Shown one piece after another: positions 1 to 64,000 of a stretch of 64,000 nucleotides of DNA; positions within the stretch are counted from its first letter, which is position 1; each line of letters starts with the position of its first letter. The notes beneath the pieces were generated by a model, which was not told the origin of the DNA, made no database searches, and worked only from the letters and a program-made list of their open reading frames with translations. The stretch lies in NCBI RefSeq assembly GCF_900239935.1, contig NZ_LT965928.1, positions 1,487,407-1,551,406 of the forward strand, read 5' to 3'. The stretch is from Pseudoalteromonas carrageenovora IAM 12662 (GTDB taxonomy: Bacteria; Pseudomonadota; Gammaproteobacteria; Enterobacterales; Alteromonadaceae). Made by a program: the position numbers and the translations under genes.

Positions 1-825
1 GAAGATGGTTCTGTTTATATTTTTAGAATGGATGCAAATATTGCCCGTATGCAGCAAAGCTCTGCTTTGTTGAGTTTACCTAGTTTTGATGGCGATATGT
101 TAAAAAACATGATTTTAGAAATAGTGCGCGAATACGCAGACGAAACGCCATTACCACCAGGCTCTATGTATATTCGCCCAACCCACATAGGCACTGAGGC
201 TGCAATTGGTAAAGCGGCAGCACCGTCTATGAGCTCACTTTTATATACATTATTATCGCCTGTGGGCGATTACTTTGCAGGCGGTGCTACCGCACTACGT
301 GTATTACTTGAAGAAGACGGCATGCGCTGTGCGCCGCATATGGGTATGGTTAAAAGCGGTGGTAACTACGCCAGTGCACTTGCACCTATTAGTGCTGCAC
401 GTGAAAAGTATCAAGCAGATCAAATCTTATTTTGCCCAGGTGGCGACGTACAAGAAACCGGCGCAGCTAACTTTATTTTAATTGATGGCAACGAAATTAT
501 TACTAAAGCGCTTGATAGCACGTTTTTACATGGTGTAACGCGTAATAGTATTTTAACCATAGCCAAAGATTTAGGTATGACAGTAAGCGAGCGTAACTTT
601 AGTGTTACTGAGCTACTAGAGCGCGCAGCTAAACCAGGTACAGAGGCTGCACTTTCGGGCACTGCTGCGGTACTTACTGCTGTGGGTACGTTTATTCATA
701 ACGATAAAGAATACAAAGTAGGTACTGGCGAGCCAGGCCCAACTACAGCACGCTTACGCCAAGCATTGAACGATATTCAATGGGGCAGAAGCGAAGATAA
801 GCACGGTTGGTTAACTAAAATCTAA
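1..825 (+). CDS. ilvE: branched-chain amino acid aminotransferase, 3' part (IlvE-type)
   Basis: The frame is open from the first base, so the gene begins upstream; about 274 C-terminal residues are present. The protein looks like a fold-type IV PLP aminotransferase of the large (eukaryote-like) branched-chain class. The segment FRMDANIARMQQSSALLSLP is typical of it, as are SGGNYA, CPGGDVQETGAANF, the TRNSIL stretch and the C-terminal GEPGPTTARLRQAL. The family transfers the amino group between branched-chain amino acids and 2-oxoglutarate in the cytoplasm, the last step of Leu/Ile/Val synthesis. The catalytic lysine falls in the K(S)GGNYA region. A hairpin terminator follows the stop and is shared with the convergent receptor gene. 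The internal ATG at 28 is not the real start because the homology continues upstream of it. Confidence 0.9.
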   Translation, partial: EDGSVYIFRMDANIARMQQSSALLSLPSFDGDMLKNMILEIVREYADETPLPPGSMYIRPTHIGTEAAIGKAAAPSMSSLLYTLLSPVGDYFAGGATALRVLLEEDGMRCAPHMGMVKSGGNYASALAPISAAREKYQADQILFCPGGDVQETGAANFILIDGNEIITKALDSTFLHGVTRNSILTIAKDLGMTVSERNFSVTELLERAAKPGTEAALSGTAAVLTAVGTFIHNDKEYKVGTGEPGPTTARLRQALNDIQWGRSEDKHGWLTKI

Positions 826-846
826 TTGATTTTATAAGCTTACATT

Positions 847-875
847 AAAAAGCCACCGATTAGGTGGCTTTTGTA
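847..875. terminator. bidirectional intrinsic terminator
   Basis: The stem AAAAGCCACC pairs with GGTGGCTTTT across a 5-base loop. There is an A-run on the left and a T-run on the right. It sits between the convergent aminotransferase and TonB-dependent receptor genes and can serve both. Confidence 0.8.
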
Positions 876-905
876 TTTTTAAGTATTTTAAATAGTTTGG
901 TACAG

Positions 906-3473
906 TTAAAACTTCATTTCAATTTTGCCGTATACGTAGCGTCCGTTAAATCCATACGGTGAGAAGCTAGAGTAAGCAAATAAGCGCGAGAAGGTTGTTA
1001 GCTCTTCAACGTTTTCTCGTGTTGCATCTGGGTATACATCAAAAATGTTATTTGCACCTACGCTCAACGATACGTTATTGGTAAGCGCGTAACCGATGTC
1101 TAAGTCGGTGATCCATTTTGGTTTTAACACTTCATTTAGTTCAGCCGTAGATGATGGATCTTGAGTTTCGCCGTAACGAGTTGTTCTAAGCGTGGTACGA
1201 ATATCATCGTTAGTCCACGTAGCACTTAAATTGTATTTGTTACGGGGTGTACTTACCTCAAAACGACGCAGCTCAGTGCCTGAGAATAAGTTGTCTTGAT
1301 CGAACCCTGCTCCTTGTAGCTCGGCTGGTGGATCGATAATATTTGTTACTTCGTTTTTGCCGTAGTTGTAGCCTAAGTTAAAGGCAATATCGCCATAGCC
1401 ATCGGTTGCTACATTGTACGAAGCAACTACATCAACACCACGTGTTTTACTATCAATCGCATTTAAGAAAAAACGACCCTGTGTTGCGCCAGTGCCTGCT
1501 AATAGTTCTTCAATTGCATCGCCCGACAAATTGTTAGATAAAACGATACGGTCATCAATTAATATTTGATAGTAATCAACCGATAAGCTGAAGTTGAAGT
1601 CGGTAGACCACGTAAAGCCGACACCGTAGTTAGTGGCTTCTTCTGCATCAAGACCTGGTGAGCCAAGGGCTTGTGCTACATCGCTACTTGGTGCAAAGGT
1701 GCCTGTTTCGGTTGGCTCGCCATCAACAAATACTGTTGCAACAGATGTAAAGTATTGTTGTTGTAAAGAGGGCGCTCTAAAACCTGTTGATGCCGATGCA
1801 CGAATGGCTAAATCTTCAGTGAGCGAATAACGCGTTGCAATTTTACCATTGAGCGTATCGCCAAAATCAGAGTAATCCTCGTAACGCGCTGCAACAGCTA
1901 TGTTCCAATCATCTGTAAGGTAGGTTTCCAAATCGATGTAAAAGCTAACATTGTGGCGGCTGTTGTCACCTTCAGACTCTGGGGTAAAGCCTGGAAATAC
2001 TTGCGAGCCTGCAGCACCAAACGGGCCATCTTCACCAGTAACTTCACCACCTGGGCCAAATGTCCCTTGTGCGTATGACGCTTCTTCGCCTGCTTCAATT
2101 TTGTAACCTTCTGTACGATACTCTGCGCCAAAAGCAACACTTACCGAGCTGTCTAAAAAGCTTACATCTACTTCGCGATTAAAATCTACGTTTAAAGTAA
2201 GCTGATCGTAAGTCAGGGTGCCGGCATCAAAGCTTGTTTGGCTAGTAGGGCCGTATGATGTATTTAAGCTATTTATAACACCAAACTCAAATGCATCTTG
2301 ACCATAGACTGCCGATACATCGTAATTCCATTCGCTTAAAAATCCTTTAACGCCAAGCGCTAATGAAAAGTCGTTTATGTCTGAGGTGATCACCGGTAAA
2401 AAGCCGTCAGGGTAAATTTCTTCTATATTACGGCTGTCGCTTGCACGGCGATAAAACCCGCCGCCTTCACCTTCACGTTTAGAGTAAGAACCAAATGAAT
2501 AGAGCTCAGCATCGTTAGTGAGTTGTAGAGCTGAGTTATAAAAAACAGAGAAATCTTCTACATCACCATTACCAAAGTTATGGTTGTAACGGTTTACTGT
2601 GAGTTCACGAGGGTCGAGTGAGCCATCGTCTAAGCGATCGTAGTTTTCGCGTTGATCGTAGTCTGAACGGTTTGTAGAGTGGCGGTCGCGGTATTCAGTC
2701 GAAATGTTTAAAAAGCCATTTTCGCCCAGTTCAAAACCCATATTACCTTGAAGCGTTAAAGTTTGTCCGTCTGTTAATGAGCGATCGCCGCCTTCGGTAA
2801 ATGCTAAATTACCATCGCTACCCTCAGATACAGATTCAAGCTGAGGTACGCCATCCATTTCGGTTACATTTGCGCCATAAATTGCAGCTACAGATCCGCC
2901 GCTACTTGCACTTTTAAGTACAATATTAATAACACCCGCTATTGCATCAGAGCCATATTGCGCAGCTGCACCATCGCGCAATACTTCAATGCGCTCAATA
3001 GCGTTTGCTGGTATTGCATTTAAATCTACAGACGAAGAGCCACGACCTGTTGAGCCATTTAAGTTAAGTAATGCATTACTGTGACGGCGCTTACCATTAA
3101 CAAGTACTAGAGTGTGATCGGGTGCTAAACCACGAAGCTGTGCAGGGCGTACATGGTCACTACCATCAGTAAGAGATGCCTGCGGAAAGTTAAAGCTTGG
3201 TAATAAGTTACTTAATAATGCGTTTGTTTCGGTAAGGCCTGAGCTTTTAAGTGCATCGGCGCCAATAATATCAATAGGCACAGCGCTGTCTTCTACTGTG
3301 CGGCCTAATCGGCGAGAGCCAATAACGCTTATTTGTTCTATGTCTTTTTGTGCTTGTGGCTCTTGTTCTGCAGCATTAATTGAAAAACTACCCAGTAAGG
3401 CTGCTGATACGCTTAACGCCAGCAGTTTTTGTGGGGCAGTTTGTTGTAATTTAAATAATGGTCTTTTATTCAT
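906..3473 (-). CDS. TonB-dependent outer-membrane receptor
   Basis: This 855-residue protein has a signal peptide that ends near residue 35 (ALLGSFSINAA). A plug domain follows (about 50-185, with VEDSAVPIDIIGADAL, LRGLAPDHTLVLVNGKRR and IERIEVLRDGAAAQYGSDAIAGVINI). The rest is a long beta-barrel ending in ...GKIEMKF, with the aromatic last residue expected of outer-membrane barrels. The family imports siderophores, vitamins or glycans using TonB energy. The plug resembles the iron-complex/oligosaccharide receptors that are numerous in marine Alteromonadales. Nothing nearby (no SusD, no glycosidase, no siderophore gene) indicates a substrate. The gene is monocistronic, with a 530-base AT-rich upstream region. 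Confidence 0.92.
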   Translation of the reverse strand: MNKRPLFKLQQTAPQKLLALSVSAALLGSFSINAAEQEPQAQKDIEQISVIGSRRLGRTVEDSAVPIDIIGADALKSSGLTETNALLSNLLPSFNFPQASLTDGSDHVRPAQLRGLAPDHTLVLVNGKRRHSNALLNLNGSTGRGSSSVDLNAIPANAIERIEVLRDGAAAQYGSDAIAGVINIVLKSASSGGSVAAIYGANVTEMDGVPQLESVSEGSDGNLAFTEGGDRSLTDGQTLTLQGNMGFELGENGFLNISTEYRDRHSTNRSDYDQRENYDRLDDGSLDPRELTVNRYNHNFGNGDVEDFSVFYNSALQLTNDAELYSFGSYSKREGEGGGFYRRASDSRNIEEIYPDGFLPVITSDINDFSLALGVKGFLSEWNYDVSAVYGQDAFEFGVINSLNTSYGPTSQTSFDAGTLTYDQLTLNVDFNREVDVSFLDSSVSVAFGAEYRTEGYKIEAGEEASYAQGTFGPGGEVTGEDGPFGAAGSQVFPGFTPESEGDNSRHNVSFYIDLETYLTDDWNIAVAARYEDYSDFGDTLNGKIATRYSLTEDLAIRASASTGFRAPSLQQQYFTSVATVFVDGEPTETGTFAPSSDVAQALGSPGLDAEEATNYGVGFTWSTDFNFSLSVDYYQILIDDRIVLSNNLSGDAIEELLAGTGATQGRFFLNAIDSKTRGVDVVASYNVATDGYGDIAFNLGYNYGKNEVTNIIDPPAELQGAGFDQDNLFSGTELRRFEVSTPRNKYNLSATWTNDDIRTTLRTTRYGETQDPSSTAELNEVLKPKWITDLDIGYALTNNVSLSVGANNIFDVYPDATRENVEELTTFSRLFAYSSFSPYGFNGRYVYGKIEMKF

Positions 3474-4005
3474 GTTGTTTTTCCCTCAAACCCATTGAAT
3501 TATTTTGGTGTTGTATAAGTAAACCCTTTGGGCTTACTTAGGCTTTTATATAAGCCTGTTTTTAACAAATTGCTTTGTTACTTAGAACATATACGGCATT
3601 AACAAACTGAGTCAATTGAATAACATTCAATTAAACTGAATGTTTTTATAATTACATTTTACTAATTTTTATATTCAAAGTGATTTTAGTTATATAGAAA
3701 TAGAGATGTGTAAGTTACTGATGGGCAATAAGTTATTTTTAAAAAGGCGGGTTAACGTTTAATTAACTGGTAAGATGAGGTGGTAATTTAAAGTGATTGT
3801 TTGTAAAGGTCTATTTTTATTGGCTTGGCAATTAATTAAGATCTAATTATAAATAAATTTAAAACATAAAAATAAAAAACGGCTTTTAAATGTTAATTAA
3901 ATTAACATTTAAAAGCCGTTTAAAAAATAAGTACGTTGTAATAAATGCCTATACTTTAAATATAGAAGAAACTGCCTTTTTATAAAAAATTGATATAAAA
4001 ATAAG
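3474..4005. other. AT-rich intergenic region upstream of the receptor gene
   Basis: There is no credible coding frame in these 532 bases. The right part holds a perfect 21-bp inverted repeat, listed separately. The left part should contain the receptor promoter. No convincing Fur box or other operator was recognised by eye. Confidence 0.6.
3877..3921. terminator. perfect 21-bp inverted repeat, likely terminator of the Mpo1-like gene
   Basis: The arms 3877-3897 and 3901-3921 (AAACGGCTTTTAAATGTTAAT and its exact complement) flank a 3-base TAA loop. A-rich sequence lies to the left and TAAAAAA to the right, so it works as an intrinsic terminator in either direction. It lies 85 bases beyond the stop of the minus-strand gene at 4006-4317. 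The perfect 21-bp stem is longer than the other terminators here. Confidence 0.7.
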
Positions 4006-4317
4006 TTAAAATTTTATTTTGCCAGTTAGCATATCTTTAAACATTACCCAATCTCCCCACAAACTATAAAAAGGATGTTTAAAAGTTGCGGGGCGGTTTT
4101 TTTCAAAAAAGAAGTGCCCAATCCAAGCAAACCCGTAGCCAATAACAGGCAATAACCATAATAGGCTGTATTGCTGTTTTAATAGCGCGATTATAATAAC
4201 TGCAAGTACAAGTACGCTACCCACAAAGTGTAAACGGCGGCAGGTAACATTTCGATGTTCTTTTAAATAATAAGGGTAAAATGCCTTAAAGCTCTTAAAC
4301 GAGTGTTCGTTTTCCAT
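4006..4317 (-). CDS. DUF962 / Mpo1-like small membrane protein
   Basis: This 103-residue protein begins FKSFKAFYPYYLKEHRNVTCRRLHFVG. It has hydrophobic segments at about 29-45 and 50-66, and a conserved GYGFAWIGHFFFEKNRPATF stretch followed by HPFYSLWGDW. These match the DUF962 (YGL010w/Mpo1-like) family, whose yeast member is an iron-dependent fatty-acid 2-hydroxylase/dioxygenase. The histidines in FYPYYLKEH, RLHF, WIGHFF and FKHPF are the conserved putative metal ligands. The bacterial function is not established. It stands alone, convergent towards the receptor promoter region, and ends at a strong terminator. Confidence 0.82.
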   Translation of the reverse strand: MENEHSFKSFKAFYPYYLKEHRNVTCRRLHFVGSVLVLAVIIIALLKQQYSLLWLLPVIGYGFAWIGHFFFEKNRPATFKHPFYSLWGDWVMFKDMLTGKIKF

Positions 4318-4476
4318 AATGTAGTCTTTTATAGTTATTAATTATAAATACCATTAAAGCTTAAGTTTACATTTGTTTACAGCAATAAATGTTGCATAGC
4401 GCATCTGAATAGACAGAAGAGCTAAAAGTTAATAGCTTAAGGCTATTATTTATAACAAAGAAGAACGGAACTCCTA

Positions 4477-6633
4477 ATGTTTAAACATACTCTAGCATGT
4501 GCTCTACTTGTAGCACTTAGTGGCTGTTCAGAGCCAACCAATACGGTAACGCAAGAAGAAGTAAAACCACCTATGAAACAAGTTAACGCAGTTATATACC
4601 CAGAAACAAAAAAAGGTGACGTAGTAGATACCTATTTTGAAGAAACTTTTGCAGACCCTTATCGCTGGCTAGAAGATGATATGAGCGAAGAGACCGCTGA
4701 TTGGGTTAAAACGCAAAACAATTTAACGTTTTCTTATTTAGAGCAAATACCTTATCGCGATAAGTTAAAGCAGCGCCTTAAAAAACTAATGAACTACGAA
4801 AAAATAGGTTCTCCTTTCACTGAAGGCGATTACACCTATTTTTACAAAAACGATGGACTACAAAACCAATATGTTTTGTATCGCAGTAAAAATGGCGGTG
4901 AAGTTGAAGTATTTTTAGATCCAAACAAATTTAGTGACGATGGCACGACGTCTATGTCGGGTTTATCGTTTTCAAAAGATGGCTCATTATTAGCGTATCA
5001 AATATCTGAAGGCGGTAGTGATTGGCGTAAAATTATTGTTATTGATACTCATACTAAAGAGCAAGTTGAGGAAGCACTTGTTGATGTTAAATTTAGCGGT
5101 ATTGATTGGCTAGGTAACGAGGGCTTTTATTATTCAAGCTACGATAAACCTAAAGGCAGTGAGCTTTCGGCTAAAACTGATCAGCATAAAGCGTATTATC
5201 ATAAATTAGGGACAAAGCAATCTACCGACAATGTAGTGTTTGGTGAAACTGATGCGCAAAAACACCGCTATGTTGGCGCTGATGTAACTCATGATGGTCA
5301 TTACTTAATTATTTCGGCAAGTACGTCTACTTCAGGTAATAAGCTATTTATAAAAGACTTAACAAAAGAAAACAGTGAATTTATAACGGTTGTTGATAAT
5401 ACTGATTCAGATATATCAGTTATTGATAACGAAGGTAGTAAGCTGTTTTTAGTTACTAACTTAAATGCGCCAAACAAAAAAGTAGTGACAGTAGATGCTG
5501 CCAATCCAACACCTGATAACTGGGTCGATTTAATTCCAGAGACAAAAAACGTATTAAATCTTACAAAAGGTGGCGATACCTTTTTTGCCAACTATATGGT
5601 TGATGCAATTTCGAAGGTAAAACAGTACAACCAAAAAGGTGAGTTGATTCGTGAAATTGCCTTACCGGGTGTAGGCACCGCACGTGGGTTTGGTGGTAAA
5701 AAAGATCAAACAACGCTTTATTACTCATTTACTAACTACACAACACCGGGCACAACCTATACATTTGATGTATCAACTGGTGAATCGGGTGTTTATCTTA
5801 AGTCGGCTATTGATTTTAATAGCGACGATTACACGTCTGAGCAAGTGTTTTACACATCAAAAGACGGCACAAAAATTCCGATGGTCATTACCTATAAAAC
5901 AGGCATTAAACTTGATGGTTCAAACCCAACTATTTTATATGGTTACGGTGGTTTTAATATTAGTTTAACACCAAGCTTTAGCCCGATTAATGCTGTGTGG
6001 CTTGAGCAAGGTGGCGTGTATGCCGTTGCTAATATTCGTGGTGGCGGTGAATACGGTAAAGATTGGCACAATGCAGGTACAAAACTTCAAAAGCAGAATG
6101 TGTTTGATGACTTTATTGCCGCAGCTGAATATTTAAAAGATAAAAAATACACCTCTAAAAAGCGTTTAGCACTTCGTGGTGGCTCTAACGGAGGCTTATT
6201 AGTTGGCGCTGTAATGACGCAGCGTCCTGACTTATTTCAAGTGGCTCTACCTGCTGTAGGCGTACTTGATATGCTGCGCTATCATACATTTACCGCGGGA
6301 GCTGGCTGGGCATACGACTATGGCACCAGTGAGCAAAGTAAAGAAATGTTTGAATACATAAAAGGGTACTCACCACTTCATAATGTAAAAGCAGGTGTTG
6401 AATATCCAGCCACTATGATCACCACGGGCGATCATGATGACCGCGTTGTCCCTTCACATTCGTTTAAGTTTGCAGCTGAGCTTCAAGCAAAGCAAACAGG
6501 TAGTAATCCAACGCTTATTCGCATAGAAACAAATGCAGGGCATGGCGCAGGTACGCCAACAAGTAAAACGATTGAGCAATACGCTGATATATTTGGCTTT
6601 ACCCTATATAACATGGGTATTGAGTCTTTATAA
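4477..6633 (+). CDS. prolyl oligopeptidase family serine peptidase (S9A), lipoprotein
   Basis: The protein has 718 residues. It starts with a lipoprotein signal peptide (LVALSGC, lipobox cysteine at 16), so it is probably anchored in the periplasmic or outer membrane. The N-terminal beta-propeller begins with [27 protein letters not shown]. The C-terminal alpha/beta-hydrolase domain carries the catalytic serine in RGGSNGGLL, the aspartate in [14 protein letters not shown] and the histidine in NAGHGAGTP. The family cleaves after proline in oligopeptides. Length and triad are complete. It is monocistronic, with a perfect hairpin terminator 20 bases after the stop. The sequence gives no direct sign of regulation. 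Confidence 0.94.
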
Positions 6634-6652
6634 AAGCGCTAACTAGCTAAGC

Positions 6653-6690
6653 AAAAAGGCCGAGTAAATTTAATTTACTCGGCCTTTTTA
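6653..6690. terminator. intrinsic terminator between convergent genes
   Basis: A perfect 18-bp stem (AAAAAGGCCGAGTAAATT and its complement) is bounded by A and T runs. It can terminate both the prolyl oligopeptidase gene and the dGTPase gene facing it. Confidence 0.85.
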
Positions 6691-6748
6691 ATATTGATTA
6701 CGGCTTATTATACCAATTCGCTTAATTAAGTATTATTGCACATTGGCA

Positions 6749-8041
6749 CTACTGTACGGGTGAGAATAAACGCTGATAGGTTTTATAAGCGTATTCGTCG
6801 CTCATGCCGCTTAGGTAGTCGCAAATTATTCGCATCCCTTGGTTTTGTTTTTCAGCGTCTATGTAAAGTGCTTGAGTTGTTTCGGGTAATAAACGCAGCG
6901 GGTCGCTTGCAAACGCTGTAAATAACTCTATTAGTAAATTTTGACCTTTAAACTCTATTTGCTGCATCTCGGGGTCGCGTATTAAGCGTTGAAATACAAA
7001 ATGCTTGAGTATTTGTAGTGCGTGCTCGTATTGCGCGTCTAACTTTGCGGTGTACTTTAAAATAGGGCATTCAAAGACATCGTTTTGAATATCTAAATGT
7101 ATATGAATAATAAAGGTATTAACCAGCTCGCCTATCGCATCTTTTCGCTCATAATCATTTTTTGAAAATAAACGCTGCGTGAGAGATTCAAGCATGGAGT
7201 TTAACCACTCATAGTTAAGCGCTTTTAAATGAGGCAGAGCATGGGTTTGCCAATCATCTAATGTGAGCACTTGCGTGGCGATTGCATCTTCTAGGTCGTG
7301 CACTGCGTAGGCTATATCGTCGGCATGTTCCATTATGGCGCTGTCGAGTGATTTATACGTTGTTTTGGCGCGGTATTTATCTATAGGTGCATTGTTACTT
7401 AAAAGCTGCTTATCGCTTTGACTAAGGGGCTCTATGATCCAGTTAAATATAGCGCAATCATCGTTATACAATCCTTTGGCGGGTCGCCAATCATCAGCTT
7501 TAATAAATGAGCGTGTGTTATTTACCTCTGGAATGGTGTGCCATAACTCGTTTATAAATGCAGGGTATTTGATAAAGCCCAGTAAAGTACGGCGTGTTAA
7601 GTTCATGCCATGACCGTTCGAATAGGGCTCAAGCTTTGCAACAATACGTAAGGTTTGCGCGTTGCCTTCAAAACCACCGTGATCTCGCATCATGTAATTA
7701 AGGGCTATTTCGCCGCCGTGGCCAAAGGGCGGGTGGCCAATATCGTGTGCTAGGCATAAGGTTTCAAGTAGCCCAGTCGAAGGAAAGTGCTCAAAATCAC
7801 TGTGTTGAGTTCTTAAATGGCGCAGTATGCCGGTGCCAATTTGCGATACCTCTAAAGAGTGCGTTAAACGTGTACGATAAAAATCGTTAAGGCCAATCCC
7901 CATAATTTGAGTTTTAGCTTGTAAGCGCCTAAATGCTGCTGCATGAATAATACGAGAACGATCTACCTGCCAGGGTGAGCGATTATCGTTTGGGCGGTGT
8001 TTATATTGCTCTATTATTCGGCTTTGCCATTGTTTATCCAT
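6749..8041 (-). CDS. dgt: deoxyguanosinetriphosphate triphosphohydrolase-like protein
   Basis: This 430-residue HD-superfamily nucleotidase has the metal-binding histidine in RTRLTHSLEVSQIGTGI, the HD motif in LCLAHDIGHPPFGHGGEIAL and the downstream aspartate in EHADDIAYAVHDLEDAI. The family hydrolyses dNTPs, classically dGTP, to the deoxynucleoside and triphosphate, affecting dNTP pools. The length and the RIIHAAAFRRLQAKTQIMG N-terminus fit the Vibrio/Shewanella dGTPase-like subfamily rather than E. coli Dgt itself. Some relatives act in phage defence, but nothing here points to that. A copy of the dispersed repeat lies upstream, after about 150 bases. Confidence 0.9.
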   Translation of the reverse strand: MDKQWQSRIIEQYKHRPNDNRSPWQVDRSRIIHAAAFRRLQAKTQIMGIGLNDFYRTRLTHSLEVSQIGTGILRHLRTQHSDFEHFPSTGLLETLCLAHDIGHPPFGHGGEIALNYMMRDHGGFEGNAQTLRIVAKLEPYSNGHGMNLTRRTLLGFIKYPAFINELWHTIPEVNNTRSFIKADDWRPAKGLYNDDCAIFNWIIEPLSQSDKQLLSNNAPIDKYRAKTTYKSLDSAIMEHADDIAYAVHDLEDAIATQVLTLDDWQTHALPHLKALNYEWLNSMLESLTQRLFSKNDYERKDAIGELVNTFIIHIHLDIQNDVFECPILKYTAKLDAQYEHALQILKHFVFQRLIRDPEMQQIEFKGQNLLIELFTAFASDPLRLLPETTQALYIDAEKQNQGMRIICDYLSGMSDEYAYKTYQRLFSPVQ

Positions 8042-8196
8042 ACTGCTTTACTCACAAAACGTTATTAAACACGGTATTAGCTCAGTATACCTTTGCGGTT
8101 ATAAATTGCGAATGAACAAAGTGCGTTATTCGCCTTTATAAAGTGGCTTAGGTATAATGCGCGTTCGTATGTATGTGTATTACCCATGCATAAGCA

Positions 8197-8507
8197 GGGC
8201 GTGTTGATCTTTGTGGATTAAATTTGTTCAATCTAGGGGCGATTTTATCGCGGCGAGAGATTTGTAACCTAGTGGGCTCGATAACTGCTCCTGCGTTATT
8301 CTACTGGCTTACATCCATGTAAGAATAAGTAAAAATTGAGCAACAATGAGTTAATCGCCCTTAGGAAGAACCCTTTGGGCAGCGCATGTTTGGCATTTAT
8401 GCTGCGTTATCGCCTATTTATGGGGAATAACCACACTACATAGGCTCTGCTTTGCCTAAATGCCAAACACACTGCTGCAAACTTAATCACTAAAGGTCAA
8501 TACGCCC
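8197..8507 (+). repeat. dispersed TA-flanked element, copy 1 (long form, 311 bp)
   Basis: This non-coding element starts GGGCGTGTTGATCTTT and ends with the inverted AAAGGTCAATACGCCC. TA follows the right end; the left flank reads CA. It contains the family's shared blocks: TTGTTCAATCTAGGGGCGAT, GCGGCGAGAGATTTGTAACC, GAGCAACAATGAG and AACCACACTACATAGGCTCTG. It also has a 47-base block with CTCCTGCGTTATTCTACTGG that is absent from the short copies at 45967 and 51505. There is no ORF, so it would be mobilised in trans. It fills the gap between the dgt promoter region and the glucosaminidase gene. Confidence 0.85.
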
Positions 8508-8528
8508 TAATATTAATAGAGAGAATAG

Positions 8529-9335
8529 ATGTTAAAAACGATTTTTAAGCTTTTACTAACTGTATTTTTTGTTTGGGCACTTGCTTACCCGTTTATACAA
8601 AGCGATGACATTGATTTAGACGAGCAAACGTCTGAACAACCAAAAAAAGTTAAGAAAATAGAAAAACCACTTCATAACGTTAAGCTACCAAAATTTTCTG
8701 AATTTGCTGATGTAAAAGAAAAAAAGCATGCCTTTTTTAGCTTTATTCGACCACATGTAGATGCTGAAAATAAAAAAATATTACAGCAACGTGCAAAATT
8801 AGAAATTGCTCGTATGATGCTTGAAAATAACGAACCTCTTTTGAAAAAACAAAACAAAGATGCGGCTCAAATATTGAAGTCGTACGGCTTACCTGAAACG
8901 GTTAATACGCTTAATATTACTCAAGCGCTGCGCCGTGTGGATATTATTCCTAAAGAGCTGGCGCTAATGCAAGCTGCGAATGAATCGGCGTGGGGTACTT
9001 CACGGTTTGCACGCATAGGCCTTAACTTTTTTGGTCAGTGGTGTTACTCAAAAGGCTGTGGCATGGTACCAAAGCGCAGAAACACAGGGGCTGCACACGA
9101 AGTTGCTGCGTTTAAGTCGGTACGTGCTGCTGTTAGCTCATACTTTAAAAATATAAATACTCATAATGCTTACAAAGAGCTGCGCGCTATACGAGCAAAC
9201 TTACGTTTAGAGCAAAAGCCAATTTTAGCCACAGAGCTAACGCATGGTTTAATGTCGTATTCAGAGCGTGGCGAAGCTTATATAGAAGAGCTAAACACAA
9301 TGATTAACCAAAATAGAGCTTACTTTGATGAATAA
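8529..9335 (+). CDS. Bax-like glucosaminidase-domain protein
   Basis: The protein has 268 residues. An N-terminal membrane anchor or signal (LKTIFKLLLTVFFVWALAYPF) is followed by a charged linker. The C-terminal glucosaminidase domain starts near residue 140. The likely catalytic glutamate lies in LMQAANESAWGTSRFARIGLNFFGQWCY, and the conserved AFKSVRAAVSSYFKNINTHNAY stretch follows. The family (E. coli Bax, related to FlgJ and LytG) cleaves the GlcNAc linkage in peptidoglycan at the envelope. Its last bases overlap the start of the next gene (GATGAATAA), so the two are translationally coupled. Confidence 0.88.
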   Translation: MLKTIFKLLLTVFFVWALAYPFIQSDDIDLDEQTSEQPKKVKKIEKPLHNVKLPKFSEFADVKEKKHAFFSFIRPHVDAENKKILQQRAKLEIARMMLENNEPLLKKQNKDAAQILKSYGLPETVNTLNITQALRRVDIIPKELALMQAANESAWGTSRFARIGLNFFGQWCYSKGCGMVPKRRNTGAAHEVAAFKSVRAAVSSYFKNINTHNAYKELRAIRANLRLEQKPILATELTHGLMSYSERGEAYIEELNTMINQNRAYFDE

Positions 9336-9996
9336 AGGTATTTTAAAAAGAACTAAAGCGATATCACTATTATTGCTAAGTGCTGTAGCACTAAACGTTA
9401 GCGCTAAAGAATTTGTTATGTCGTATGACGGGTTTTATGATCGATTAGAGGTTGTCAATAAAGGCGATTTTCAATATGCACGAGTCAACTTTTACATTAG
9501 CGATATTGCGACCAACGAAGCGTGTGCAATAAAAAGCGGCACAATTTTAACCGAAAACAACGAATACCCGCTTAACTTTACCGATAAAGCTCAATTACTT
9601 TTGCCGTTTGATAAACAGCTTGATACCGACAAAGCTGTTATTGTCGTTGAGCCGCAAAACCCAAACCATGATTGCCAACTTAAATTGCAAATAGAGGCAA
9701 ATGAGCTTGAAGGGCTGACACTTTCTAAGCAGTCTTTATATACCATTAATACCGAATTAGATGAACTGCTAACTGACTTGTCCGGCTTTTTTGTAAGTAA
9801 GCTAATGTGGTTTTTACTGCCAGAGCAAAAAGGTGTTGCGGCTACATTTAATGCACCAACACAATTAGCTGACAAAAATATTAAGTGTGAAAAATCAGTT
9901 TGTTACTTTGCAGTTGAAGATGACTGGGAAGACGACGCAACCATACTAGGTAATATTAATAATGTAGTTAAAGTAACGCCTTGGATTGCAAAGTAA
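9328..9996 (+). CDS. secreted DUF2987-type protein
   Basis: The 222-residue protein has a signal peptide (KAISLLLLSAVALNVSA) and then KEFVMSYDGFYDRLEVVNKGDFQYARVNFYI. This opening and the length match what I recall of DUF2987 proteins of Shewanella and Vibrio, whose role is unknown. Four cysteines (NEACAIK, HDCQLK, IKCEKSVCYF) could form disulfides in the periplasm. The ATG at 9328 overlaps the previous stop by eight bases and is preferred to the TTG one codon upstream. Coupling to the glucosaminidase suggests an envelope role (inference). A strong terminator follows. Confidence 0.75.
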   Translation: MNKGILKRTKAISLLLLSAVALNVSAKEFVMSYDGFYDRLEVVNKGDFQYARVNFYISDIATNEACAIKSGTILTENNEYPLNFTDKAQLLLPFDKQLDTDKAVIVVEPQNPNHDCQLKLQIEANELEGLTLSKQSLYTINTELDELLTDLSGFFVSKLMWFLLPEQKGVAATFNAPTQLADKNIKCEKSVCYFAVEDDWEDDATILGNINNVVKVTPWIAK

Positions 9997-10014
9997 GTAT
10001 TTAACACTCGATAC

Positions 10015-10042
10015 AAAAAAACGGCGCGTTGCGCCGTTTTTG
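10015..10042. terminator. bidirectional intrinsic terminator
   Basis: The GC-rich stem AAAAACGGCGC / GCGCCGTTTTT with a GTT loop lies between the convergent DUF2987-type and LacI-family genes. Confidence 0.88.
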
Positions 10043-10045
10043 TTT

Positions 10046-11050
10046 TTACTTTAATAACGCCTGAGTAGAATCACGGTTAATAAGCGTTGGCTCAAATACC
10101 CTATTTATTTCTAAGTTTTTATATTGGTAAATATCTTTAAGCACCATTTTAGCGGCCATCTGACCCATGTTTTCTACAGGGTTGTCTATAGTTGTCAAAG
10201 TAGGGTACAAGTAGTTTGCAAATATAACGTTATCAAACCCGATCACCGATAAATCATTGGGTAAATTATAACCATGCTCACGAGCATATTTCATTGCCCC
10301 AGAGGCCATTTCGTCGTTGGCACAGACTAACGCTGTAAAAGGTATGTTTTTATTAATCAGTTGCTTTAACGCTTGTGTGCCACCGACTTCATTAAAGTCG
10401 CCTTCGTAAAAAAGCTCATTATTAAATTCGATATTATGCTCGGTAAGTGCTTTTTTATGGCCTTTTAATCGGTTTCGAGCATCGGCTTTAAATTGCGGAC
10501 CTGCTATGTAGGCTATTTTTTTGTGGCCTTGCTCAAGTATAGATTTACTCGCTAAATAACCACCGAGTTCGTTATCAAGGCTAATACAATTATCTTTAAG
10601 TGGTTTTACATAGCGATTTATTAAGTAAACAGGGGTTTTACCTTGGCTAAGTTCTATAAGGTATTCATCGCTTACGGCTTCAACGTGCAGTATAAGTGCA
10701 TCGCATTTACGGCTAATTAAAAACTCGATACCGTCTTTTTCTTTATCGTCTTCACTGTGGCCTGTGGTGATAATTACATGTTTTCCGGCGGCTCTAAGCT
10801 CAGACTCTATTCCTGCCATCATTTGTGCAAAGAAAGGACCGTGCAGTTCTGAAACTAAAATACCTACGCTATTAGTACGGTTAGAGGCAAGAGACTGTGC
10901 AATAGAGTTTGGTTTGTAGCCTAACTGCGCCATGGCATCGAGTACTTTTTTGGTTGTTTTTTCGCTGACGCGGGTGTTTTTGTTCATTACCCGCGAGACA
11001 GTGGCTAACGACACACCGGCAAGATCTGATACTTCATAAATAGTGGCCAT
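10046..11050 (-). CDS. LacI-family transcriptional regulator of the beta-glucan locus
   Basis: The protein has 334 residues. The N-terminal helix-turn-helix and hinge (ATIYEVSDLAGVSLATVSRV, then LGYKPNSIAQSLAS) are typical of LacI/GalR. The periplasmic-binding-protein-like sugar domain runs from about residue 60 to the end (SVGILVSELHGPFFAQMM, VIGFDN). It is the third gene of a leftward group (GH1, symporter, lacI), 130 bases after the symporter stop. It very likely controls both divergent arms of the locus through the TGAAAGCGCTTACA palindrome at 13993. The effector is unknown; a glucose or gluco-oligosaccharide is the natural guess. Confidence 0.9.
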   Translation of the reverse strand: MATIYEVSDLAGVSLATVSRVMNKNTRVSEKTTKKVLDAMAQLGYKPNSIAQSLASNRTNSVGILVSELHGPFFAQMMAGIESELRAAGKHVIITTGHSEDDKEKDGIEFLISRKCDALILHVEAVSDEYLIELSQGKTPVYLINRYVKPLKDNCISLDNELGGYLASKSILEQGHKKIAYIAGPQFKADARNRLKGHKKALTEHNIEFNNELFYEGDFNEVGGTQALKQLINKNIPFTALVCANDEMASGAMKYAREHGYNLPNDLSVIGFDNVIFANYLYPTLTTIDNPVENMGQMAAKMVLKDIYQYKNLEINRVFEPTLINRDSTQALLK

Positions 11051-11180
11051 ATTAATTGTTTACTCGCTTATCCTTAACTGCTTCGGGTAAATAATACCGT
11101 AGAGTGCATACCCAAACCACCTCAAGATGTAAGTTTCAGTTTTAATAAAAAGAGACTTTCATTGTTGCTCTAGGTATATA

Positions 11181-12506
11181 TTAATTAGTTGTTGTTAGTT
11201 TAGTTTGAATGTTTTCAACAACGTGGTTAGTTAGTGTATATTTTTTCATTATGTAAGCCACAAATAATGAGCCAAAAGCCGGAAGTACTGTAAAAGAGAG
11301 CAAAATACCGTGCTGAGTATCGATAGTTTGTATTACATCTGCCTGATAGCTGTAAAAAGAAAGCAGCCATCCTGCAATTGCGCCACCAACAGCAACACCC
11401 ATTTTTATAAAAAATATAACGCCGGAATACACCAAGCCGGTTATTCTAACACCTGTTTTTTCATGCCCGTAATCTATGGTGTCAGCCATTTTTGCCCATA
11501 ATAAAGGCGTGGCCATATCTAAAAAGAACTTCCATAAAATAAAGGCGGTAAATGCCAGCACTAAAGAGTCTTTACTAATAAAGTAACTAAGCGCACAAAT
11601 AGCAGCGGCAATTAGTTGTAAGCCAATATAGGCTTTTATTTTACAAAATCGCTTTGCCAGCGGTTGTGCTAATGCGCAGCCAAGCATACTAGCTGCAACG
11701 CCTAGGGTCATAAATAGGGTAATTAAATCGTCACGGCCTAAATAATATTTTACGTAGTAAACGGCAAGGGTAAGCCTTAACACTTGACCGGTTAGTAAAA
11801 AAAAGGCAGCAAGGCACAAAGTACGCCACTGATCGTTTTTAATTAGTGCTTTAACACTTTTTATAAAAGGAATGTTTTGCTCTTTTGGCTGCTGTATTCG
11901 CTCTTTTGTGCCCAAAAAGCACAGTAAAAAAAGCACAAGGCCTAAAATACTCATGGCTGTCATGGTGTATTGGTAGCCTTTAGCCGCATCGCCTTGGCCA
12001 AAATATTCAACCATTGGCATAGTACAGCCAGCCACAATCACACCGCCTAACATGCCAAACACAAAACGATATGACTGGATAGTAACTCGCTCTTTTGCGT
12101 CGTTTGTAAGTACACCGCCTAGGGCGCAATATGGAATATTTATTGCGGTATATGCCACCATAAGTAGCGTATAGGTAGTAAAGGCATAAATTATTTTATC
12201 AGTGCCTTTTAAATCGGGAGTGGTAAACGCCAAAATACTAATAATGGCAAATGGCAGGGCAAGCCATAATAAATAGGGACGAAAGTGCCCCCATCGTGTA
12301 TGCGTTTTGTCGGCTAGGTTGCCCATAACAGGGTCGGTTACAGCATCAAAAATACGCACTGCTAAAAACATAGTGCCTACTACCGCAGGCGAGAGCCCAA
12401 CTACATCAGTATAGTAGAGCATTAAAAACATCATAACCGTTTGAAAAATAATATTGCTGGCGGTGTCGCCGAGGCCATATGCTATTTTTTCTTTTACACT
12501 TACCAT
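11181..12506 (-). CDS. GPH-family (MFS) sugar:cation symporter
   Basis: This 441-residue polytopic protein has about 12 hydrophobic segments. It begins MVSVKEKIAYGLGDTASNII, the usual N-terminus of glycoside-pentoside-hexuronide symporters such as MelB, XylP or YicJ. Other family marks are DAVTDPVMGNLADKTHTRWGHFRPYLL and LWAKMADTIDYGHEKTGVR. The frame is open further up to 12608, but that would overlap the GH1 gene by 74 bases and add a non-homologous tail, so the ATG at 12506 is chosen. It lies 28 bases after the beta-glucosidase stop in the same operon, so it probably imports a beta-glucoside that the enzyme then hydrolyses. Confidence 0.9.
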   Translation of the reverse strand: MVSVKEKIAYGLGDTASNIIFQTVMMFLMLYYTDVVGLSPAVVGTMFLAVRIFDAVTDPVMGNLADKTHTRWGHFRPYLLWLALPFAIISILAFTTPDLKGTDKIIYAFTTYTLLMVAYTAINIPYCALGGVLTNDAKERVTIQSYRFVFGMLGGVIVAGCTMPMVEYFGQGDAAKGYQYTMTAMSILGLVLFLLCFLGTKERIQQPKEQNIPFIKSVKALIKNDQWRTLCLAAFFLLTGQVLRLTLAVYYVKYYLGRDDLITLFMTLGVAASMLGCALAQPLAKRFCKIKAYIGLQLIAAAICALSYFISKDSLVLAFTAFILWKFFLDMATPLLWAKMADTIDYGHEKTGVRITGLVYSGVIFFIKMGVAVGGAIAGWLLSFYSYQADVIQTIDTQHGILLSFTVLPAFGSLFVAYIMKKYTLTNHVVENIQTKLTTTN

Positions 12507-12534
12507 GTTTATTTTATCCCGCTTTATTTTTATT

Positions 12535-13863
12535 TTATCGATTAGAAATAAGTGCTTTATAAGCGTGGCCACTTGCTTTAATAGTACGTTGTTGGGTTTC
12601 ATAATCAACGTATACTATGCCAAAACGTTTTAAATACCCTTCAGCCCATTCAAAATTATCCATTAAGCTCCACGCAAAGTAACCAATAATATTAACTCCT
12701 TGCTCGGTTGCATTATGTACGGCATTTAAATGCGTGTGATAGTAGCTAAGCCTATCTTGGTCGTTAACCTCACCATTATTTATGGTATCTGGCATGGCTG
12801 CGCCATTTTCTGTGATGTACATAGGCGGTAACGTGTACGTTTTATGTAAATCGATTAGTAAATCAGTAAATGATTGCGGGTAAATTTCCCATCCCATATC
12901 AGTAAGAGGACCCTTAGGTGCTATTGGTTCATATATATGTGTAGGGTGCGCTTTATATACTTGGCGAGTATAAAAATTTATGCCTAAGTAATCGATTGGT
13001 TGCGAAATTAACGCCATGTCGCCTGGGTGTATGTCAGGTAAATGATCCTTAGGTAATTGGTTTATTATATCTGGGTAGTGGCTATCCATAATAGGTTTCA
13101 TGTACCACTGATTTAAATAATCATCGGCGTATTTGGCACAGTCTATATCTTCTTGAGAGTTTGTAAGCGGGTAAGCGGGTGTAAAATTAAGCACAATACC
13201 ATTTTGTGTATTAGGTGATGTTTTATTTAGTACTTTCATAGCTAGGCCATGGGCAAGTAATAAATGATGTGCCGCTTTTTTACCATATTGTTTTCCTACT
13301 AGGCCTGGAGCATGTATGCCAATTTCATAACCTAAAAAAGCACTACAAAAAGGTTCGTTTAATGTAGCGTAAGAAAACACACGCGTTCCAAATGCGCGTG
13401 TAATTAGTTCAACGTATTGCTCAAATGCGTAAGCTGTTTGTCTGTTAAGCCAGCCGCCTTCATCCTCTAAGTATTGAGGTAAATCCCAATGATAAAGCGT
13501 AACAAAAGCTTTTATGTTTCTACGATTTAGTTCATCGAGTATGTCAGTATAAAATTTAACGCCCTGTGGGTTAAGCTCGCCAGAGCGCGTTATTACACGC
13601 GGCCATGATATAGACAATCTGTAAGCATCTACACCTAATGAGGCAATTAAATCTATATCTTGCTGCCAATTGTTATAATGATCACAAGCAATATGGCCAT
13701 GCGAACTGTCAGCAATTTTACCCTCGGTGTCACAAAATGTATCCCAAATACATGGTAAGCGATGTTCATACCCTCCTTCTATTTGAAATGATGCAGTAGC
13801 TACACCATAAACAAATTCTTTTGTTAATAGAGGTGAATGAGATGGTAATGATATTTTTGTCAT
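12535..13863 (-). CDS. beta-glucosidase, GH1 family
   Basis: The 442-residue protein has no signal peptide, so it is cytoplasmic. GH1 signatures include FVYGVATASFQIEGGYEHR near the start, the acid/base glutamate in ATLNEPFCSAF and the nucleophile glutamate in MYITENGAAMP. A WSLMDNFEWAEGY stretch near the C-terminus contributes to the glucose-binding subsite. The family releases glucose from cellobiose, laminaribiose and similar beta-glucosides. It is the first gene of the leftward operon and is followed by the symporter. The operator at 13993 lies 130 bases upstream of its start. Confidence 0.93.
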   Translation of the reverse strand: MTKISLPSHSPLLTKEFVYGVATASFQIEGGYEHRLPCIWDTFCDTEGKIADSSHGHIACDHYNNWQQDIDLIASLGVDAYRLSISWPRVITRSGELNPQGVKFYTDILDELNRRNIKAFVTLYHWDLPQYLEDEGGWLNRQTAYAFEQYVELITRAFGTRVFSYATLNEPFCSAFLGYEIGIHAPGLVGKQYGKKAAHHLLLAHGLAMKVLNKTSPNTQNGIVLNFTPAYPLTNSQEDIDCAKYADDYLNQWYMKPIMDSHYPDIINQLPKDHLPDIHPGDMALISQPIDYLGINFYTRQVYKAHPTHIYEPIAPKGPLTDMGWEIYPQSFTDLLIDLHKTYTLPPMYITENGAAMPDTINNGEVNDQDRLSYYHTHLNAVHNATEQGVNIIGYFAWSLMDNFEWAEGYLKRFGIVYVDYETQQRTIKASGHAYKALISNR

Positions 13864-13898
13864 TAGTTACAAACCTTTTTGAGATCTAAATTGCACGC

Positions 13899-14031
13899 TT
13901 AGCGCTTTTATTTACTGCTTTACAGCGGGTACAACACATTAATAAAAATAAAAGTTGTTGAAATATGTAACATGTTCGTATTTAATTAGCCGTGAAAGCG
14001 CTTACATTTTTAGATTAATGTTAATTAATCT
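13899..14031. promoter_or_regulatory. divergent control region with LacI-type operator
   Basis: The near-perfect palindrome TGAAAGCGCTTACA at 13993-14006 has the central AAGCGCTT typical of LacI/GalR sites. It lies between the GH1 operon and the FHS transporter/GH3 operon. A weaker TTAGCGCTTTTA at 13899-13910, near the GH1 start, shares the AGCGCTT core. A second palindrome (AGATTAAT GTTA ATTAATCT) at 14012-14031 could be another binding site or a leader hairpin. Recognition is by eye. Assignment to the LacI protein of this locus is inferred from context. Confidence 0.65.
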
Positions 14032-14122
14032 TCAGGTCAACTCTTTAATACTGCGCCTTAGCGGGGGATTGTATTAATAATATACTGAAGATCAATTTAT
14101 AATAATAAATTGCGGAGAGCAC

Positions 14123-15398
14123 ATGGCTAGTTCAGCACCACTGACATCACACACACAGTCGCAAAATTACCAAGATAAAAACTATGGTTTTGCACTTACT
14201 TCTTTAACTTCACTGTTTTTTATGTGGGGTTTTATTACCTGTTTAAATGATATTTTGATCCCGCATTTAAAAGCGGTTTTTGATTTAACTTATGTGCAAG
14301 CAATGCTTGTGCAATTTTGCTTTTTTGGCGCTTACTTTTTAATGTCTTTGCCTAGTGGCTATATTGTTAAAAAGCTTGGTTATAAAAAGGGAATAGTGGT
14401 TGGACTGCTTATTGCAGCATTGGGGTGCGTACTTTTTTACCCTGCAGCCGCTATGCACAATTATCCAGTATTTTTGTTTGCCTTGTTTGTATTAGCTAGC
14501 GGCATAACATTACTGCAAGTATCTGCTAACCCTTACGTTAGTTTATTAGGCTCACCTAAAACTGCGTCGTCTCGCTTAACGCTTACTCAAGCTTTTAACG
14601 CACTAGGTACTACTGTTGCCCCATCATTTGGTGCTTTATTAATACTAGACTCGGCGTCTGAAGCATTTTTAACACCCGCGCAAAATGCAGAGTCGGTACA
14701 ACTTCCTTATTTACTTTTAGCAGGCATGCTTATTTTACTAGCCGGTATTTTTGCATGGCTTAAATTGCCAGACATAATGAGTGAGCAAAAAGAAGCGGCT
14801 GAAAAGTCAGATACAATTGAGGGTAGTGCTTGGCAATACCGTCATTTAACACTCGGCGCTGTGGGTATATTTATGTATGTGGGCGCAGAAGTTGCTATTG
14901 GCAGCTTTTTAGTAAGCTTTTTAGCACAAGAAAATATTGCCGGTTTAAAAGAGCATGTTGCCGCTCATTACATCACTTATTATTTTGGTGGAGCTATGGT
15001 TGGACGGTTTATTGGTGCTGCTGTAATGCAAAAATTACCTGCTGGCAAAGTACTTGGCTTTAACGCAAGTATGGCTATTATTTTAGTGGTTATTGCTATG
15101 AGCACGTCGGGTCAGTTAGCCATGTGGTCAATATTATTGGTTGGTTTATTCAATTCTATTATGTTCCCCACTATTTTTAGTTTAGCGTTAAATGGACTTG
15201 GTAAGCATACAGCGCAGGGCTCTGGCATTTTGTGTTTGGCGATTGTAGGGGGGGGCAATAGTGCCACTTTTACAAGGTGCGCTTGCTGATAGTGTGGGTG
15301 TTCAACTTTCGTATGTTTTACCTATTTTATGTTACATATTTATCGTGTTTTATGGTTTAAGCGGAAGCAAACCAGTTCAAGCTCAGGAGGCTCTATAA
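14123..15398 (+). pseudogene. FHS-family sugar transporter (FucP/GluP type), frameshifted at a G8 tract
   Basis: The protein has the MFS fold of fucose/glucose-galactose permeases: [54 protein letters not shown] and [26 protein letters not shown]. The frame as read stops at 15289 after a nonsense tail ([10 protein letters not shown]). Removing one G from the run of eight at 15248-15255 restores the family C-terminus [20 protein letters not shown] and carries the frame to a TAA at 15396-15398. That stop overlaps the ATG of the GH3 gene, giving about 425 residues. A GGAGA ribosome site precedes the start. The shift may be a sequencing error, a real mutation or slippage-based phase variation. 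If real, the last one to two transmembrane helices are lost. Confidence 0.85.
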
Positions 15399-17950
15399 TG
15401 AAAACCCCTTTTACACTTAATAAAATCGCACTTGCCACATTAATTGCATCGGTAGGTAGTTTATCGGCTTGTTCAAATGACGCGACAACACCCCCTGAAA
15501 CTAATAATGCTTTATCTAAAACAGAGCAAATTTGGCCAAAACTTAATATTGCCGTAAAACAAGATCCAGCGATAGAAGCCAAAATTGCGGATTATTTAAA
15601 AACGATGACTCTTGAGCAAAAAGTAGCTCAAATGATTCAACCAGAAATTCGTGATATTACCGTTGAAGACATGCGCAAATATGGCTTTGGTTCATACCTT
15701 AACGGTGGTGGTGCATTTCCTAATGGTGATAAACACGCAACACCTATGGATTGGGTTGCACTGGCAGAGAGTTTTTACCAGGCCTCTGTAGATGACTCGC
15801 TTGATGGCACTAGTATTCCGACAATGTGGGGCACCGATGCTGTACATGGTCATAATAATGTAATTGGCGCGACTTTATTTCCACATAACATTGGTTTAGG
15901 CGCTGCTAATAATCCTGATTTAATAGAGCAAATAGCGTCTATTACTGCTGTGGAAGTAATGGCAACAGGTATTGATTGGGTGTTTGCTCCTACCGTTGCT
16001 GTTGTTCGCGATGATCGCTGGGGAAGAACTTACGAAGGATACTCTGAGGATCCTCAAATAGTACGTGATTACTCTGCTGCTATTGTAAATGGTTTACAAG
16101 GCAAAGCCGATGGCGACTTTTTAAGTGATAAGCGCGTTATTAGTACCGTTAAGCACTTTTTAGGTGATGGCGGTACAGTAGATGGCGATGACCAAGGTAA
16201 TAATATCGACACTGAGCAAGATTTGTTTGATATACACGCCCAAGGTTACGTTGGTGGGTTATCGGCAGGTAGTCAATCTGTAATGGCGTCTTTTAATAGC
16301 TGGAACGGCATTAAAAACCACGGTAATAAATACTTATTAACGGACGTTCTTAAAACGCGTATGGGTTTTGATGGCTTTGTTGTTGGTGACTGGAATGGTC
16401 ATGGTCAAATTGAAGGCTGTACAAACGAAAGCTGCGCGCAAGCGGTTAATGCAGGGCTTGATATTTTTATGGTGCCAACAGGTGCTTGGAAGCCTTTGTA
16501 CGAGAACACAATTGCGCAAGTTAAGTCTGGCGAAATCAGCATGTCACGACTTGATGATGCGGTAAGTCGTATATTAAGAGTTAAACTCCGTGCCGGTTTA
16601 TTTGACAAGCCAAGCCCTGCTAAGCGCCAGTTTTCGGGTAAAACAGAGTTAATTGGTGCACAGGAGCACCGCGAAGTTGCACGTCAGGCAGTTCGTGAGT
16701 CGTTGGTATTACTTAAAAATAAAAACAATATATTACCACTTGCTGCAAACCAAACAGTACTGGTTGCGGGCGATGGCGCTGATAATATTGGTAAGCAGTC
16801 GGGCGGGTGGAGTATTACGTGGCAAGGTACAAATAATAAAAATGCTGATTTTCCTGGTGCAACGTCAATTTACAAAGGGCTTGAAGAGCAAATTTCAGCC
16901 GCAGGTGGTAAAGCCATATTAAGTGCTGATGGTTCGTTTGAGCAACGTCCAGATGTAGCCATTGTTGTATTTGGCGAGGAACCATACGCAGAAGGTCATG
17001 GCGATAGAGATAATTTAGAATTTGAGCGCGGTAATAAAAAATCTTTAGCACTTTTAACGTCATTAAAAGCCCAAGGCATTCCAGTTGTATCGGTATTTAT
17101 ATCGGGTCGCCCTATGTGGGTTAATAGTGAGCTAAATGCATCTGATGCGTTTGTCGCTGCTTGGTTACCGGGTACTGAGGGCGCAGGTATTGCAGATGTA
17201 ATATTGAAAGCTAAAGATGGGGCGACCCAACATAACTTTAAAGGTAAGTTGTCATTTTCATGGCCTAAATCGGCTGTGCAAAGCACAGTTAACAAAGGTG
17301 ATGATGATTACAGCCCATTACTACCGTATGGCTTTGGTTTAACATATGGCGATAAAAATGTATTAGCTGATAACTTAGACGAGAACTCTAAATTAGACAA
17401 CTCTGCACTTACCAGCATGGATATTTTAGTGGGAGCACCAATAGCCCCGTGGAGATTACTACTTAAATCGGGTGATGAACTTTTAGATGTATCTAGCAGT
17501 ACGCACGAGTTTGGCGCAATTAAGTACCGCACTGAAGATAAAACAGTGCAAGAGGATGCGCGTCAATTTAACTTTAGCGGTACTGAAAAAGCCAGTGCAG
17601 AAATAGTGACCAGTTTTGCAGAAGACACCATTGCTTATTTAGAAGCCGATGCGGTTATAAGCTTTGACATTAAATTAAATGAGGCACTAACGGGGCCTGT
17701 TGATTTAGCAATGACATGTTCAGGTGCATGTGGCGCAAGTATTGATTTAGCAAAAATAGTAGACAAAACGGTTGTTAATAAATGGCAATCAGTTTCTGTA
17801 GATTTAGGTTGTTATGCTGATAAAGGGGTGAATTTTGCAAGCCTCACTAGCCCATTTAGTTTACACAGCAGTGCTAAGGCTTCGGTATCGGTAGCAAACA
17901 TACAGTTTGTGCCTAATAAAGCCAAAGATGCAACACTCACTTGTAAGTAG
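15398..17950 (+). CDS. GH3 exo-beta-glucanase/beta-glucosidase, ExoP-like lipoprotein
   Basis: The protein has 850 residues. Its ATG overlaps the corrected stop of the transporter gene (TAATG) and follows AGGAGG, so the start is well supported. A lipoprotein signal (ASVGSLSAC) predicts a membrane-anchored periplasmic or surface enzyme. The GH3 N-terminal barrel contains MWGTDAVHGHNNV, DDRWGRTYEGYSEDP, KHFLGDGGTVDGDDQG and the nucleophile aspartate in GFVVGDWNGHGQIEG. The alpha/beta sandwich carries AIVVFGEEPYAEGHGDRDN. An extra C-terminal beta domain (about 690-850) matches the architecture of ExoP, the exo-1,3/1,4-beta-glucanase described from a Pseudoalteromonas. It likely trims laminarin or mixed-linkage glucan to glucose for the co-transcribed transporter. 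Confidence 0.92.
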   Translation: MKTPFTLNKIALATLIASVGSLSACSNDATTPPETNNALSKTEQIWPKLNIAVKQDPAIEAKIADYLKTMTLEQKVAQMIQPEIRDITVEDMRKYGFGSYLNGGGAFPNGDKHATPMDWVALAESFYQASVDDSLDGTSIPTMWGTDAVHGHNNVIGATLFPHNIGLGAANNPDLIEQIASITAVEVMATGIDWVFAPTVAVVRDDRWGRTYEGYSEDPQIVRDYSAAIVNGLQGKADGDFLSDKRVISTVKHFLGDGGTVDGDDQGNNIDTEQDLFDIHAQGYVGGLSAGSQSVMASFNSWNGIKNHGNKYLLTDVLKTRMGFDGFVVGDWNGHGQIEGCTNESCAQAVNAGLDIFMVPTGAWKPLYENTIAQVKSGEISMSRLDDAVSRILRVKLRAGLFDKPSPAKRQFSGKTELIGAQEHREVARQAVRESLVLLKNKNNILPLAANQTVLVAGDGADNIGKQSGGWSITWQGTNNKNADFPGATSIYKGLEEQISAAGGKAILSADGSFEQRPDVAIVVFGEEPYAEGHGDRDNLEFERGNKKSLALLTSLKAQGIPVVSVFISGRPMWVNSELNASDAFVAAWLPGTEGAGIADVILKAKDGATQHNFKGKLSFSWPKSAVQSTVNKGDDDYSPLLPYGFGLTYGDKNVLADNLDENSKLDNSALTSMDILVGAPIAPWRLLLKSGDELLDVSSSTHEFGAIKYRTEDKTVQEDARQFNFSGTEKASAEIVTSFAEDTIAYLEADAVISFDIKLNEALTGPVDLAMTCSGACGASIDLAKIVDKTVVNKWQSVSVDLGCYADKGVNFASLTSPFSLHSSAKASVSVANIQFVPNKAKDATLTCK

Positions 17951-17983
17951 TTAAAACTCTTAATGTAAAACTATATTATGTTT

Positions 17984-18009
17984 AAGCCCTTCGATTGAAG
18001 GGCTTTTTT
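17984..18009 (+). terminator. intrinsic terminator of the transporter/GH3 operon
   Basis: The stem AAGCCCTTC / GAAGGGCTT with a GATT loop is followed by a run of six T, 30 bases after the GH3 stop. Confidence 0.85.
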
Positions 18010-18031
18010 ATGCTGTAAGATAATATTTAAT

Positions 18032-18165
18032 ACTAATTCGCTATTTCGTCGTTCTCGGCAATTGCTCCTGCATCTATGCAGTCGTCAATAAGAGTTTTTT
18101 AATGCAGGTAGCGACACGTTTAGCCCCGCAAAATAATTAAGTTTTATTGCGGATTGGTATAAGTA
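18032..18165. repeat. small inverted-repeat element, about 130 bp
   Basis: The ends TACTAATTCGC (left) and the complement of GCGGATTGGTATA (right) form imperfect terminal inverted repeats of the TACCAATTCGC type. A related single end is seen at 6711 (TATACCAATTCGC). The interior has CTCCTGCATCTATGCAG. There is no ORF. It looks like a second family of small non-autonomous repeats, different from the 264/311-bp family. Confidence 0.5.
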
Positions 18166-18214
18166 GTACTAAGGCGAGTCTATATGTAAAGTTTAGAGTA
18201 CGCTGTTTGCAGGT

Positions 18215-18305
18215 TTCCTTTAGAAGCTCACAACTCTTTGTTACCTAAATGGGTGTAAGTTAGCGAGTAACGTGCGCACTAATAAATCTCGCGCTAGGAT
18301 TGGCA
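18215..18305 (-). repeat. decayed fragment of the dispersed element (probable)
   Basis: The stretch with TAACGTGCGCACTAATAAATCTCGCGC resembles the complement of the element interior in the copy near 41.8 kb (GCGCGAGATTTGCAACTTAGTGTGCACGTTA). CTCTTTGTTAC just before it matches too. No terminal repeats remain. The remaining intergenic sequence up to 18340 shows nothing else. Confidence 0.4.
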
Positions 18306-18340
18306 CTTTTGAAAAAACAAACCCTAAAGCTCTAAATATT

Positions 18341-19504
18341 CTAGCTTTGCAATAACAGCTGTTTTTCGTCAAAGGTGACAACTTTGTCTCTACCGGTTTC
18401 TTTAGCAAGATAAAGGCGTTTATCTGCTAATGATAGTAAATCCTTTATGCTCATTTGCCCGTTTAATGCTGTGCTTACTCCAGCACTAACAGAGAGATTT
18501 ATGTGAGCGCCTTTATAATAAAAAGGTTGCTTAGAAATATTTTCACGTAAATACTCAGCAGATTCTCTTGCTGCACTTAACGAATAGTCAGGCAGTAAAA
18601 TTGCAAATTCTTCTCCGCCTATTCTTGCGCTGATACCGGTATTTATAAATTGTTCTTTAATATTTTGAGCGATCCATTTTATTGCCTGATCACCCGTATC
18701 ATGGCCGTATTCATCATTTACGCGCTTAAAAAAATCAATATCTAAAATAATTATACTAACGCTTTTATCTTTATTACTAAGCTGATTGAGTGACTCTTTG
18801 GCTTTATTAAAAAACCCTCTTCTATTAAGAAGCTGTGACAGAGAATCTGTGTTAGCGAGGTTTGAAAGCGTGTATTCAGTATTCGAAAAAAGTAAAAAGG
18901 GTAATATGAGGGCACTTAAGGTCGCTAATATTAAATGACTGATAAGGATTATTTGTAATGGAGCGGTAATATCAACTACGTTACTACTAATAACAGGGAT
19001 TGATAGCACAGCTACTTGTAAAAGCATGACTCCACTGTGCACTAAAAAACAGGTGGTTAGCGCTTTTTGCTGAATTTTAGCAACAAAGCTCATGCTTTTA
19101 ATTAAATAACCTGAATAGATAAATAGCCCAGCAATAATTAAACTGGTCAACATTTTTGCTGCATCAAAAGGATAAATAGCTAATAGTAAAAACGCAGAAA
19201 AACCAAAAATGCAGTACAAGGGCATTAAACTAATATTTTGTGTATTTTTGTATTTAAACAGTCCGACGATTATTAATAATGGGCTTAAAATAATAAAAAT
19301 GTTTGCTAAATAATGGGTAACGAAAGGGAAGTCTATGTAAACCCGAATACTTGCAAATACCTCAGCCGCTGCGAAAGAAAAACAAGCAAGGCTAAATAAT
19401 AAAAATGCGGGTTGGCTTTTGTATTTATAAACAGATACAAAAAAGAAACCTATCATAAGGTTAAGGATAAAAGAGAGGCAGATCACAGTAGGAAGATGTA
19501 ACAT
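18341..19504 (-). CDS. membrane-bound diguanylate cyclase (GGDEF)
   Basis: The protein has 387 residues. The first about 215 form six to seven hydrophobic segments, probably an integral sensory domain. The C-terminal GGDEF domain (about 220-387) contains NTDSLSQLLNRRGFF, ILDIDFFKRVNDEYGHDTGD and the active site ARIGGEEFAILLPD. GGEEF is a functional variant in the family, so synthesis of cyclic-di-GMP from GTP is likely. The allosteric RxxD I-site normally found five residues before the motif is replaced here by INTG, so product inhibition at that site is not expected. It is monocistronic. Confidence 0.92.
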   Translation of the reverse strand: MLHLPTVICLSFILNLMIGFFFVSVYKYKSQPAFLLFSLACFSFAAAEVFASIRVYIDFPFVTHYLANIFIILSPLLIIVGLFKYKNTQNISLMPLYCIFGFSAFLLLAIYPFDAAKMLTSLIIAGLFIYSGYLIKSMSFVAKIQQKALTTCFLVHSGVMLLQVAVLSIPVISSNVVDITAPLQIILISHLILATLSALILPFLLFSNTEYTLSNLANTDSLSQLLNRRGFFNKAKESLNQLSNKDKSVSIIILDIDFFKRVNDEYGHDTGDQAIKWIAQNIKEQFINTGISARIGGEEFAILLPDYSLSAARESAEYLRENISKQPFYYKGAHINLSVSAGVSTALNGQMSIKDLLSLADKRLYLAKETGRDKVVTFDEKQLLLQS

Positions 19505-19640
19505 GATTGGTTCTCTTTATAAGTAATTAATATAGTAAATTAACCCCCTAATTATTAGGTATTAATTGTGAAAGGTCAACAAGGTTAAAAGTACTACTTT
19601 TAACCAGCTATAATATTACCTTTTTAAATGTTAACACACG

Positions 19641-20531
19641 CTAAACCAAACTCTCTAAAGCAGATTTTATATCGGTATGGTGAAAGCGATAATGATGTTC
19701 TTGCAACTTAGTTGGTTTAACAAACTGACCGGTAGTGAGCAAATCAGACATTTCACCCATTAGCACTTTAAGTACAAAGGCTGGCATAGGAATGAATGCC
19801 GGGCGTGATAGAGCTTCCCCTAAGCGTTTGCTAAATTGAGCATTGCTAACAGGGTTAGGGGCTGTTGCGTTTACAGGCCCCGATATTTCTTTGTGCTTTA
19901 TTATAAACAATATGAGCTGTGTCATATCGTCAATGTGTATCCACGACATACCTTGCTCACCACTTGCGATAGGGCCGCCTAAACATAGCTTAAACGCAGG
20001 TAACATTTTGGCTAGTGCCCCTCCTTTTTTTGATAGGACAATGCCAGTTCTTAATAAGCACACACGAGTTTGCTCTGATTGAGCTGCAAGCGCTGCGTTT
20101 TCCCAGTCTTTACACAGGGTGTGCGCAAATTCATTATGTGGTTCATCAAAACTTTCGTCGATGACCTTATTGCCTTGACGGCCATAAAAGCCTATAGCGC
20201 TGCCAGATATAAACGTGTGTGGTGGGGTAGAGCACGCTTTAATAGCGTTTGAAATTTGCTTGGTGATAATAAGGCGGCTATCGCGAATTATTTGCTTTTG
20301 TTTGTCGCTCCAGCGCTTATTTACAATAGGCTCGCCCGCAAGATTGATAACAACATCAACAGTATTAAAATCGACATTGTTAATATCACTTACTGCTTTT
20401 ACTTTATGGCTTAACAGTACATTTGCTTTGGTAGGATTACGGCTAAGCACGGACACCGTGTTGTGATGCAGTAAAAAAGGGCATAAATGTTTACCTATTA
20501 GCCCTGTCGCGCCTGTAATAAATATATGCAT
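19641..20531 (-). CDS. TIGR01777-family NAD(P)-binding epimerase-like protein (YfcH/SDR39U1)
   Basis: The protein has 296 residues. A Rossmann start (MHIFITGATGLIGKHLCPFLL) is followed by VDVVINLAGEPI, RWSDKQKQIIRDSR and the SGSAIGFYG segment. The C-terminal DUF1731-type part includes NATAPNPVSNAQFSKRLGEAL and RPAFIPMPAFVLKVLMGEMSD. The family has the extended short-chain dehydrogenase fold but no defined substrate; E. coli YfcH and human SDR39U1 are relatives. It stands alone between the cyclase and an intergenic gap. Confidence 0.9.
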   Translation of the reverse strand: MHIFITGATGLIGKHLCPFLLHHNTVSVLSRNPTKANVLLSHKVKAVSDINNVDFNTVDVVINLAGEPIVNKRWSDKQKQIIRDSRLIITKQISNAIKACSTPPHTFISGSAIGFYGRQGNKVIDESFDEPHNEFAHTLCKDWENAALAAQSEQTRVCLLRTGIVLSKKGGALAKMLPAFKLCLGGPIASGEQGMSWIHIDDMTQLILFIIKHKEISGPVNATAPNPVSNAQFSKRLGEALSRPAFIPMPAFVLKVLMGEMSDLLTTGQFVKPTKLQEHHYRFHHTDIKSALESLV

Positions 20532-20884
20532 TATTAATCCTTAAATTAAATGTGAGTAAGTAACCTAAACGCTTGTTATTAAACATAGCTTAATAACATT
20601 TAATTGTTAACAGCAATGAATTTAGTTACTAAAGGCCTGTTTTTTTACATGCAAACTTGCTTTGTTTTAAATGAAATTTATAGCCAAAAAATGCAAGCTT
20701 ACTGTTTTTATGACTCAATATTTTAATAAACCTATTAACCGTTACGCAGATTAATTAATACTCGCAGCACCCAGCTTTGCAAATTTATACGTAAAACTCA
20801 CTTTTATGATCACTTGGTAAATATTTCATTTAATTGGCTTTTGCCTTACACTAAAGCCTTATCATTAATAAAAGGATTAACGAA
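20532..20884. other. intergenic region, no recognised feature
   Basis: These 353 AT-rich bases separate two divergent genes. I see no ORF, hairpin terminator or repeat. The only clear element is an AAAGGA ribosome site nine bases before the TTG start at 20885. Promoters for both genes must lie here. Confidence 0.5.
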
Positions 20885-21919
20885 TTGGCAAGTTTAACTG
20901 GCGTAAATAAAAGCTTAATAGTTTTTGCTGCCTTGGTCGTAGTACTCGCAGGTATTAAAGCAGCGAGCGTGATTATTATTCCCTTTATTTTAGCGGCATT
21001 TATTGCCATTGTTTGTAATCCATTAATTAAATTTTTTGCACGTTACAGCATTCCTAAAGGTATAGCGGTAATGCTGGTTGTGCTAATTATTGTTGGCTTA
21101 GGGGTCAGTCTCGGCGGACTAGTTGGGCAATCGGTAAATGACTTTTCGCAGCAGCTCCCAGATTACAAAGCCAAACTTCAAGAAGATTTTGTATGGTTAG
21201 TGGACCTAGCTTCTCAATACAATATTTTAATAAATAAAGACCAAATATTGTCCATGTTTGACCCAGGTAAAATGGTTGATGTAGCCACCAATATGCTTAC
21301 TGGTTTAGGTGGCGTAATGGCTAATATGTTTTTGATTATATTAACCGTTGTTTTTATGCTATTTGAAGGCCCAATGCTGCGAAACAAAATTCACGCGGCA
21401 CTTAAAGACCCCGATAACAAAATGAAGCAGATTGACCGCTTTTTAGAATCTATAAATTCATATCTTGCCATCAAAACCTTAGTAAGCCTCGGCACAGGTA
21501 TTATAGCTGCGTTTTATTTATGGATTTTAGATGTTGATTACTTTGTATTGTGGGGCGTATTAGCATTTATGTTTAATTACATTCCTAACATTGGTTCTAT
21601 TATTGCCGCAGTGCCTGCTGTATTGCTTGCTCTTATAACACAGGGCCCTTTAATTGCGGGGCTTGTAGGCGCAGGCTATTTAACTATAAACACGGTGATG
21701 GGTAATATTATTGAACCTAAGTTTATGGGTAAGGGCTTAGGGCTTTCTACTTTGGTGGTGTTTTTATCATTAATATTTTGGGGATGGTTGCTGGGCACTG
21801 TAGGTATGTTGCTATCTGTACCACTGACTATGATTGTTAAAATTGCACTTGAAGCAAGTGAAGAAGGGAAGTGGATTGCCACTATGCTAGGTAGTGGCGA
21901 AAAAATAGAGCAAGATTGA
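20885..21919 (+). CDS. AI-2E family transporter (PerM/YdiK-like permease)
   Basis: The 344-residue protein has seven to eight hydrophobic helices. Family marks are FILAAFIAIVCNPLIKFF, the soluble middle around DFSQQLPDYKAKLQEDF, and the C-terminal block FNYIPNIGSIIAAVPAVLLAL, then NIIEPKFMGKGLGLSTLVVFLSLIFWGWLLG. Named after TqsA, these proteins export small molecules or act as Na+/H+ antiporters; the substrate here is unknown. The start is a TTG preceded by AAAGGA. The next gene is convergent, 14 bases away. Confidence 0.9.
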   Translation: MASLTGVNKSLIVFAALVVVLAGIKAASVIIIPFILAAFIAIVCNPLIKFFARYSIPKGIAVMLVVLIIVGLGVSLGGLVGQSVNDFSQQLPDYKAKLQEDFVWLVDLASQYNILINKDQILSMFDPGKMVDVATNMLTGLGGVMANMFLIILTVVFMLFEGPMLRNKIHAALKDPDNKMKQIDRFLESINSYLAIKTLVSLGTGIIAAFYLWILDVDYFVLWGVLAFMFNYIPNIGSIIAAVPAVLLALITQGPLIAGLVGAGYLTINTVMGNIIEPKFMGKGLGLSTLVVFLSLIFWGWLLGTVGMLLSVPLTMIVKIALEASEEGKWIATMLGSGEKIEQD

Positions 21920-21932
21920 GTTAATTAATTTA

Positions 21933-22346
21933 CTAGTTTACTGGCATTTTTAAAATGTCAGTAAACTGATGTGTTAATTGAATTTCACACTGCTTGTAGC
22001 TTATCGCTGCTGTTGTAGCATTAGGAAGTTTTAGTAAATAGCGCCATTGGCAGCTGCTTTCGATATATTTTTCGTGATTAATAATACTTCTTTTAAATAA
22101 AGGTAACACTTGGGTATTTCCTGTGGAGTCCTCTATTTGTCCTAGCTCATACTTACGTTTTTGTATCCATGTGCCTTGTACTTGCTTTGCTCTTTCAAGT
22201 TCACTATCAAGGCATTGAATGTATCGCTTAGCTTCGTCAGTACTTGCGTTTGCTACTAAAGTACAGGTGTCATCAGCAAAGCTGTATTGGCTTGCAATTA
22301 ACAGCACACTTGCTGCTAATCTAGTAAAAGTATTATTTTTTGTCAT
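21933..22346 (-). CDS. small secreted protein of the PhoPQ-like operon
   Basis: The protein has 137 residues with a signal peptide (RLAASVLLIASQYSFA). The mature part has four cysteines (DTCTLV, YIQCLDSEL, ESSCQWRYLL, YKQCEIQL). The cysteine and WxxxR spacing vaguely recalls LprI/DUF1311 lysozyme-inhibitor proteins, but I would not assign it. Its start overlaps the end of the histidine kinase gene by 14 bases, so it is translationally coupled. It is probably a periplasmic accessory or target of that two-component system. Confidence 0.7.
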   Translation of the reverse strand: MTKNNTFTRLAASVLLIASQYSFADDTCTLVANASTDEAKRYIQCLDSELERAKQVQGTWIQKRKYELGQIEDSTGNTQVLPLFKRSIINHEKYIESSCQWRYLLKLPNATTAAISYKQCEIQLTHQFTDILKMPVN

Positions 22347-23670
22347 TGTAATTAAACTCTAAAATAAATTGCGCACCGCCTAAGTTATCAGACTTAGTAA
22401 TAGTAAGCGTGCCGTGATACGACTTAACTAAATCAGATACAATTGCCATGCCTACACCGTGACCACTTTCGTATGTATCAAGGCGAGTGCCACGGGTTAA
22501 TAGTGATTCGCGCTTATCTTCTGGCACACCTGGGCCATCATCACTTATACCAATACATAGCGTTTTAGCTTGGATCACTTGTACTTCAACTTGTGAGCGA
22601 CACGCTTTGCAGGCGTTATCAATTAAGTTACCAAGTAGCTCCATTAAATCGGTTTGATCACCCAAAAAGTAGTCTTTTTCGGTTACAGTGCAATTAAATA
22701 TAATATCTTTATCACGGTAAACTTTGGCCATAGCACTTAAAATAGAGTCAACCACAGGCTTAACCGGCGTTTGTTTTTTCCATGTGTCTGATGCGCCAGT
22801 AGCAGCACGTTTTAACTGATGCTCGATCATCACATTAATTCGGTCTAATTGTTCTTGTGCGTCGGCATCGTTTGCAAGCGGGCTTGATTTAAGCACTGCA
22901 AGTGGTGTTTTAAGTGCATGTGCAAGGTCACTTAATGACGCTCTGTATCGTTCTTTTTGGCGCTGTTGTGACTCAAGTAATAAATTAAGGTCTGACTTTA
23001 TTGTTTGCAGTTCAACAGGGTAGAGCCCTTTAATTTCTTGAATATCGCCCGATTCAATTGCTTTTATCTCTTTATCGAGGCGTTGCAGCGGCCGTGCACT
23101 CCAAATAAATCCAATCGCCATAAGCCCAGCGATTGCAATACCCATAATGAACATCCAATCAACCAAGGTTTGTTTGAAACCATCCATTAGTCTAAGTAGT
23201 GCATCGTTTCGTTTTACTAATATAAAGCGGGCTTGTTCAGATTGGTCAATGTTATTAAGAATGACTGTAAGACTCAGTTGCCAATACACTGTATTTTTAT
23301 ATTCTACGCGGCGAAAATCAGCGGCACCTGCCTTAGTCTCTATTTGCTGGGGAACAAAGTTAACATTAACCGCCGACTCAGAGTGCCAAATAGGATCGTT
23401 GTCGCGGTAAATCATGGCGTAGGTATCTGAATTTAATCTGTTGAGTTCTGGCGCGAGAATAGTGCTTGGCATAATAATACCATGCTCTGTAAAGTCCACT
23501 TCAGAGATTAAAGAGTAGAGCTGTGCTTCGAGGGTTTTTTCTGTCGCATCAACTAATGAAGCGTAATACGCTTTACCAATTGAGTAAAATAATATGGGCA
23601 GGGCGACTAATAAAACAAAGACAAGGATAAATCCTTGCCTTATTTTAAGCGATATTTGAGGTGCTACCAC
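22333..23670 (-). CDS. PhoQ-like sensor histidine kinase
   Basis: The protein has 445 residues. TM1 is near 14-33 and TM2 near 170-190, enclosing a periplasmic sensor domain of about 140 residues; HAMP-like sequence follows. The phospho-accepting histidine is in SLSDLAHALKTPLAVLKSS. The ATPase domain has LLGNLIDNACKAC (N box), GISDDGPGVPEDKR (G1) and GHGVGMAIVSDLV (G2). The H-box with LAHALKTPL is characteristic of the PhoQ group. It overlaps the regulator gene by seven bases. Signals known for PhoQ (divalent cations, antimicrobial peptides, pH) are possible but not shown. Confidence 0.9.
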   Translation of the reverse strand: MVAPQISLKIRQGFILVFVLLVALPILFYSIGKAYYASLVDATEKTLEAQLYSLISEVDFTEHGIIMPSTILAPELNRLNSDTYAMIYRDNDPIWHSESAVNVNFVPQQIETKAGAADFRRVEYKNTVYWQLSLTVILNNIDQSEQARFILVKRNDALLRLMDGFKQTLVDWMFIMGIAIAGLMAIGFIWSARPLQRLDKEIKAIESGDIQEIKGLYPVELQTIKSDLNLLLESQQRQKERYRASLSDLAHALKTPLAVLKSSPLANDADAQEQLDRINVMIEHQLKRAATGASDTWKKQTPVKPVVDSILSAMAKVYRDKDIIFNCTVTEKDYFLGDQTDLMELLGNLIDNACKACRSQVEVQVIQAKTLCIGISDDGPGVPEDKRESLLTRGTRLDTYESGHGVGMAIVSDLVKSYHGTLTITKSDNLGGAQFILEFNYNDKK

Positions 23671-24338
23671 TGACTTTTAAGCCTGTAACCACGCCCGCGT
23701 AGTGTTTCTACTGGGTTTAGTGTGCCTTCAGGGTCAAGTTTTTTACGTAGGCGAAGTACAAATACTTCAATTACATTCGAATCAAGATCGAAATCTTGGT
23801 CGTATATGTGTTCAGTAAGCTCTGATTTAGAAATCACTTTTTGAGGGTTAACCATTAAGTACTCAAGTACTTTGTACTCGTAGGCTGTCAGGCTAAGCTC
23901 TTTATCATCAACCCATACTTGCTGTGAGCGTGTATGAATTTTAATCGGGCCCGCAGTCATTTCTGGGTTTGCCTTACCTGCACTTCGACGAATTAATGCA
24001 TTACAACGAGCAATTAACTCCTCCACATGAAATGGTTTAGTTAGGTAATCATCTGCACCTGCATCTAAACCTTCTACTTTATCTTGCCAGCGGTCACGCG
24101 CTGTTAAAATTAAAATAGGAATAGTTATGCCTTGTGCACGTGCCTTATTAATTAGCTCAATACCGTCTATTTTAGGTAAACCTAAATCAACTACGGCCAT
24201 ATCAAGCGGGTATTCTGTAATGTGGAAAAGACCTGCTTCACCATCGTGGCATAAATCCACACTGTAACGCTCTTTTTCTAGTGCATTACGTAGGTTATCT
24301 GCTAAATGTAAATCGTCTTCTATAACTAAAATTCGCAT
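23664..24338 (-). CDS. PhoP-like OmpR-family response regulator
   Basis: The protein has 224 residues. The receiver domain has the acidic pocket (VIEDD), phospho-acceptor aspartate near 51 in MAVVDLGLPKIDG and lysine in YLTKPF. The C-terminal winged helix includes LSLTAYEYKVLEYLM, VISKSELTEHIYDQDFDLDSNVIEVFVLRLRKKL and the RGRGYRL end. It sits between the PepSY gene and the kinase gene, with four bases to the former and an overlap with the latter. It should activate its own operon and envelope-stress genes by analogy with PhoP. Confidence 0.92.
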   Translation of the reverse strand: MRILVIEDDLHLADNLRNALEKERYSVDLCHDGEAGLFHITEYPLDMAVVDLGLPKIDGIELINKARAQGITIPILILTARDRWQDKVEGLDAGADDYLTKPFHVEELIARCNALIRRSAGKANPEMTAGPIKIHTRSQQVWVDDKELSLTAYEYKVLEYLMVNPQKVISKSELTEHIYDQDFDLDSNVIEVFVLRLRKKLDPEGTLNPVETLRGRGYRLKSQW

Positions 24339-24341
24339 TTG

Positions 24342-24602
24342 TTAATCCTTTTTCACTTCGCCGGTTTTTTTATTTATATGTAAATCAACGACGTGGCCGT
24401 CAGATTTGAGTATTCGTACGGTATAAAAATCTGTTTTTTCGGTAATTTTAAGGGTTTTACCGTCTATGGTTTGTTTTGCAAGTACTACAGCTTTCTTTTT
24501 GCTTACCTCAGTTTTTGCTGTTTTTGTACTCGTTGTGCTTGCTTGAGCTAAATTAGCAAAGCTAATACAAGCAATTAAACTAAGGCTTAATAATACGCGC
24601 AT
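24342..24602 (-). CDS. small periplasmic PepSY-type protein
   Basis: This 86-residue protein has a signal peptide (LLSLSLIACISFANLAQA), a Lys/Thr-rich linker and a single PepSY-like unit. The unit reads KKAVVLAKQTIDGKTLKITE, then FYTVRILKSDGHVVDLHINK and TGEV. PepSY domains are thought to inhibit peptidases or modulate envelope sensors. As first gene of the PepSY-regulator-kinase-secreted protein operon it is a good candidate for a sensor modulator (inference). An ATG with GGAAACTCC-rich leader upstream fits the start. Confidence 0.8.
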   Translation of the reverse strand: MRVLLSLSLIACISFANLAQASTTSTKTAKTEVSKKKAVVLAKQTIDGKTLKITEKTDFYTVRILKSDGHVVDLHINKKTGEVKKD

Positions 24603-24761
24603 GACGGAAACTCCTAGACCAGACCCACCTAGTTTAATTAACTAAGTTACTAAAATTCAAGTAAAAACGTTTAATTTAGTTTTACTTCGGTAATTTTAAT
24701 TAAAATCTTGTGAACAAACCCTGAATTGTGAGATAGCAACTGACCTCAGGGCATTTCACAA

Positions 24762-25064
24762 TTAAGCAGGTAATACTTTTTTAAACGGTTTAACTACTGA
24801 ATTATCGTAAACGCCGCCAGCTACGTAGGGATCAGCAGCAGCCCATTCGCGGGCCTCTTCTAACGATTCAAATTCGGCAACTACTAAAGAACCTGTAAAA
24901 CCAGCATCTTGTGGGTCTTCGCTATCAATGGCAGGTAAAGGACCCGCTGTAAATAAGCGGTTTTGAGAATCAAGCTCATGTAAACGTGCTAAATGAGCCG
25001 GACGAGCTGATTTTCTGAGCTCTAAGCTGTTTTCAACGTCAGTTGAGTAAATCATGTACAACAT
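24762..25064 (-). CDS. yciI: YciI family protein
   Basis: The protein has about 100 residues. It starts [19 protein letters not shown] and contains the conserved RPAHLARL histidine, TAGPLPAID and [24 protein letters not shown], ending in KPFKKVLPA. YciI proteins have a ferredoxin-like fold with a conserved His-Asp pair and are presumed enzymes or detoxifying factors. The frame is open four codons further (MRFT), but the family starts at MLY. In E. coli yciI lies next to yciB; here yciB is 2.4 kb away, with the NSS and CPBP genes in between. Confidence 0.88.
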
Positions 25065-25252
25065 AGTAAATCTCATAAATTTTGTTAAATTTGATTAATC
25101 AAATAATACCACAGCGTTGATACTTGGTGAATTAAAAGCGTATTTACACAGGTTTACACCAAGAATTATTTTTTACGCTGCAATTGCTTGAAAAGCGTTG
25201 TGTAACACTGGTAGAGTCGCTTGGATAACATAAATAATAACAAGGTTAACGC

Positions 25253-26677
25253 ATGAGCGAAAATAGAGAGCACTTTAGTTCCCGCCTCGGATTTATATTA
25301 GCAGCTGCTGGGTCTGCAGTTGGCATAGGTAATTTAGTTGGTTTTCCTGTTTCTGCAACAAAAAATGGTGGTGGCGCATTTTTACTCGTCTACGCTCTAT
25401 TTGTTGCATTTATATGTTTACCAGTGATGATGGCCGAAATGGCAATGGGGCGTAAAGCGCAAAAAGATCCTTTAGGCTCTTATAAAATTTTGGCTGATAA
25501 CGATAAAAAATGGAAAATTGCAGGTTTTTTAGCTGTATTAACTCCATTTATGATTGCTGTATTTTACATGGCTATTACTGTTTGGATTTTTGGTTACTTA
25601 AGTCAAACAGCTATGGGCAATTTAGATGTACTTGCCGATCCTAGTCATTTTGGCAGCTTTATAAACAGCTATACCGTGTTTGGCTACATGGCTGTTGTTG
25701 TTATTATTGTTAACCTCATCTTGTTAGGGGGTGTTAAACAAGGTATTGAAAAAGCAGCTAAGTTTTTAATGCCTGCTCTGTTTGTAATGCTTTTAGCACT
25801 TGTTGCCTACGTACTAACGCTCGATAACGCAATGGCTGGTGTTAAGTATTATATAATTCCTGATTTTTCTAAAATGAGTGCAAGTGTGTTAAATGGTGCA
25901 CTAAGCCAAGCATTTTTCTCATTGTCTTTAGGTATGGGTATTTTAATGACGTATGCATCTTACATATCTAAAAAAGATGACATAGTAGGCAGTGCTAAAA
26001 TGGTTGCCATTACCGATTCGTTAGTTGCATTTGTTGCAGGCCTAATGGTGTTACCGGCTATATTTAGTTTTGATCCAAATACAGACCCTGCTGCACTTTC
26101 AGACTCATCTGTTTCGATGATTTTTGTATACTTACCAAAAATATTATTAGCGCTGCAAAATGACATTGGTTACTTTGGCGCATCGGCCGTCGCATTTTCG
26201 TTTTTCTTGTTAGTCTTTTTTGCAGCAATTACATCGCTGGTCTCAATTGTAGAAGTACCTACAGCAACACTTAGTGACCGCAAGGGTATTAGCCGTAAAA
26301 AAGCACTTGGCATTTTAACCTTAGCAACAGGTGTATTAACTGTTTTATGTACTATGTCGTTTGGTATGGTCGATAGCTTAACGTCATTTACTAGTTATGG
26401 CAGCGGCAATAAAAGCTTTTTTGACATTGTGTATGATGTATTTTACGACACTATTTTACCGTTTAACGGCTTAATGGTGTGTTTGTTTGTAATGTATCGC
26501 TGGAAAAAAGTGCGTTTAACGCAAGAGTTAAGTCAAGGCTCGCCAAAGTATGCAGGTAGCTTTACAGAAAAATACGTAAACTTTTCGCTTTCAACGTTCA
26601 TACCGGTTATTTTATTAGTGATATTTATTAATACCGTAGCCACTAAGTTTTTTGCTTTTAAGTTATTTGGATTTTAA
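25253..26677 (+). CDS. neurotransmitter:sodium symporter (NSS/SNF family)
   Basis: The protein has 474 residues and about 12 hydrophobic helices. The diagnostic first helix is SRLGFILAAAGSAVGIGNLVGFPVSATKNGGGAFLL. Later blocks are LPVMMAEMAMGRKAQKDP, FFSLSLGMGILMTYASYISK and AITSLVSIVEVPTATLSDRKG. The family couples uptake of amino acids or amines to Na+. LeuT-type proteins are the best-studied bacterial members; the substrate here is not predictable. It is monocistronic with a terminator after the stop. Confidence 0.93.
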   Translation: MSENREHFSSRLGFILAAAGSAVGIGNLVGFPVSATKNGGGAFLLVYALFVAFICLPVMMAEMAMGRKAQKDPLGSYKILADNDKKWKIAGFLAVLTPFMIAVFYMAITVWIFGYLSQTAMGNLDVLADPSHFGSFINSYTVFGYMAVVVIIVNLILLGGVKQGIEKAAKFLMPALFVMLLALVAYVLTLDNAMAGVKYYIIPDFSKMSASVLNGALSQAFFSLSLGMGILMTYASYISKKDDIVGSAKMVAITDSLVAFVAGLMVLPAIFSFDPNTDPAALSDSSVSMIFVYLPKILLALQNDIGYFGASAVAFSFFLLVFFAAITSLVSIVEVPTATLSDRKGISRKKALGILTLATGVLTVLCTMSFGMVDSLTSFTSYGSGNKSFFDIVYDVFYDTILPFNGLMVCLFVMYRWKKVRLTQELSQGSPKYAGSFTEKYVNFSLSTFIPVILLVIFINTVATKFFAFKLFGF

Positions 26678-26702
26678 TCTTAACTGCTTTTTAAACTCGA
26701 TT

Positions 26703-26730
26703 AGCCGCGTTATTTAACGCGGCTTTTTTG
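26703..26730. terminator. intrinsic terminator between convergent genes
   Basis: The stem AGCCGCGTT / AACGCGGCT with loop ATTT is followed by T6 on the plus strand. It can serve the NSS gene and, in reverse, the CPBP gene. Confidence 0.85.
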
Positions 26731-26731
26731 T

Positions 26732-27409
26732 TTAACTAAGTGCACCAGAATCTAAGTAGCTGCCAATTCCAAGGGTAAACATCCAAATGCCCCACAAGCT
26801 ATGTTCAATAACACACACAAACGTTGAGCGGCTTTGTGCATAGGTATACGAAAAGAGTAATCCGCCTAAAAATGCTAATCCTACGGCAATCCAATTTGCA
26901 TACACTATATGCGCAAGCGCAAACACAGTGGCACTAACAATTATACGAACCCCTTTTTTAGGCATAATGCGTTTATAGCGATGGAAAAAGTAGGTTCTAA
27001 ATATTAGTTCTTGCGGTAATACTGAAAGCAGCGGATACAACACAATTAAAAGTAGCCAGTCGCTAAATGAGTTTAGGGGGAGGGTAAACCAGTTTCCTTG
27101 GTGGAGAATCCCGTAAAACATACCCGAGAACAGGGCGCCTAAAAAAAAGAAGCTAAATATTCGTCTTTTAACAGCAGAGAACTGCCCAAGGCTTGTGAGT
27201 CTAAAGCGTTTAAAATGCGGATCGCTAAGCAGCAACATACAGCAAACACTCATTAAAATTATTAATGCAGGAATAAGCCAGTTAGCTAAATAATGGCGTA
27301 ACGCAAAGCCTATTAAAGGCAACGTTATAAAAACGAGGGTAAATTCAAACCAGCGGTATTGATTGGCGTTCAAGGTCGTCTCTGATTGCGTTTTTTTACA
27401 AACTAACAA
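26732..27409 (-). CDS. CPBP-family intramembrane protease-like protein
   Basis: The 225-residue, mostly hydrophobic protein fits the CPBP (CAAX protease/Rce1-like, Abi) family. Motif 1 reads VLPQELIFRTYFFHRY, motif 2 is VFALAHIVYANW, and motif 3 is in CVIEHSLWG. In most members motif 1 is EExxxR; here the first glutamate is glutamine. In archaeal Rce1 that residue is catalytic, so activity is uncertain, although the histidines are kept. Its role is unknown; relatives cleave prenylated proteins or bacteriocin precursors or act in immunity. Confidence 0.83.
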   Translation of the reverse strand: MLVCKKTQSETTLNANQYRWFEFTLVFITLPLIGFALRHYLANWLIPALIILMSVCCMLLLSDPHFKRFRLTSLGQFSAVKRRIFSFFFLGALFSGMFYGILHQGNWFTLPLNSFSDWLLLIVLYPLLSVLPQELIFRTYFFHRYKRIMPKKGVRIIVSATVFALAHIVYANWIAVGLAFLGGLLFSYTYAQSRSTFVCVIEHSLWGIWMFTLGIGSYLDSGALS

Positions 27410-27440
27410 GCAAAGACGACATTTTTATGACGATATAAAC

Positions 27441-28016
27441 TTACTTAGCAGGTTCTTCTTCGTCCGGTAGGTATTTGTATAAAGCAATAATAGTGGCAAA
27501 AATACTCACAAAGGTAATGCCCATTAAGCCAAACACTTTAAAGTTAACCCAAAAATCGAGTGAAAAGTTATAAGCAATGTAAATATTGAGCACCGCAATA
27601 CCGGCTGTTATGGCAACCCACATTAAATTAAGTTTATTCCATAGAGGCTCTGGCACGGAAATTTCTTGTTTTGAATCGTTCGCGTTTTCGAGTATTGAGC
27701 TTAATGCTTTTTTAACCAGATTTTTATTAAGTGCATAGCGGCTTACAAGTAAGGTTAAGCTTAAACCAGCGTAAATTATTGTGGCTTTCCATTTTATATA
27801 CTGCTCGTCATGAAAAACTAAAGTCAGCGTACCAAATACAGCGGCAATCCCAAAAAATATCCACTGACGGGTAGGCACTTTACCGTGTTTAAAGTAGCTA
27901 TAGGCAACTTGGATAAGTGTAGTTGCCATTAAAAGGCCCGTTGCCCAGTAAATATCAACCAGTTTAAATACCGCAAAGAATAATATGAGCGGAATGTATT
28001 CAATTAATGCGTGCAT
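27441..28016 (-). CDS. yciB: YciB / inner-membrane septation protein A
   Basis: The protein has 191 residues. It begins MHALIEYIPLILFFAVFKLVDIYWATG, with KVPTRQWIFFGIAAVFGTLT and LWNKLNLMWVAITAGIAVLNIYIAYNFSLDFWVNFKVFGLMG, all characteristic of the family. Five hydrophobic segments place it in the inner membrane. YciB is linked to septation and envelope integrity and interacts with elongation and division proteins in E. coli. It is monocistronic or co-transcribed with the CPBP gene 31 bases downstream. Confidence 0.93.
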   Translation of the reverse strand: MHALIEYIPLILFFAVFKLVDIYWATGLLMATTLIQVAYSYFKHGKVPTRQWIFFGIAAVFGTLTLVFHDEQYIKWKATIIYAGLSLTLLVSRYALNKNLVKKALSSILENANDSKQEISVPEPLWNKLNLMWVAITAGIAVLNIYIAYNFSLDFWVNFKVFGLMGITFVSIFATIIALYKYLPDEEEPAK

Positions 28017-28188
28017 ATACTACCTAAATTATACAAAAAGAAGTCAGGGAAGTTTTTACCACATAACACCAAGCAACTACAAGGTTGACTTGTTGCCCTG
28101 TAAGCCTTAGCCTGCGTGGCTTTATTTATTCATCATCATATTCTTACGCTTAACCACCCCTGATTAAGCGTGCATTTAGGAACCTAAA

Positions 28189-28458
28189 ATGAACAAAGCC
28201 CAACTTATTGCCCAAATAGCTAAAAGTAGTGACCTTACAAAGAAAGATACCCAAGCTGTACTTGCAAGCTTGCAAAAAGTGATTACTAAATCGCTCTCAG
28301 AAGGTGACCAAGTGCAAATTAATGGTTTTGGCACGTTTGCATTAAGTTACTACCCAGCGCGAGCCGGGCGTAATCCGCAAACAGGCGAAGCTATTGAAAT
28401 AGAAGGCGCAAATAAAGCCGTATTTAAACCAGCTAAAGCATTAAAAGATCTTCTTTAA
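28189..28458 (+). CDS. HU-family DNA-binding protein
   Basis: This 89-residue protein has the HU/IHF fold. An alpha-helical dimer part (MNKAQLIAQIAKSSDLTKKD) is followed by the saddle core VQINGFGTFALSYYPARAGRNPQTGEAIEI, in which GRNPQTG is the DNA-arm signature. It ends KPAKALKDLL. The family bends and compacts DNA. The sequence differs from HupA/HupB in the region before the arm, so it may be an additional HU paralogue. It stands alone, with no terminator visible directly after it. Confidence 0.92.
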   Translation: MNKAQLIAQIAKSSDLTKKDTQAVLASLQKVITKSLSEGDQVQINGFGTFALSYYPARAGRNPQTGEAIEIEGANKAVFKPAKALKDLL

Positions 28459-28502
28459 ATAGGTTTATTTAGCTCTTCTTGGCGCTATTAAATATAAAAA
28501 TT

Positions 28503-28600
28503 ATGGGTTTTGCCCATCACGTCAACAAGTTGTACGCCTACAAAAAAAACTAATGCCGAGCATGAGTTGTAGGCGCTGGACTTGCTCACGCGAAAGCGAA
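28503..28600. repeat. REP-like palindromic sequence
   Basis: CGCCTACAA at 28535-28543 is the exact complement of TTGTAGGCG at 28567-28575 across a 23-base loop. The right arm continues CTGGACTTGCTCACGCGAAAGCG, which resembles the TGTAGG-AGC-ACTTG-TCGCG layout of REP elements in other gammaproteobacteria. A smaller hairpin (ATGGGTTTTGCCCAT) precedes it. The rest of the 342-base gap up to 28800 shows no other feature except the AAGGAG ribosome site of the next gene. Confidence 0.5.
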
Positions 28601-28800
28601 GCTTCAGTATTTTAATCATTGAGTATCAGAGCTTTGTTGTATCTGGTCTATGTAGATTATTCATAACCTCTAAATGATTTACATGGCTTAAGGCATGTCA
28701 TTCATTAATCTTTATATTTTTCAGGGGCTTATATTTGGCATTTCTTATGCTTTTAATAAGATGATTCGAACACTTTATTAAATGTTATAAGGAGATCTAA

Positions 28801-29379
28801 ATGACTACATTACAAACCAGCACACGTTTACAAGGCAAAAAAATTGCAATTTTAGCCACAGATGGTTTTGAACAAAGCGAACTGTTATCCCCACGAGATG
28901 CTTTGTTAAACGCAGGTGCCGAAATCGAAGTAGTATCTATTAAAGAAGGTCAGATCACCGGTTGGGACGAAGATAAATGGGGTGACAAAGTAAGCGTTGA
29001 TAAACTTGTGACTAATGTAAGTGCAAATGATTACGATGCGTTGATGCTACCTGGTGGTTTATTTAACCCAGACTCTCTTCGTCAAGATAAACATGCAAAA
29101 GCATTTATTGACGGCTTTTTTGGCGCAGAAAAAAATAAACCTGTAGCGGCTATTTGTCATGCTCCTTGGTTACTTGCCGAGATAAATAAATTACGCGATC
29201 GCACTGTCACTTCATTCCCAAGTATTAAAAGCGATTTAATTAACGCTGGCGCAAATTGGGTAGATAAAGAGGTAAGTGTTGATCAAGGCTTAGTAACAAG
29301 TAGAAGCCCTGCAGATTTAGAGGCGTTTAACGCTAAATTTATTGAAGAAATTTTAGAAGGTAAGCACCAAGCTCACTAA
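28801..29379 (+). CDS. DJ-1/PfpI family protein (type 1 glutamine amidotransferase-like)
   Basis: The protein has 192 residues. It opens GKKIAILATDGFEQSELLSPRDAL and has the PGGLFNPDSLR loop. The nucleophile elbow carries the conserved cysteine in PVAAICHAPWLLAEI, and the protein ends with the VTSRSPADLEAFNAKFIEEI block of the YhbO/PfpI subgroup. Members act as chaperones, glyoxalases or deglycases in stress protection; the exact reaction is disputed. A strong AAGGAG site lies six bases before the ATG, and a terminator follows. Confidence 0.9.
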   Translation: MTTLQTSTRLQGKKIAILATDGFEQSELLSPRDALLNAGAEIEVVSIKEGQITGWDEDKWGDKVSVDKLVTNVSANDYDALMLPGGLFNPDSLRQDKHAKAFIDGFFGAEKNKPVAAICHAPWLLAEINKLRDRTVTSFPSIKSDLINAGANWVDKEVSVDQGLVTSRSPADLEAFNAKFIEEILEGKHQAH

Positions 29380-29403
29380 GCTTTCTCAGTACGATTTTAA
29401 AAT

Positions 29404-29433
29404 AAAAAAGGGCATTTTAAATGCCCTTTTTTA
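29404..29433. terminator. bidirectional terminator between the PfpI gene and the trp operon
   Basis: The stem AAAAAAGGGCATTT / AAATGCCCTTTTTT is close to perfect. It lies between the convergent PfpI-family gene and trpA and can end transcription of both. Confidence 0.87.
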
Positions 29434-29452
29434 ATGTGTAAATTTAAACTTA

Positions 29453-30274
29453 TTATAATGCGGTTGCAGCTTTCATTTCGCTAACGAACGCTTTTAACTG
29501 AGCGGTCATTGCATCTAAATCATTAAGGTTAGCCTCAATAATTTTAACGACGGCTGAGCCTGAAATTGCACCGGCAGCACCTGCATTTAGCGCTGCTTTT
29601 ACATCATCGGGTGTTGAAATACCAAAGCCCAATAAAGCAGGGGCTGCATGGTATTCTTTTAATTTAGTAACAATGTTGCCCGCTGGCATTTGCGCTTTAG
29701 TATCAGTACCGGTAACACCTGCACGCGACAGTAAATACGTGTAACCACGCCCGTAAGACGCGCACTGGCGCAGTGTATCGTCATCGGCATTGGGTGTAGC
29801 AATAAATATTGGGTCTACACCATTTGCCATAGCGGCTTTCCTAAACATTTTAGACTCATGCAATGGCACATCAGCAACTAAAATGGAGTCCACGCCTGCC
29901 GCTTTTGCATCTTTATAAAATGCTTCAAGACCGCGCTTAAACACAAGGTTAGAATACAGTAATAAACCGATAGGAATATCTGCATTGTAATCGCGTATTT
30001 CTTTAATAATATCAAAGCAATCTTGGGTGTTAATATTTACATCAAGCGCGCGAATATTCGCTTTTTGAATAACAGGGCCATCAGCGATTGGATCTGAAAA
30101 CGGAATACCAAGCTCAAGTGCATCAGCGCCACCGTCAATTAGGCTTTTAATAATCGCAATACTTTGCTCTTTACCTGGGTCACCAATAGTAACAAAGGGT
30201 ACAAATGCACCTTGTTTTTGCTCATCCAGGGCGGCAAATGTTTTACCGTAACGATCTGTATTTAGCTGGCTCAT
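29453..30274 (-). CDS. trpA: tryptophan synthase alpha chain
   Basis: The protein has 273 residues. It contains [44 protein letters not shown], with the catalytic glutamate in ELGIPFSDP and aspartate in [20 protein letters not shown] and [10 protein letters not shown] follow. It cleaves indole-3-glycerol phosphate to indole and glyceraldehyde 3-phosphate within the TrpAB complex. It is the last gene of the trp operon and overlaps trpB by four bases (ATGA). Confidence 0.97.
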
Positions 30275-31455
30275 AGTTGACCTCCTTGTGATAAAACAGT
30301 GTGTACGTGCGTTAAATCTTTGTCGCCACGGCCACTTAAGTTAACCACTAAAATGCTTTCTTCTGTTTGCTCTTCTGCGTATTTAAGTGCATAAGCAAGG
30401 GCGTGGCTTGATTCGAGTGCCGGAATAATACCTTCGTTTTTAGCCAGCGCTTGGAACGCATCAAGTGCTTCTGTATCGGTAATACCAACATATTGAGCAC
30501 GACCGGTTTCGTGTAAAAAAGCGTGCTGTGGCCCAACTGCTGGGTAATCAAGACCGGCAGATACCGAGTATGACTCTTCTATTTGACCATCGTCGTTTTG
30601 CATAATGTAAGTATACGTACCGTGTAATATACCTTTGGTGCCTTTACAAATGGTAGCGCCGTGCTCGTGGGTATCTAACCCTTTACCAGCAGGCTCAACA
30701 CCGATAAGTTTTACACTTGGCTCGTCAATAAAGTCTGTAAACATACCAATAGCGTTAGATCCACCGCCAACACACGCAAGTACCGCGTCTGGTAAGCGAC
30801 CTTCAGCTTTTAATATTTGCTGTTTAGCTTCTTCACCAATAATTTTTTGATACTCTCGTACAATTGTTGGGAATGGGTGAGGGCCCGCAGCGGTACCAAG
30901 TAAGTAATGTGCCTCTTGATAATTTGCAGACCAGTCACGTAGTGCTTCGTTTACCGCATCTTTTAGTGTGCCAGAGCCTGCTGTTACCGGAATAACCTCT
31001 GCGCCCATTAATTTCATTCTAAATACGTTTGGCTGCTGGCGCTCAACATCTTTAGCGCCCATATAAATTCGGCATTTTAAGCCAAGTAATGCACACGCAA
31101 GAGCCGTTGCAACGCCGTGCTGGCCTGCGCCGGTTTCTGCAATAACTTCTTTTTTACCCATACGTTTAGTTAGCAACGCTTGACCAAGTACTTGGTTAGT
31201 TTTGTGCGCGCCACCGTGTAATAAATCTTCACGCTTTAGGTAAAGTTTAACTTTAGGGTTTTTAATTAAATTACGCGTTAAAGTAAGCGGCGTAGGGCGC
31301 CCTGCATACTCGTTTAGTAACTTGGTAAATTCTGCCTGAAATTCAGGATCTTTTTGTGCTTTGTTAAATTCGTTTTCTAACTGCTTAAGCGCAGGGACAA
31401 GTAGCTCGGGTACAAACATACCGCCAAACTCGCCAAAATAAGCTGGATTTTGCAT
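30271..31455 (-). CDS. trpB: tryptophan synthase beta chain
   Basis: The protein has 394 residues. It starts [20 protein letters not shown]. The PLP lysine lies in [18 protein letters not shown], and the glycine-rich phosphate loop is [12 protein letters not shown]. It joins indole and serine to form tryptophan. The frame is open for 26 more codons upstream, but that would run into trpCF; the family start and position 31455, seven bases after the trpCF stop, support the choice. Confidence 0.97.
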
Positions 31456-31462
31456 TTTAACC

Positions 31463-32827
31463 TCAATAATTTCTGATGCTTGTAAAAGCATTTTGTAATT
31501 TGTTAGGGCACTTTTTACCCGCAGATTCTTCAACGCCTGAGTTTAAGTCAAGGCCAAGGGCACCTTGAAAAAGCGCGTCTTTAATATTTTCTGGATTTAA
31601 ACCACCCGCTAGCATAAACGGTGTGGTTGCATCGCGAAGCACCGACCAATCAAATGCTTTACCTGTACCACCAGCTTGTGTATCGCTGTGGGTATCGTAA
31701 AGGTGGCGCTCTACGCCATTTACAGGTGTTGGTAGCGTATCTTTAATTGCTTGTGCTTTCCAAATTTCACACCCGTTAGGAAGTTGTGTACGTAAAGTGG
31801 CAATATAATCGTCACTTTCTTGTCCATGTAATTGAACTGCCGCTAATTTTAACACACTTGCGTATTGAGCTACTTGCTCAATTGGTGCATTTACAAATAC
31901 ACCTACAAAGTTTAACGGAGCGCTTTGGCTAAGCTCAATAGCACAGTCTAAATCTACATATCGTGGTGATTTAGGGTGAAAAATAAGCCCACCATACACA
32001 GCACCGCTGTTATAAGCTGCTTGCGCGTCTTGGCTACGCGTTAAACCGCATACTTTGTTATCACCAAGTATCACTTTTTTACAGGCTTGCTCTAAATCGC
32101 GCTCGGCCATTAGGGAGCTGCCAATTAAAAAACCATCGCATAGCGGTGCTAGGCGTTTAACATCTTGATGGGTATAAATACCAGACTCTGAAATAACCAC
32201 TTTATCTGCAGGAATGAGTTTACGCAGTTTTTCGGTGGTGGCTAAGTCAGTGCTTAAATCACGTAGGTCACGGTTATTAATACCTATAATTTGTGCATCG
32301 AGCGCAAGGGCGCGGTGCACTTCTTCTTCGTTACTTACTTCGGTTAATACCGACATATTAAGCGAGTCAGCTACTGCGTGTAGGGCTTTATATTGCTCAT
32401 CATCAAGTACTGAAAGCATTAACAAAATAGCATCACCGCCATAAATTCGCGCCATATACACTTGGTACTCATCAATAAAAAAGTCTTTACAAATAAGTGG
32501 TTGCTCTACTTGGCTACGTACAAATTCTAAATAATCAAAGCTACCTTGAAAGTACTTTGCGTCTGTAAGTACGCTCATACAGGTAGCGTATTTTTTATAA
32601 ACAGAGGTGATCTCTGTTAAATCAAACGGCTCGCGTATTAACCCTTTTGATGGAGATGCTTTTTTGCACTCTAAAATAAATTGTGTACCCGGTGCTGCCA
32701 GTGCTTCATAAAAGCTGCGACTGGTTGGCTCTGCTAGATGCTTAAAGCTTTCAAGCGGGCGGGCTGCCTTGCGTTCAATAAGCTCTAATTTTTTATCAGC
32801 AACAATTTTGTCTAATACATTAGCCAT
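31463..32827 (-). CDS. trpCF: bifunctional indole-3-glycerol phosphate synthase / phosphoribosylanthranilate isomerase
   Basis: The protein has 454 residues. The N-terminal TrpC barrel (to about 255) has [29 protein letters not shown] and [18 protein letters not shown]. The C-terminal TrpF barrel (about 257-454) has [33 protein letters not shown] and [11 protein letters not shown]. It performs two successive steps of tryptophan synthesis, as in enterobacterial TrpC. The start overlaps the trpD stop by eight bases, consistent with translational coupling. Confidence 0.96.
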
Positions 32828-33857
32828 GACTTACCTCAATAATTGCATTTAATGTGTCCATGGCCTTGCCTGAACTGAGTAATGTTTGTACGTGTCGTGC
32901 GCCATCTTTTAATGATTGCACTTTATCGCTTAGGTATAAAAGTGCAGCCACATTTACCACAATGGCAGCGTTGTGTGCGTCTGTGCCTTTACCTTGCAAT
33001 ATAGCAAGGCTTGCATTTGCGTTGTATTGTGGGCCTTCACCTGCTAGTTGTTCAAGTGAATAGTTTGCAAGGTCAAAGTCGCTTGGGTTTAATGTGTACT
33101 GTGTTATTTCGCCATTATTAAGCTCAACTACGTTGGTTGGGCCATGAAGGGCGATTTCGTCAGTACCTGAGCCATGCACGATCATTGCGCGCTTAGTGCC
33201 TAATGTTTTAAGCGTTTGTGCCATGGGCATACATAGCGACTCGTCGTACACACCTAGTAATTGCACATCAGGCGCCGCAGGGTTAGCAAGGGGGCCTAAA
33301 ATATTAAATATTGTACGTGTTTTAAGTGCAGTACGTACGCTCATCGCATGGCGTACGCCGCTGTGGTAATGCGGTGCAAACAAAAAGGTAAAGTGTGTTT
33401 GCTCAAGGCATTTTGCAGCTTGTTCTGGGCTCATATCAATATTAATGCCCAGTGCTTTGAGTAAATCGGCTGAGCCTGAATTACTTGATACACTGCGATT
33501 ACCATGCTTTACCATATTAATACCCGCGGCCGCTGCAACAATTGCAGCGGTAGTGCTTATATTAATTGTATTTGAGCCATCGCCACCGGTACCACAGCTA
33601 TCAGCAAGTTGTGAGCTATTTGTATTAAAAGCGACCGCGTTTTCACGCATTGATGCGGCAGCGCCGGCAATCTCATCGCTCACTTCGCCTTTTATTTTAA
33701 GGCTAATAAGTAAGGCTGTTAGCTCTATTTCGCTCATGTTGCCTTGCATTATTTCATCAAATAATGCTTTTGACTGCTCATAGCTTAGTGATTGATTTTT
33801 AATAAGCTGCTCAATAGCATATTGAACATTTATGGGCTCTTGTCGTTGTGTACTCAT
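32820..33857 (-). CDS. trpD: anthranilate phosphoribosyltransferase
   Basis: The protein has 345 residues. The family signature is ADSCGTGGDGSNTINISTTAAIVAAAAGINMVKHGNRSVSS, which holds the PRPP-binding glycines. RTIFNILGPLANPA and VVHGSGTDEI-like sequence (MIVHGSGTDEIAL) follow. It transfers the phosphoribosyl group to anthranilate. It is separate from trpG, unlike the fused E. coli TrpGD, and overlaps trpCF. Confidence 0.96.
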   Translation of the reverse strand: MSTQRQEPINVQYAIEQLIKNQSLSYEQSKALFDEIMQGNMSEIELTALLISLKIKGEVSDEIAGAAASMRENAVAFNTNSSQLADSCGTGGDGSNTINISTTAAIVAAAAGINMVKHGNRSVSSNSGSADLLKALGINIDMSPEQAAKCLEQTHFTFLFAPHYHSGVRHAMSVRTALKTRTIFNILGPLANPAAPDVQLLGVYDESLCMPMAQTLKTLGTKRAMIVHGSGTDEIALHGPTNVVELNNGEITQYTLNPSDFDLANYSLEQLAGEGPQYNANASLAILQGKGTDAHNAAIVVNVAALLYLSDKVQSLKDGARHVQTLLSSGKAMDTLNAIIEVSHG

Positions 33858-33868
33858 AATGTCCTCTA

Positions 33869-34471
33869 TTAATTTGCGCGTGTTAAATACGCGACACTTT
33901 GCTGAAGTAGCATCGCACCATTTGGCGTAAGTATTGATTCAGGATGAAACTGATAGCCCAATGCACTGTCTTCATGATGGTAAATAGCCATAGGTATGTC
34001 TTCAAATTGTGCTATTACTTCAATATTTTTAGGTACTTCAGTTGCCATTAGCGAATGATAACGCGCTACAGGCATTGTACTTCCCATGCCATCAAATACA
34101 GGGTGTGCGTTTAAATCAATGATTGATGACTTACCATGTACGGTTTCGCCAGCGTGACCGATTACTCCGCCATAACTTTGTGTTAAAGCTTGCTGGCCTA
34201 AACAAATACCAAGCATAGGAAATTGACCTTTAGCAAGTTCAATTAGCTCCATTAAGCAGCCGGCGTCGCTTGGTGTACCAGGCCCTGGTGATAGAACTAA
34301 TAATACTTGGCCAGGCTCTTGGCGCATTTTGTTAAAAATAACGTCAGCGTTTATGTTGTTTCTGTATACAACAAGCTCACACCCTAACATGGTTAGTTCA
34401 TCAACAAGGTTGTAGCTAAACGAATCAAAATTATCTAAAAAGTATATTTTAAGTGGATTTTCATTACTCAT
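33869..34471 (-). CDS. trpG: anthranilate synthase component II (glutamine amidotransferase)
   Basis: The protein has 200 residues. It is a class I glutamine amidotransferase with the oxyanion motif LSPGPGTPSDAG, nucleophile cysteine in MLGICLGQQAL and the His-Glu pair in GYQFHPESILT. It supplies ammonia to TrpE. The gene begins one base after the trpE stop. It may also serve folate synthesis as PabA does in some organisms, but the trp context favours TrpG. Confidence 0.95.
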   Translation of the reverse strand: MSNENPLKIYFLDNFDSFSYNLVDELTMLGCELVVYRNNINADVIFNKMRQEPGQVLLVLSPGPGTPSDAGCLMELIELAKGQFPMLGICLGQQALTQSYGGVIGHAGETVHGKSSIIDLNAHPVFDGMGSTMPVARYHSLMATEVPKNIEVIAQFEDIPMAIYHHEDSALGYQFHPESILTPNGAMLLQQSVAYLTRAN

Positions 34472-34472
34472 T

Positions 34473-36041
34473 TTATACCGCCTTATAAGTAGATTTTATG
34501 GCGGTAATGACCGCTTGAGCTTTTGCGCGGGTTTCGTTTGCTTCTGATTGCGGATCTGAGTCAAATACGACTCCTGCGCCAGCTTGCACATACGCCGTAT
34601 TGTTTTTTACAAACGCAGAGCGAATAACAATACAGCTATCCATTGCTCCATCGCCGGTTAAATAACCTACTGCACCACCGTAGCTTCCACGGCGCTTACC
34701 TTCTGTTTGGCGTACAAGTTCTGCGGCACGTACTTTTGGTGCACCAACAAGCGTGCCCATGTTCATACACGCTTGATAAGCATGTAGTGCGTCAAGTTCA
34801 GGTTTTAAAGTACCTACTACGCGTGACACTAAATGCATTACTTGTGAATAACGGTCTACTTTTAATAACTCTTTTGCAAAACGAGTACCTGCAACACTAA
34901 TACGTGCAACATCGTTACGCGCTAAATCGACAAGCATTAAATGTTCAGCACGCTCTTTTTGATCGTTTCTTAGCTCAAGCTCAATACGGCTATCTAAGTC
35001 TGGGTTTATTTGTCCGTTTGCAAACTTACCACGCGCTCGGGTACCTGCAATTGGATACACTTCAACTTGTTGATTACTTACATCGTACTTAAGCGCCGAC
35101 TCAGGAGAGGCGCCAAATAAAGCAAAGTCTTCATCGCGCATGTAAAACATGTATGGGCTTGGGTTTTGCTTTTTAAGTTGGCTGTAAGCATGTAACGAGT
35201 CAGGGCAGGGCAATGAAAAAGTACGTGAAGGCACCACCTGAAAAATGTCGCCATCGACAATATTCTTTTTAAGTTTAACTACTTGCTCGCAGTAAGTTTC
35301 ATCGCTTATATCAACGTTTACTTCACATTCGCCAGTTTGCATGTCTGCGCTAAATTCTGCCGCGTTGTCGCAAAGGGTATTTAACCGTTCAAGTTCTTTA
35401 CCTACTTCAAAGCAATTTGCATGAACATCTGGGCCATTAAATACATTACCAATAAGCTCAGTGGTTTGTTTTTGATGATCAATAACAACTAAGGTTTCGG
35501 CTAGGTAAAATACGTAATCTGGGCAGGTGTTTTCGCCATCAGGTACATCGCTTAATTGCTCAAAATTTGCCACCATATCGTAGGCAAATACACCGCCTAA
35601 AAATACCGAAAATGGATTTTCGGTGGTGCTTTGAATACTGTTAATACAGGTACGAAGAGCGCTGAAGGCATTATCGGCAACAAGCTTACTTGCTTCGTCT
35701 ATATCTCTGCTGATGTCTTGGTAGTTAAGTGTAAGCGTTGTGTCGTTTAATTGTGAATCGCAGCTCTTAACATTTGCTTGTAAGTAGCTTAATAATTGTT
35801 TGCCGTTATTAGATTGTGCGTTAACAGTTACCGTTTTTCCCTTACATACAATACGCAGGGCACTATCAACTAAAATTAAACTTTTAACACTGTCTTTAGA
35901 ATCAATTTCAGCTGACTCAAGCAGCAGCGAATTAGGCTTATCAAGTGCAGCATAAAGTGCAAGTGGGCTACTTATGTATTCACGAACTTGCGTAATGCTT
36001 GTTACTTCGCCTGGTGTGGTAGTTATATGACTAAAAATCAA
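34473..36041 (-). CDS. trpE: anthranilate synthase component I
   Basis: The protein has 522 residues. The Trp feedback site should be formed by the N-terminal LLLESAEIDS segment. The chorismate-binding core contains DGDIFQVVPSRTFSLP, PSPYMFYMRDEDFALFGASPESALKY, PIAGTRARG, ELRNDQKERAEHLMLVDLARND and GRRGSYGGAVGYL. It converts chorismate and ammonia to anthranilate, the committed step. The first usable start is a TTG at 36041 just after GGGAATGAGG. An out-of-frame ATG inside that stretch opens a five-codon frame across the start. The exact start is therefore the least certain part. Expression is controlled by the tandem attenuator upstream. Confidence 0.95.
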   Translation of the reverse strand: MIFSHITTTPGEVTSITQVREYISSPLALYAALDKPNSLLLESAEIDSKDSVKSLILVDSALRIVCKGKTVTVNAQSNNGKQLLSYLQANVKSCDSQLNDTTLTLNYQDISRDIDEASKLVADNAFSALRTCINSIQSTTENPFSVFLGGVFAYDMVANFEQLSDVPDGENTCPDYVFYLAETLVVIDHQKQTTELIGNVFNGPDVHANCFEVGKELERLNTLCDNAAEFSADMQTGECEVNVDISDETYCEQVVKLKKNIVDGDIFQVVPSRTFSLPCPDSLHAYSQLKKQNPSPYMFYMRDEDFALFGASPESALKYDVSNQQVEVYPIAGTRARGKFANGQINPDLDSRIELELRNDQKERAEHLMLVDLARNDVARISVAGTRFAKELLKVDRYSQVMHLVSRVVGTLKPELDALHAYQACMNMGTLVGAPKVRAAELVRQTEGKRRGSYGGAVGYLTGDGAMDSCIVIRSAFVKNNTAYVQAGAGVVFDSDPQSEANETRAKAQAVITAIKSTYKAV

Positions 36042-36054
36042 ACCTCATTCCCTC

Positions 36055-36094
36055 AAAAAATTAAACCCCGCAATGCGTTAGCAATGCGGGGTTA
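36055..36094 (-). terminator. trp attenuator 2 (terminator hairpin before trpE)
   Basis: On the minus strand the stem AACCCCGCA / TGCGGGGTT (with inner TGC/GCA pairs around TAAC) ends in TTTAATTTTTT, only about 15 bases before trpE. The upstream GCGGG and GGTAATGA, just after leader peptide 2, can pair with TCGTTATT and CCCGC of the left stem, forming the competing antiterminator. Confidence 0.88.
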
Positions 36095-36136
36095 GAATAA
36101 CGATATCTAAATTACAAACAGATCATTACCGTCCCG

Positions 36137-36187
36137 CTATATCAGGCGCCACCACCAACGATGTGTAAGAGTAAGACCGTTATTCAT
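36137..36187 (-). CDS. trpL: trp operon leader peptide 2
   Basis: The 16-codon frame reads MNNGLTLTHRWWWRLI, with three consecutive Trp codons at positions 11-13. It is preceded by TGAGGC, ten bases before the ATG. It lies 43 bases before the attenuator 2 stem. Ribosome stalling at the Trp codons when charged tRNA-Trp is scarce should favour the antiterminator and let transcription reach trpE. It is too short for normal ORF finding. Confidence 0.92.
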   Translation of the reverse strand: MNNGLTLTHRWWWRLI

Positions 36188-36236
36188 GTTTTTTTGCCTC
36201 AAAATTAAAAAATATAATTACGTAAAATTTAGTTAT

Positions 36237-36263
36237 AAAAAAACCCGCATTATGCGGGTTTTG
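36237..36263 (-). terminator. trp attenuator 1 (upstream terminator hairpin)
   Basis: On the minus strand AAAACCCGCATAATGCGGGTTTTTTT is a compact perfect terminator. The preceding GGGTGATGAATT can pair with AATTCAAAACCC, which includes the left stem arm, giving the antiterminator. CACTC at the end of leader peptide 1 can pair with GGGTG as the protector hairpin. All elements of a classical attenuator are therefore present. Confidence 0.9.
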
Positions 36264-36299
36264 AATTTTTGCTAGACACGACAATTCATCACCCAATAA

Positions 36300-36344
36300 T
36301 TATGAGTGCCACCACCAAATAGTGTTTTGAATTGAATTGATCAT
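36300..36344 (-). CDS. trp operon leader peptide 1
   Basis: The 14-codon frame reads MINSIQNTIWWWHS, again with three consecutive Trp codons (positions 10-12). Its ribosome site is weak (AAGAA, about ten bases before the ATG). It is the first translated element of the trp transcript and lies 36 bases upstream of attenuator 1. It is unrelated in sequence to leader peptide 2 outside the Trp run, so this does not look like a fresh tandem duplication. Confidence 0.9.
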   Translation of the reverse strand: MINSIQNTIWWWHS

Positions 36345-36379
36345 TTTTATTAATTCTTAATGTGTCTGAAAGTGGCTAC

Positions 36380-36409
36380 AGTAAAACGTATCTAGTGCTT
36401 TTGTGTCAA
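36380..36409 (-). promoter_or_regulatory. putative trp operon promoter
   Basis: A perfect -35 TTGACA (36404-36409) is followed after 18 bases by TTTACT (36380-36385) as -10, about 35 bases before leader peptide 1. The spacer contains GCACTAG, which matches one half of the TrpR operator consensus. No full TrpR palindrome is visible, so repression by TrpR is uncertain. Confidence 0.6.
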
Positions 36410-36491
36410 GTGTTTATTTAAAACAATTTAGTCAAAAAACTTGTTATACTTACATAAACGCCATTAACCCTTAATTTTAAGCAGTTTTCTT

Positions 36492-37346
36492 TTGATAAAA
36501 TACGATTTACATAGCCACACCACGCATTCAGACGGGCAGTTAACGGTTGAAGAATTACTTACCCGCGCCGTTGATAAAAATATAGATGTGTTTGCTATTA
36601 CCGATCACGATACTGTGGCTGCTATTAAGCCCGCTCAAGAATTTATTCAAACCGAAAATTTGCCTTTATCATTAATTACCGGGGTAGAAATTTCGACCAA
36701 ATGGGAAAGCTTCGAAATACATATAGTGGGTTTGAATGTTGATATTGATAATTTTGACCTTACTTCATTGTTAACGCAGCAGCAGCAAAAGCGTGAAGTC
36801 AGAGCGCTAGAAATAGGCGCAAGGCTTACAAAAAACGGTTTTGATGGCATTTATGAGCAAGCCAAAGAGCTTGCACAAGACGCGCAAATTACTCGTGCGC
36901 ACTTTGCACGCGCGCTGATAGAGCGTGGTGTAGCTAAAAACTTCCCTGGTGTATTTAAAAAATATTTAGGTCGCGGTAAAACCGGCTATGTGCCAAGTAA
37001 CTGGTGCAATATGCAAACCGCCATTGAAGCAATTCATTCAGCGGGAGGTATTGCAGTAGTGGCACATCCTGGGCGTTATCAAATGTCTAATAAATGGTTA
37101 CGTAAATTGTTAACCGAGTATAAAAGTGTTGGTGGTGATGCAATGGAAGTTGCACAGCCTCAACAAGCTCCTAGTGAGCGACAATTTTTAGGTGAACTGA
37201 GCCGAGAGTACGATTTACTCTGCTCGCAAGGGTCTGATTTTCATTTTCCGACAAGCTATTTAGAGCTTGGCAAAAACTTATACTTACCTAAAGACTGCCA
37301 AGGTGTTTGGCAAGCATGGGAAGGACAAGAAGGGGCATTAACATGA
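36492..37346 (+). CDS. trpH: PHP-domain 5'-3' exoribonuclease RNase AM (TrpH/YciV family)
   Basis: The protein has 284 residues. Metal ligands of the PHP fold are in KYDLHSHTTHSDG, ITDHDTVAAI, TGVEIS, VAHPGRYQ and SQGSDFHFP. E. coli YciV (Rnm) trims the 5' ends of rRNAs and degrades short RNAs. The gene is divergent from the trp operon, the origin of the old name trpH. The start is a TTG with no strong ribosome site visible. It is followed by yciO with an ATGA overlap. Confidence 0.92.
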   Translation: MIKYDLHSHTTHSDGQLTVEELLTRAVDKNIDVFAITDHDTVAAIKPAQEFIQTENLPLSLITGVEISTKWESFEIHIVGLNVDIDNFDLTSLLTQQQQKREVRALEIGARLTKNGFDGIYEQAKELAQDAQITRAHFARALIERGVAKNFPGVFKKYLGRGKTGYVPSNWCNMQTAIEAIHSAGGIAVVAHPGRYQMSNKWLRKLLTEYKSVGGDAMEVAQPQQAPSERQFLGELSREYDLLCSQGSDFHFPTSYLELGKNLYLPKDCQGVWQAWEGQEGALT

Positions 37347-37963
37347 GTCAATTATTTCATATTCATCCTGATAACCCGCAGCCACGACTTATTAATCAAG
37401 CCGTTGATATTATTAAAAAAGGCGGCGTTGTTGTTTATCCAACAGATTCTGGTTACGCCATAGGGTGTAACTTAGGTAACAAACAAGCTAAAGAGCGTAT
37501 AGAGCGCATTCGTGGCATTGAAAAAAACGATAACTTTACACTTGTTTGCAGAGACTTATCAGAGCTTGCTACTTATGCAAGAGTAGATAACCAACTGTTT
37601 AGATTAATTAAAAATAATACGCCAGGGCCTTATACCTTTATTTTTAAAGGTACAAAAGAAGTACCAAAGCGTTTGTTAAACGAAAAGAAAAAAACCATAG
37701 GTATGCGTGTTATTGAGCACCCAATTGCCTGTGCGTTACTTGCTGAGCTAGGTGAGCCGCTTATGTCGTGTTCACTTATTTTACCAGGGCAAGAGTTTAC
37801 AGAATCAGATCCTGATGAAATTTTAGAGCGCTTAGATAAACACGTCGATTTAATTATTCACGGTGGCTATTTAGCTGAACAAGCAACAACAGTAATTGAT
37901 TTATCCGAAGACGATATAAAAATACTACGTGTTGGCTGTGGCGATACTAGCCCGTTTGAGTAA
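37343..37963 (+). CDS. yciO: YciO, Sua5/YrdC-family protein
   Basis: The protein has 206 residues. It starts MSQLFHIHPDNPQPRL, followed by GGVVVYPTDSGYAIGCNLGNK, RIRGIEKNDNFTLVCRDLSEL and PGPYTFIFKGTKEVPKRLLNEKKKTIGMR, the RNA/ATP-binding core of the family. Sua5/TsaC make threonylcarbamoyl-AMP for tRNA t6A. YciO is a paralogue with weaker or different activity. The ATG at 37343 overlaps the trpH stop and matches the family start, so the longer frame from 37307 is rejected. Confidence 0.92.
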   Translation: MSQLFHIHPDNPQPRLINQAVDIIKKGGVVVYPTDSGYAIGCNLGNKQAKERIERIRGIEKNDNFTLVCRDLSELATYARVDNQLFRLIKNNTPGPYTFIFKGTKEVPKRLLNEKKKTIGMRVIEHPIACALLAELGEPLMSCSLILPGQEFTESDPDEILERLDKHVDLIIHGGYLAEQATTVIDLSEDDIKILRVGCGDTSPFE

Positions 37964-37969
37964 ACACTG

Positions 37970-38812
37970 TTGAGTGACAAGCCCGAAAATAACGGTGTAT
38001 CGAATGAACTTGAGCCAGTGCAGCAAAAGCTGCCACTGGCTTTTTTGCACGGTAAAGCCGTAGTTGATAAACCCGAAGATCTATACATTCCCCCTGATGC
38101 GCTTGAAATCATTTTAGAAACGTTTGAAGGCCCACTCGATTTACTACTGTATTTAATTAAAAAGCATAAGCTAGATGTGCTTGAGCTTTCTATTTTTAGT
38201 ATCACTGAACAGTATGTAAGCTATGTTGAAATGATGACCGAATTTCAACTAGAACTCGCTGGCGAGTATTTAGTTATGGCGGCGCTGCTTGCACAAATTA
38301 AATCGCGGTTACTATTACCTGTTCACGAAGAACTTGAAGAGGAAGAAGATCCCCGTGCTGAGCTTATTAAACGCCTGCAAGAATATGAGCAGTTTAAAAC
38401 AGCCGCCGAAAATCTAGATGAGATCCCCCGTGTTGGCCGTGATATTTTTATTGCGCATGCCGCAATGCCAACCGCAAGTGATAATAGCCCATCTTTACCA
38501 GAGCTTGAACTTAAAGATTTAATGCTTGCACTTAGCGATGTAATGGCACGAGCTAAAACATTTGAGCATCACCAAATAACAGCAGAAGTACTATCAACCC
38601 GCGAACGAATGAGTCAAATACTGCAGCAACTATCTAAAGCCGATTCTGCTGTTGTATTTAATGAACTGTTTACTCTAAGTGAAGGCAGAAGCGGTGTAGT
38701 GGTTAGTTTTATAGCTATGCTTGAGCTGATAAAAGAGGGGCTTATAACGTGTTTGCAGGTTAATCCACAAAGCTTAATTTATGTAAGTTTAAGCGAAAAC
38801 GCTACTATATAG
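37970..38812 (+). CDS. scpA: segregation and condensation protein A
   Basis: The protein has 280 residues. The kleisin-type N-terminus is FEGPLDLLLYLIKKHKLDVLELSIFSITEQYVSYVEMM, followed by LAGEYLVMAALLAQIKSRLLLP. The C-terminal winged helix includes RSGVVVSFIAMLELIKEGLITCLQ. ScpA bridges SMC and ScpB in chromosome condensation. The start is a TTG six bases after the yciO stop. In related genomes scpB and rluB follow directly; here the next gene is an unrelated minus-strand one. Confidence 0.93.
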   Translation: MSDKPENNGVSNELEPVQQKLPLAFLHGKAVVDKPEDLYIPPDALEIILETFEGPLDLLLYLIKKHKLDVLELSIFSITEQYVSYVEMMTEFQLELAGEYLVMAALLAQIKSRLLLPVHEELEEEEDPRAELIKRLQEYEQFKTAAENLDEIPRVGRDIFIAHAAMPTASDNSPSLPELELKDLMLALSDVMARAKTFEHHQITAEVLSTRERMSQILQQLSKADSAVVFNELFTLSEGRSGVVVSFIAMLELIKEGLITCLQVNPQSLIYVSLSENATI

Positions 38813-38869
38813 CCTCCATAAGTAGTGTTTTAAATAACCTTCAAGTGAAAGCTCAGTTATTAAAGGGCG

Positions 38870-39715
38870 TTACTTTTTTGCTAGTACCATTCTTTGTTGA
38901 AATAAAGGTTTTAAGTGCTCTGGCAGCCAGCGCATAAGCAATTCGTTATATTGCTTAGTGTGTTTAATTTTTTTAAGTTGTTCGTTAAGTATTTTTATAT
39001 CCTCAGCACCTTGTGCGTTTTTAGTACAGCCAATATATCCATAACTTAAAGCTGGCGCTTCTTTAAGTGGGCGCTGTGTGAGGTTTTTATCAAAATGCAT
39101 CGATTTAGCTAAGTAGTAATGTTCGCTTGGATAACCTAATAAAATATCAATTCTTTTTAAATTAAGCATATACGTTAAGCTCGCTAAGCTATCGCGAGTA
39201 GGGCGTATAACTAAGTCTATGTCTGGTGTACTGTTTATAACTGTATCTATTTCTTTACCGTAAGAACGACTCATAGATACACCAAGCGTTAGTTTTTTAT
39301 CTTGTATTAGTTCAAGTAAAGACACCTCGTTCGCATCTTTAAGTTCTAACGCGTTTGCTAAACGTGCGTGCATAGCAATAGATGGGGATAAACCCGTCGT
39401 CGAACTTTCATCTGTAAAGTAAATATGCTGTTTTCTAAACTCATTTTTATAAAGGGACAGCGCACAAGCGTTATGCGAAGTATTAGATAGTTCTTGAACT
39501 ACTTTACCTGAGGGGATGATCATACGGTTAAAAGTAATATTGGGGAGCTGTTTTTCAAGTAAAGTAATAATACTTTCATCGCGGCCTTGATGTTGGAATT
39601 GGCCATTTAAAATATAATAGGGTGCAAAGTCGTGTGCTAACCAATTAATGGTTCTAGCATTACTTATTGAGGTTAAACAAAAAAATAGTAATAAGCTTAA
39701 AAATACACGGCGCAT
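38870..39715 (-). CDS. periplasmic substrate-binding-domain protein (SBP_bac_3-like)
   Basis: The protein has 281 residues with a signal peptide (RVFLSLLLFFCLTSISNA). It continues RTINWLAHDFAPYYILNGQF, and the body has the two-lobed layout of amino-acid-type binding proteins (KKLTLGVSMSRSYGKEID, DILLGYPSEHYYLAK). No ABC permease or sensor gene adjoins it. Single copies of this kind are common in marine gammaproteobacteria and their ligands are unknown. It is preceded by a terminator of the small gene at 39853, so it is its own transcription unit. Confidence 0.82.
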   Translation of the reverse strand: MRRVFLSLLLFFCLTSISNARTINWLAHDFAPYYILNGQFQHQGRDESIITLLEKQLPNITFNRMIIPSGKVVQELSNTSHNACALSLYKNEFRKQHIYFTDESSTTGLSPSIAMHARLANALELKDANEVSLLELIQDKKLTLGVSMSRSYGKEIDTVINSTPDIDLVIRPTRDSLASLTYMLNLKRIDILLGYPSEHYYLAKSMHFDKNLTQRPLKEAPALSYGYIGCTKNAQGAEDIKILNEQLKKIKHTKQYNELLMRWLPEHLKPLFQQRMVLAKK

Positions 39716-39777
39716 TACAGCAGCTACCAGTAATTATTATTATAGCTCTATTGTAGGCATCAAAGTGTTAAAAAGTA

Positions 39778-39806
39778 AAATGCCAGCAACAAGGCTGGCA
39801 TAATTT
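39778..39806 (-). terminator. intrinsic terminator downstream of the 55-codon gene
   Basis: The stem TGCCAGC / GCTGGCA with a six-base loop is followed on the minus strand by TTTTACTTTTT. It sits about 50 bases after the stop of the small minus-strand gene at 39853-40020. Confidence 0.7.
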
Positions 39807-39852
39807 TTATCAATAATTGCAGTAATAAGAGGCAATTAAAGTTATATATTGT

Positions 39853-40020
39853 TTAGCTAGCTTTTAGCCACTTAACAAATTGGCGTGCATCACTCGCTTT
39901 TTGAAATAATGCATTTTTTAAACCTTGTGTATCACTAAAGATAACACGATGTTTATTTACAGAAATTGATTGCACTGGATGTGCGATTTGGATCATAGAC
40001 CCATTATATTTATAAGACAT
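39853..40020 (-). CDS. small hypothetical protein, 55 residues
   Basis: The frame starts MSYKYNGSMIQIAHPVQSIS and ends DARQFVKWLKAS. It is rich in basic residues, with no membrane segment. A GTGAG sequence lies eight to ten bases before the ATG and a terminator follows the stop, so it looks like an independent small gene. The composition is protein-like and matches neighbouring codon use. I recognise no family. It could be a small DNA-binding or regulatory protein, but nothing proves this. Confidence 0.55.
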   Translation of the reverse strand: MSYKYNGSMIQIAHPVQSISVNKHRVIFSDTQGLKNALFQKASDARQFVKWLKAS

Positions 40021-40390
40021 AATAAAACTCACTTTATTCTTGCTATTTATTCTGCGCTATATTTTTATAGCAAATTGCAGTCAATAAATTAACGATGTTG
40101 TGTTTAGCTTCATTACAGTGTTGACGATCTTTATGACACTTTTGCGATGATTCAAAAATCATCTCGGTATTATTTAAGGGGTTCTCGCCGTACAATAACT
40201 TAGCTTTCAAATATACGTTTTGCGGGGCTTACTGGATCAGGGTAAAAAGGTTAACCGCGGTGGTTTTTTAAGACCAGAGAGGAAAGGTAACCCAAATAAA
40301 AAATGTGTGCAAGCTATTTATTTAATAATTATTTATAATTAACTTTATCAACTGCTTATAAGCGATGCTTTTAACTATAAAAAGGTAAGT
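40021..40390. other. intergenic region with an unexplained GC-richer segment
   Basis: A perfect hairpin GATGATT CAAA AATCATC lies at 40145-40162. From about 40178 to 40300 the sequence is more GC-rich than other gaps and contains GGGGTTCTCGCCGTACAA, TTTTGCGGGGCTTACTGGATC and AACCGCGGTGG. No long ORF or known riboswitch signature was recognised. The next gene starts at 40391 after AAAGGTAAGT. Confidence 0.4.
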
Positions 40391-40945
40391 ATGAATTACA
40401 TAATAGTCAGCGATATTTTTGGATTAACACCAGCTTTAACCAAGTTATCAGATGCGATAATGGCTAAAACAGTGATTATTGAACCTTACGATGGTAAGTC
40501 GCAACCATATGATACTGAACAATATTATTATGATAAGTTTATAAAAAATAGTAACCATGATAATTACGCAGCTAAAGTTAAAAATGTATTTGACGAGCTT
40601 GATTCACCCACCGTGTGTATTGCATTTAGTGCTGGCGCAAGTGCAGCATGGCGAGCACAGTTATTAACAGGCAATCCACATCTTAAAAAGCTCATTGGTT
40701 TTTATCCATCGCAAATTAGAAATAATTTAGATGTAAATGCAACTATCCCTTGCGAATTTATATTTCCACAACATGAACCCCACTTTAATGTTGATGACAT
40801 TATTAATTCTTTAGCGTTAAAAGTAGGTGTTAAGTGTAGCAAGACGACATTTTTACACGGCTTTATGAACCAATACTCAGTAAACTTCAACGCAACAGCA
40901 TTTGATGAGTACATTCATTATATAAATAGCGCTAAAGCTTGCTAA
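40391..40945 (+). CDS. putative alpha/beta-hydrolase-like protein
   Basis: The 184-residue protein has no signal peptide. It has a fold-like layout of an alpha/beta hydrolase. TVCIAFSAGASAAWRAQLL resembles a nucleophile elbow (serine in FSAGAS), LIGFYPSQIR and CEFIFPQHEP are strand-loop segments, and TTFLHGFMN gives a late histidine. It is related to the small dienelactone-hydrolase group at best. The glycine before the serine in GxSxG is replaced by alanine, so catalysis is not assured. It converges with and slightly overlaps the next gene. Confidence 0.65.
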   Translation: MNYIIVSDIFGLTPALTKLSDAIMAKTVIIEPYDGKSQPYDTEQYYYDKFIKNSNHDNYAAKVKNVFDELDSPTVCIAFSAGASAAWRAQLLTGNPHLKKLIGFYPSQIRNNLDVNATIPCEFIFPQHEPHFNVDDIINSLALKVGVKCSKTTFLHGFMNQYSVNFNATAFDEYIHYINSAKAC

Positions 40946-41735
40946 GCTGCGTTTTTGTAACCAGAGGAAAATCAGTACGTGTATTGTATTTGGCATAAAG
41001 TGTGGTAAAAACACTGCTTCGCGAGAGCTTATCAAGCTCTTTTATAAATGTTTTTGCGCTTGAACGAGCGGTTCTACAACATGCTTGATACTGTTTTATG
41101 ATACTTGCTACGTTTTGTCCTTGCTTTTGTAAGGCTAAATCAGCTTCTACAAAAAAAGCTGCCCCGGTCCAATAAACGCGTTGTTGTGCGCGTTGCTTCC
41201 ACATATCATTTGAAAGCTCATTAAGGGGTTGTTGTTTTGTTTTAGTTTGTAAGCGCGCTCGCTCAAATCCAGCGTTTAGGCGCTGAACAAATTGCGCTTG
41301 GCTAATTACACCGTTGTCACGCATTATTACGTTTTGCATGTAACTGGCAAATCCTTCACTTAACCAAAAACCAGAGTAAGGTAGTAATGGCAAATATAAG
41401 TGCGAAAGCTCATGGTAAAGCGTCCAATCTTTTGTAAACGCTTTTAAGCTTGCATAGCGGTCAATATGCAGCTCAAGCCCATCGGGGTTATTACGCTTTA
41501 CACTAGCCCACGGCACCGGTTCAAAAACAAAATATTGTGGCTTTAAATATATAGGTAAGGTGGTTTGCTGTAGTGGGCCTAAGGTATTTTGTGTTTTTGT
41601 AAGGCTTTGATTTATCCAAGTAGATACTGTTTTTTGACCGTTAGTAGTAAGGGAGTCTAAATTATGAATAACTACATCAATAGCAAAAGCGTTTAAAGAA
41701 TACATTGAGAACAAAAATAGCCAAAGTAACTTCAT
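40932..41735 (-). CDS. secreted gluzincin-type metallopeptidase, uncharacterised
   Basis: The protein has 267 residues with a signal peptide (MKLLWLFLFSMYSLNAFA). The zinc motif is WTLYHELSHLYLPLLPYSGFWLSEGFASYM: HExxH with a downstream glutamate in the SEGFA context, as in gluzincins of the M1/M61 and peptidase-MA type. The N-terminal part (YFVFEPVPWASVKRNNPDGL) has no family I recognise. It likely acts in the periplasm. Its 3' end overlaps the convergent hydrolase-like gene by 14 bases. Confidence 0.75.
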   Translation of the reverse strand: MKLLWLFLFSMYSLNAFAIDVVIHNLDSLTTNGQKTVSTWINQSLTKTQNTLGPLQQTTLPIYLKPQYFVFEPVPWASVKRNNPDGLELHIDRYASLKAFTKDWTLYHELSHLYLPLLPYSGFWLSEGFASYMQNVIMRDNGVISQAQFVQRLNAGFERARLQTKTKQQPLNELSNDMWKQRAQQRVYWTGAAFFVEADLALQKQGQNVASIIKQYQACCRTARSSAKTFIKELDKLSRSSVFTTLYAKYNTRTDFPLVTKTQLSKL

Positions 41736-41762
41736 TTATACCTCCTTTAAAGTAGAGTTTGT

Positions 41763-41972
41763 TTAATCGCGGCGCGAGATTTGCAACTTAGTGTGCACGT
41801 TAACTGCTCCTACGTTACCGTATAGCCCTACATTCATTTAAGCAACGGCGCCTAGGAAGAACCCACTGGGCAGCACCTGTTTATGGGAAAAACCACACTA
41901 CATAGGCTCCGTCTTGTGTAAATATAAAACAGACGATTGAAAATTTAATCTTGAAAGATCAACAGATACAAA
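41763..41972 (+). repeat. dispersed element, copy 2 (degenerate, left end lost)
   Basis: It begins inside the family sequence with TAATCGCGGCGCGAGATTTGCAAC. It keeps CTGCTCCTACGTTACCG (so it derives from the long form), AGAACCCACTGGGCAG and AAAACCACACTACATAGGCTC, and ends TTGAAAGATCAACAGATAC, a mutated right end. No left terminal repeat or flanking TA remains. It occupies about half of the gap upstream of the metallopeptidase gene and the isocitrate dehydrogenase gene. Confidence 0.75.
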
Positions 41973-42127
41973 ATACACACTTGATATTAAGACCCACTAT
42001 TTACTGAAATAAGCACATTTAAATCAGTATTTTTTTAACTAATATCAATTATAAAAAGCAAATTACATACACATTCCCCCAGGCATGATTTAATCAGATC
42101 ATTCTATTTTAAGTATAGGTATTAACC

Positions 42128-43399
42128 ATGGCTTATCAGCATATTAAAATCCCTGAACACGGAAAAAATATTACTATTGATGCTAAAGGCCAGTGGCATG
42201 TTCCTGTAAATCCTATTATTGCTTACATTAATGGCGATGGTGTAGGGCAAGAGGTAACACCTGCAATGCAGCATGTAGTTAATAACGCCATAGAACACTG
42301 TTATGGCAATGCTCGAAAAATTCACTGGATGCAAGTATATAACGGCGAGCAAGCTGCAAAATTATATGATGGGGATTGGTTCCCTCAAGAAACCATTAAC
42401 GCCGTGCGAGCCTGCAAAATAGCAATTAAAGGACCGTTAACTACACCACTTGGCGGAGGTTTTCGCTCATTAAATGTAGCGCTTAGACACGAGATGGATC
42501 TATTTGTAAATATGCGCACTATTAAAGGCTTTAGTGCGTTGCCATCACCTTTAAAAAACCCTTTTTTAACTAACATTACCGTGCTGCGTGATAGCAGTGA
42601 AGACGTATATTCAGGAATAGAGTGGCAAGCGGGCAGCATAGAAAGTGAAAAAATGCTCGACTTTTTATGTGAAGAAATGGGCGTAACCAGACTGAGGTTT
42701 TCACAAGAGTGTGGCATAGGCATAAAAAATATATCTAAAGAAGGCTCTGAGCGCCTTGTTCGCTATGCAATTAATTACGCGCTTAAAAATAATAGCGAAT
42801 CGCTAACGCTTGTACATAAAGGTAATGTACTTAAATTTACAGATGGCGCCTTTAAACGTTGGGGTTTTTCGTTGGCACAAAATGAGTTTAACGCTACCGC
42901 ACACGAAAACGGTCGTTGGCTTGAAATACCACGAGTAAATAAACCTTCTTTAATAATTAAAGAAGTGATAGCTGATAATATGCTGCAGCAATGTTTAATG
43001 AACCCTGAGCAATTTGATGTGGTTGCAACTACAAATCAAAATGGCGATTTTTTAGCAGATATGCTTAGCGCACAAGTGGGGGGAGTAGGAATAATGCCTG
43101 CAGCAAACCTTAATAACGATGTCGCTTTTTTTGAGCCAACCCATGGCACGTTTGAGAGAATAGCAGGGCAAAATAAAGCAAACCCAAGTAGTAGTATTTT
43201 AAGTGCCGTTTTAATGCTTAAGTTTATGAGGTGGAATGAAAGTGCATTACTTATTGAAAACGCATTAGAGAGTGCGTTTAAAAACGCAGATCTAACATTT
43301 GATTTAGCGCAAGCGCGCCAAGGTGTTGCAGGCAATGCTCATAACTCGACAACCTTAAGCTGCACAGACTTCGCACAAAAGGTTATCGAGCACTTTTAA
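42128..43399 (+). CDS. icd: isocitrate dehydrogenase, dimeric type, with altered cofactor pocket
   Basis: The 423-residue protein is colinear with E. coli Icd. Substrate residues are kept: serine 114 in GGGFRSLNVALRH (the AceK phosphorylation site in E. coli), arginines 120, 130 and 154, tyrosine 161, lysine 231, and metal aspartates 307 and 311 in NGDFLADMLSAQ. Of the five classic NADP determinants none is intact: K344 is R, Y345 is I, V351 is A, Y391 is F and R395 is Q (THGTFERIAGQNKANP and LTFDLAQ). I345 and A351 are the residues of NAD-type enzymes. It oxidises isocitrate to 2-oxoglutarate by homology, but the cofactor is uncertain. aceK lies 3 kb downstream on the same strand. Confidence 0.88.
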   Translation: MAYQHIKIPEHGKNITIDAKGQWHVPVNPIIAYINGDGVGQEVTPAMQHVVNNAIEHCYGNARKIHWMQVYNGEQAAKLYDGDWFPQETINAVRACKIAIKGPLTTPLGGGFRSLNVALRHEMDLFVNMRTIKGFSALPSPLKNPFLTNITVLRDSSEDVYSGIEWQAGSIESEKMLDFLCEEMGVTRLRFSQECGIGIKNISKEGSERLVRYAINYALKNNSESLTLVHKGNVLKFTDGAFKRWGFSLAQNEFNATAHENGRWLEIPRVNKPSLIIKEVIADNMLQQCLMNPEQFDVVATTNQNGDFLADMLSAQVGGVGIMPAANLNNDVAFFEPTHGTFERIAGQNKANPSSSILSAVLMLKFMRWNESALLIENALESAFKNADLTFDLAQARQGVAGNAHNSTTLSCTDFAQKVIEHF

Positions 43400-43411
43400 A
43401 CACTTCCATTA

Positions 43412-43843
43412 TTAAGCTGCTGATGCAGTTTTTACTCTATGTACGCAAGGGCGATTAGTTAACTGCGCAGCACGGTGGTAAATATCGTGTGCATTTGGCT
43501 CATCGCACTGTGTACCGCTAAGCGTATCCATCAAGGCTACAACAATAATTGCAGGAACCTGGCAGCAATATTCATCTAAAACCGCTTCAGTTGTTTGCGC
43601 ATCAACATGACAGCGAGGATGATTATGAAGCTGGTACGCGTTTAATAGAGTATCTACTTCTAATACATCATCGGGTTGATGTTTTGTTTTGCGGCATTTA
43701 CAGCCAAATTCATCAACTAATGTAGCTAGCGCTTGGTATGCGTCTGTTGTGTTGGTTTTAGTGCATAACTGCTGGGTAATAAACTGATGTAAATTTGCAT
43801 CAATAAATAACCCGTCTTGTTGTGTGAAGCTTGATGTTGTCAT
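43412..43843 (-). CDS. hypothetical cysteine-rich protein
   Basis: This 143-residue protein has no signal peptide and no family I recognise. It has cysteines in QQLCTKT, FGCKCRK, PRCHVD, EYCCQVPAI, TQCDEP and RPCVHR. Together with several histidines (HPRCH, NAHDIYH) they could bind a metal. It is convergent with icd, 12 bases from its stop. An ATG with upstream AGAGTAA is plausible. Function unknown. Confidence 0.65.
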   Translation of the reverse strand: MTTSSFTQQDGLFIDANLHQFITQQLCTKTNTTDAYQALATLVDEFGCKCRKTKHQPDDVLEVDTLLNAYQLHNHPRCHVDAQTTEAVLDEYCCQVPAIIVVALMDTLSGTQCDEPNAHDIYHRAAQLTNRPCVHRVKTASAA

Positions 43844-44049
43844 AATAATTACTCTTAGTTTGTTGGCTTAACTTCACTCTAGCGCTAAGAGTAGTATTAA
43901 TGAAATTGTTGTTTTCAATAACTGATATTGATCTTATCAATATTAAAATTGTAGCTGAGTAAAGACAGGCTAAACTCCACTGAGCATCCTTAATTAAAGT
44001 GGTGCAAAAACCTATTAAAATGCACAAAACTGGGACATATTAAATAATA

Positions 44050-44213
44050 AGGAAAAACATCGCCGTATTAGGCTGCTGATTTTAAATGTCTTTTTCCTTT
44101 TAGCTAGGTTGGCATCAAGGTTGCTAAATATGAAGGGTAGGGTTCACTCCTATTTCTACGATTTAAAAAGCGCCATGGTATTTTCCCAAAGTTGAATACC
44201 ATGGCGCTTTTTT
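44050..44213 (+). ncRNA. candidate small RNA with strong terminator
   Basis: There is no gene for which the very strong terminator at 44165-44213 (18-bp perfect stem AAAAAGCGCCATGGTATT, then T6) would serve; both neighbours are on the minus strand. Upstream, GGAAAAACAT (about 44051) pairs with ATGTCTTTTTCC (about 44090), and TAGGGTTCACTCCTA forms a second small hairpin. AT-rich sequence before 44050 could hold a promoter. This suggests an independently transcribed RNA of about 165 bases. The minus-strand gene at 44254 reads towards the same hairpin and could use it in reverse, which is the main alternative. Confidence 0.5.
44165..44213. terminator. 18-bp perfect terminator hairpin
   Basis: The arms 44165-44182 and 44195-44212 are exact complements with a 12-base loop, an A5 run on the left and T6 on the right, so it is usable from both strands. 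From the minus strand it lies about 40 bases after the stop of the small membrane protein gene. Confidence 0.85.
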
Positions 44214-44253
44214 ATTAGAGCATTCATTTTATTTAGCCTTAGCAACAGCAATG

Positions 44254-44460
44254 TTAAATTTTAATAAAATAGGGAATTGTTACTAAAATAGTACCCACAA
44301 TTAATAGCATGCCTACGCTACTCATAAAGTACGGAAACACCAATAACGACAAACCAGTACAAAGTGGCACTACGGCTTTTTTTCTTCGTCCGTATGTAAG
44401 GTAGCCAATACCAATTCCGCCAAATAAAACACTCCATGCAATTAAAGATGTACTATCCAT
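44254..44460 (-). CDS. small two-helix membrane protein
   Basis: The 68-residue protein reads MDSTSLIAWSVLFGGIGIGY, then LTYGRRKKAVVPLCTGLSLL and two further hydrophobic stretches ending PYFIKI. It looks like a conserved small inner-membrane protein with two to three helices and a positively charged YGRRKK loop. Such proteins are sometimes labelled amino acid transport protein in databases without evidence. A weak AAAATAGG leader precedes the ATG. It ends before a strong hairpin. Confidence 0.75.
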   Translation of the reverse strand: MDSTSLIAWSVLFGGIGIGYLTYGRRKKAVVPLCTGLSLLVFPYFMSSVGMLLIVGTILVTIPYFIKI

Positions 44461-44487
44461 TTTTATTACCTATTTTAAAGTACTGTT

Positions 44488-44937
44488 TCATGTAATTACC
44501 GACATAGCCAGCTTTTCGATACCATGTGAAGGAGTCCATCTTTTGAATTCCACAAAACCATGCTTTTTATATAAATTTATTGCGGGAGTATTAGCAACCG
44601 CAGTCTCAACTCTTGCAAGAGAGATATCACCCATCGTTAAAACATGATTTATTAGCTTACTTGCAATACCTTTTTTAAAATAACTAGGATCAACGGTTAA
44701 ACTACAAATATCTATACACTCATTGTTTATATTTACTTCAATAACGGCCGCTAAACATTCATTTTCGGTGAAGCCATAAAAGGTTGTTTCTGACTTTTTA
44801 ATATCTTCGGCATTACGTGCTAAAGGAGGAAAGTTAAGTGCACCTATCAATTTAGCCTCAATTGCATAGGATTTTTGAAATACAGCAAATATTATATTAA
44901 CTGTCTCGGTATTCTTATTATTAAGTTTGTTTATCAT
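44488..44937 (-). CDS. GNAT-family N-acetyltransferase
   Basis: The protein has about 149 residues. The GNAT core is CLAAVIEVNINNECIDICSLTVDPSYFKKGIASKLINHVL, in which SLTVDP and the Q/RxxGxA-like KKGIAS bind acetyl-CoA, followed by ETAVANTPAINLYKKHGFVEFKR. The substrate is unknown. The frame is open 14 codons further up (MRMMLTAYF), but MINKLNNKNTE at 44937, after GAAGAATGTA, looks the better start. The small membrane protein gene follows after 27 bases. Confidence 0.85.
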   Translation of the reverse strand: MINKLNNKNTETVNIIFAVFQKSYAIEAKLIGALNFPPLARNAEDIKKSETTFYGFTENECLAAVIEVNINNECIDICSLTVDPSYFKKGIASKLINHVLTMGDISLARVETAVANTPAINLYKKHGFVEFKRWTPSHGIEKLAMSVIT

Positions 44938-45016
44938 TACATTCTTCAGCAAAAAGTAAGCCGTTAACATCATGCGCAATATTGAAAGTTTTTGTGCCTA
45001 ATGAGGCGTTAATAAA

Positions 45017-45964
45017 TTACCTATCTGCTACCGTTTTAGCAAACTCAAGCAACTCACGGCGTAGCCACTGATGAGCGGGTGCATGATGAAGTAGTGGGCT
45101 CCAGATCATTTTTACCTCAATAGGGACTATTTGAAATGGCACTGGGCTTATCACTAAGTTGGTGTGGGTTGTTAATAATTTAGCCTGCCTGCGCGGTAAA
45201 GTAGCAATAAGTTGCTCTGATTGGCATAGCAAACTTGCAATCATGTAGTGGCGTGTAAACACCCGTATTTTACGCGTTTGTTCTAGCTGCCAAAGTGCTT
45301 CATCTACCCAACCTAGTTTTTGCTTGCCAGACTTATTGGTAACGGCGGCTTCTGGCCCCCAGCCTGCACGGTTTACCCAAATATGTTCTTTTTGTAGGTA
45401 ATCATCAAGGCTTGAATGCTGTAAAAAGGTATTTTTAGGATGTGTTAAACAGCAATAATTATCGCGCCATACACTGGCTTGATGAAACGAGCGTGGTAGG
45501 CCGTTAAAACGATTTATAGCTAAATCGATAGTGCCTTTTTCCATATCTTGCAGATTTACATCGCTTGGGCTGAGTACATCAAAGTTAACGCCGAGGTTTT
45601 TAGTGAGCTGCTCGGTAATAAAAGGGGCAATTAAAGTCGATTCAATGTAGTCGTTTGCCATTATTCTAAAAGTCACCTCTGCCGTTGCTGGATTAAATTG
45701 CTCACTGGGCTGAGTAATCGCCTCTGCCATTTTTAACAATGCTTCAACCTCTGGTTTGAGATGCATTGCTTTTGCTGTTGGTGTCATAGAGCCTGCGGCT
45801 CGCACAAGTAGCGGGTCGTCAAATAAATCACGTAATCGTTTGAGTGCGTTACTCATGGCTGGTTGTGTTAGCGCGAGTTTATTTGCAGCTTTTGAAACAC
45901 TTTTTTCATCTATTAATACATTTAAATAAACGAGAAGGTTAAGATCGACATTTCTTATATTCAT
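45017..45964 (-). CDS. LysR-family transcriptional regulator
   Basis: The protein has 315 residues. The N-terminal helix-turn-helix is NVDLNLLVYLNVLIDEKSVSKAANKLALTQPAMSNALKRLRD, followed by the DPLLVRA and TPTA stretch. The effector domain (about 90-300) has the type II periplasmic-binding fold. The target and ligand are unknown; GNAT and membrane genes follow on the same strand. Unusually, a 264-bp repeat element begins two bases before the start codon, so the whole leader, including any ribosome site (GAAAGG, 13 bases away), is element sequence. Confidence 0.92.
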   Translation of the reverse strand: MNIRNVDLNLLVYLNVLIDEKSVSKAANKLALTQPAMSNALKRLRDLFDDPLLVRAAGSMTPTAKAMHLKPEVEALLKMAEAITQPSEQFNPATAEVTFRIMANDYIESTLIAPFITEQLTKNLGVNFDVLSPSDVNLQDMEKGTIDLAINRFNGLPRSFHQASVWRDNYCCLTHPKNTFLQHSSLDDYLQKEHIWVNRAGWGPEAAVTNKSGKQKLGWVDEALWQLEQTRKIRVFTRHYMIASLLCQSEQLIATLPRRQAKLLTTHTNLVISPVPFQIVPIEVKMIWSPLLHHAPAHQWLRRELLEFAKTVADR

Positions 45965-45966
45965 AT

Positions 45967-46230
45967 GGGCGTGTTGGCCTTTCAGGGTTGAAATTTGTTC
46001 AATCTAGGGACGATTTAATTGCGGCGCGAGATTTGCCACCTAGTGGGCTAAGTAAAAATCGAGCAACAAAGAGTTAATCGTCCCTAGAAAGAACCCTATG
46101 GGCAGTGTGTATTTGGCCTTTATGCAGCGTTAAAGTACATTTATGGGGAGTCACCACACTACATGTACTTTGCCTAGCTTAAAAACCAAATACACGACTG
46201 CAAAATTAACCTCGAAAGGTCAATACGCCC
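45967..46230 (+). repeat. dispersed element, copy 3 (short form, 264 bp)
   Basis: It starts GGGCGTGTTGGCCTTTC and ends GAAAGGTCAATACGCCC. It has the same length and the same missing 47-base block as the copy at 51505 (CCTAGTGGGCTAAGTAAAAA). Flanks are AT and AA rather than a clean TA pair. It lies between the divergent LysR gene, two bases away, and aceK, 115 bases away, so it contributes to both upstream regions. Confidence 0.87.
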
Positions 46231-46345
46231 AATAAATTCTATTTATATGCTTTATTAATTACCTAAATTAAAGCCTGCTTGCTAAGGTGTAAACAATTAA
46301 TAAAAAATAACCGCTATAAGTGGTAAAAATAAAAGTGTTGTAAAC

Positions 46346-48121
46346 ATGCCAAAAATATTAACTAATCAATCAGATAATGCGATACAACAAGTTATAGCTA
46401 CTAAGTTGGCTCGAGCTGTGTTTGCAGGCTTTGAAGCTATGTTTGCGCAGTTTTTAAATATAACACTGGGTGCGCAGAGCCGGTTTGAACAACAAAAATA
46501 TCACGATGTACAAAGTGCCATGCGAGAGCGCTTACAAGTGTACGAACGCGAAGTAAAAAATGTGAGTAATGCGGTGCGGGTTATCGCCTACAGCGAGCTT
46601 AATTGCCCGCAAACGTGGCAATTGGCGAAAAATATTTATGGTGACATGCTACAAAATCATGAAAACAAACCCATAGCGCATACCTTTTTTAATTCGACCT
46701 TTGGTGCTATTTGGGATGATAAAAAAATTCGTACCGTGCATTTGTTTGTATTAAAAGCAAAGTACAGAAGCGAGCCACGCTCGTACGAAAATTTAGTTAG
46801 CCGAATATCATTTAAAGATGGGTTTAACCATGCGGTTAAAACGCTCATTACCCGCCAAGTATTTAGAGTGTCTTTTAGTAATTTAGATGCTGATTTACAG
46901 GCATTACAAACAACGTTAATGGCAGGTGCAAAGCAGCAATGTAAACAAGTGTATGAGCTTATAAATTTAAACAACGGGTTTATAGAATACGCAAACTCTC
47001 TATTTTTTAGAAACAAAGCTTGCTACTTAATAGGGCGCTGCATTGCTAAAAATGGCGATAACATGCCTTTTGCCATCGCTATTTTAAATACCAGTAAAGG
47101 ATTGAAGCTTGATGCCGTAATGATGGGGGCCGATCAGCTTAGTTTGCTGTTTGGTTTTGCCCGTACCTATTTTATGGTTGATACCGACCAACCTGCGCGT
47201 TATGTGGATTACTTAAGCGTGCTTATGCCCCATAAAAAACGTTTTGAATTATTTAATGCGATTGGTTTTATTAAGCATGCTAAAACTGAGTTTTACCGTT
47301 ACAAGGTTGATACCACTAAAAATAGCCCTGCTAATTTTAAATACATAGCAGCGCCTGGCACCCCTGGTATGGTTATGCTGGTATTTACTATTGAAGGGCT
47401 CGACTACGTTTATAAAGTAATAAAAGACAAATTTAGCGCGCCAAAAACAGCCACAAAAGCGCAAGTTAAAGACAAATACAGTTTTGTAAAGCAAGCAGAT
47501 AGAGTAGGTCGCTTAGTCGATACGCACGAATTTAGGTATTTAGCGTTTGACTTAAGCCGCTTTAGCGACGAGTTACTTAACCAAATGAAAGCGCAAATTG
47601 GCAGCAGTATGGTTATATCGGGTAAGGCACTTATTTTAAAACACGTGTATGTAGAGCGTAAAATGATGCCACTTAATTTGTACATCAATAGTTGTAATAA
47701 CAAAGCATTACAGCAAGTTATGGACGACTACGGTAAAGCGATTAAAGACCTTGCCGGTGCAAATATATTTCCGGGTGACATGCTTATGAAAAACTTTGGT
47801 GTAACCCGTTGGGGGCGTGTTGTATTTTATGATTACGATGAAATATGCCCACTTACCGATTGTCACTTTAGAGACGTGCCAAACGCTCAAAATGCACTTG
47901 AGGAGTTAAGCAGTAATACTTACTTTGATATAGCAGAAAACGACATATTTCCGAGTCAATTTAAGGTGTTTTTTAGCGCAAACGACGCAGCGTTTAACAA
48001 TTTTAATAATTTGCACAGTAATTTGTTTTTAGCTGAATTTTGGCAAGGTTGTCAACAGCAAATAAGAGCGGGTTACTTACCCGATGTGTACCCGTATAAA
48101 CAAAGTTGGCGGTTTAAATAA
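46346..48121 (+). CDS. aceK: isocitrate dehydrogenase kinase/phosphatase
   Basis: The 591-residue protein has full family length. The nucleotide loop and catalytic lysine are in AAPGTPGMVMLVFTIEGLDYVYKVIKDKF. The catalytic loop and metal aspartates are in LYINSCNNKALQQVMDDYGKAIKDLAGANIFPGDMLMKNFGVTRWGRVVFYDYDEI. The N-terminal regulatory domain (to about 310) binds AMP in E. coli. AceK phosphorylates and dephosphorylates dimeric NADP-type Icd on its active-site serine to switch between TCA and glyoxylate flux. Here it is separate from aceBA and lies 3 kb after the icd-like gene, suggesting that enzyme as substrate. Confidence 0.96.
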   Translation: MPKILTNQSDNAIQQVIATKLARAVFAGFEAMFAQFLNITLGAQSRFEQQKYHDVQSAMRERLQVYEREVKNVSNAVRVIAYSELNCPQTWQLAKNIYGDMLQNHENKPIAHTFFNSTFGAIWDDKKIRTVHLFVLKAKYRSEPRSYENLVSRISFKDGFNHAVKTLITRQVFRVSFSNLDADLQALQTTLMAGAKQQCKQVYELINLNNGFIEYANSLFFRNKACYLIGRCIAKNGDNMPFAIAILNTSKGLKLDAVMMGADQLSLLFGFARTYFMVDTDQPARYVDYLSVLMPHKKRFELFNAIGFIKHAKTEFYRYKVDTTKNSPANFKYIAAPGTPGMVMLVFTIEGLDYVYKVIKDKFSAPKTATKAQVKDKYSFVKQADRVGRLVDTHEFRYLAFDLSRFSDELLNQMKAQIGSSMVISGKALILKHVYVERKMMPLNLYINSCNNKALQQVMDDYGKAIKDLAGANIFPGDMLMKNFGVTRWGRVVFYDYDEICPLTDCHFRDVPNAQNALEELSSNTYFDIAENDIFPSQFKVFFSANDAAFNNFNNLHSNLFLAEFWQGCQQQIRAGYLPDVYPYKQSWRFK

Positions 48122-48172
48122 AAATAACTAACCCCATGTCTTAATTATTACAAAACTTAATACGGAGTAACA

Positions 48173-49135
48173 ATGAAATATATTTCTCATGAGGGTGGCA
48201 CCCTTGTATTTAGTGAAACCGAGAAACCGGTTTTAAAAAGCCATGAAGTATTAGTTAAAGTTGCGGCAATAGGTGTTAACCGTGCAGACTGCATGCAGCG
48301 CCAAGGTAAATATCCGGCTCCAAAAGGGGATAGCCCCATTTTAGGTTTAGAGTGCGCAGGCACCGTAGTTGAGCTTGGTAGCGAAGTTGACAAAAGCTGG
48401 TTAGATAAACGCATTTTTAGCTTATGTGCGGGTGGTGCTTATAGTGAATATGTTGCTATTGATGCCAAACAATTAATGGAATTATCTGATGAGCTAACCA
48501 TGGTTGAAGGTGCAGCCATTAGCGAAGTGTATTTAACTGCTTTTGGTGCCATGTTTGAACTCGGTAAATTACAAAAAGGCCAAACAGCGTTAATTCACGC
48601 AGGGGCTAGTGGCGTAGGTGGCGCAGCAATTCAAATGGCTAAAAGTGCTGGTGCTACTGTGGTTATTACCGCTGGTACGGATGATAAATGCCAACACGCA
48701 AAAGAACTCGGTGCTGATCATGCAATTAACTACAAAACCACTGACTTTGTAGAATATATGAAAGCAAATGAGTTAACAGCTAATGTAATTGTCGACCCTG
48801 TATCGGGCAGCTATTTGAATAAAAATGCAGCTATTGCTGCTATGGATTGCCAAATAATCATGCTTGCCTTTTTAGATGGGCGCTTTGCAGAAGTTGATTT
48901 TGCGGTGCTTTTACAAAAGCGCATTTCGTTTCATGCATCAACGCTTAGAAATCGTAGCATTAAGTTTAAGCGCCAAGTGCGCGATGACCTAGTGGCACGT
49001 TTTTATAATGATATTGCCGCTAAAAAATACGACTTTAACGTGTATAAAACATTGCCTTGGAGCGACGCAAACGAAGCGCACGCTATATTAGAGCGTAATG
49101 AAAATGCAGGTAAAGTGGTTTTACTTGTAGAATAA
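48173..49135 (+). CDS. quinone oxidoreductase-like protein (medium-chain dehydrogenase/reductase, PIG3 type)
   Basis: The protein has 320 residues. The GroES-like N-terminal domain has VGVNRADCMQRQGKYPAPKG and GLECAGTVVELGSEV. The Rossmann NADPH site is in ALIHAGASGVGGAAIQMAKSAGATVVITAGTDDK. It lacks zinc-binding cysteines, as expected for quinone oxidoreductases. It ends RNENAGKVVLLVE. The family reduces quinones or other alpha,beta-unsaturated carbonyls with NADPH in the cytoplasm. It lies 51 bases after aceK with a TACGGAGT ribosome site and may be co-transcribed. Confidence 0.92.
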   Translation: MKYISHEGGTLVFSETEKPVLKSHEVLVKVAAIGVNRADCMQRQGKYPAPKGDSPILGLECAGTVVELGSEVDKSWLDKRIFSLCAGGAYSEYVAIDAKQLMELSDELTMVEGAAISEVYLTAFGAMFELGKLQKGQTALIHAGASGVGGAAIQMAKSAGATVVITAGTDDKCQHAKELGADHAINYKTTDFVEYMKANELTANVIVDPVSGSYLNKNAAIAAMDCQIIMLAFLDGRFAEVDFAVLLQKRISFHASTLRNRSIKFKRQVRDDLVARFYNDIAAKKYDFNVYKTLPWSDANEAHAILERNENAGKVVLLVE

Positions 49136-49238
49136 CTACGAGATGTAACACTCAGACGTGCGTTGGCGTTGTTAATGCATGGCTCAGCTAATATAATTTA
49201 GTAAATATAAAATACGTACAAAACACACAAGGTTAAAA

Positions 49239-49490
49239 ATGAACCCAATACTAGCAATACTTAAAGAGCACAATGTAAGCGACGAAAAAGTAAAAGCATT
49301 GTTTGAAGCGTTTACCCAAAATCCAATGATGGCTATGGCGCTTGTTCAAGAGCTTGGTATTCCGCCTGAAAAACTACAGCAGTTAATGGCCGTGGTTATG
49401 ACTCAGCCGCACTTAATTAAAGAAGCAACTGACGAACTTGGTTTGGATTTTGAAAAAGTAAAAGAAGCGAAAGAAAAACTAAATCAATAA
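49239..49490 (+). CDS. small DUF2999-type protein
   Basis: The 83-residue protein is highly helical and acidic/basic, with no signal peptide. MNPILAILKEHNVSDEKVKALFEAFTQNPMMAMALVQELGIPPEKLQQLM matches what I recall of DUF2999, a family confined to Alteromonadales and relatives, with no known role. AAGGTT precedes the ATG. A terminator follows 20 bases after the stop. Confidence 0.8.
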   Translation: MNPILAILKEHNVSDEKVKALFEAFTQNPMMAMALVQELGIPPEKLQQLMAVVMTQPHLIKEATDELGLDFEKVKEAKEKLNQ

Positions 49491-49511
49491 CATGTTGTAC
49501 TATATATAGAC

Positions 49512-49544
49512 AAAAAGCATAAGTGTTCGCTTATGCTTTTTTTA
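49512..49544. terminator. intrinsic terminator between convergent genes
   Basis: The stem AAAAAGCATAAG / CTTATGCTTTTT with loop TGTTCG is followed by further T. It serves the DUF2999-type gene and the convergent fasciclin gene. Confidence 0.87.
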
Positions 49545-49563
49545 TTTGGTTAATTCTACACGC

Positions 49564-50064
49564 TTACTCTTTTGGCATGAGTACAGTGTCGATTACATGA
49601 ATCACGCCGTTGCTTGCTTTTACATCAGCTTTTACAACTTTGGCGTCGTTTATCATTACGCCCATGCTGTCGGCTTTAACCATAACGGATTGGCCTTGTA
49701 GTGTTTTCGCACTATCTACCTTCATTACATCGGCTGCCATCACTTTTGCAGACACTAAGTGGTAAGTTAATACCGCCGTTAGCTTATCTTTGTTTTCAGG
49801 CTTGAGTAGCATCTCAACTGTGCCTTCAGGTAATTTAGAAAATGCAGCATCCGTTGGTGCAAATATAGTAAACGGTCCTGTACCTTGCAGTGTATCAACT
49901 AAACCTGCGGCTTTAACAGCAGCAACAAGAGTAGTAAACGAGCCATTTTCTACGGCTACTTCGACAACATCTTTTTTCATACCATGATGATCAGCATAAG
50001 CCGCTGTATTAAATCCAAAGCTTGCAGTGGTGAACAATAATGCAGTAGTAATTTTCTTAAACAT
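49564..50064 (-). CDS. secreted fasciclin-domain protein
   Basis: The protein has 166 residues with a signal peptide ([17 protein letters not shown]). A single FAS1 domain follows: [42 protein letters not shown], then [15 protein letters not shown] and the H2 motif [15 protein letters not shown]1 domains mediate cell-surface or matrix adhesion; bacterial single-domain forms are small secreted proteins of unclear partner. It is monocistronic, with a GAAAGGAA ribosome site just before the ATG. Confidence 0.93.
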
Positions 50065-50246
50065 GTTAATTTCCTTTCAGTTAATGCCCGTTGGTTTCGT
50101 TAACTGTTACGGGCCTTAAATTTAATCGATCATTTAAAATTAGGTGTAAACATGTTTTGTTACATCCTTAATTGAACTGCAGTGAAGTAATTAAGTCATA
50201 TAATGACTTACTCAATTAGAGACTTGTTCAAGTAAAGGGAATAGAT

Positions 50247-50897
50247 ATGAAACTCGCTTATAAGTTTTGGAAAAATAATCGTTCTCTCATCGTCTTCATT
50301 GCACTGATGAGTGTGTTTAGGAGTGCCGTAGCTGATTGGTACGAAGTGCCTACAGGCTCAATGAAGCCGACTATTCAAGAAGGGGACAGAATTTTAACCG
50401 ATAAAATGGCCTACGACATTCGTGTGCCGTTCACTCATATTAAACTATTAAAATTAGCAGACCCACAAACAGGCGATATTATTGTATTTGACTCGCAAGC
50501 GGCTGATAATCGGTTAATTAAGCGCGTAATAGGCGTACCTGGCGACACTATCGCGCTTGAAAACAATGAGCTCATTATTAATGGTAAAAAGCTTAATTAT
50601 GCAGATCAGCGAAGCAACATAGACTCGCTTGATAAAATTGAAAATTTAAACGGGCTAGAGCATTCGATAAGAGTGGCAAATATTCCTTCACGTTTATCGG
50701 GGTTTGATGCAATTACAATTCCTGATGATTATTACTTAGCAATGGGTGATAACCGCGATAATAGCGCTGACTCGCGTGTAATTGGTTTAATTCCGCGTGA
50801 TGAGTTATTAGGAAAAGCAGAGCGCGTTATAGTGTCCCTTGATTACGATAACTATTATTTACCAAGAAAGGATCGTGTATTAAAAAAATTGAATTAA
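50247..50897 (+). CDS. lepB: signal peptidase I
   Basis: The protein has 216 residues. One N-terminal hydrophobic segment (LIVFIALMSVFRSAVA) is followed by the catalytic serine in YEVPTGSMKPTIQEGDRI. The lysine is in RLIKRVIGVPGDTI, and the box E motif is MGDNRDNSADSR. It cleaves signal peptides on the periplasmic side of the inner membrane. It is shorter than E. coli LepB and lacks its second N-terminal helix, and lepA and rnc are not adjacent. It is therefore probably an additional S26 peptidase rather than the main lepB. Confidence 0.9.
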   Translation: MKLAYKFWKNNRSLIVFIALMSVFRSAVADWYEVPTGSMKPTIQEGDRILTDKMAYDIRVPFTHIKLLKLADPQTGDIIVFDSQAADNRLIKRVIGVPGDTIALENNELIINGKKLNYADQRSNIDSLDKIENLNGLEHSIRVANIPSRLSGFDAITIPDDYYLAMGDNRDNSADSRVIGLIPRDELLGKAERVIVSLDYDNYYLPRKDRVLKKLN

Positions 50898-50966
50898 GTA
50901 ATAATTAATTTTTAGAGCGATCAATCAAATTTATGAGCGTACATTTAACTTATCTTATAAATAAAT

Positions 50967-50992
50967 TAAACTGCCTATTGAGGCAGTTTACT
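50967..50992. terminator. bidirectional terminator at the ends of lepB and the broken aldolase gene
   Basis: The hairpin AAACTGCCT ATTG AGGCAGTTT lies 70 bases after lepB and overlaps the last codons of the minus-strand aldolase pseudogene. The T-run is short, so efficiency is uncertain. Confidence 0.6.
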
Positions 50993-51888
50993 TATATAAC
51001 TTTTTACCAGCCTAGTAAGTGTGCTGCGTTCTTGTTCGTTATTAACTACTTTACAAAAATCACTACTAACTGCAGCACCACATGCACCAGCTTCAAACCA
51101 TTGTGTTAAGTTATCTAAATCAACACCGCCAACAGGCATAAGTTGTGCCTCGGAAAATGGACCCGTTAATGCTTTAAAATAATCAATCCCCATACTGCCT
51201 GCAGGAAATACCTTAATAATATCAGCATTATACTCTATTGCCTTAGCTACATCAGTAGGTGTGAGTGCGCCCACTAAAACGGGTAAACCATGCTGGTGGG
51301 CAAGTTTTACCACTGCTTTATTAGTATTTGGTGTAACTATAAATTGTGCACCTGCATCAATAGCTTGCTGAGCCAGAGTAGTGTTTATTATGGTACCAGC
51401 GCCAATGAGTGTATTTTTATAGGCGGTGCGTGCTTTTGTTATTTCATGTTCAAAGCCAGGCGTGTTTGACGTGATCTCTAATGCGTTTATCCCCGCATTT
51501 ATTAGGGCCTGTTGACCTTTCAGGATTAAAATTTGTTCAATCTAGGGGCTATTTAATCGCGGCGCGAGGTTTGTAACCTAGTGGGCTAAGTAAAAACCGA
51601 GCAACAAAGAGTAAATTGCCCCTAGGCAGAACCCTTCGGGCAGCGCCTGTTTGGCATTTATGTTGCGTTATCGCCTATTTATGGGGAATAACCACACTAC
51701 ATAGGCTCTGCCTTGCCTAAACACCAAATAGTCTGCTGCAAATTTAACCTCGAAAGATAAACAGGCCCTAAACAATCAATTAATGGAGCTACATCGGTTT
51801 GTTGTTTTAAGCGCAGTATGGCGACTAACTTATGTTGCTTTATTTGGCTACTTACTTTTGTTCTGTAGGCATCTAAAATTTGGGTCAT
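50975..51888 (-). pseudogene. eda: KDPG/KHG aldolase (Eda-type), interrupted by a repeat element
   Basis: The N-terminal part (51769-51888) reads MTQILDAYRTKVSSQIKQHK, then LVAILRLKQQTDVAPLIDCL. The rest (50975-51504) continues INAGINALEITSNTPGF, with the family's GAGTIINTTLAQQAIDAGAQFIVTPN and the Schiff-base lysine in IIKVFPAGSMGID. Between them sits a 264-bp element flanked by TA. Deleting it with one TA restores a continuous frame of about 216 residues, the normal Eda size. The intact enzyme splits 2-keto-3-deoxy-6-phosphogluconate (or the galactonate analogue) to pyruvate and glyceraldehyde 3-phosphate. As it stands, the N-terminal piece reads into the element and stops, so no active enzyme is expected. 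Confidence 0.92.
51505..51768 (+). mobile_element. dispersed element, copy 4 (short form, 264 bp), inserted in the aldolase gene
   Basis: The ends are GGGCCTGTTGACCTTTC and GAAAGATAAACAGGCCC, inverted repeats with two to three mismatches. TA lies immediately outside on both sides (51503-51504 and 51769-51770). It carries no ORF that could encode a transposase. The clean disruption of a gene, with exact frame repair on excision, makes this the copy that defines the family borders and its TA target duplication. Confidence 0.9.
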
Positions 51889-51973
51889 AATTACAATTCA
51901 CTTTATTTAATGCAAAGGCGTTTGTATAAACGGCTAGACTTAATATACGGCTAAACATTACTTTTTCTCATAA

Positions 51974-52000
51974 AAAAACCGCTGATATCAGCGGTTTATT
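51974..52000. terminator. intrinsic terminator after metG
   Basis: The perfect palindrome AAACCGCTGATATCAGCGGTTT lies 13 bases beyond the metG stop. A-rich sequence to its left gives a T-run on the minus strand. Confidence 0.82.
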
Positions 52001-52012
52001 TTAATTATTAAA

Positions 52013-54034
52013 TTACATTACACGCATACCAGGCTCTGAGCCATCGTCTGGGTTAAGAATGTAGATTTCTTTACCGCCAGGACCTGCGGCTAATACCATG
52101 CCCTCAGACATACCAAAGCGCATTTTACGAGGCTTAAGGTTTGCAACCATTACTGTAAGCTTACCTTCGATGTCCTCTGGTGCATAAGCTGATTTAATAC
52201 CTGCAAATACTTGGCGAGTCTCGCCGCCTAAATCAAGAGTTAGTTTAAGTAGTTTGTCAGCGCCTTCAACGTGCTCTGCTTTTGCAATTTTAGCTACGCG
52301 TAAGTCTACTTTTGCAAAGTCATCAAACTCTATCTCATCGCTAATAGGCTCTTTTGCAAGTGGGCTATTAGGATCAATGGTTACTTTTGACTCTAAGCTT
52401 TCTTTTGATTCTTCAACCATTTTATTCACTTTATCCATTTCTACACGTTGCATTAACGGCTTAAACTTATTAATAGGGTGGCTTACTAGTGCATTTTGAA
52501 CACCATCCCACGCTAATTCATCATTTAAAAACGCTTCAACGTTTTCAGCCATTTCTGGTAATACAGGTTTTAAGTAAGTAATTAATACGCGGAACAAGTT
52601 AAGGCCAAGTGAGCACACTTCGTGCGCTTCTTGCTGTTTTGTCTCGTCTTTAATTAACACCCAAGGAGCAGCACCATCAATAAACTGGTTTGCCTTATCG
52701 GCAAGCGCCATAATTTCACGAATTGCACGGCTGTATTCGCGGTTCTCGTAATGGGCAGTAATACTTGGTGCAGCTGCTTGAAACTCTTCAAGTAGTTCTG
52801 GCTGCATAATGGTGCTACTTAGCTTGCCATCAAACTTTTTAGTAATAAATCCTGCACAACGGCTCGCTATGTTTACCACTTTACCTACTAGGTCTGAATT
52901 TACACGTTGTGCAAAGTCTTCTAGATTTAAATCAAGGTCAATAATACCGCTGTTTAATTTAGCCGCGTAGTAATAACGAAGATACTCTGGGTTTAGGTTG
53001 TCTAAATAAGTACGCGCTTTAATAAACGTACCCTTAGATTTAGACATTTTTTCGCCATTTACGGTTACAAAACCGTGTGCAAATACGTTTGTAGGCTTTC
53101 TAAAATTAGCGCCTTCTAGCATTGCTGGCCAAAATAAGCTGTGGAAGTAAATAATGTCTTTACCAATAAAGTGATAAAGCTCTGCGTCTGAGCCTTCAGC
53201 CCAAAACGCATCAAAGTCGATGCCTTTTGTGTCACACAGGTTTTTAAAGCTTGCCATGTAACCAATTGGTGCATCTAGCCAAACGTAGAAATATTTGCCT
53301 GGTGCATTTGGAATTTCAAAACCAAAGTAAGGCGCATCACGGCTAATATCCCATTGTTGTAGGCCATCGGTGAACCATTCATCTAGCTTGTTAGCCATTT
53401 CTTGTTGAATAGTACCTGAGTGTAACCACTCTTTTAACATGCCTTCAAATGCTGGTAAGTCAAAAAAGTAATGCTCTGAATCTTTTAAAATAGGCTCAGC
53501 ACCAGACATAACAGAGCGTGGGTTAATTAGCTCTGTTGGGCTGTAAGTTGCGCCACACGAATCACAGCTGTCGCCATTTTGGTTTTCAGACTTACATGTT
53601 GGGCAAGTACCGGTTACGAAGCGATCGGGTAAAAATATGCCTTTTTCAGGGTCAAACAATTGCGAAATAGTGTGCTTTTTAATATGACCGGCATCGTTTA
53701 GGCGGTTATAAATAAGTTCGCTAAATTCTTTGTTTTCTTGGCTGTGAGTGCTGTGATAATTATCAAACTTAATGTTGAAGTCGGCAAAGTCGCGTTGGCG
53801 TTCAATGCTTACATTTTTAACCATTTCTTCAGGCGTGATCCCTTGCTTTTGCGCATTTAGCATAATTGGCGTGCCGTGAGCATCGTCGGCACAAACATAA
53901 TATGCTTCGTGGCCTTGTAGCTTTTGAAAACGTGACCAAATATCAGTTTGAATGTATTCCAATAAATGGCCTAAGTGAGTAGGGCCATTAGCATAAGGTA
54001 ATGCGCTGGTAATCAGGATCTTTCGCTGCGTCAT
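52013..54034 (-). CDS. metG: methionyl-tRNA synthetase
   Basis: The protein has 673 residues. The class I signature is [20 protein letters not shown] (HLGH). The zinc knuckle has four cysteines in [23 protein letters not shown], and the KMSKS loop is [13 protein letters not shown]-terminal tRNA-binding OB domain (about 565-673) starts [14 protein letters not shown], as in E. coli MetG. It charges tRNA-Met. The frame extends ten codons further upstream, but [17 protein letters not shown] at 54034, after CGGAATGATT, is the family start. It is divergent from mrp, the usual arrangement. Confidence 0.97.
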
Positions 54035-54221
54035 AATCATTCCGAATTGAGGATAACTCATCATTTTAATAGTGAAAATGGAGATTATCAGTAATTTATC
54101 TACAAGCTAGAGGGCAAGAGTGCGCACAGCTTATGGATTTTTGTTAATTGACTGGTGTTAATGCCCTGAATGTTACATAATTCCGTGGCACTTTTCATCA
54201 AAGAAACGCTATTTAATTGCT

Positions 54222-55298
54222 ATGTTTGGACTGTCGAAACTATTCTCTTCTAAATCGGTGCAAAAACAACCGATTATTACTGCCTTAGCGGCGTATCGTA
54301 GTGCGGCTTTTGCCGTAGGAATTGATGAGAGCTTCATTGATTCTATTTCTCAAAACGACGATAAATCAATACTTATTAAATTGACACTGCCATTTGCAGC
54401 GCAATCAGAAATGCCACATGTTCAGCAGCATGTAAGTGAAAGCTTAAGCGTGCCTGTGGTCATTGAATCTGTGGTTAACATTAAAGAGCCTGCCAAATTT
54501 AAAGCCATTAAACACATTGTGCTTATTGCCTCGGGTAAAGGTGGTGTGGGTAAATCTACCACCGCGGTAAATTTAGCGGGTGCGCTTAAAAATGAAGGCG
54601 CAAAAGTAGGGATTTTAGACGCTGATATTTATGGGCCATCTATTCCTATGCTTTTAGGACTCGTGGGCGCAGAGCCACAAACCAAAGATAACAAACTACT
54701 ACAGCCATTTGATGCCAACGGTATTAAAGCCCAGTCAATTGGTTTTTTAGTGCCAAGTGATGACGCAACAGTATGGCGAGGGCCAATGGCATCGGGCGCG
54801 CTAGATCAATTATTAAACGAAACCGATTGGGGCGAGCTTGATTATTTAATTGTAGATATGCCGCCAGGTACCGGTGATATACAACTGACTATGAGCCAAA
54901 AAGTACCCGCAAGTGGCACCGTTATAGTTACTACTCCACAAGATTTAGCTCTGGCCGATGCGCAAAAGGGCATCGCCATGTTTAATAAAGTAAACGTACC
55001 TGTGCTTGGTTTAATTGAAAATATGAGCCATTACATTTGTACTCACTGTGGTGAAGCAAACCATGTATTTGGTAAAGACGGCGCACAAAAATTGGCACAC
55101 AAGCATGGCGTGCCAGTACTTAGCCATATTCCTCTTGCGATAGATATTCGAGAATACTCTGAGCAGGGCAGACTTATTGCCAGCGATAACAGCGCCGCAA
55201 TAAGTAAAACATACAGCGCAGCAGCGAGGCTAATGGCCAGCACGCTTTACTATCAACAGCATCACAATGCGATTGAAATTGTGATTACAGAAGATTAA
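54222..55298 (+). CDS. mrp: Mrp/ApbC iron-sulfur cluster carrier ATPase
   Basis: The protein has 358 residues. An N-terminal DUF59-like remnant (to about 85) is followed by the P-loop [21 protein letters not shown]. Further marks are [17 protein letters not shown], the switch region [16 protein letters not shown] and the cluster-binding CxxC in [11 protein letters not shown]. The protein binds and transfers Fe-S clusters in an ATP-dependent manner. It is divergent from metG. dcd follows after five bases, so the two are co-transcribed. Confidence 0.95.
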
Positions 55299-55303
55299 TA
55301 AAA

Positions 55304-55888
55304 ATGAGACTTTCAGACACACATATTAAAGAATACTTAAACGATGGCCGTATTGTTATTGAGCCTGCGCCAACGAGCGAAATGATTTCTGGTGTAACAG
55401 CAGACTTGCGCTTAGGGAATAAATTTAGAACTTTTAACGCACACAATGCAGCGTACGTTGATTTAAGCGGCCCTAAAGATCAGCTAAATAAAGCCATGGA
55501 ATCAATAATGAGTGAAGAGATTGAGCTTGCCGATGGCGAAGCTTTCTTTTTGCACCCAGGCGAGCTTGCTCTTGCTATTACTCATGAAAAAGTAACATTA
55601 CCTGCTGATATAGTAGGCTGGTTAGACGGGCGTTCGTCGCTTGCCCGACTTGGTTTAATGGTGCATGTAACTGCACACAGAATCGACCCAGGCTGGAGTG
55701 GTAATATTGTTTTAGAGTTTTACAATTCAGGTAAGTTGCCACTAGCACTGCGCCCAATGATGAAAATTGGTGCTATGAGTTTTGAAATGCTCTCAGGCCC
55801 GTGCGAAAACCCATACAATATTCGTAAAGATGCAAAATATAAAGATCAAAGTAGTGCGGTAGCAAGTCGTATTAGTGACGATAAATAA
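55304..55888 (+). CDS. dcd: dCTP deaminase
   Basis: The protein has 194 residues. It begins [21 protein letters not shown]. The catalytic region is [37 protein letters not shown], containing the conserved glutamate and the RSS substrate motif. It deaminates dCTP to dUTP, feeding thymidylate synthesis. The length is normal. It directly follows mrp. Confidence 0.96.
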
Positions 55889-55904
55889 CCAGTTAATATA
55901 GACA

Positions 55905-56690
55905 TTACTCGTCTATTTTATGAAGCGCATAACCCAGTAATTCAAAATAACGGTTAAGCGCTTTATTTGCTTTATTAACATGCTGATCATTTGGGTATAT
56001 TAAATTACTGCTTTTTAAGCCACTAACCAAAAAGCTATTTTGAATAGTGCTGTGAGCATCTATACAGGCTTCAAAGCAGCGCGCTGCTAATTCCTCAGGC
56101 ATACTCATGTAATTCATGTTATGCGCTTGGTCGTGTTTTATGCACGTTTGTACAAATTCATTTGCATCTTCCCCATCAAAATCTAAAAATACGTTTTTGT
56201 AAAAATCGTTAAGCGCACTATTAAGTGGGTGCGATAAATTAGGCGTATTTGAAAGCCATAATTTTGATGCAAAACCAAAGCGAGGTTTTGCTGCAAATAA
56301 GTGCTCGCTTATATGATGATCAAATGCATGAAACCATTCGTGAGCCAATGCGCCACCGCCCGCATTTTTAGCTAAAGCAAGGGTTTGTGAAGCTGCGTTA
56401 TAATGCGCTTGTACGCCTTTTTGACCGCCATGCCCAAAGGCAAAATTAAGTTTACCGCGAAGGCCTATCGCTTTAGGCGGTAAATGGAGTATTTGTGCAA
56501 GGTCCGCTAGGGCATCGTAAATTAAATTAGCACTAATAAAACGCTCTTCTTTGGTTACCCATTTACCTACCACCATAGATCTAAATCCAAACGTGTTTCT
56601 TATATCGCTAAAATCAACTTGGTCGTCAAAGCGATAGTCTGGGCCTTGGCGAGTAAAGCCTCGCTTTAATCTATTGGGGTAATTACGCAT
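55905..56690 (-). CDS. putative zincin-fold protein (CLCA_X-like)
   Basis: The 261-residue protein has no signal peptide. The clear motif is GGGALAHEWFHAFDHHISEHLF, an HExxH zincin site, followed later by SMPEELAARCFEACIDAH with a conserved glutamate. The start RLKRGFTRQGPDYRFDDQVDFSDIRNTFGFRSMVVGKWVTKEE recalls proteins labelled CLCA_X family and the LPD1-type domains of phage and plasmid polyvalent proteins, from memory only. The cellular role is unknown. It lies 20 bases after the DTW gene on the same strand and may be co-transcribed with it. Confidence 0.7.
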   Translation of the reverse strand: MRNYPNRLKRGFTRQGPDYRFDDQVDFSDIRNTFGFRSMVVGKWVTKEERFISANLIYDALADLAQILHLPPKAIGLRGKLNFAFGHGGQKGVQAHYNAASQTLALAKNAGGGALAHEWFHAFDHHISEHLFAAKPRFGFASKLWLSNTPNLSHPLNSALNDFYKNVFLDFDGEDANEFVQTCIKHDQAHNMNYMSMPEELAARCFEACIDAHSTIQNSFLVSGLKSSNLIYPNDQHVNKANKALNRYFELLGYALHKIDE

Positions 56691-56710
56691 TAAAGTTTAT
56701 GGCACCGTAT

Positions 56711-57307
56711 TTAAGCTAAGTAACGTGCTTTTACGTGCTCAGGCATGTGTTGGGTTTGTTTTTGTATTAATTCATCTAATAAATTATAAAGTGGAGCAGG
56801 GTTTAACTGCTCTATTAAAAACAAACTATGAGCAACGGCTTCAAGTGTTGAAAGGCTATCGGCTCTAGGGGCTTTTCGAATAGCGTAGCGGCTTTTAGGT
56901 AATTGCTTAAAGCTGATTGTTTTAAACTGATTTAATAACGTAGTGAGTTGTAATATTTTGTAGGCTTTTTTCCATGTGCCATCTATCACGATTAAATGAG
57001 TGATTTTGCTTAACTCAGCGCTTTGAGCTTTATCATCTAAGTTTATAGCCTGCTCATTAGGGTAAAGTAAAACCGTTGTTTCTAAAGGCAGACTTTTTAA
57101 TATATCAAAGTCGTTATTATTTTCACCTTTGATTATTTGGCAACCACTTAGGCTTAAATTAAGTAATTTAGCGGTATTTTTTGCTATTTTTTCTTCACTG
57201 GGGTGTTGTAGAATAATAACGTTTACGTGGTTATTTACATCTTTAACTGCACTACAAATACAAGTAGAAAGTGAAAAATTACAATTATTACAAAGTGTGC
57301 GTGCCAT
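56711..57307 (-). CDS. DTW-domain tRNA-uridine aminocarboxypropyltransferase
   Basis: The protein has 198 residues. The N-terminal cysteine cluster RTLCNNCNFSLSTCICSA is a probable metal-binding knuckle. The SPOUT-like core has ILQHPSEEKIAKNTAKLL and the signature VIDGTWKKAYKI, with DGTW in place of the D-T-W of the family name, and YAIRKAPRADSLSTLEAVA. The family (TapT/YfiP, TuaA) makes acp3U in tRNA from S-adenosylmethionine. It is short compared with TapT, and the acp3U position (20a or 47) cannot be assigned. Confidence 0.9.
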   Translation of the reverse strand: MARTLCNNCNFSLSTCICSAVKDVNNHVNVIILQHPSEEKIAKNTAKLLNLSLSGCQIIKGENNNDFDILKSLPLETTVLLYPNEQAINLDDKAQSAELSKITHLIVIDGTWKKAYKILQLTTLLNQFKTISFKQLPKSRYAIRKAPRADSLSTLEAVAHSLFLIEQLNPAPLYNLLDELIQKQTQHMPEHVKARYLA

Positions 57308-57443
57308 TTAATAAACTTTTTTGCCAGTATGATCCTCATAATTATACATTTATAAGGTAATTAAGTTGGTTTTTTTTACGCATCAATATAGAGTAATAGT
57401 ATTGACATAGATTTAACACGGATTGTTTTTAAGGGCTTAAAAT

Positions 57444-57788
57444 ATGACACAAATTAGTATTGATGAATCTGCATTAGAAAGTATGGAATCGTTATTAGGT
57501 GAACAATTTCCGGATACGCTTGATTTTTGCTGTGCAGAATTTGAACGTTTAGGTACAGACGTTATGGCTACTATTGGCCAAGATAAAGAAGCGGCTATTC
57601 GCCACTCTCACAGTTTAAAGTCTAACGCTGCGCAGTTTGGCGCATCGAGCCTTGCTGAAGTTTCTCGTATTATTGAGCAAAGCTTAACTGTTGACGATTT
57701 AGCGCAAGCAACCGATGCCTCAAATAATCTGATGGAGCAAGTTAAAGGCTCTCAAGTTAAATTAAATGAGTGGTTAGCGTCTCGTTAA
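57444..57788 (+). CDS. Hpt-domain phosphotransfer protein
   Basis: This 114-residue protein is one four-helix Hpt domain. The phosphorylatable histidine lies in EAAIRHSHSLKSNAAQFGASSLAEVSRIIEQ. It should relay phosphate between a hybrid kinase and a response regulator. No kinase or regulator is nearby, so its partners are encoded elsewhere. It is monocistronic, followed by the long-form repeat copy. Confidence 0.92.
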   Translation: MTQISIDESALESMESLLGEQFPDTLDFCCAEFERLGTDVMATIGQDKEAAIRHSHSLKSNAAQFGASSLAEVSRIIEQSLTVDDLAQATDASNNLMEQVKGSQVKLNEWLASR

Positions 57789-57881
57789 AATAAGCGGCTT
57801 AAACGTGAATTTATTTCAGTATTAAGCACCTAAATTGACTAGCATTTTACGCCTTTACTAGGTTAGTCTAAATACTCACTA

Positions 57882-58189
57882 GGGCGTGCTGATCTTCCGG
57901 GATTGAATTTGCAACGAGTGTCTGGTTTTTAGGTTAGGCAGAGCCTATGCGGTGTGGTTTTTCTACATAAATCGACGATAACAACACATAAATTCCAAAC
58001 ATGCATTGCCCAGAGGGGTCTTCCTAGGGGCTATTTTTTCTTTGTTACTCAATTTTACTTATTCTTACATGAATGTAAGCCAGTAGGGTAACGCAGGAGC
58101 CGTTAGCGAGCCCACTAGGTTACACACCTCGCGTCGCGATTAAATCGCCCCTAGGTTGAACAAATTTAATTTATAAAGCTAATACGCCC
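57882..58189 (-). repeat. dispersed element, copy 5 (long form, 308 bp, reverse orientation)
   Basis: It is flanked by TA on both sides (57880-57881 and 58190-58191). The ends are GGGCGTGCTGATCTT and AAGCTAATACGCCC. Read on the minus strand it has all family blocks, including CTCCTGCGTTACCCTACTGGC of the long form. It ends 13 bases before the start of the aminotransferase gene, so that gene's promoter must lie within it or upstream of it; only the ribosome site GAGGT is outside. Confidence 0.88.
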
Positions 58190-58202
58190 TAAAGAGGTAA
58201 TA

Positions 58203-59420
58203 ATGTCTGAAATTAAAAAGAGTCACAAATTAGAAGGTGTATGTTATGACATTCGTGGGCCGGTTTTAGCGCAAGCTAAAAAAATGGAAGACGAAGGTCA
58301 AAAAGTATTAAAACTAAATATAGGTAATCCGGCCGCCTTTGGCTTTGATATGCCAGAAGATATGCACCGCGATATTATCCGCAACTTATATTCAGCCCAA
58401 GGTTACTGTGACTCTAAAGGCCTCTATTCAGCCCGTGTGGCTATTTATCAGCATTACCAACAACGTGGTTTACATAACTTAGATGTAGATAACATTTACA
58501 TTGGTAATGGCGTAAGCGAGCTTATTCAAATGATCACCCAAGCGCTATTAAATAATGGCGACGAAGTGCTTATTCCTGCACCTGACTATCCTCTTTGGAC
58601 TGCATCGGTTACGTTATCTGGTGGTAACCCAGTGCATTACTTGTGTGATGAAGAGCAAGATTGGTTTCCGGATATTGCTGATATAAAAAGTAAAATTACA
58701 TCTAAAACTAAAGCCTTAGTACTAATTAACCCTAATAATCCGACGGGTGCAGTGTATAGCGACGATTTACTTATGCAGTTAATAGATATTGCGCGTGAGC
58801 ACAAGCTGTTACTGTTAAGTGATGAGATTTACGAGAAAATTTTATACGATGGTATAACGCATACGTCTATTGGATCACTTTGCGATGATGTACCAATCAT
58901 TACTTTTAATGGCTTAGCTAAAACGTATCGTGCAGCGGGTCTTAGAATGGGCTGGATGGTTTTAAGCGGACGTACTTCGGTTATGGATGATTTACGAAAA
59001 GGCTTAGAAATACTTTCATCTATGCGTTTATGTGCCAATGTACCTGCGCAATACGCAATTCAGCAAGCGCTCGGTGGTGTGCAATCAATTGATAGCCTAA
59101 TAGACCCAGGCGGGCGTTTATACGAGCAAAGAGATATTGCTTGGCGCGGTTTAAATGCAATTGAAGGTATTAGCTGTAAAAAACCCAAAGGTGCATTGTA
59201 TGCATTTGCTAAAGTAGATACGGCCCATTTTAACGTTAAAGACGATGAAAAAATGATGTACGATTTGCTAAAAGCCGAAAAAATATTACTTGTTCACGGT
59301 AGGGCATTTAATTGGCCTGAACCTGATCACTTTAGATTAGTATTTTTACCAAGCAAAGATGACTTGTCGGATGCAATGATTAAAATGAAGCGTTTTTTTA
59401 GAGATTATCGACAAGTGTAA
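58203..59420 (+). CDS. alaA: alanine transaminase-type PLP aminotransferase (AlaA-like)
   Basis: The protein has 405 residues. It is a fold-type I class I/II aminotransferase: KVLKLNIGNPAAFGFDMPEDM, YIGNGVSELIQMITQALLNNGDEVLIPAPDYPLWTA, NPNNPTGAVYS and the PLP lysine in FNGLAKTYRAAGLRMGWMVL. E. coli AlaA, with the same N-terminal pattern (KLxxVCYDIRGPVLxxAxxMExEG), converts pyruvate and glutamate to alanine. A long-form repeat lies directly upstream. A terminator follows the stop. Confidence 0.92.
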   Translation: MSEIKKSHKLEGVCYDIRGPVLAQAKKMEDEGQKVLKLNIGNPAAFGFDMPEDMHRDIIRNLYSAQGYCDSKGLYSARVAIYQHYQQRGLHNLDVDNIYIGNGVSELIQMITQALLNNGDEVLIPAPDYPLWTASVTLSGGNPVHYLCDEEQDWFPDIADIKSKITSKTKALVLINPNNPTGAVYSDDLLMQLIDIAREHKLLLLSDEIYEKILYDGITHTSIGSLCDDVPIITFNGLAKTYRAAGLRMGWMVLSGRTSVMDDLRKGLEILSSMRLCANVPAQYAIQQALGGVQSIDSLIDPGGRLYEQRDIAWRGLNAIEGISCKKPKGALYAFAKVDTAHFNVKDDEKMMYDLLKAEKILLVHGRAFNWPEPDHFRLVFLPSKDDLSDAMIKMKRFFRDYRQV

Positions 59421-59434
59421 CTACTATAATGCAT

Positions 59435-59466
59435 AAAAAACGAGCCAAATTGAGCTCGTTTTTTAT
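59435..59466. terminator. bidirectional intrinsic terminator
   Basis: The stem AAAAAACGAGC / GCTCGTTTTTT lies between the convergent aminotransferase gene and the glycine-zipper gene. Confidence 0.87.
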
Positions 59467-59481
59467 TTATAAATATATACA

Positions 59482-59949
59482 CTAATACGCTTTATCTACA
59501 CGTACAGTGTTATCACTCAAGTAGACTAAGCGTACATTGTCGCCTCTGCTAAAACGCATTGACTGGTCTTGATCTTGAACTACCATAAACTGGTCGCCAT
59601 TTTCGACTTGTATTAACAGTTCAACAAAATTACTTTGCTGATAATGGCTTTGCTGTTGCTTATTGTGTGCAACACTTCCGCCAATAACTGAGCCTAAAAT
59701 AGTTGCCACTGTGCGCCCACTTCCGCCACCAAACTGATTCCCTATTACGCCACCTAGTAAAGCGCCGCCGAAGGTTTTCCAACCGTTGTTTTTATCTTGT
59801 ATGAGTTCTTGTTCGGTAATATTACGCACCGATTTTACATCACCAAATAAAACCTGTTGAACAGGTACAGCTTTATTTCGCTCATATTGGGCAAAAGTTG
59901 GCGCGCTCATAGTAATTAGAGCACACATTACTAATGTTATAGCTTTCAT
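59482..59949 (-). CDS. glycine-zipper 2TM-domain envelope protein
   Basis: The protein has 155 residues with a signal peptide (ITLVMCALITMSAPTFAQ). A glycine-zipper segment follows (GGALLGGVIGNQFGGGSGRTVATILGSVIGGSVA), as in SlyB/PcP/Rick-17kDa-type proteins. A C-terminal beta part has VQVENGDQF-like sequence (IQVENGDQFMVVQDQDQSMRFSRGDNVRL). The location is periplasmic or outer membrane; the function is structural or unknown. It is the last gene of the lipoprotein cluster, 55 bases after lpoB, with its own AATAGGAGGT ribosome site. Confidence 0.88.
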   Translation of the reverse strand: MKAITLVMCALITMSAPTFAQYERNKAVPVQQVLFGDVKSVRNITEQELIQDKNNGWKTFGGALLGGVIGNQFGGGSGRTVATILGSVIGGSVAHNKQQQSHYQQSNFVELLIQVENGDQFMVVQDQDQSMRFSRGDNVRLVYLSDNTVRVDKAY

Positions 59950-60004
59950 AATAACCTCCTATTGGTAGCAAGTACGGGCTTATTAGCCCGTAAAGGCTTA
60001 GTAA

Positions 60005-60622
60005 CTACCAACCAAATGTCGATTTTTCTTTCGTTTTACGAATTTCAGTTTCGTCAGCCCATTCTACAAGGCCGCTTTCCATATCCATTAAGCGCATTGT
60101 AAATTTGTAATATACGTCTGATTTGTCTGCATTTGATTTAACTATGCTCGATAAGTTTCCGTATAACATGTATTGCGCTCCAATTTGCTTACCAAAGGCA
60201 ACGGCTGTTGCTGGGTTAACAAGGGCGTCTTCGTTTTGAAAATTAAGTTGTTCACGCACTGACTCAACACGTGTCATATCTACAAAACGAAACTTACCAC
60301 TGCGAAGCATTTGCGTAGAGATTGAATCTGTGATTGATTCTGTATCAATGTGCTCGCTGGTTTTGTTTTTAATACGCTCTACAAATACAACAGGGCGCTT
60401 GTTAGCGGTCATTGTGCCAACAACCGGCGAGCTTAATAATGAGTCGGTCATTTGGCTGGCAACTTTTTGTAAATCGGTAGAGCCAAAGTTAATATCGGTT
60501 GTTTCTACAGCTTGTGCATCGCCGTAACTTACAACTGCTTTATTTGCACAGCCGCTTAATACTAACGCGCTTAAACCTACTAAAGCATAAGTAGATACTG
60601 TTTTAAATTTTGTGTTGATCAT
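60005..60622 (-). CDS. lpoB: penicillin-binding protein activator LpoB
   Basis: The protein has 205 residues. A lipobox (ALVLSGC, cysteine near 25) gives an outer-membrane lipoprotein. The C-terminal domain includes RPVVFVERIKNKTSEHIDTESITDSISTQMLRSGKFRFVD and GAQYMLYGNLSSIVK. LpoB reaches through the peptidoglycan to activate PBP1B. The proline-rich linker of enterobacterial LpoB is short here. ycfL lies 11 bases upstream, the same neighbour as in E. coli. Confidence 0.95.
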   Translation of the reverse strand: MINTKFKTVSTYALVGLSALVLSGCANKAVVSYGDAQAVETTDINFGSTDLQKVASQMTDSLLSSPVVGTMTANKRPVVFVERIKNKTSEHIDTESITDSISTQMLRSGKFRFVDMTRVESVREQLNFQNEDALVNPATAVAFGKQIGAQYMLYGNLSSIVKSNADKSDVYYKFTMRLMDMESGLVEWADETEIRKTKEKSTFGW

Positions 60623-60633
60623 TGTTGTTTCCT

Positions 60634-61059
60634 CTAATCTTTAAATTCTTGTGATTCGGTAGACACTTCTCTAACAGCTAAAGAAAACGTAACCGCATCA
60701 GAGCTTGGTGCTAAGCCCGGTAATTGAGTTTTTGCAAAACCAAATAGGGTAAGTGCTTGCCAAGGCGAGTGATTGCCTTTAATTATAAAACCGTCTTTAT
60801 CAAACCAATTAAATTGGTACTGTAAATATTGTGACTTTTTATATTGGCTAGAAAGTGTGACTACCACGTCGGTTAACTGGTTAGTTTGACGCGTTTTTAC
60901 ATCAGTAATTGCCAGCTTATTACCTAAATCTAGGTTATCAACACGCAACTGCTCATTAAAACTGTTTTTGCTTTGTTCAACTGATATTCCTGATGTAACA
61001 GGTTGGGTTGCACATGCACTTAGCATTAAGACTGCAAGTAGTGGCACTATGTATTTCAT
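60634..61059 (-). CDS. ycfL: YcfL-family lipoprotein
   Basis: The protein has 141 residues. A lipobox (AVLMLSAC, cysteine near 16) is followed by a DUF1425-like beta domain: LGNKLAITDVKTRQTNQLTDVVVTLSSQYKKSQYLQYQFNWFDKDGF. The exact role is unknown. Its constant position directly before lpoB suggests a part in cell-wall synthesis control. It is in one operon with the COG3014-type gene upstream (eight-base gap) and lpoB downstream. Confidence 0.9.
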   Translation of the reverse strand: MKYIVPLLAVLMLSACATQPVTSGISVEQSKNSFNEQLRVDNLDLGNKLAITDVKTRQTNQLTDVVVTLSSQYKKSQYLQYQFNWFDKDGFIIKGNHSPWQALTLFGFAKTQLPGLAPSSDAVTFSLAVREVSTESQEFKD

Positions 61060-61067
61060 GATGACTC

Positions 61068-62432
61068 CTAGAGTTGAACTACATGGTAGTTGAAGTAGTT
61101 ATTAATAGAGGTTAGGTAAATTAACGTTAACCTTTGCTTACTAACGGTAAAATTTATAGGCGGGTGATTGCCTATATTAACTAAGTGCTCGCCTGCGTTG
61201 ACGCTACTGCGAGCTACACTTATTTGATTAGGAAGCGTAAGCCAGCTGCGAGTATCGGCTTGCTCAGACGCTAAATTATAAATATTGGCCAGTATATTTC
61301 CTACATCACCAGCGCTGCGGGCAAGCTCTGCTCTGACTTTTTCTTTAGCGACTAGGCGCAGTACTTGACGCGCTACTTTTGCAGGTATTTGTTCTTCTAA
61401 TGTTTTTGCTGCAAGTGCTTCTATATGTACTAATGGGCTTAGCTCCAAACTTTGTGAGTCTATGTTGATATTATTTACACCACGCACGTAGGCGTTATCT
61501 TTATATACTGGCATTGCAAGGCTATAAAAACGTGCATCGCCACCGGATGTATATATTGGTAGGCGTAATTTAAACTCATCTTGTTTAGGCACTAAGCCTT
61601 GTTCAAATAGCACAACTACCTCGCCTTGATTTGCAGATATGCTTGATGCATCGCTGTAGCGCTTTTTAAATTCAGCTAAGTCTTGATCAAACCCTTGTTT
61701 TTTAGCAAGGCGCATTACATCACGCTGTAAATAAATGTTATCTGGTTGTATAGCTAGTGCTTTTTTGTAATCTATATAAGCATCGTCATATTGTTTAGCG
61801 CTTTGGTAAAGCAAAGCCGATAAGTAAAACGTATACGCATTTTGAAAGCCATTTTTAACGTCTCGTGTAACGTTACTCATACTTGGGTAGTGTTGCTGTG
61901 CTTCTTTTACTGTTGAGTCTATGTCTGTTTGGTTTTCTGCTAAAGCATCTACTTGAACTTTGTTAGCTCGACGCACTTCTACAAGTGCGCCTTCAATATC
62001 ATTTTTATAAACATAATTTAATGCTTTAAAACTATGTAACATGCTCATTTCGTAAGCGGGCGGTACATATGTAATGGCTGAGTCGTTAGTAAATAATGCA
62101 TTACTTTGCTCAAGCCCTGCACTTAACTGAACTTTTGCAGCTTCTCGCTTATTTTGCATTTGCGTATACACATTTTCAAACTTGGTTTGAGCATCTGATG
62201 GTGCGTTTGCTAAATCGTTTAAACGAGCTTGTTCTAATTGGTTAAGTAAGTAGCTGCTGTGCATCGCGCTATTTTTAGCAATGAGCGACTGTGCTTCTTC
62301 GAGATTATTATTTTCGATCGCATGTCTTACAGGTGTCATTTGAGTGGCGTAGTCGTTAAATAGGTCGTTAAAACCCATTGTGCTACAACCACTTAAAATA
62401 CAACAAAAGCTTAAAATTATACTGCGGCGCAC
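61068..62432 (-). CDS. COG3014-type TPR lipoprotein
   Basis: The protein has about 454 residues. I choose the GTG start at 62432 because it is preceded by AGAGGAG at seven bases and directly gives a compact lipoprotein signal (SIILSFCCILSGC). An ATG nine codons upstream (62459) is the alternative. Helical repeats resembling TPRs are seen in ALNYVYKNDIEGALVEVRRANKVQ and YQSAKQYDDAYIDYKKALAIQPDNIYLQRDV. A conserved LVHIEALAAKTLEEQIPAKVARQVLRLVAKEK stretch follows. The family is uncharacterised. It is first in the operon with ycfL and lpoB, so a function in envelope assembly is likely by association. Confidence 0.85.
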   Translation of the reverse strand: MRRSIILSFCCILSGCSTMGFNDLFNDYATQMTPVRHAIENNNLEEAQSLIAKNSAMHSSYLLNQLEQARLNDLANAPSDAQTKFENVYTQMQNKREAAKVQLSAGLEQSNALFTNDSAITYVPPAYEMSMLHSFKALNYVYKNDIEGALVEVRRANKVQVDALAENQTDIDSTVKEAQQHYPSMSNVTRDVKNGFQNAYTFYLSALLYQSAKQYDDAYIDYKKALAIQPDNIYLQRDVMRLAKKQGFDQDLAEFKKRYSDASSISANQGEVVVLFEQGLVPKQDEFKLRLPIYTSGGDARFYSLAMPVYKDNAYVRGVNNINIDSQSLELSPLVHIEALAAKTLEEQIPAKVARQVLRLVAKEKVRAELARSAGDVGNILANIYNLASEQADTRSWLTLPNQISVARSSVNAGEHLVNIGNHPPINFTVSKQRLTLIYLTSINNYFNYHVVQL

Positions 62433-62846
62433 TGAGCACTCCTCTAAATTTACTTTCACACATTAACATGTTTTTTTTAGTTATATGTACGAAACATTGT
62501 AAGAAATCGTAGAGTAACGTTGGTGAACAATACGTGAATTTTTATATTCAATATATTGCTTCAAGAAAATCATAAATCAATTTTTGAGTAGATAGTCGTT
62601 CTTGTTGAGTCGCACAATTACTGTAAAACAGATTTTATTAAAATATAACGTTATGCCTAGTATTGCTTACTAGGGTTATCGGTTTTGTATCAAGGTTTTA
62701 AATGTGTAACCTAATTTTGTAAAAGCACATACACTCTTTGCACCACAAGGCTAATCCTGTTTAAATGAATCAGCCAGCTGAGTTTAATGTATAAAATTAA
62801 TCGATTGCTTATATAAGGCTATTATTTTTGTTTTTAAGGAATTTTT
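62433..62846. other. intergenic region between divergent genes, no recognised feature
   Basis: These roughly 390 AT-rich bases separate the lipoprotein operon from the DMT transporter. I see no repeat copy, terminator or convincing operator. TTGCTTATATAAGGCTATTAT around 62806-62826 could provide a -10 region for the transporter gene, whose ribosome site is AAGGA. Confidence 0.45.
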
Positions 62847-63716
62847 TTGAAAGCCACTTTATATACACTTATTGCTTTAATTGCGTTTGCCGCAAATTCT
62901 TTGTTTTGCCGTATGGCGCTCGCGCAAGGTTACATAGACCCGTGGAACTTTACAATAATTCGCCTTTTAAGTGGTGCTGCCTGCCTAGGGATTATAATGG
63001 GGGTTTATAGTTACAACTTAAAACGTAAAGGTGCATTTAACCGTGAAATTTTAAACGATAGAGGGAGCTGGCGAAGCAGTATTACCCTATTAGTTTATGC
63101 GCTGAGTTTTTCAATTGCGTACGTAGAGCTTGATACTGGCACTGGTGCTCTTATTTTATTCTCAGCGGTGCAGTTAACGATGATTGGCTGGGGAATTTAT
63201 AAAAAAGAGCAATTAAGTGCATTGCAATGGGCAGCATTTATCGTGGCGTTGGGTGGTTTTGTGTATTTAATGCTGCCATCAGCCGCTGTGCCTTCAGTTT
63301 TAGGCGCATCCCTTATGGCATTAAGTGGCGTAGCGTGGGGTATTTACAGCATACGCGGTAAAGTATGTGTATCGCCGCTTCGTACTACTGGGTTTAATTT
63401 TATTAGAAGTTTAGTAGCTGTGCCTATTTTATTGCTAGTGGGTATGAGCTATATAAAAACGGTGAGCATTGAAGGAGTTTTACTAGCATGTGCGTCAGGT
63501 GCGATAGCATCAGGTGTTGGTTATAGTATTTGGTATGTAGCTATGCCGCTGCTTAAAAGTACACAAGCCGCTGTGGTGCAATTATGTGTACCGGTACTTG
63601 CAGCTGTAGCTGGGGTGCTGTTTTTGTCTGAGCAATTAACGGTTGAATTTGTAATAGCAAGCTCACTAATACTAGGTGCTGTGCTGGTCTTTATATTAAA
63701 TAAGCACAAAGCCTAG
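62847..63716 (+). CDS. DMT-superfamily (EamA) transporter
   Basis: The 289-residue protein has about ten hydrophobic helices in two EamA halves. The first begins LYTLIALIAFAANSLFCRMALAQGYIDPWNFTIIRLLSGA. The second has GASLMALSGVAWGIYSIRGK, then YSIWYVAMPLLKSTQAAVVQLCVPVLAAVAGVLFLSEQLT. The family exports amino acids and other metabolites; the substrate is unknown. The start is TTG after AAGGAATTTTT. Confidence 0.9.
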   Translation: MKATLYTLIALIAFAANSLFCRMALAQGYIDPWNFTIIRLLSGAACLGIIMGVYSYNLKRKGAFNREILNDRGSWRSSITLLVYALSFSIAYVELDTGTGALILFSAVQLTMIGWGIYKKEQLSALQWAAFIVALGGFVYLMLPSAAVPSVLGASLMALSGVAWGIYSIRGKVCVSPLRTTGFNFIRSLVAVPILLLVGMSYIKTVSIEGVLLACASGAIASGVGYSIWYVAMPLLKSTQAAVVQLCVPVLAAVAGVLFLSEQLTVEFVIASSLILGAVLVFILNKHKA

Positions 63717-63723
63717 TGATTAA

Positions 63724-63750
63724 GTAAACCCGCATTATGGCGGGCTTACG
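63724..63750. terminator. imperfect hairpin between convergent genes
   Basis: GTAAACCCGC and GCGGGCTTAC form an imperfect stem around ATTATG. The T-run is missing on both sides, so this is a weak terminator candidate. Confidence 0.45.
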
Positions 63751-64000
63751 TTACTTATAAAACGTTTATAAAGCGCAGGTAGGTTGGCTAAAATAGCTGA
63801 CTTACCAAGTAACTCACTGTTATTAATACACTCGTAAAGTATTTTCTCGCTAAGCACATCAACCATTAATTGTGATTGTTTAATATGGCTAATATGCCAA
63901 AGCTCAGGCGCAACCCCGTCTAAATCATGTTTATAAGGGCGATAAAAACCAAATTTAGCTAAGTTATTGTTAAGCCAATTGCTCAAAGGGGCGAATGGGC
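63735..64000 (-). CDS. VanY/M15-type D-alanyl-D-alanine carboxypeptidase, C-terminal part
   Basis: The frame is open to the window edge, so only about the last 88 residues are present. The stretch SNWLNNNLAKFGFYRPYKHDLDGVAPELWHISHIKQS matches the C-terminal zinc-binding end of M15B peptidases, where the PExWH histidine is a metal ligand. These enzymes trim D-Ala from peptidoglycan stem peptides. The apparent TTG start at 63986 is internal to the real gene. Confidence 0.82.
   Translation of the reverse strand, partial: PFAPLSNWLNNNLAKFGFYRPYKHDLDGVAPELWHISHIKQSQLMVDVLSEKILYECINNSELLGKSAILANLPALYKRFISNVSPP

Follow-up and report, generated by a model that had tools for sequence, protein, structure and literature searches.

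Two putative ribosome-mediated transcription attenuators in series in the trp leader of Pseudoalteromonas

The trp attenuator, the textbook example of RNA control, is depicted with a single leader and a single terminator. The DNA upstream of trpE in Pseudoalteromonas carrageenovora IAM 12662 contains two of each, a natural doubling that recurs in almost every sampled genome of the genus, and this raises the question of how such a locus is to be read. It lies within a window of 64 kb (64,000 nt; GCF_900239935.1, NZ_LT965928.1, positions 1,487,407-1,551,406), by which we mean the whole stretch of DNA that was analysed. On its minus strand the order is promoter, leader 1, terminator 1, leader 2, terminator 2, trpEGD(CF)BA (Table 1), and the divergent genes upstream of the leader match RNase RNM and TIGR00057. 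Judging from the sequence, we consider it quite probable that one promoter is followed by two complete and independent ribosome-mediated transcription attenuators (A1 and A2) before trpE is reached. The initial annotation had described two short frames, each with three Trp codons and a terminator of its own, and all of these were found where it had placed them, to within 1 base. The two leaders are the sole ATG ORFs of 8-45 aa with WWW on either strand of the 64-kb window, and 5000 dinucleotide shuffles of the 450-nt leader region yielded no ATG ORF with WWW.

Table 1. Features of the trp locus, in window coordinates
Feature	Position	Strand	Remarks
trp promoter	36380..36409	-	TTGACA (36409-36404), spacer 18, TTTACT (36385-36380)
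Leader peptide 1, MINSIQNTIWWWHS	36300..36344	-	three tandem Trp codons; no clear Shine-Dalgarno
A1 1:2 (protector) hairpin	36290..36308	-	CACTCA / TGGGTG around stop codon
A1 2:3 antiterminator	36255..36295	-	TGGGT..TGAATT with AATTCA..ACCCG
A1 3:4 terminator	36237..36262	-	AAAACCCGCAT/ATGCGGGTTTT with T-run
Leader peptide 2, MNNGLTLTHRWWWRLI	36137..36187	-	three tandem Trp codons; GAGG ends 9 nt 5' of ATG
A2 1:2 hairpin	36133..36146	-	CCTG/CGGG across stop codon; weakest element
A2 2:3 antiterminator	36086..36137	-	GCGGG..GGTAATGAT with ATCGTTATT..CCCGC
A2 3:4 terminator	36055..36093	-	AACCCCGCATTGC/GCATTGCGGGGTT with T-rich tail
trpE	34473..36041	-	TTG start; NCBIfam NF010079 and TIGR00565, anthranilate synthase component I
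trpG, trpD, trpCF (fused), trpB, trpA	29453..34471	-	NCBIfam above cut-off: TIGR00566, TIGR01245, NF006945, TIGR00263, TIGR00262

At each unit, a ribosome would translate the short ORF with its tandem Trp codons. Given the size of its footprint, the ribosome would lie over segment 1 when stalled on Trp and over segment 2 when at the stop codon. When charged tRNA-Trp is present, the ribosome would run to the stop codon and cover segment 2, and the 3:4 terminator would form; when it is absent, stalling on the Trp codons would cover segment 1, segments 2 and 3 would pair, and RNA polymerase would read on. Since RNA polymerase must pass both units, the residual read-through at high Trp would be the product of two leaks, provided that both hairpins terminate in the cell and that the two decisions are independent. 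The relative response to tRNA-Trp charging would then approximate the sum of the responses of the two units, giving a steeper response. As far as can be predicted from the letters of the DNA, termination would be multiplied in this way, possibly to the benefit of the cell.

By folding and by pair counts, both units contain a 3:4 terminator with a U-tract and a competing 2:3 antiterminator that shares segment 3 with it. The antiterminators had originally been drawn by hand, and RNA folding returned them as the minimum-energy folds of both units. In A1 of the window, the 1:2 hairpin folds with -6.5 kcal/mol (z -1.95), the antiterminator, which is the minimum with segment 4 absent, with -12.1 kcal/mol (z -2.2), and the terminator with -13.6 kcal/mol (z -4.2). 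The corresponding values for A2 are -6.1 kcal/mol with a z of only -0.3 for the 1:2 hairpin, -15.5 kcal/mol (z -2.1) for the antiterminator and -21.0 kcal/mol (z -5.9) for the terminator. Across the genus, the mean z is -3.8 for terminator 1 (67 unique sequences) and -5.0 for terminator 2 (73 unique sequences), and when segment 4 is taken out, z falls below -1 for the antiterminator in 67/67 A1 and 71/73 A2 sequences. A pattern scanner listed neither terminator on the minus strand; the one element it reported was hairpin 1, and that on the plus strand.

Covariation had been proposed as a check on both sets of stems, and compensatory changes are indeed present in A1 and in A2 among the genus sequences. 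Column-based covariation on the A1 and A2 alignments was dropped because A2 is out of register between clades; pairs were therefore counted from fixed anchors, which could be placed in 72 of the 73 A2 sequences. In these counts the shuffle controls ignore relatedness, changes are numbered as sequences and not as events, and invariant cores are uninformative either way. Read in this light, the A1 1:2 hairpin is closed by G-C in 58, A-T in 4 and T-A in 4 of 67 unique sequences, and the loop-side pair of terminator 1 is A-T in 15, G-C in 17, T-A in 15, T-G in 1 and unpaired in 16 of 64, with 0/1000 shuffles doing as well in either case. Three inner pairs of the A1 antiterminator show a weaker excess, equalled by 29, 2 and 5 of 1000 shuffles. 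In A2, the two outer pairs of the antiterminator are paired in 47/72 and 63/72 sequences, and the three outer pairs of terminator 2 in 64-71 of 72, with both sides varying and 0/1000 shuffles as good, while the inner antiterminator pairs mostly show no excess over shuffles. The four pairs of the A2 1:2 hairpin form in 65-72 of the 72 anchored unique sequences, with no double change.

The obvious point of reference is E. coli trpL (RF00513), which has the same leader ORF with tandem Trp codons, the same 1:2, 2:3 and 3:4 segments, a U-tract and trpE downstream. Each Pseudoalteromonas unit appears, from its sequence, built to act like the E. coli attenuator. The differences are that Pseudoalteromonas has two units, no convincing TrpR, and scores below the Rfam cut-off. 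In the window the Trp_leader model gives A1 33.8 bits, below the gathering cut-off of 41, and does not find A2. On 11 related loci its best score is 39.2 bits, again below 41, and among these sub-threshold matches A1 is found in all six Pseudoalteromonas loci given; five of these also contain A2, which is matched at a single one of them (L180, E 1e-3). Also below the cut-off are both units of a locus from another genus (L239, E 5.8e-5 and 0.04) and, at one further locus (L253), the second unit only. Of the 13 Rfam matches at E up to 5 between positions 30000 and 42000, none is to a T-box model, and the other Rfam matches (STnc370, IsrM, rimP and others) were set aside, as all fall below their own cut-offs.

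Is the doubling a peculiarity of one strain? TrpE was found, and the upstream stretch read, in all 108 genomes of the genus, and 105 of them carry two Trp leaders, a count that includes one genome in which a stop interrupts the trpE match (G061). Loss of one leader in most close relatives, which the initial annotation had named as evidence against two working attenuators, is thus not what the genus displays. The paired analysis covers 104 genomes, G061 being left out with leader 1 outside the cut, and G060, G013 and G070 with a single leader. Leader 1 places segment 2 (its GGG) 13-15 nt after the last Trp codon in 104/104 genomes; for leader 2 this distance is 13 nt in 86, 10 nt in 11, 12 nt in 2 and 16 nt in 4, and it was not found in one. 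The compensatory changes and this spacing point to selection on both units. A different reading, in which one attenuator works and the other is a decaying duplicate, could draw on the greater looseness of leader 2, which has two Trp codons in 5/104 genomes (in G021 as WGW) and four in 10/104, has an altered and unanchorable segment 2 in G089, and is absent from 3/108; it could also draw on leader 1, which has a Shine-Dalgarno-like pattern 5' of it in just 7/104 genomes, compared with 79/104 for leader 2. However, nearly all of the 104 genomes keep frame, Trp codons, spacing, terminator, antiterminator and compensatory changes in both units, and we consider decay very unlikely. It is worth noting that leader 1 (36300-36360 region) is the promoter-proximal sensor and yet is without such a pattern in 97/104 genomes.

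The initial annotation had gone further and taken the differences between the peptides and stems to mean that both units were kept by selection and were no recent duplication. The first part agrees with the data above; the second was put too strongly, given that A1 and A2 are 82-86% identical within G077, G078 and G079. The identity is 82% in G094, 77% in G054 and 72% at the median, in gapped alignments that leave out the Trp codons. The likeness in G077-G079 fits an old tandem duplication or a later homogenisation, and in all genomes A1 and A2 are made more alike by the constraint that their GCGGG/CCCGC cores share.

The three genomes with leader 1 only (G060, G013, G070) nevertheless have two terminators, the second about 30 nt 3' of the first. 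When their RNA is folded before the last arm is complete, the antiterminator 2:3 and a 4:5 hairpin form in 3/3; once both terminators are complete, the fold of lowest energy is the double terminator. From these folds we predict that the stalling of a single ribosome could relieve both terminators, one after the other, so that a single leader could drive both by a relay of 2:3/4:5 versus 3:4/5:6 pairing. Trp leaders of this kind, with a single leader, a double terminator and a segment 4 able to pair with segment 5, stand at loci L174, L175, L179 and L066 and are possible relay attenuators.

The reading as two attenuators in series places both on one transcript. TTGAC occurs in the 110 nt preceding leader 1 in 104/104 genomes and between the leaders in 0/104, and a relaxed sigma-70 rule finds a match upstream in 104/104 and between the leaders in 20/104. 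A strict scanner rule finds 4/104 upstream and 19/104 between; its low upstream count results from its demand for A as the second base of the -10 element, which the conserved TTTACT lacks. In the window, there is a weak match between the leaders (TTTATA-17-TATATT, 36239-36211). Such matches could be taken to mean that there are two promoters, with leader 1 on a long transcript and leader 2 on a second one starting between the units. We hold this to be most improbable: 84/104 genomes have no relaxed match between the leaders, the gap from the T-run to the start of leader 2 has a median of 24 nt and a minimum of 14, and the two promoter matches that the scanner reports in the window are no excess over a shuffle mean of 2.2. 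A transcription start between the leaders, which had been named as a possible refutation of two attenuators in series, is thus opposed by the conserved TTGAC found upstream only, with the qualification that a weak match does lie between them in the window and, under the relaxed rule, in those 20 genomes.

A further alternative is that A2 acts chiefly on the translation of trpE and not by termination. In its favour, the trpE start in the 104 relatives is mostly TTG (87) or GTG (13; ATG 3, none found 1), and a second Trp-rich ORF that has no T-run terminator stands before trpE in other genera and families. However, terminator 2 is stronger than terminator 1 (means of -19.6 and -15.3 kcal/mol) and has a T-rich tail, its outer pairs vary on both sides, and the hairpin in the window does not include the trpE start, all of which makes a chiefly translational A2 highly unlikely in our view. 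Immediately 5' of the TTG or GTG start stands GAATGAGG (36043-36050 in the window), kept in 89/103 genomes, and in the window an ATG within it starts a five-codon ORF that overlaps the trpE start.

The second Trp-rich ORF of other genera and families deserves separate consideration. Outside the genus, we read the sequence upstream of trpE at 110 loci: 90 from the family, where three Pseudoalteromonas genomes and G146, G155, G163, G168 and G185 were left out of a set of 98, and 20 from the order, where 40 of 132 matches had been taken. A first attenuator was recognised in 85 of the 110, and 70 of these 85 have at least 45 nt 3' of it. A second ATG ORF with WW or WxW occurs in 23 of the 70, where shuffles expect 0.3 and the reverse strand gives 1. 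One conserved form, WFIWWLLPIYAG, ends in WF[ILM]WWL[LQ]P[IL]YAG in 16 genomes from ten genera, picked for having it; its codons differ at third positions (L258, L264, L280, L277, L287, L275 and ten more), and no terminator was detected after this ORF. It looks selected for its peptide sequence, perhaps as an arrest peptide, and may stall the ribosome by that sequence itself. Another form, TGGCGATGG (W-R-W, with a CGA codon), occurs in the second ORF of 7/8 genomes of family f25, 7/8 of f11 and 4/4 of f12, and this ORF, situated 3' of attenuator 1 and 5' of trpE, has no terminator (L301, L304, L305, L297 and most of L328-L343). A second ORF with W-R-W after attenuator 1 was not seen in 20 genomes from twelve other families; some Rheinheimera carry WRWW. 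In some Rheinheimera (L243, L273, L084, L087, L090, L091) the second leader is also followed by a GC hairpin with little or no T-run whose end lies immediately 5' of the trpE Shine-Dalgarno, as would suit an output exerted in part on translation.

We suggest, tentatively and at somewhat less than even chances, that a further stage of Trp sensing, distinct from attenuator 1 and located between it and trpE, recurs across the order in different forms. As we read them, these would be a full second attenuator in Pseudoalteromonas, Algicola, genus g22 and Rheinheimera mesophila, the relay in the three Pseudoalteromonas genomes, the W-CGA-W ORF in f11, f12 and f25, and the WFxWWLxPxYAG peptide. On a TrpE tree of 83 rows, with 17 of 44 named Pseudoalteromonas rows used, a double leader with a double terminator is found in Pseudoalteromonas, Algicola (L076) and Rheinheimera mesophila (L108), and on the Alteromonas-Bowmanella side each of the 43 rows is single. 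Labels were reassigned by hand in 14 rows, 11 of them in the tree. The double state needs four changes, at least three of them forced by well-supported branches, and this count depends on the setting of L087 and L090, which the script called as two leaders and two terminators and which were set by hand to one terminator because of a poor T-run. Gain and loss of the second unit cannot be told apart on this tree. One genome of genus g22 (L239) is double too.

Why might one lineage carry two attenuators? In a modelling study of E. coli, the trp repressor gives a range of about 70 and attenuation one of about 10, with a basal read-through of 10-15% (PMC1183508). According to the part of that article available to us, that the trp attenuator of E. 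coli is so leaky is linked to the presence of a repressor, and his lowers its leak by an extra hairpin. By simple arithmetic, two leaks of 10-15% in series amount to 1-2%, that is, a 44-100-fold range, as against the roughly 70-fold range of the E. coli repressor. With the PF01371 profile, which was positive on the E. coli control, TrpR scored above the cut-off in 0/98 family genomes, and the P. carrageenovora genome, the window's own, has no match at E <= 0.001. Among the 108 genus genomes, one reaches the cut-off, with a partial match (positions 36-71 of 88) whose 27.0 bits equal the cut-off itself. Weak matches at E <= 0.001 (3/98 family and 9/108 genus genomes) were set aside; those listed cover part of the model. 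Two attenuators would restore a wide range in a lineage without a convincing TrpR. Loss of TrpR as the sole cause of the second unit was rejected, as single-attenuator relatives are also without TrpR, which means that a second attenuator is not the only answer. The doubling in bacteria without a convincing TrpR nonetheless offers a direct test of how two termination decisions on the same signal combine, and also of whether RNA control can replace a repressor. A regulon survey reconstructs TrpR regulons in eight gammaproteobacterial lineages, and in the portion of its text at hand Pseudoalteromonas is not named among them (PMC5343134).

In the open-access literature, with older subscription attenuation surveys outside its scope, we found no paper on Trp leader attenuation in Pseudoalteromonas and no doubled ribosome attenuator responding to the same signal. 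The nearest ribosome-mediated case is Salmonella mgtCBR, where one leader RNA likewise has two short ORFs. These sense ATP and proline, two different signals, whereas the Pseudoalteromonas leaders both have Trp codons, and in the passages available its authors call mgtCBR a singular case of attenuators in tandem that respond to different signals (PMC3641672). The rimP leader of several Gammaproteobacteria has two serial terminators, with a potential antiterminator for the upstream one, but, unlike Pseudoalteromonas, no Trp leader peptides in the part of the description available to us (PMC2965389). Closest in logic are the pseudo-cooperative tandem riboswitches, such as those for TPP, which likewise place two same-signal switches between termination and read-through in series and, as far as the available text goes, give a steeper response curve when both bind the same ligand (PMC9481103). 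There, aptamers bind the metabolite, whereas in Pseudoalteromonas translating ribosomes would sense tRNA charging. If our reading is true, ribosome-sensing switches evolve tandem same-signal arrays, as riboswitches do. A habit of doubling common to other operons was not seen in the same genome with loose leader patterns: hisG, leuA and two acetolactate synthase (ilv) genes each have one leader-like ORF and one terminator.
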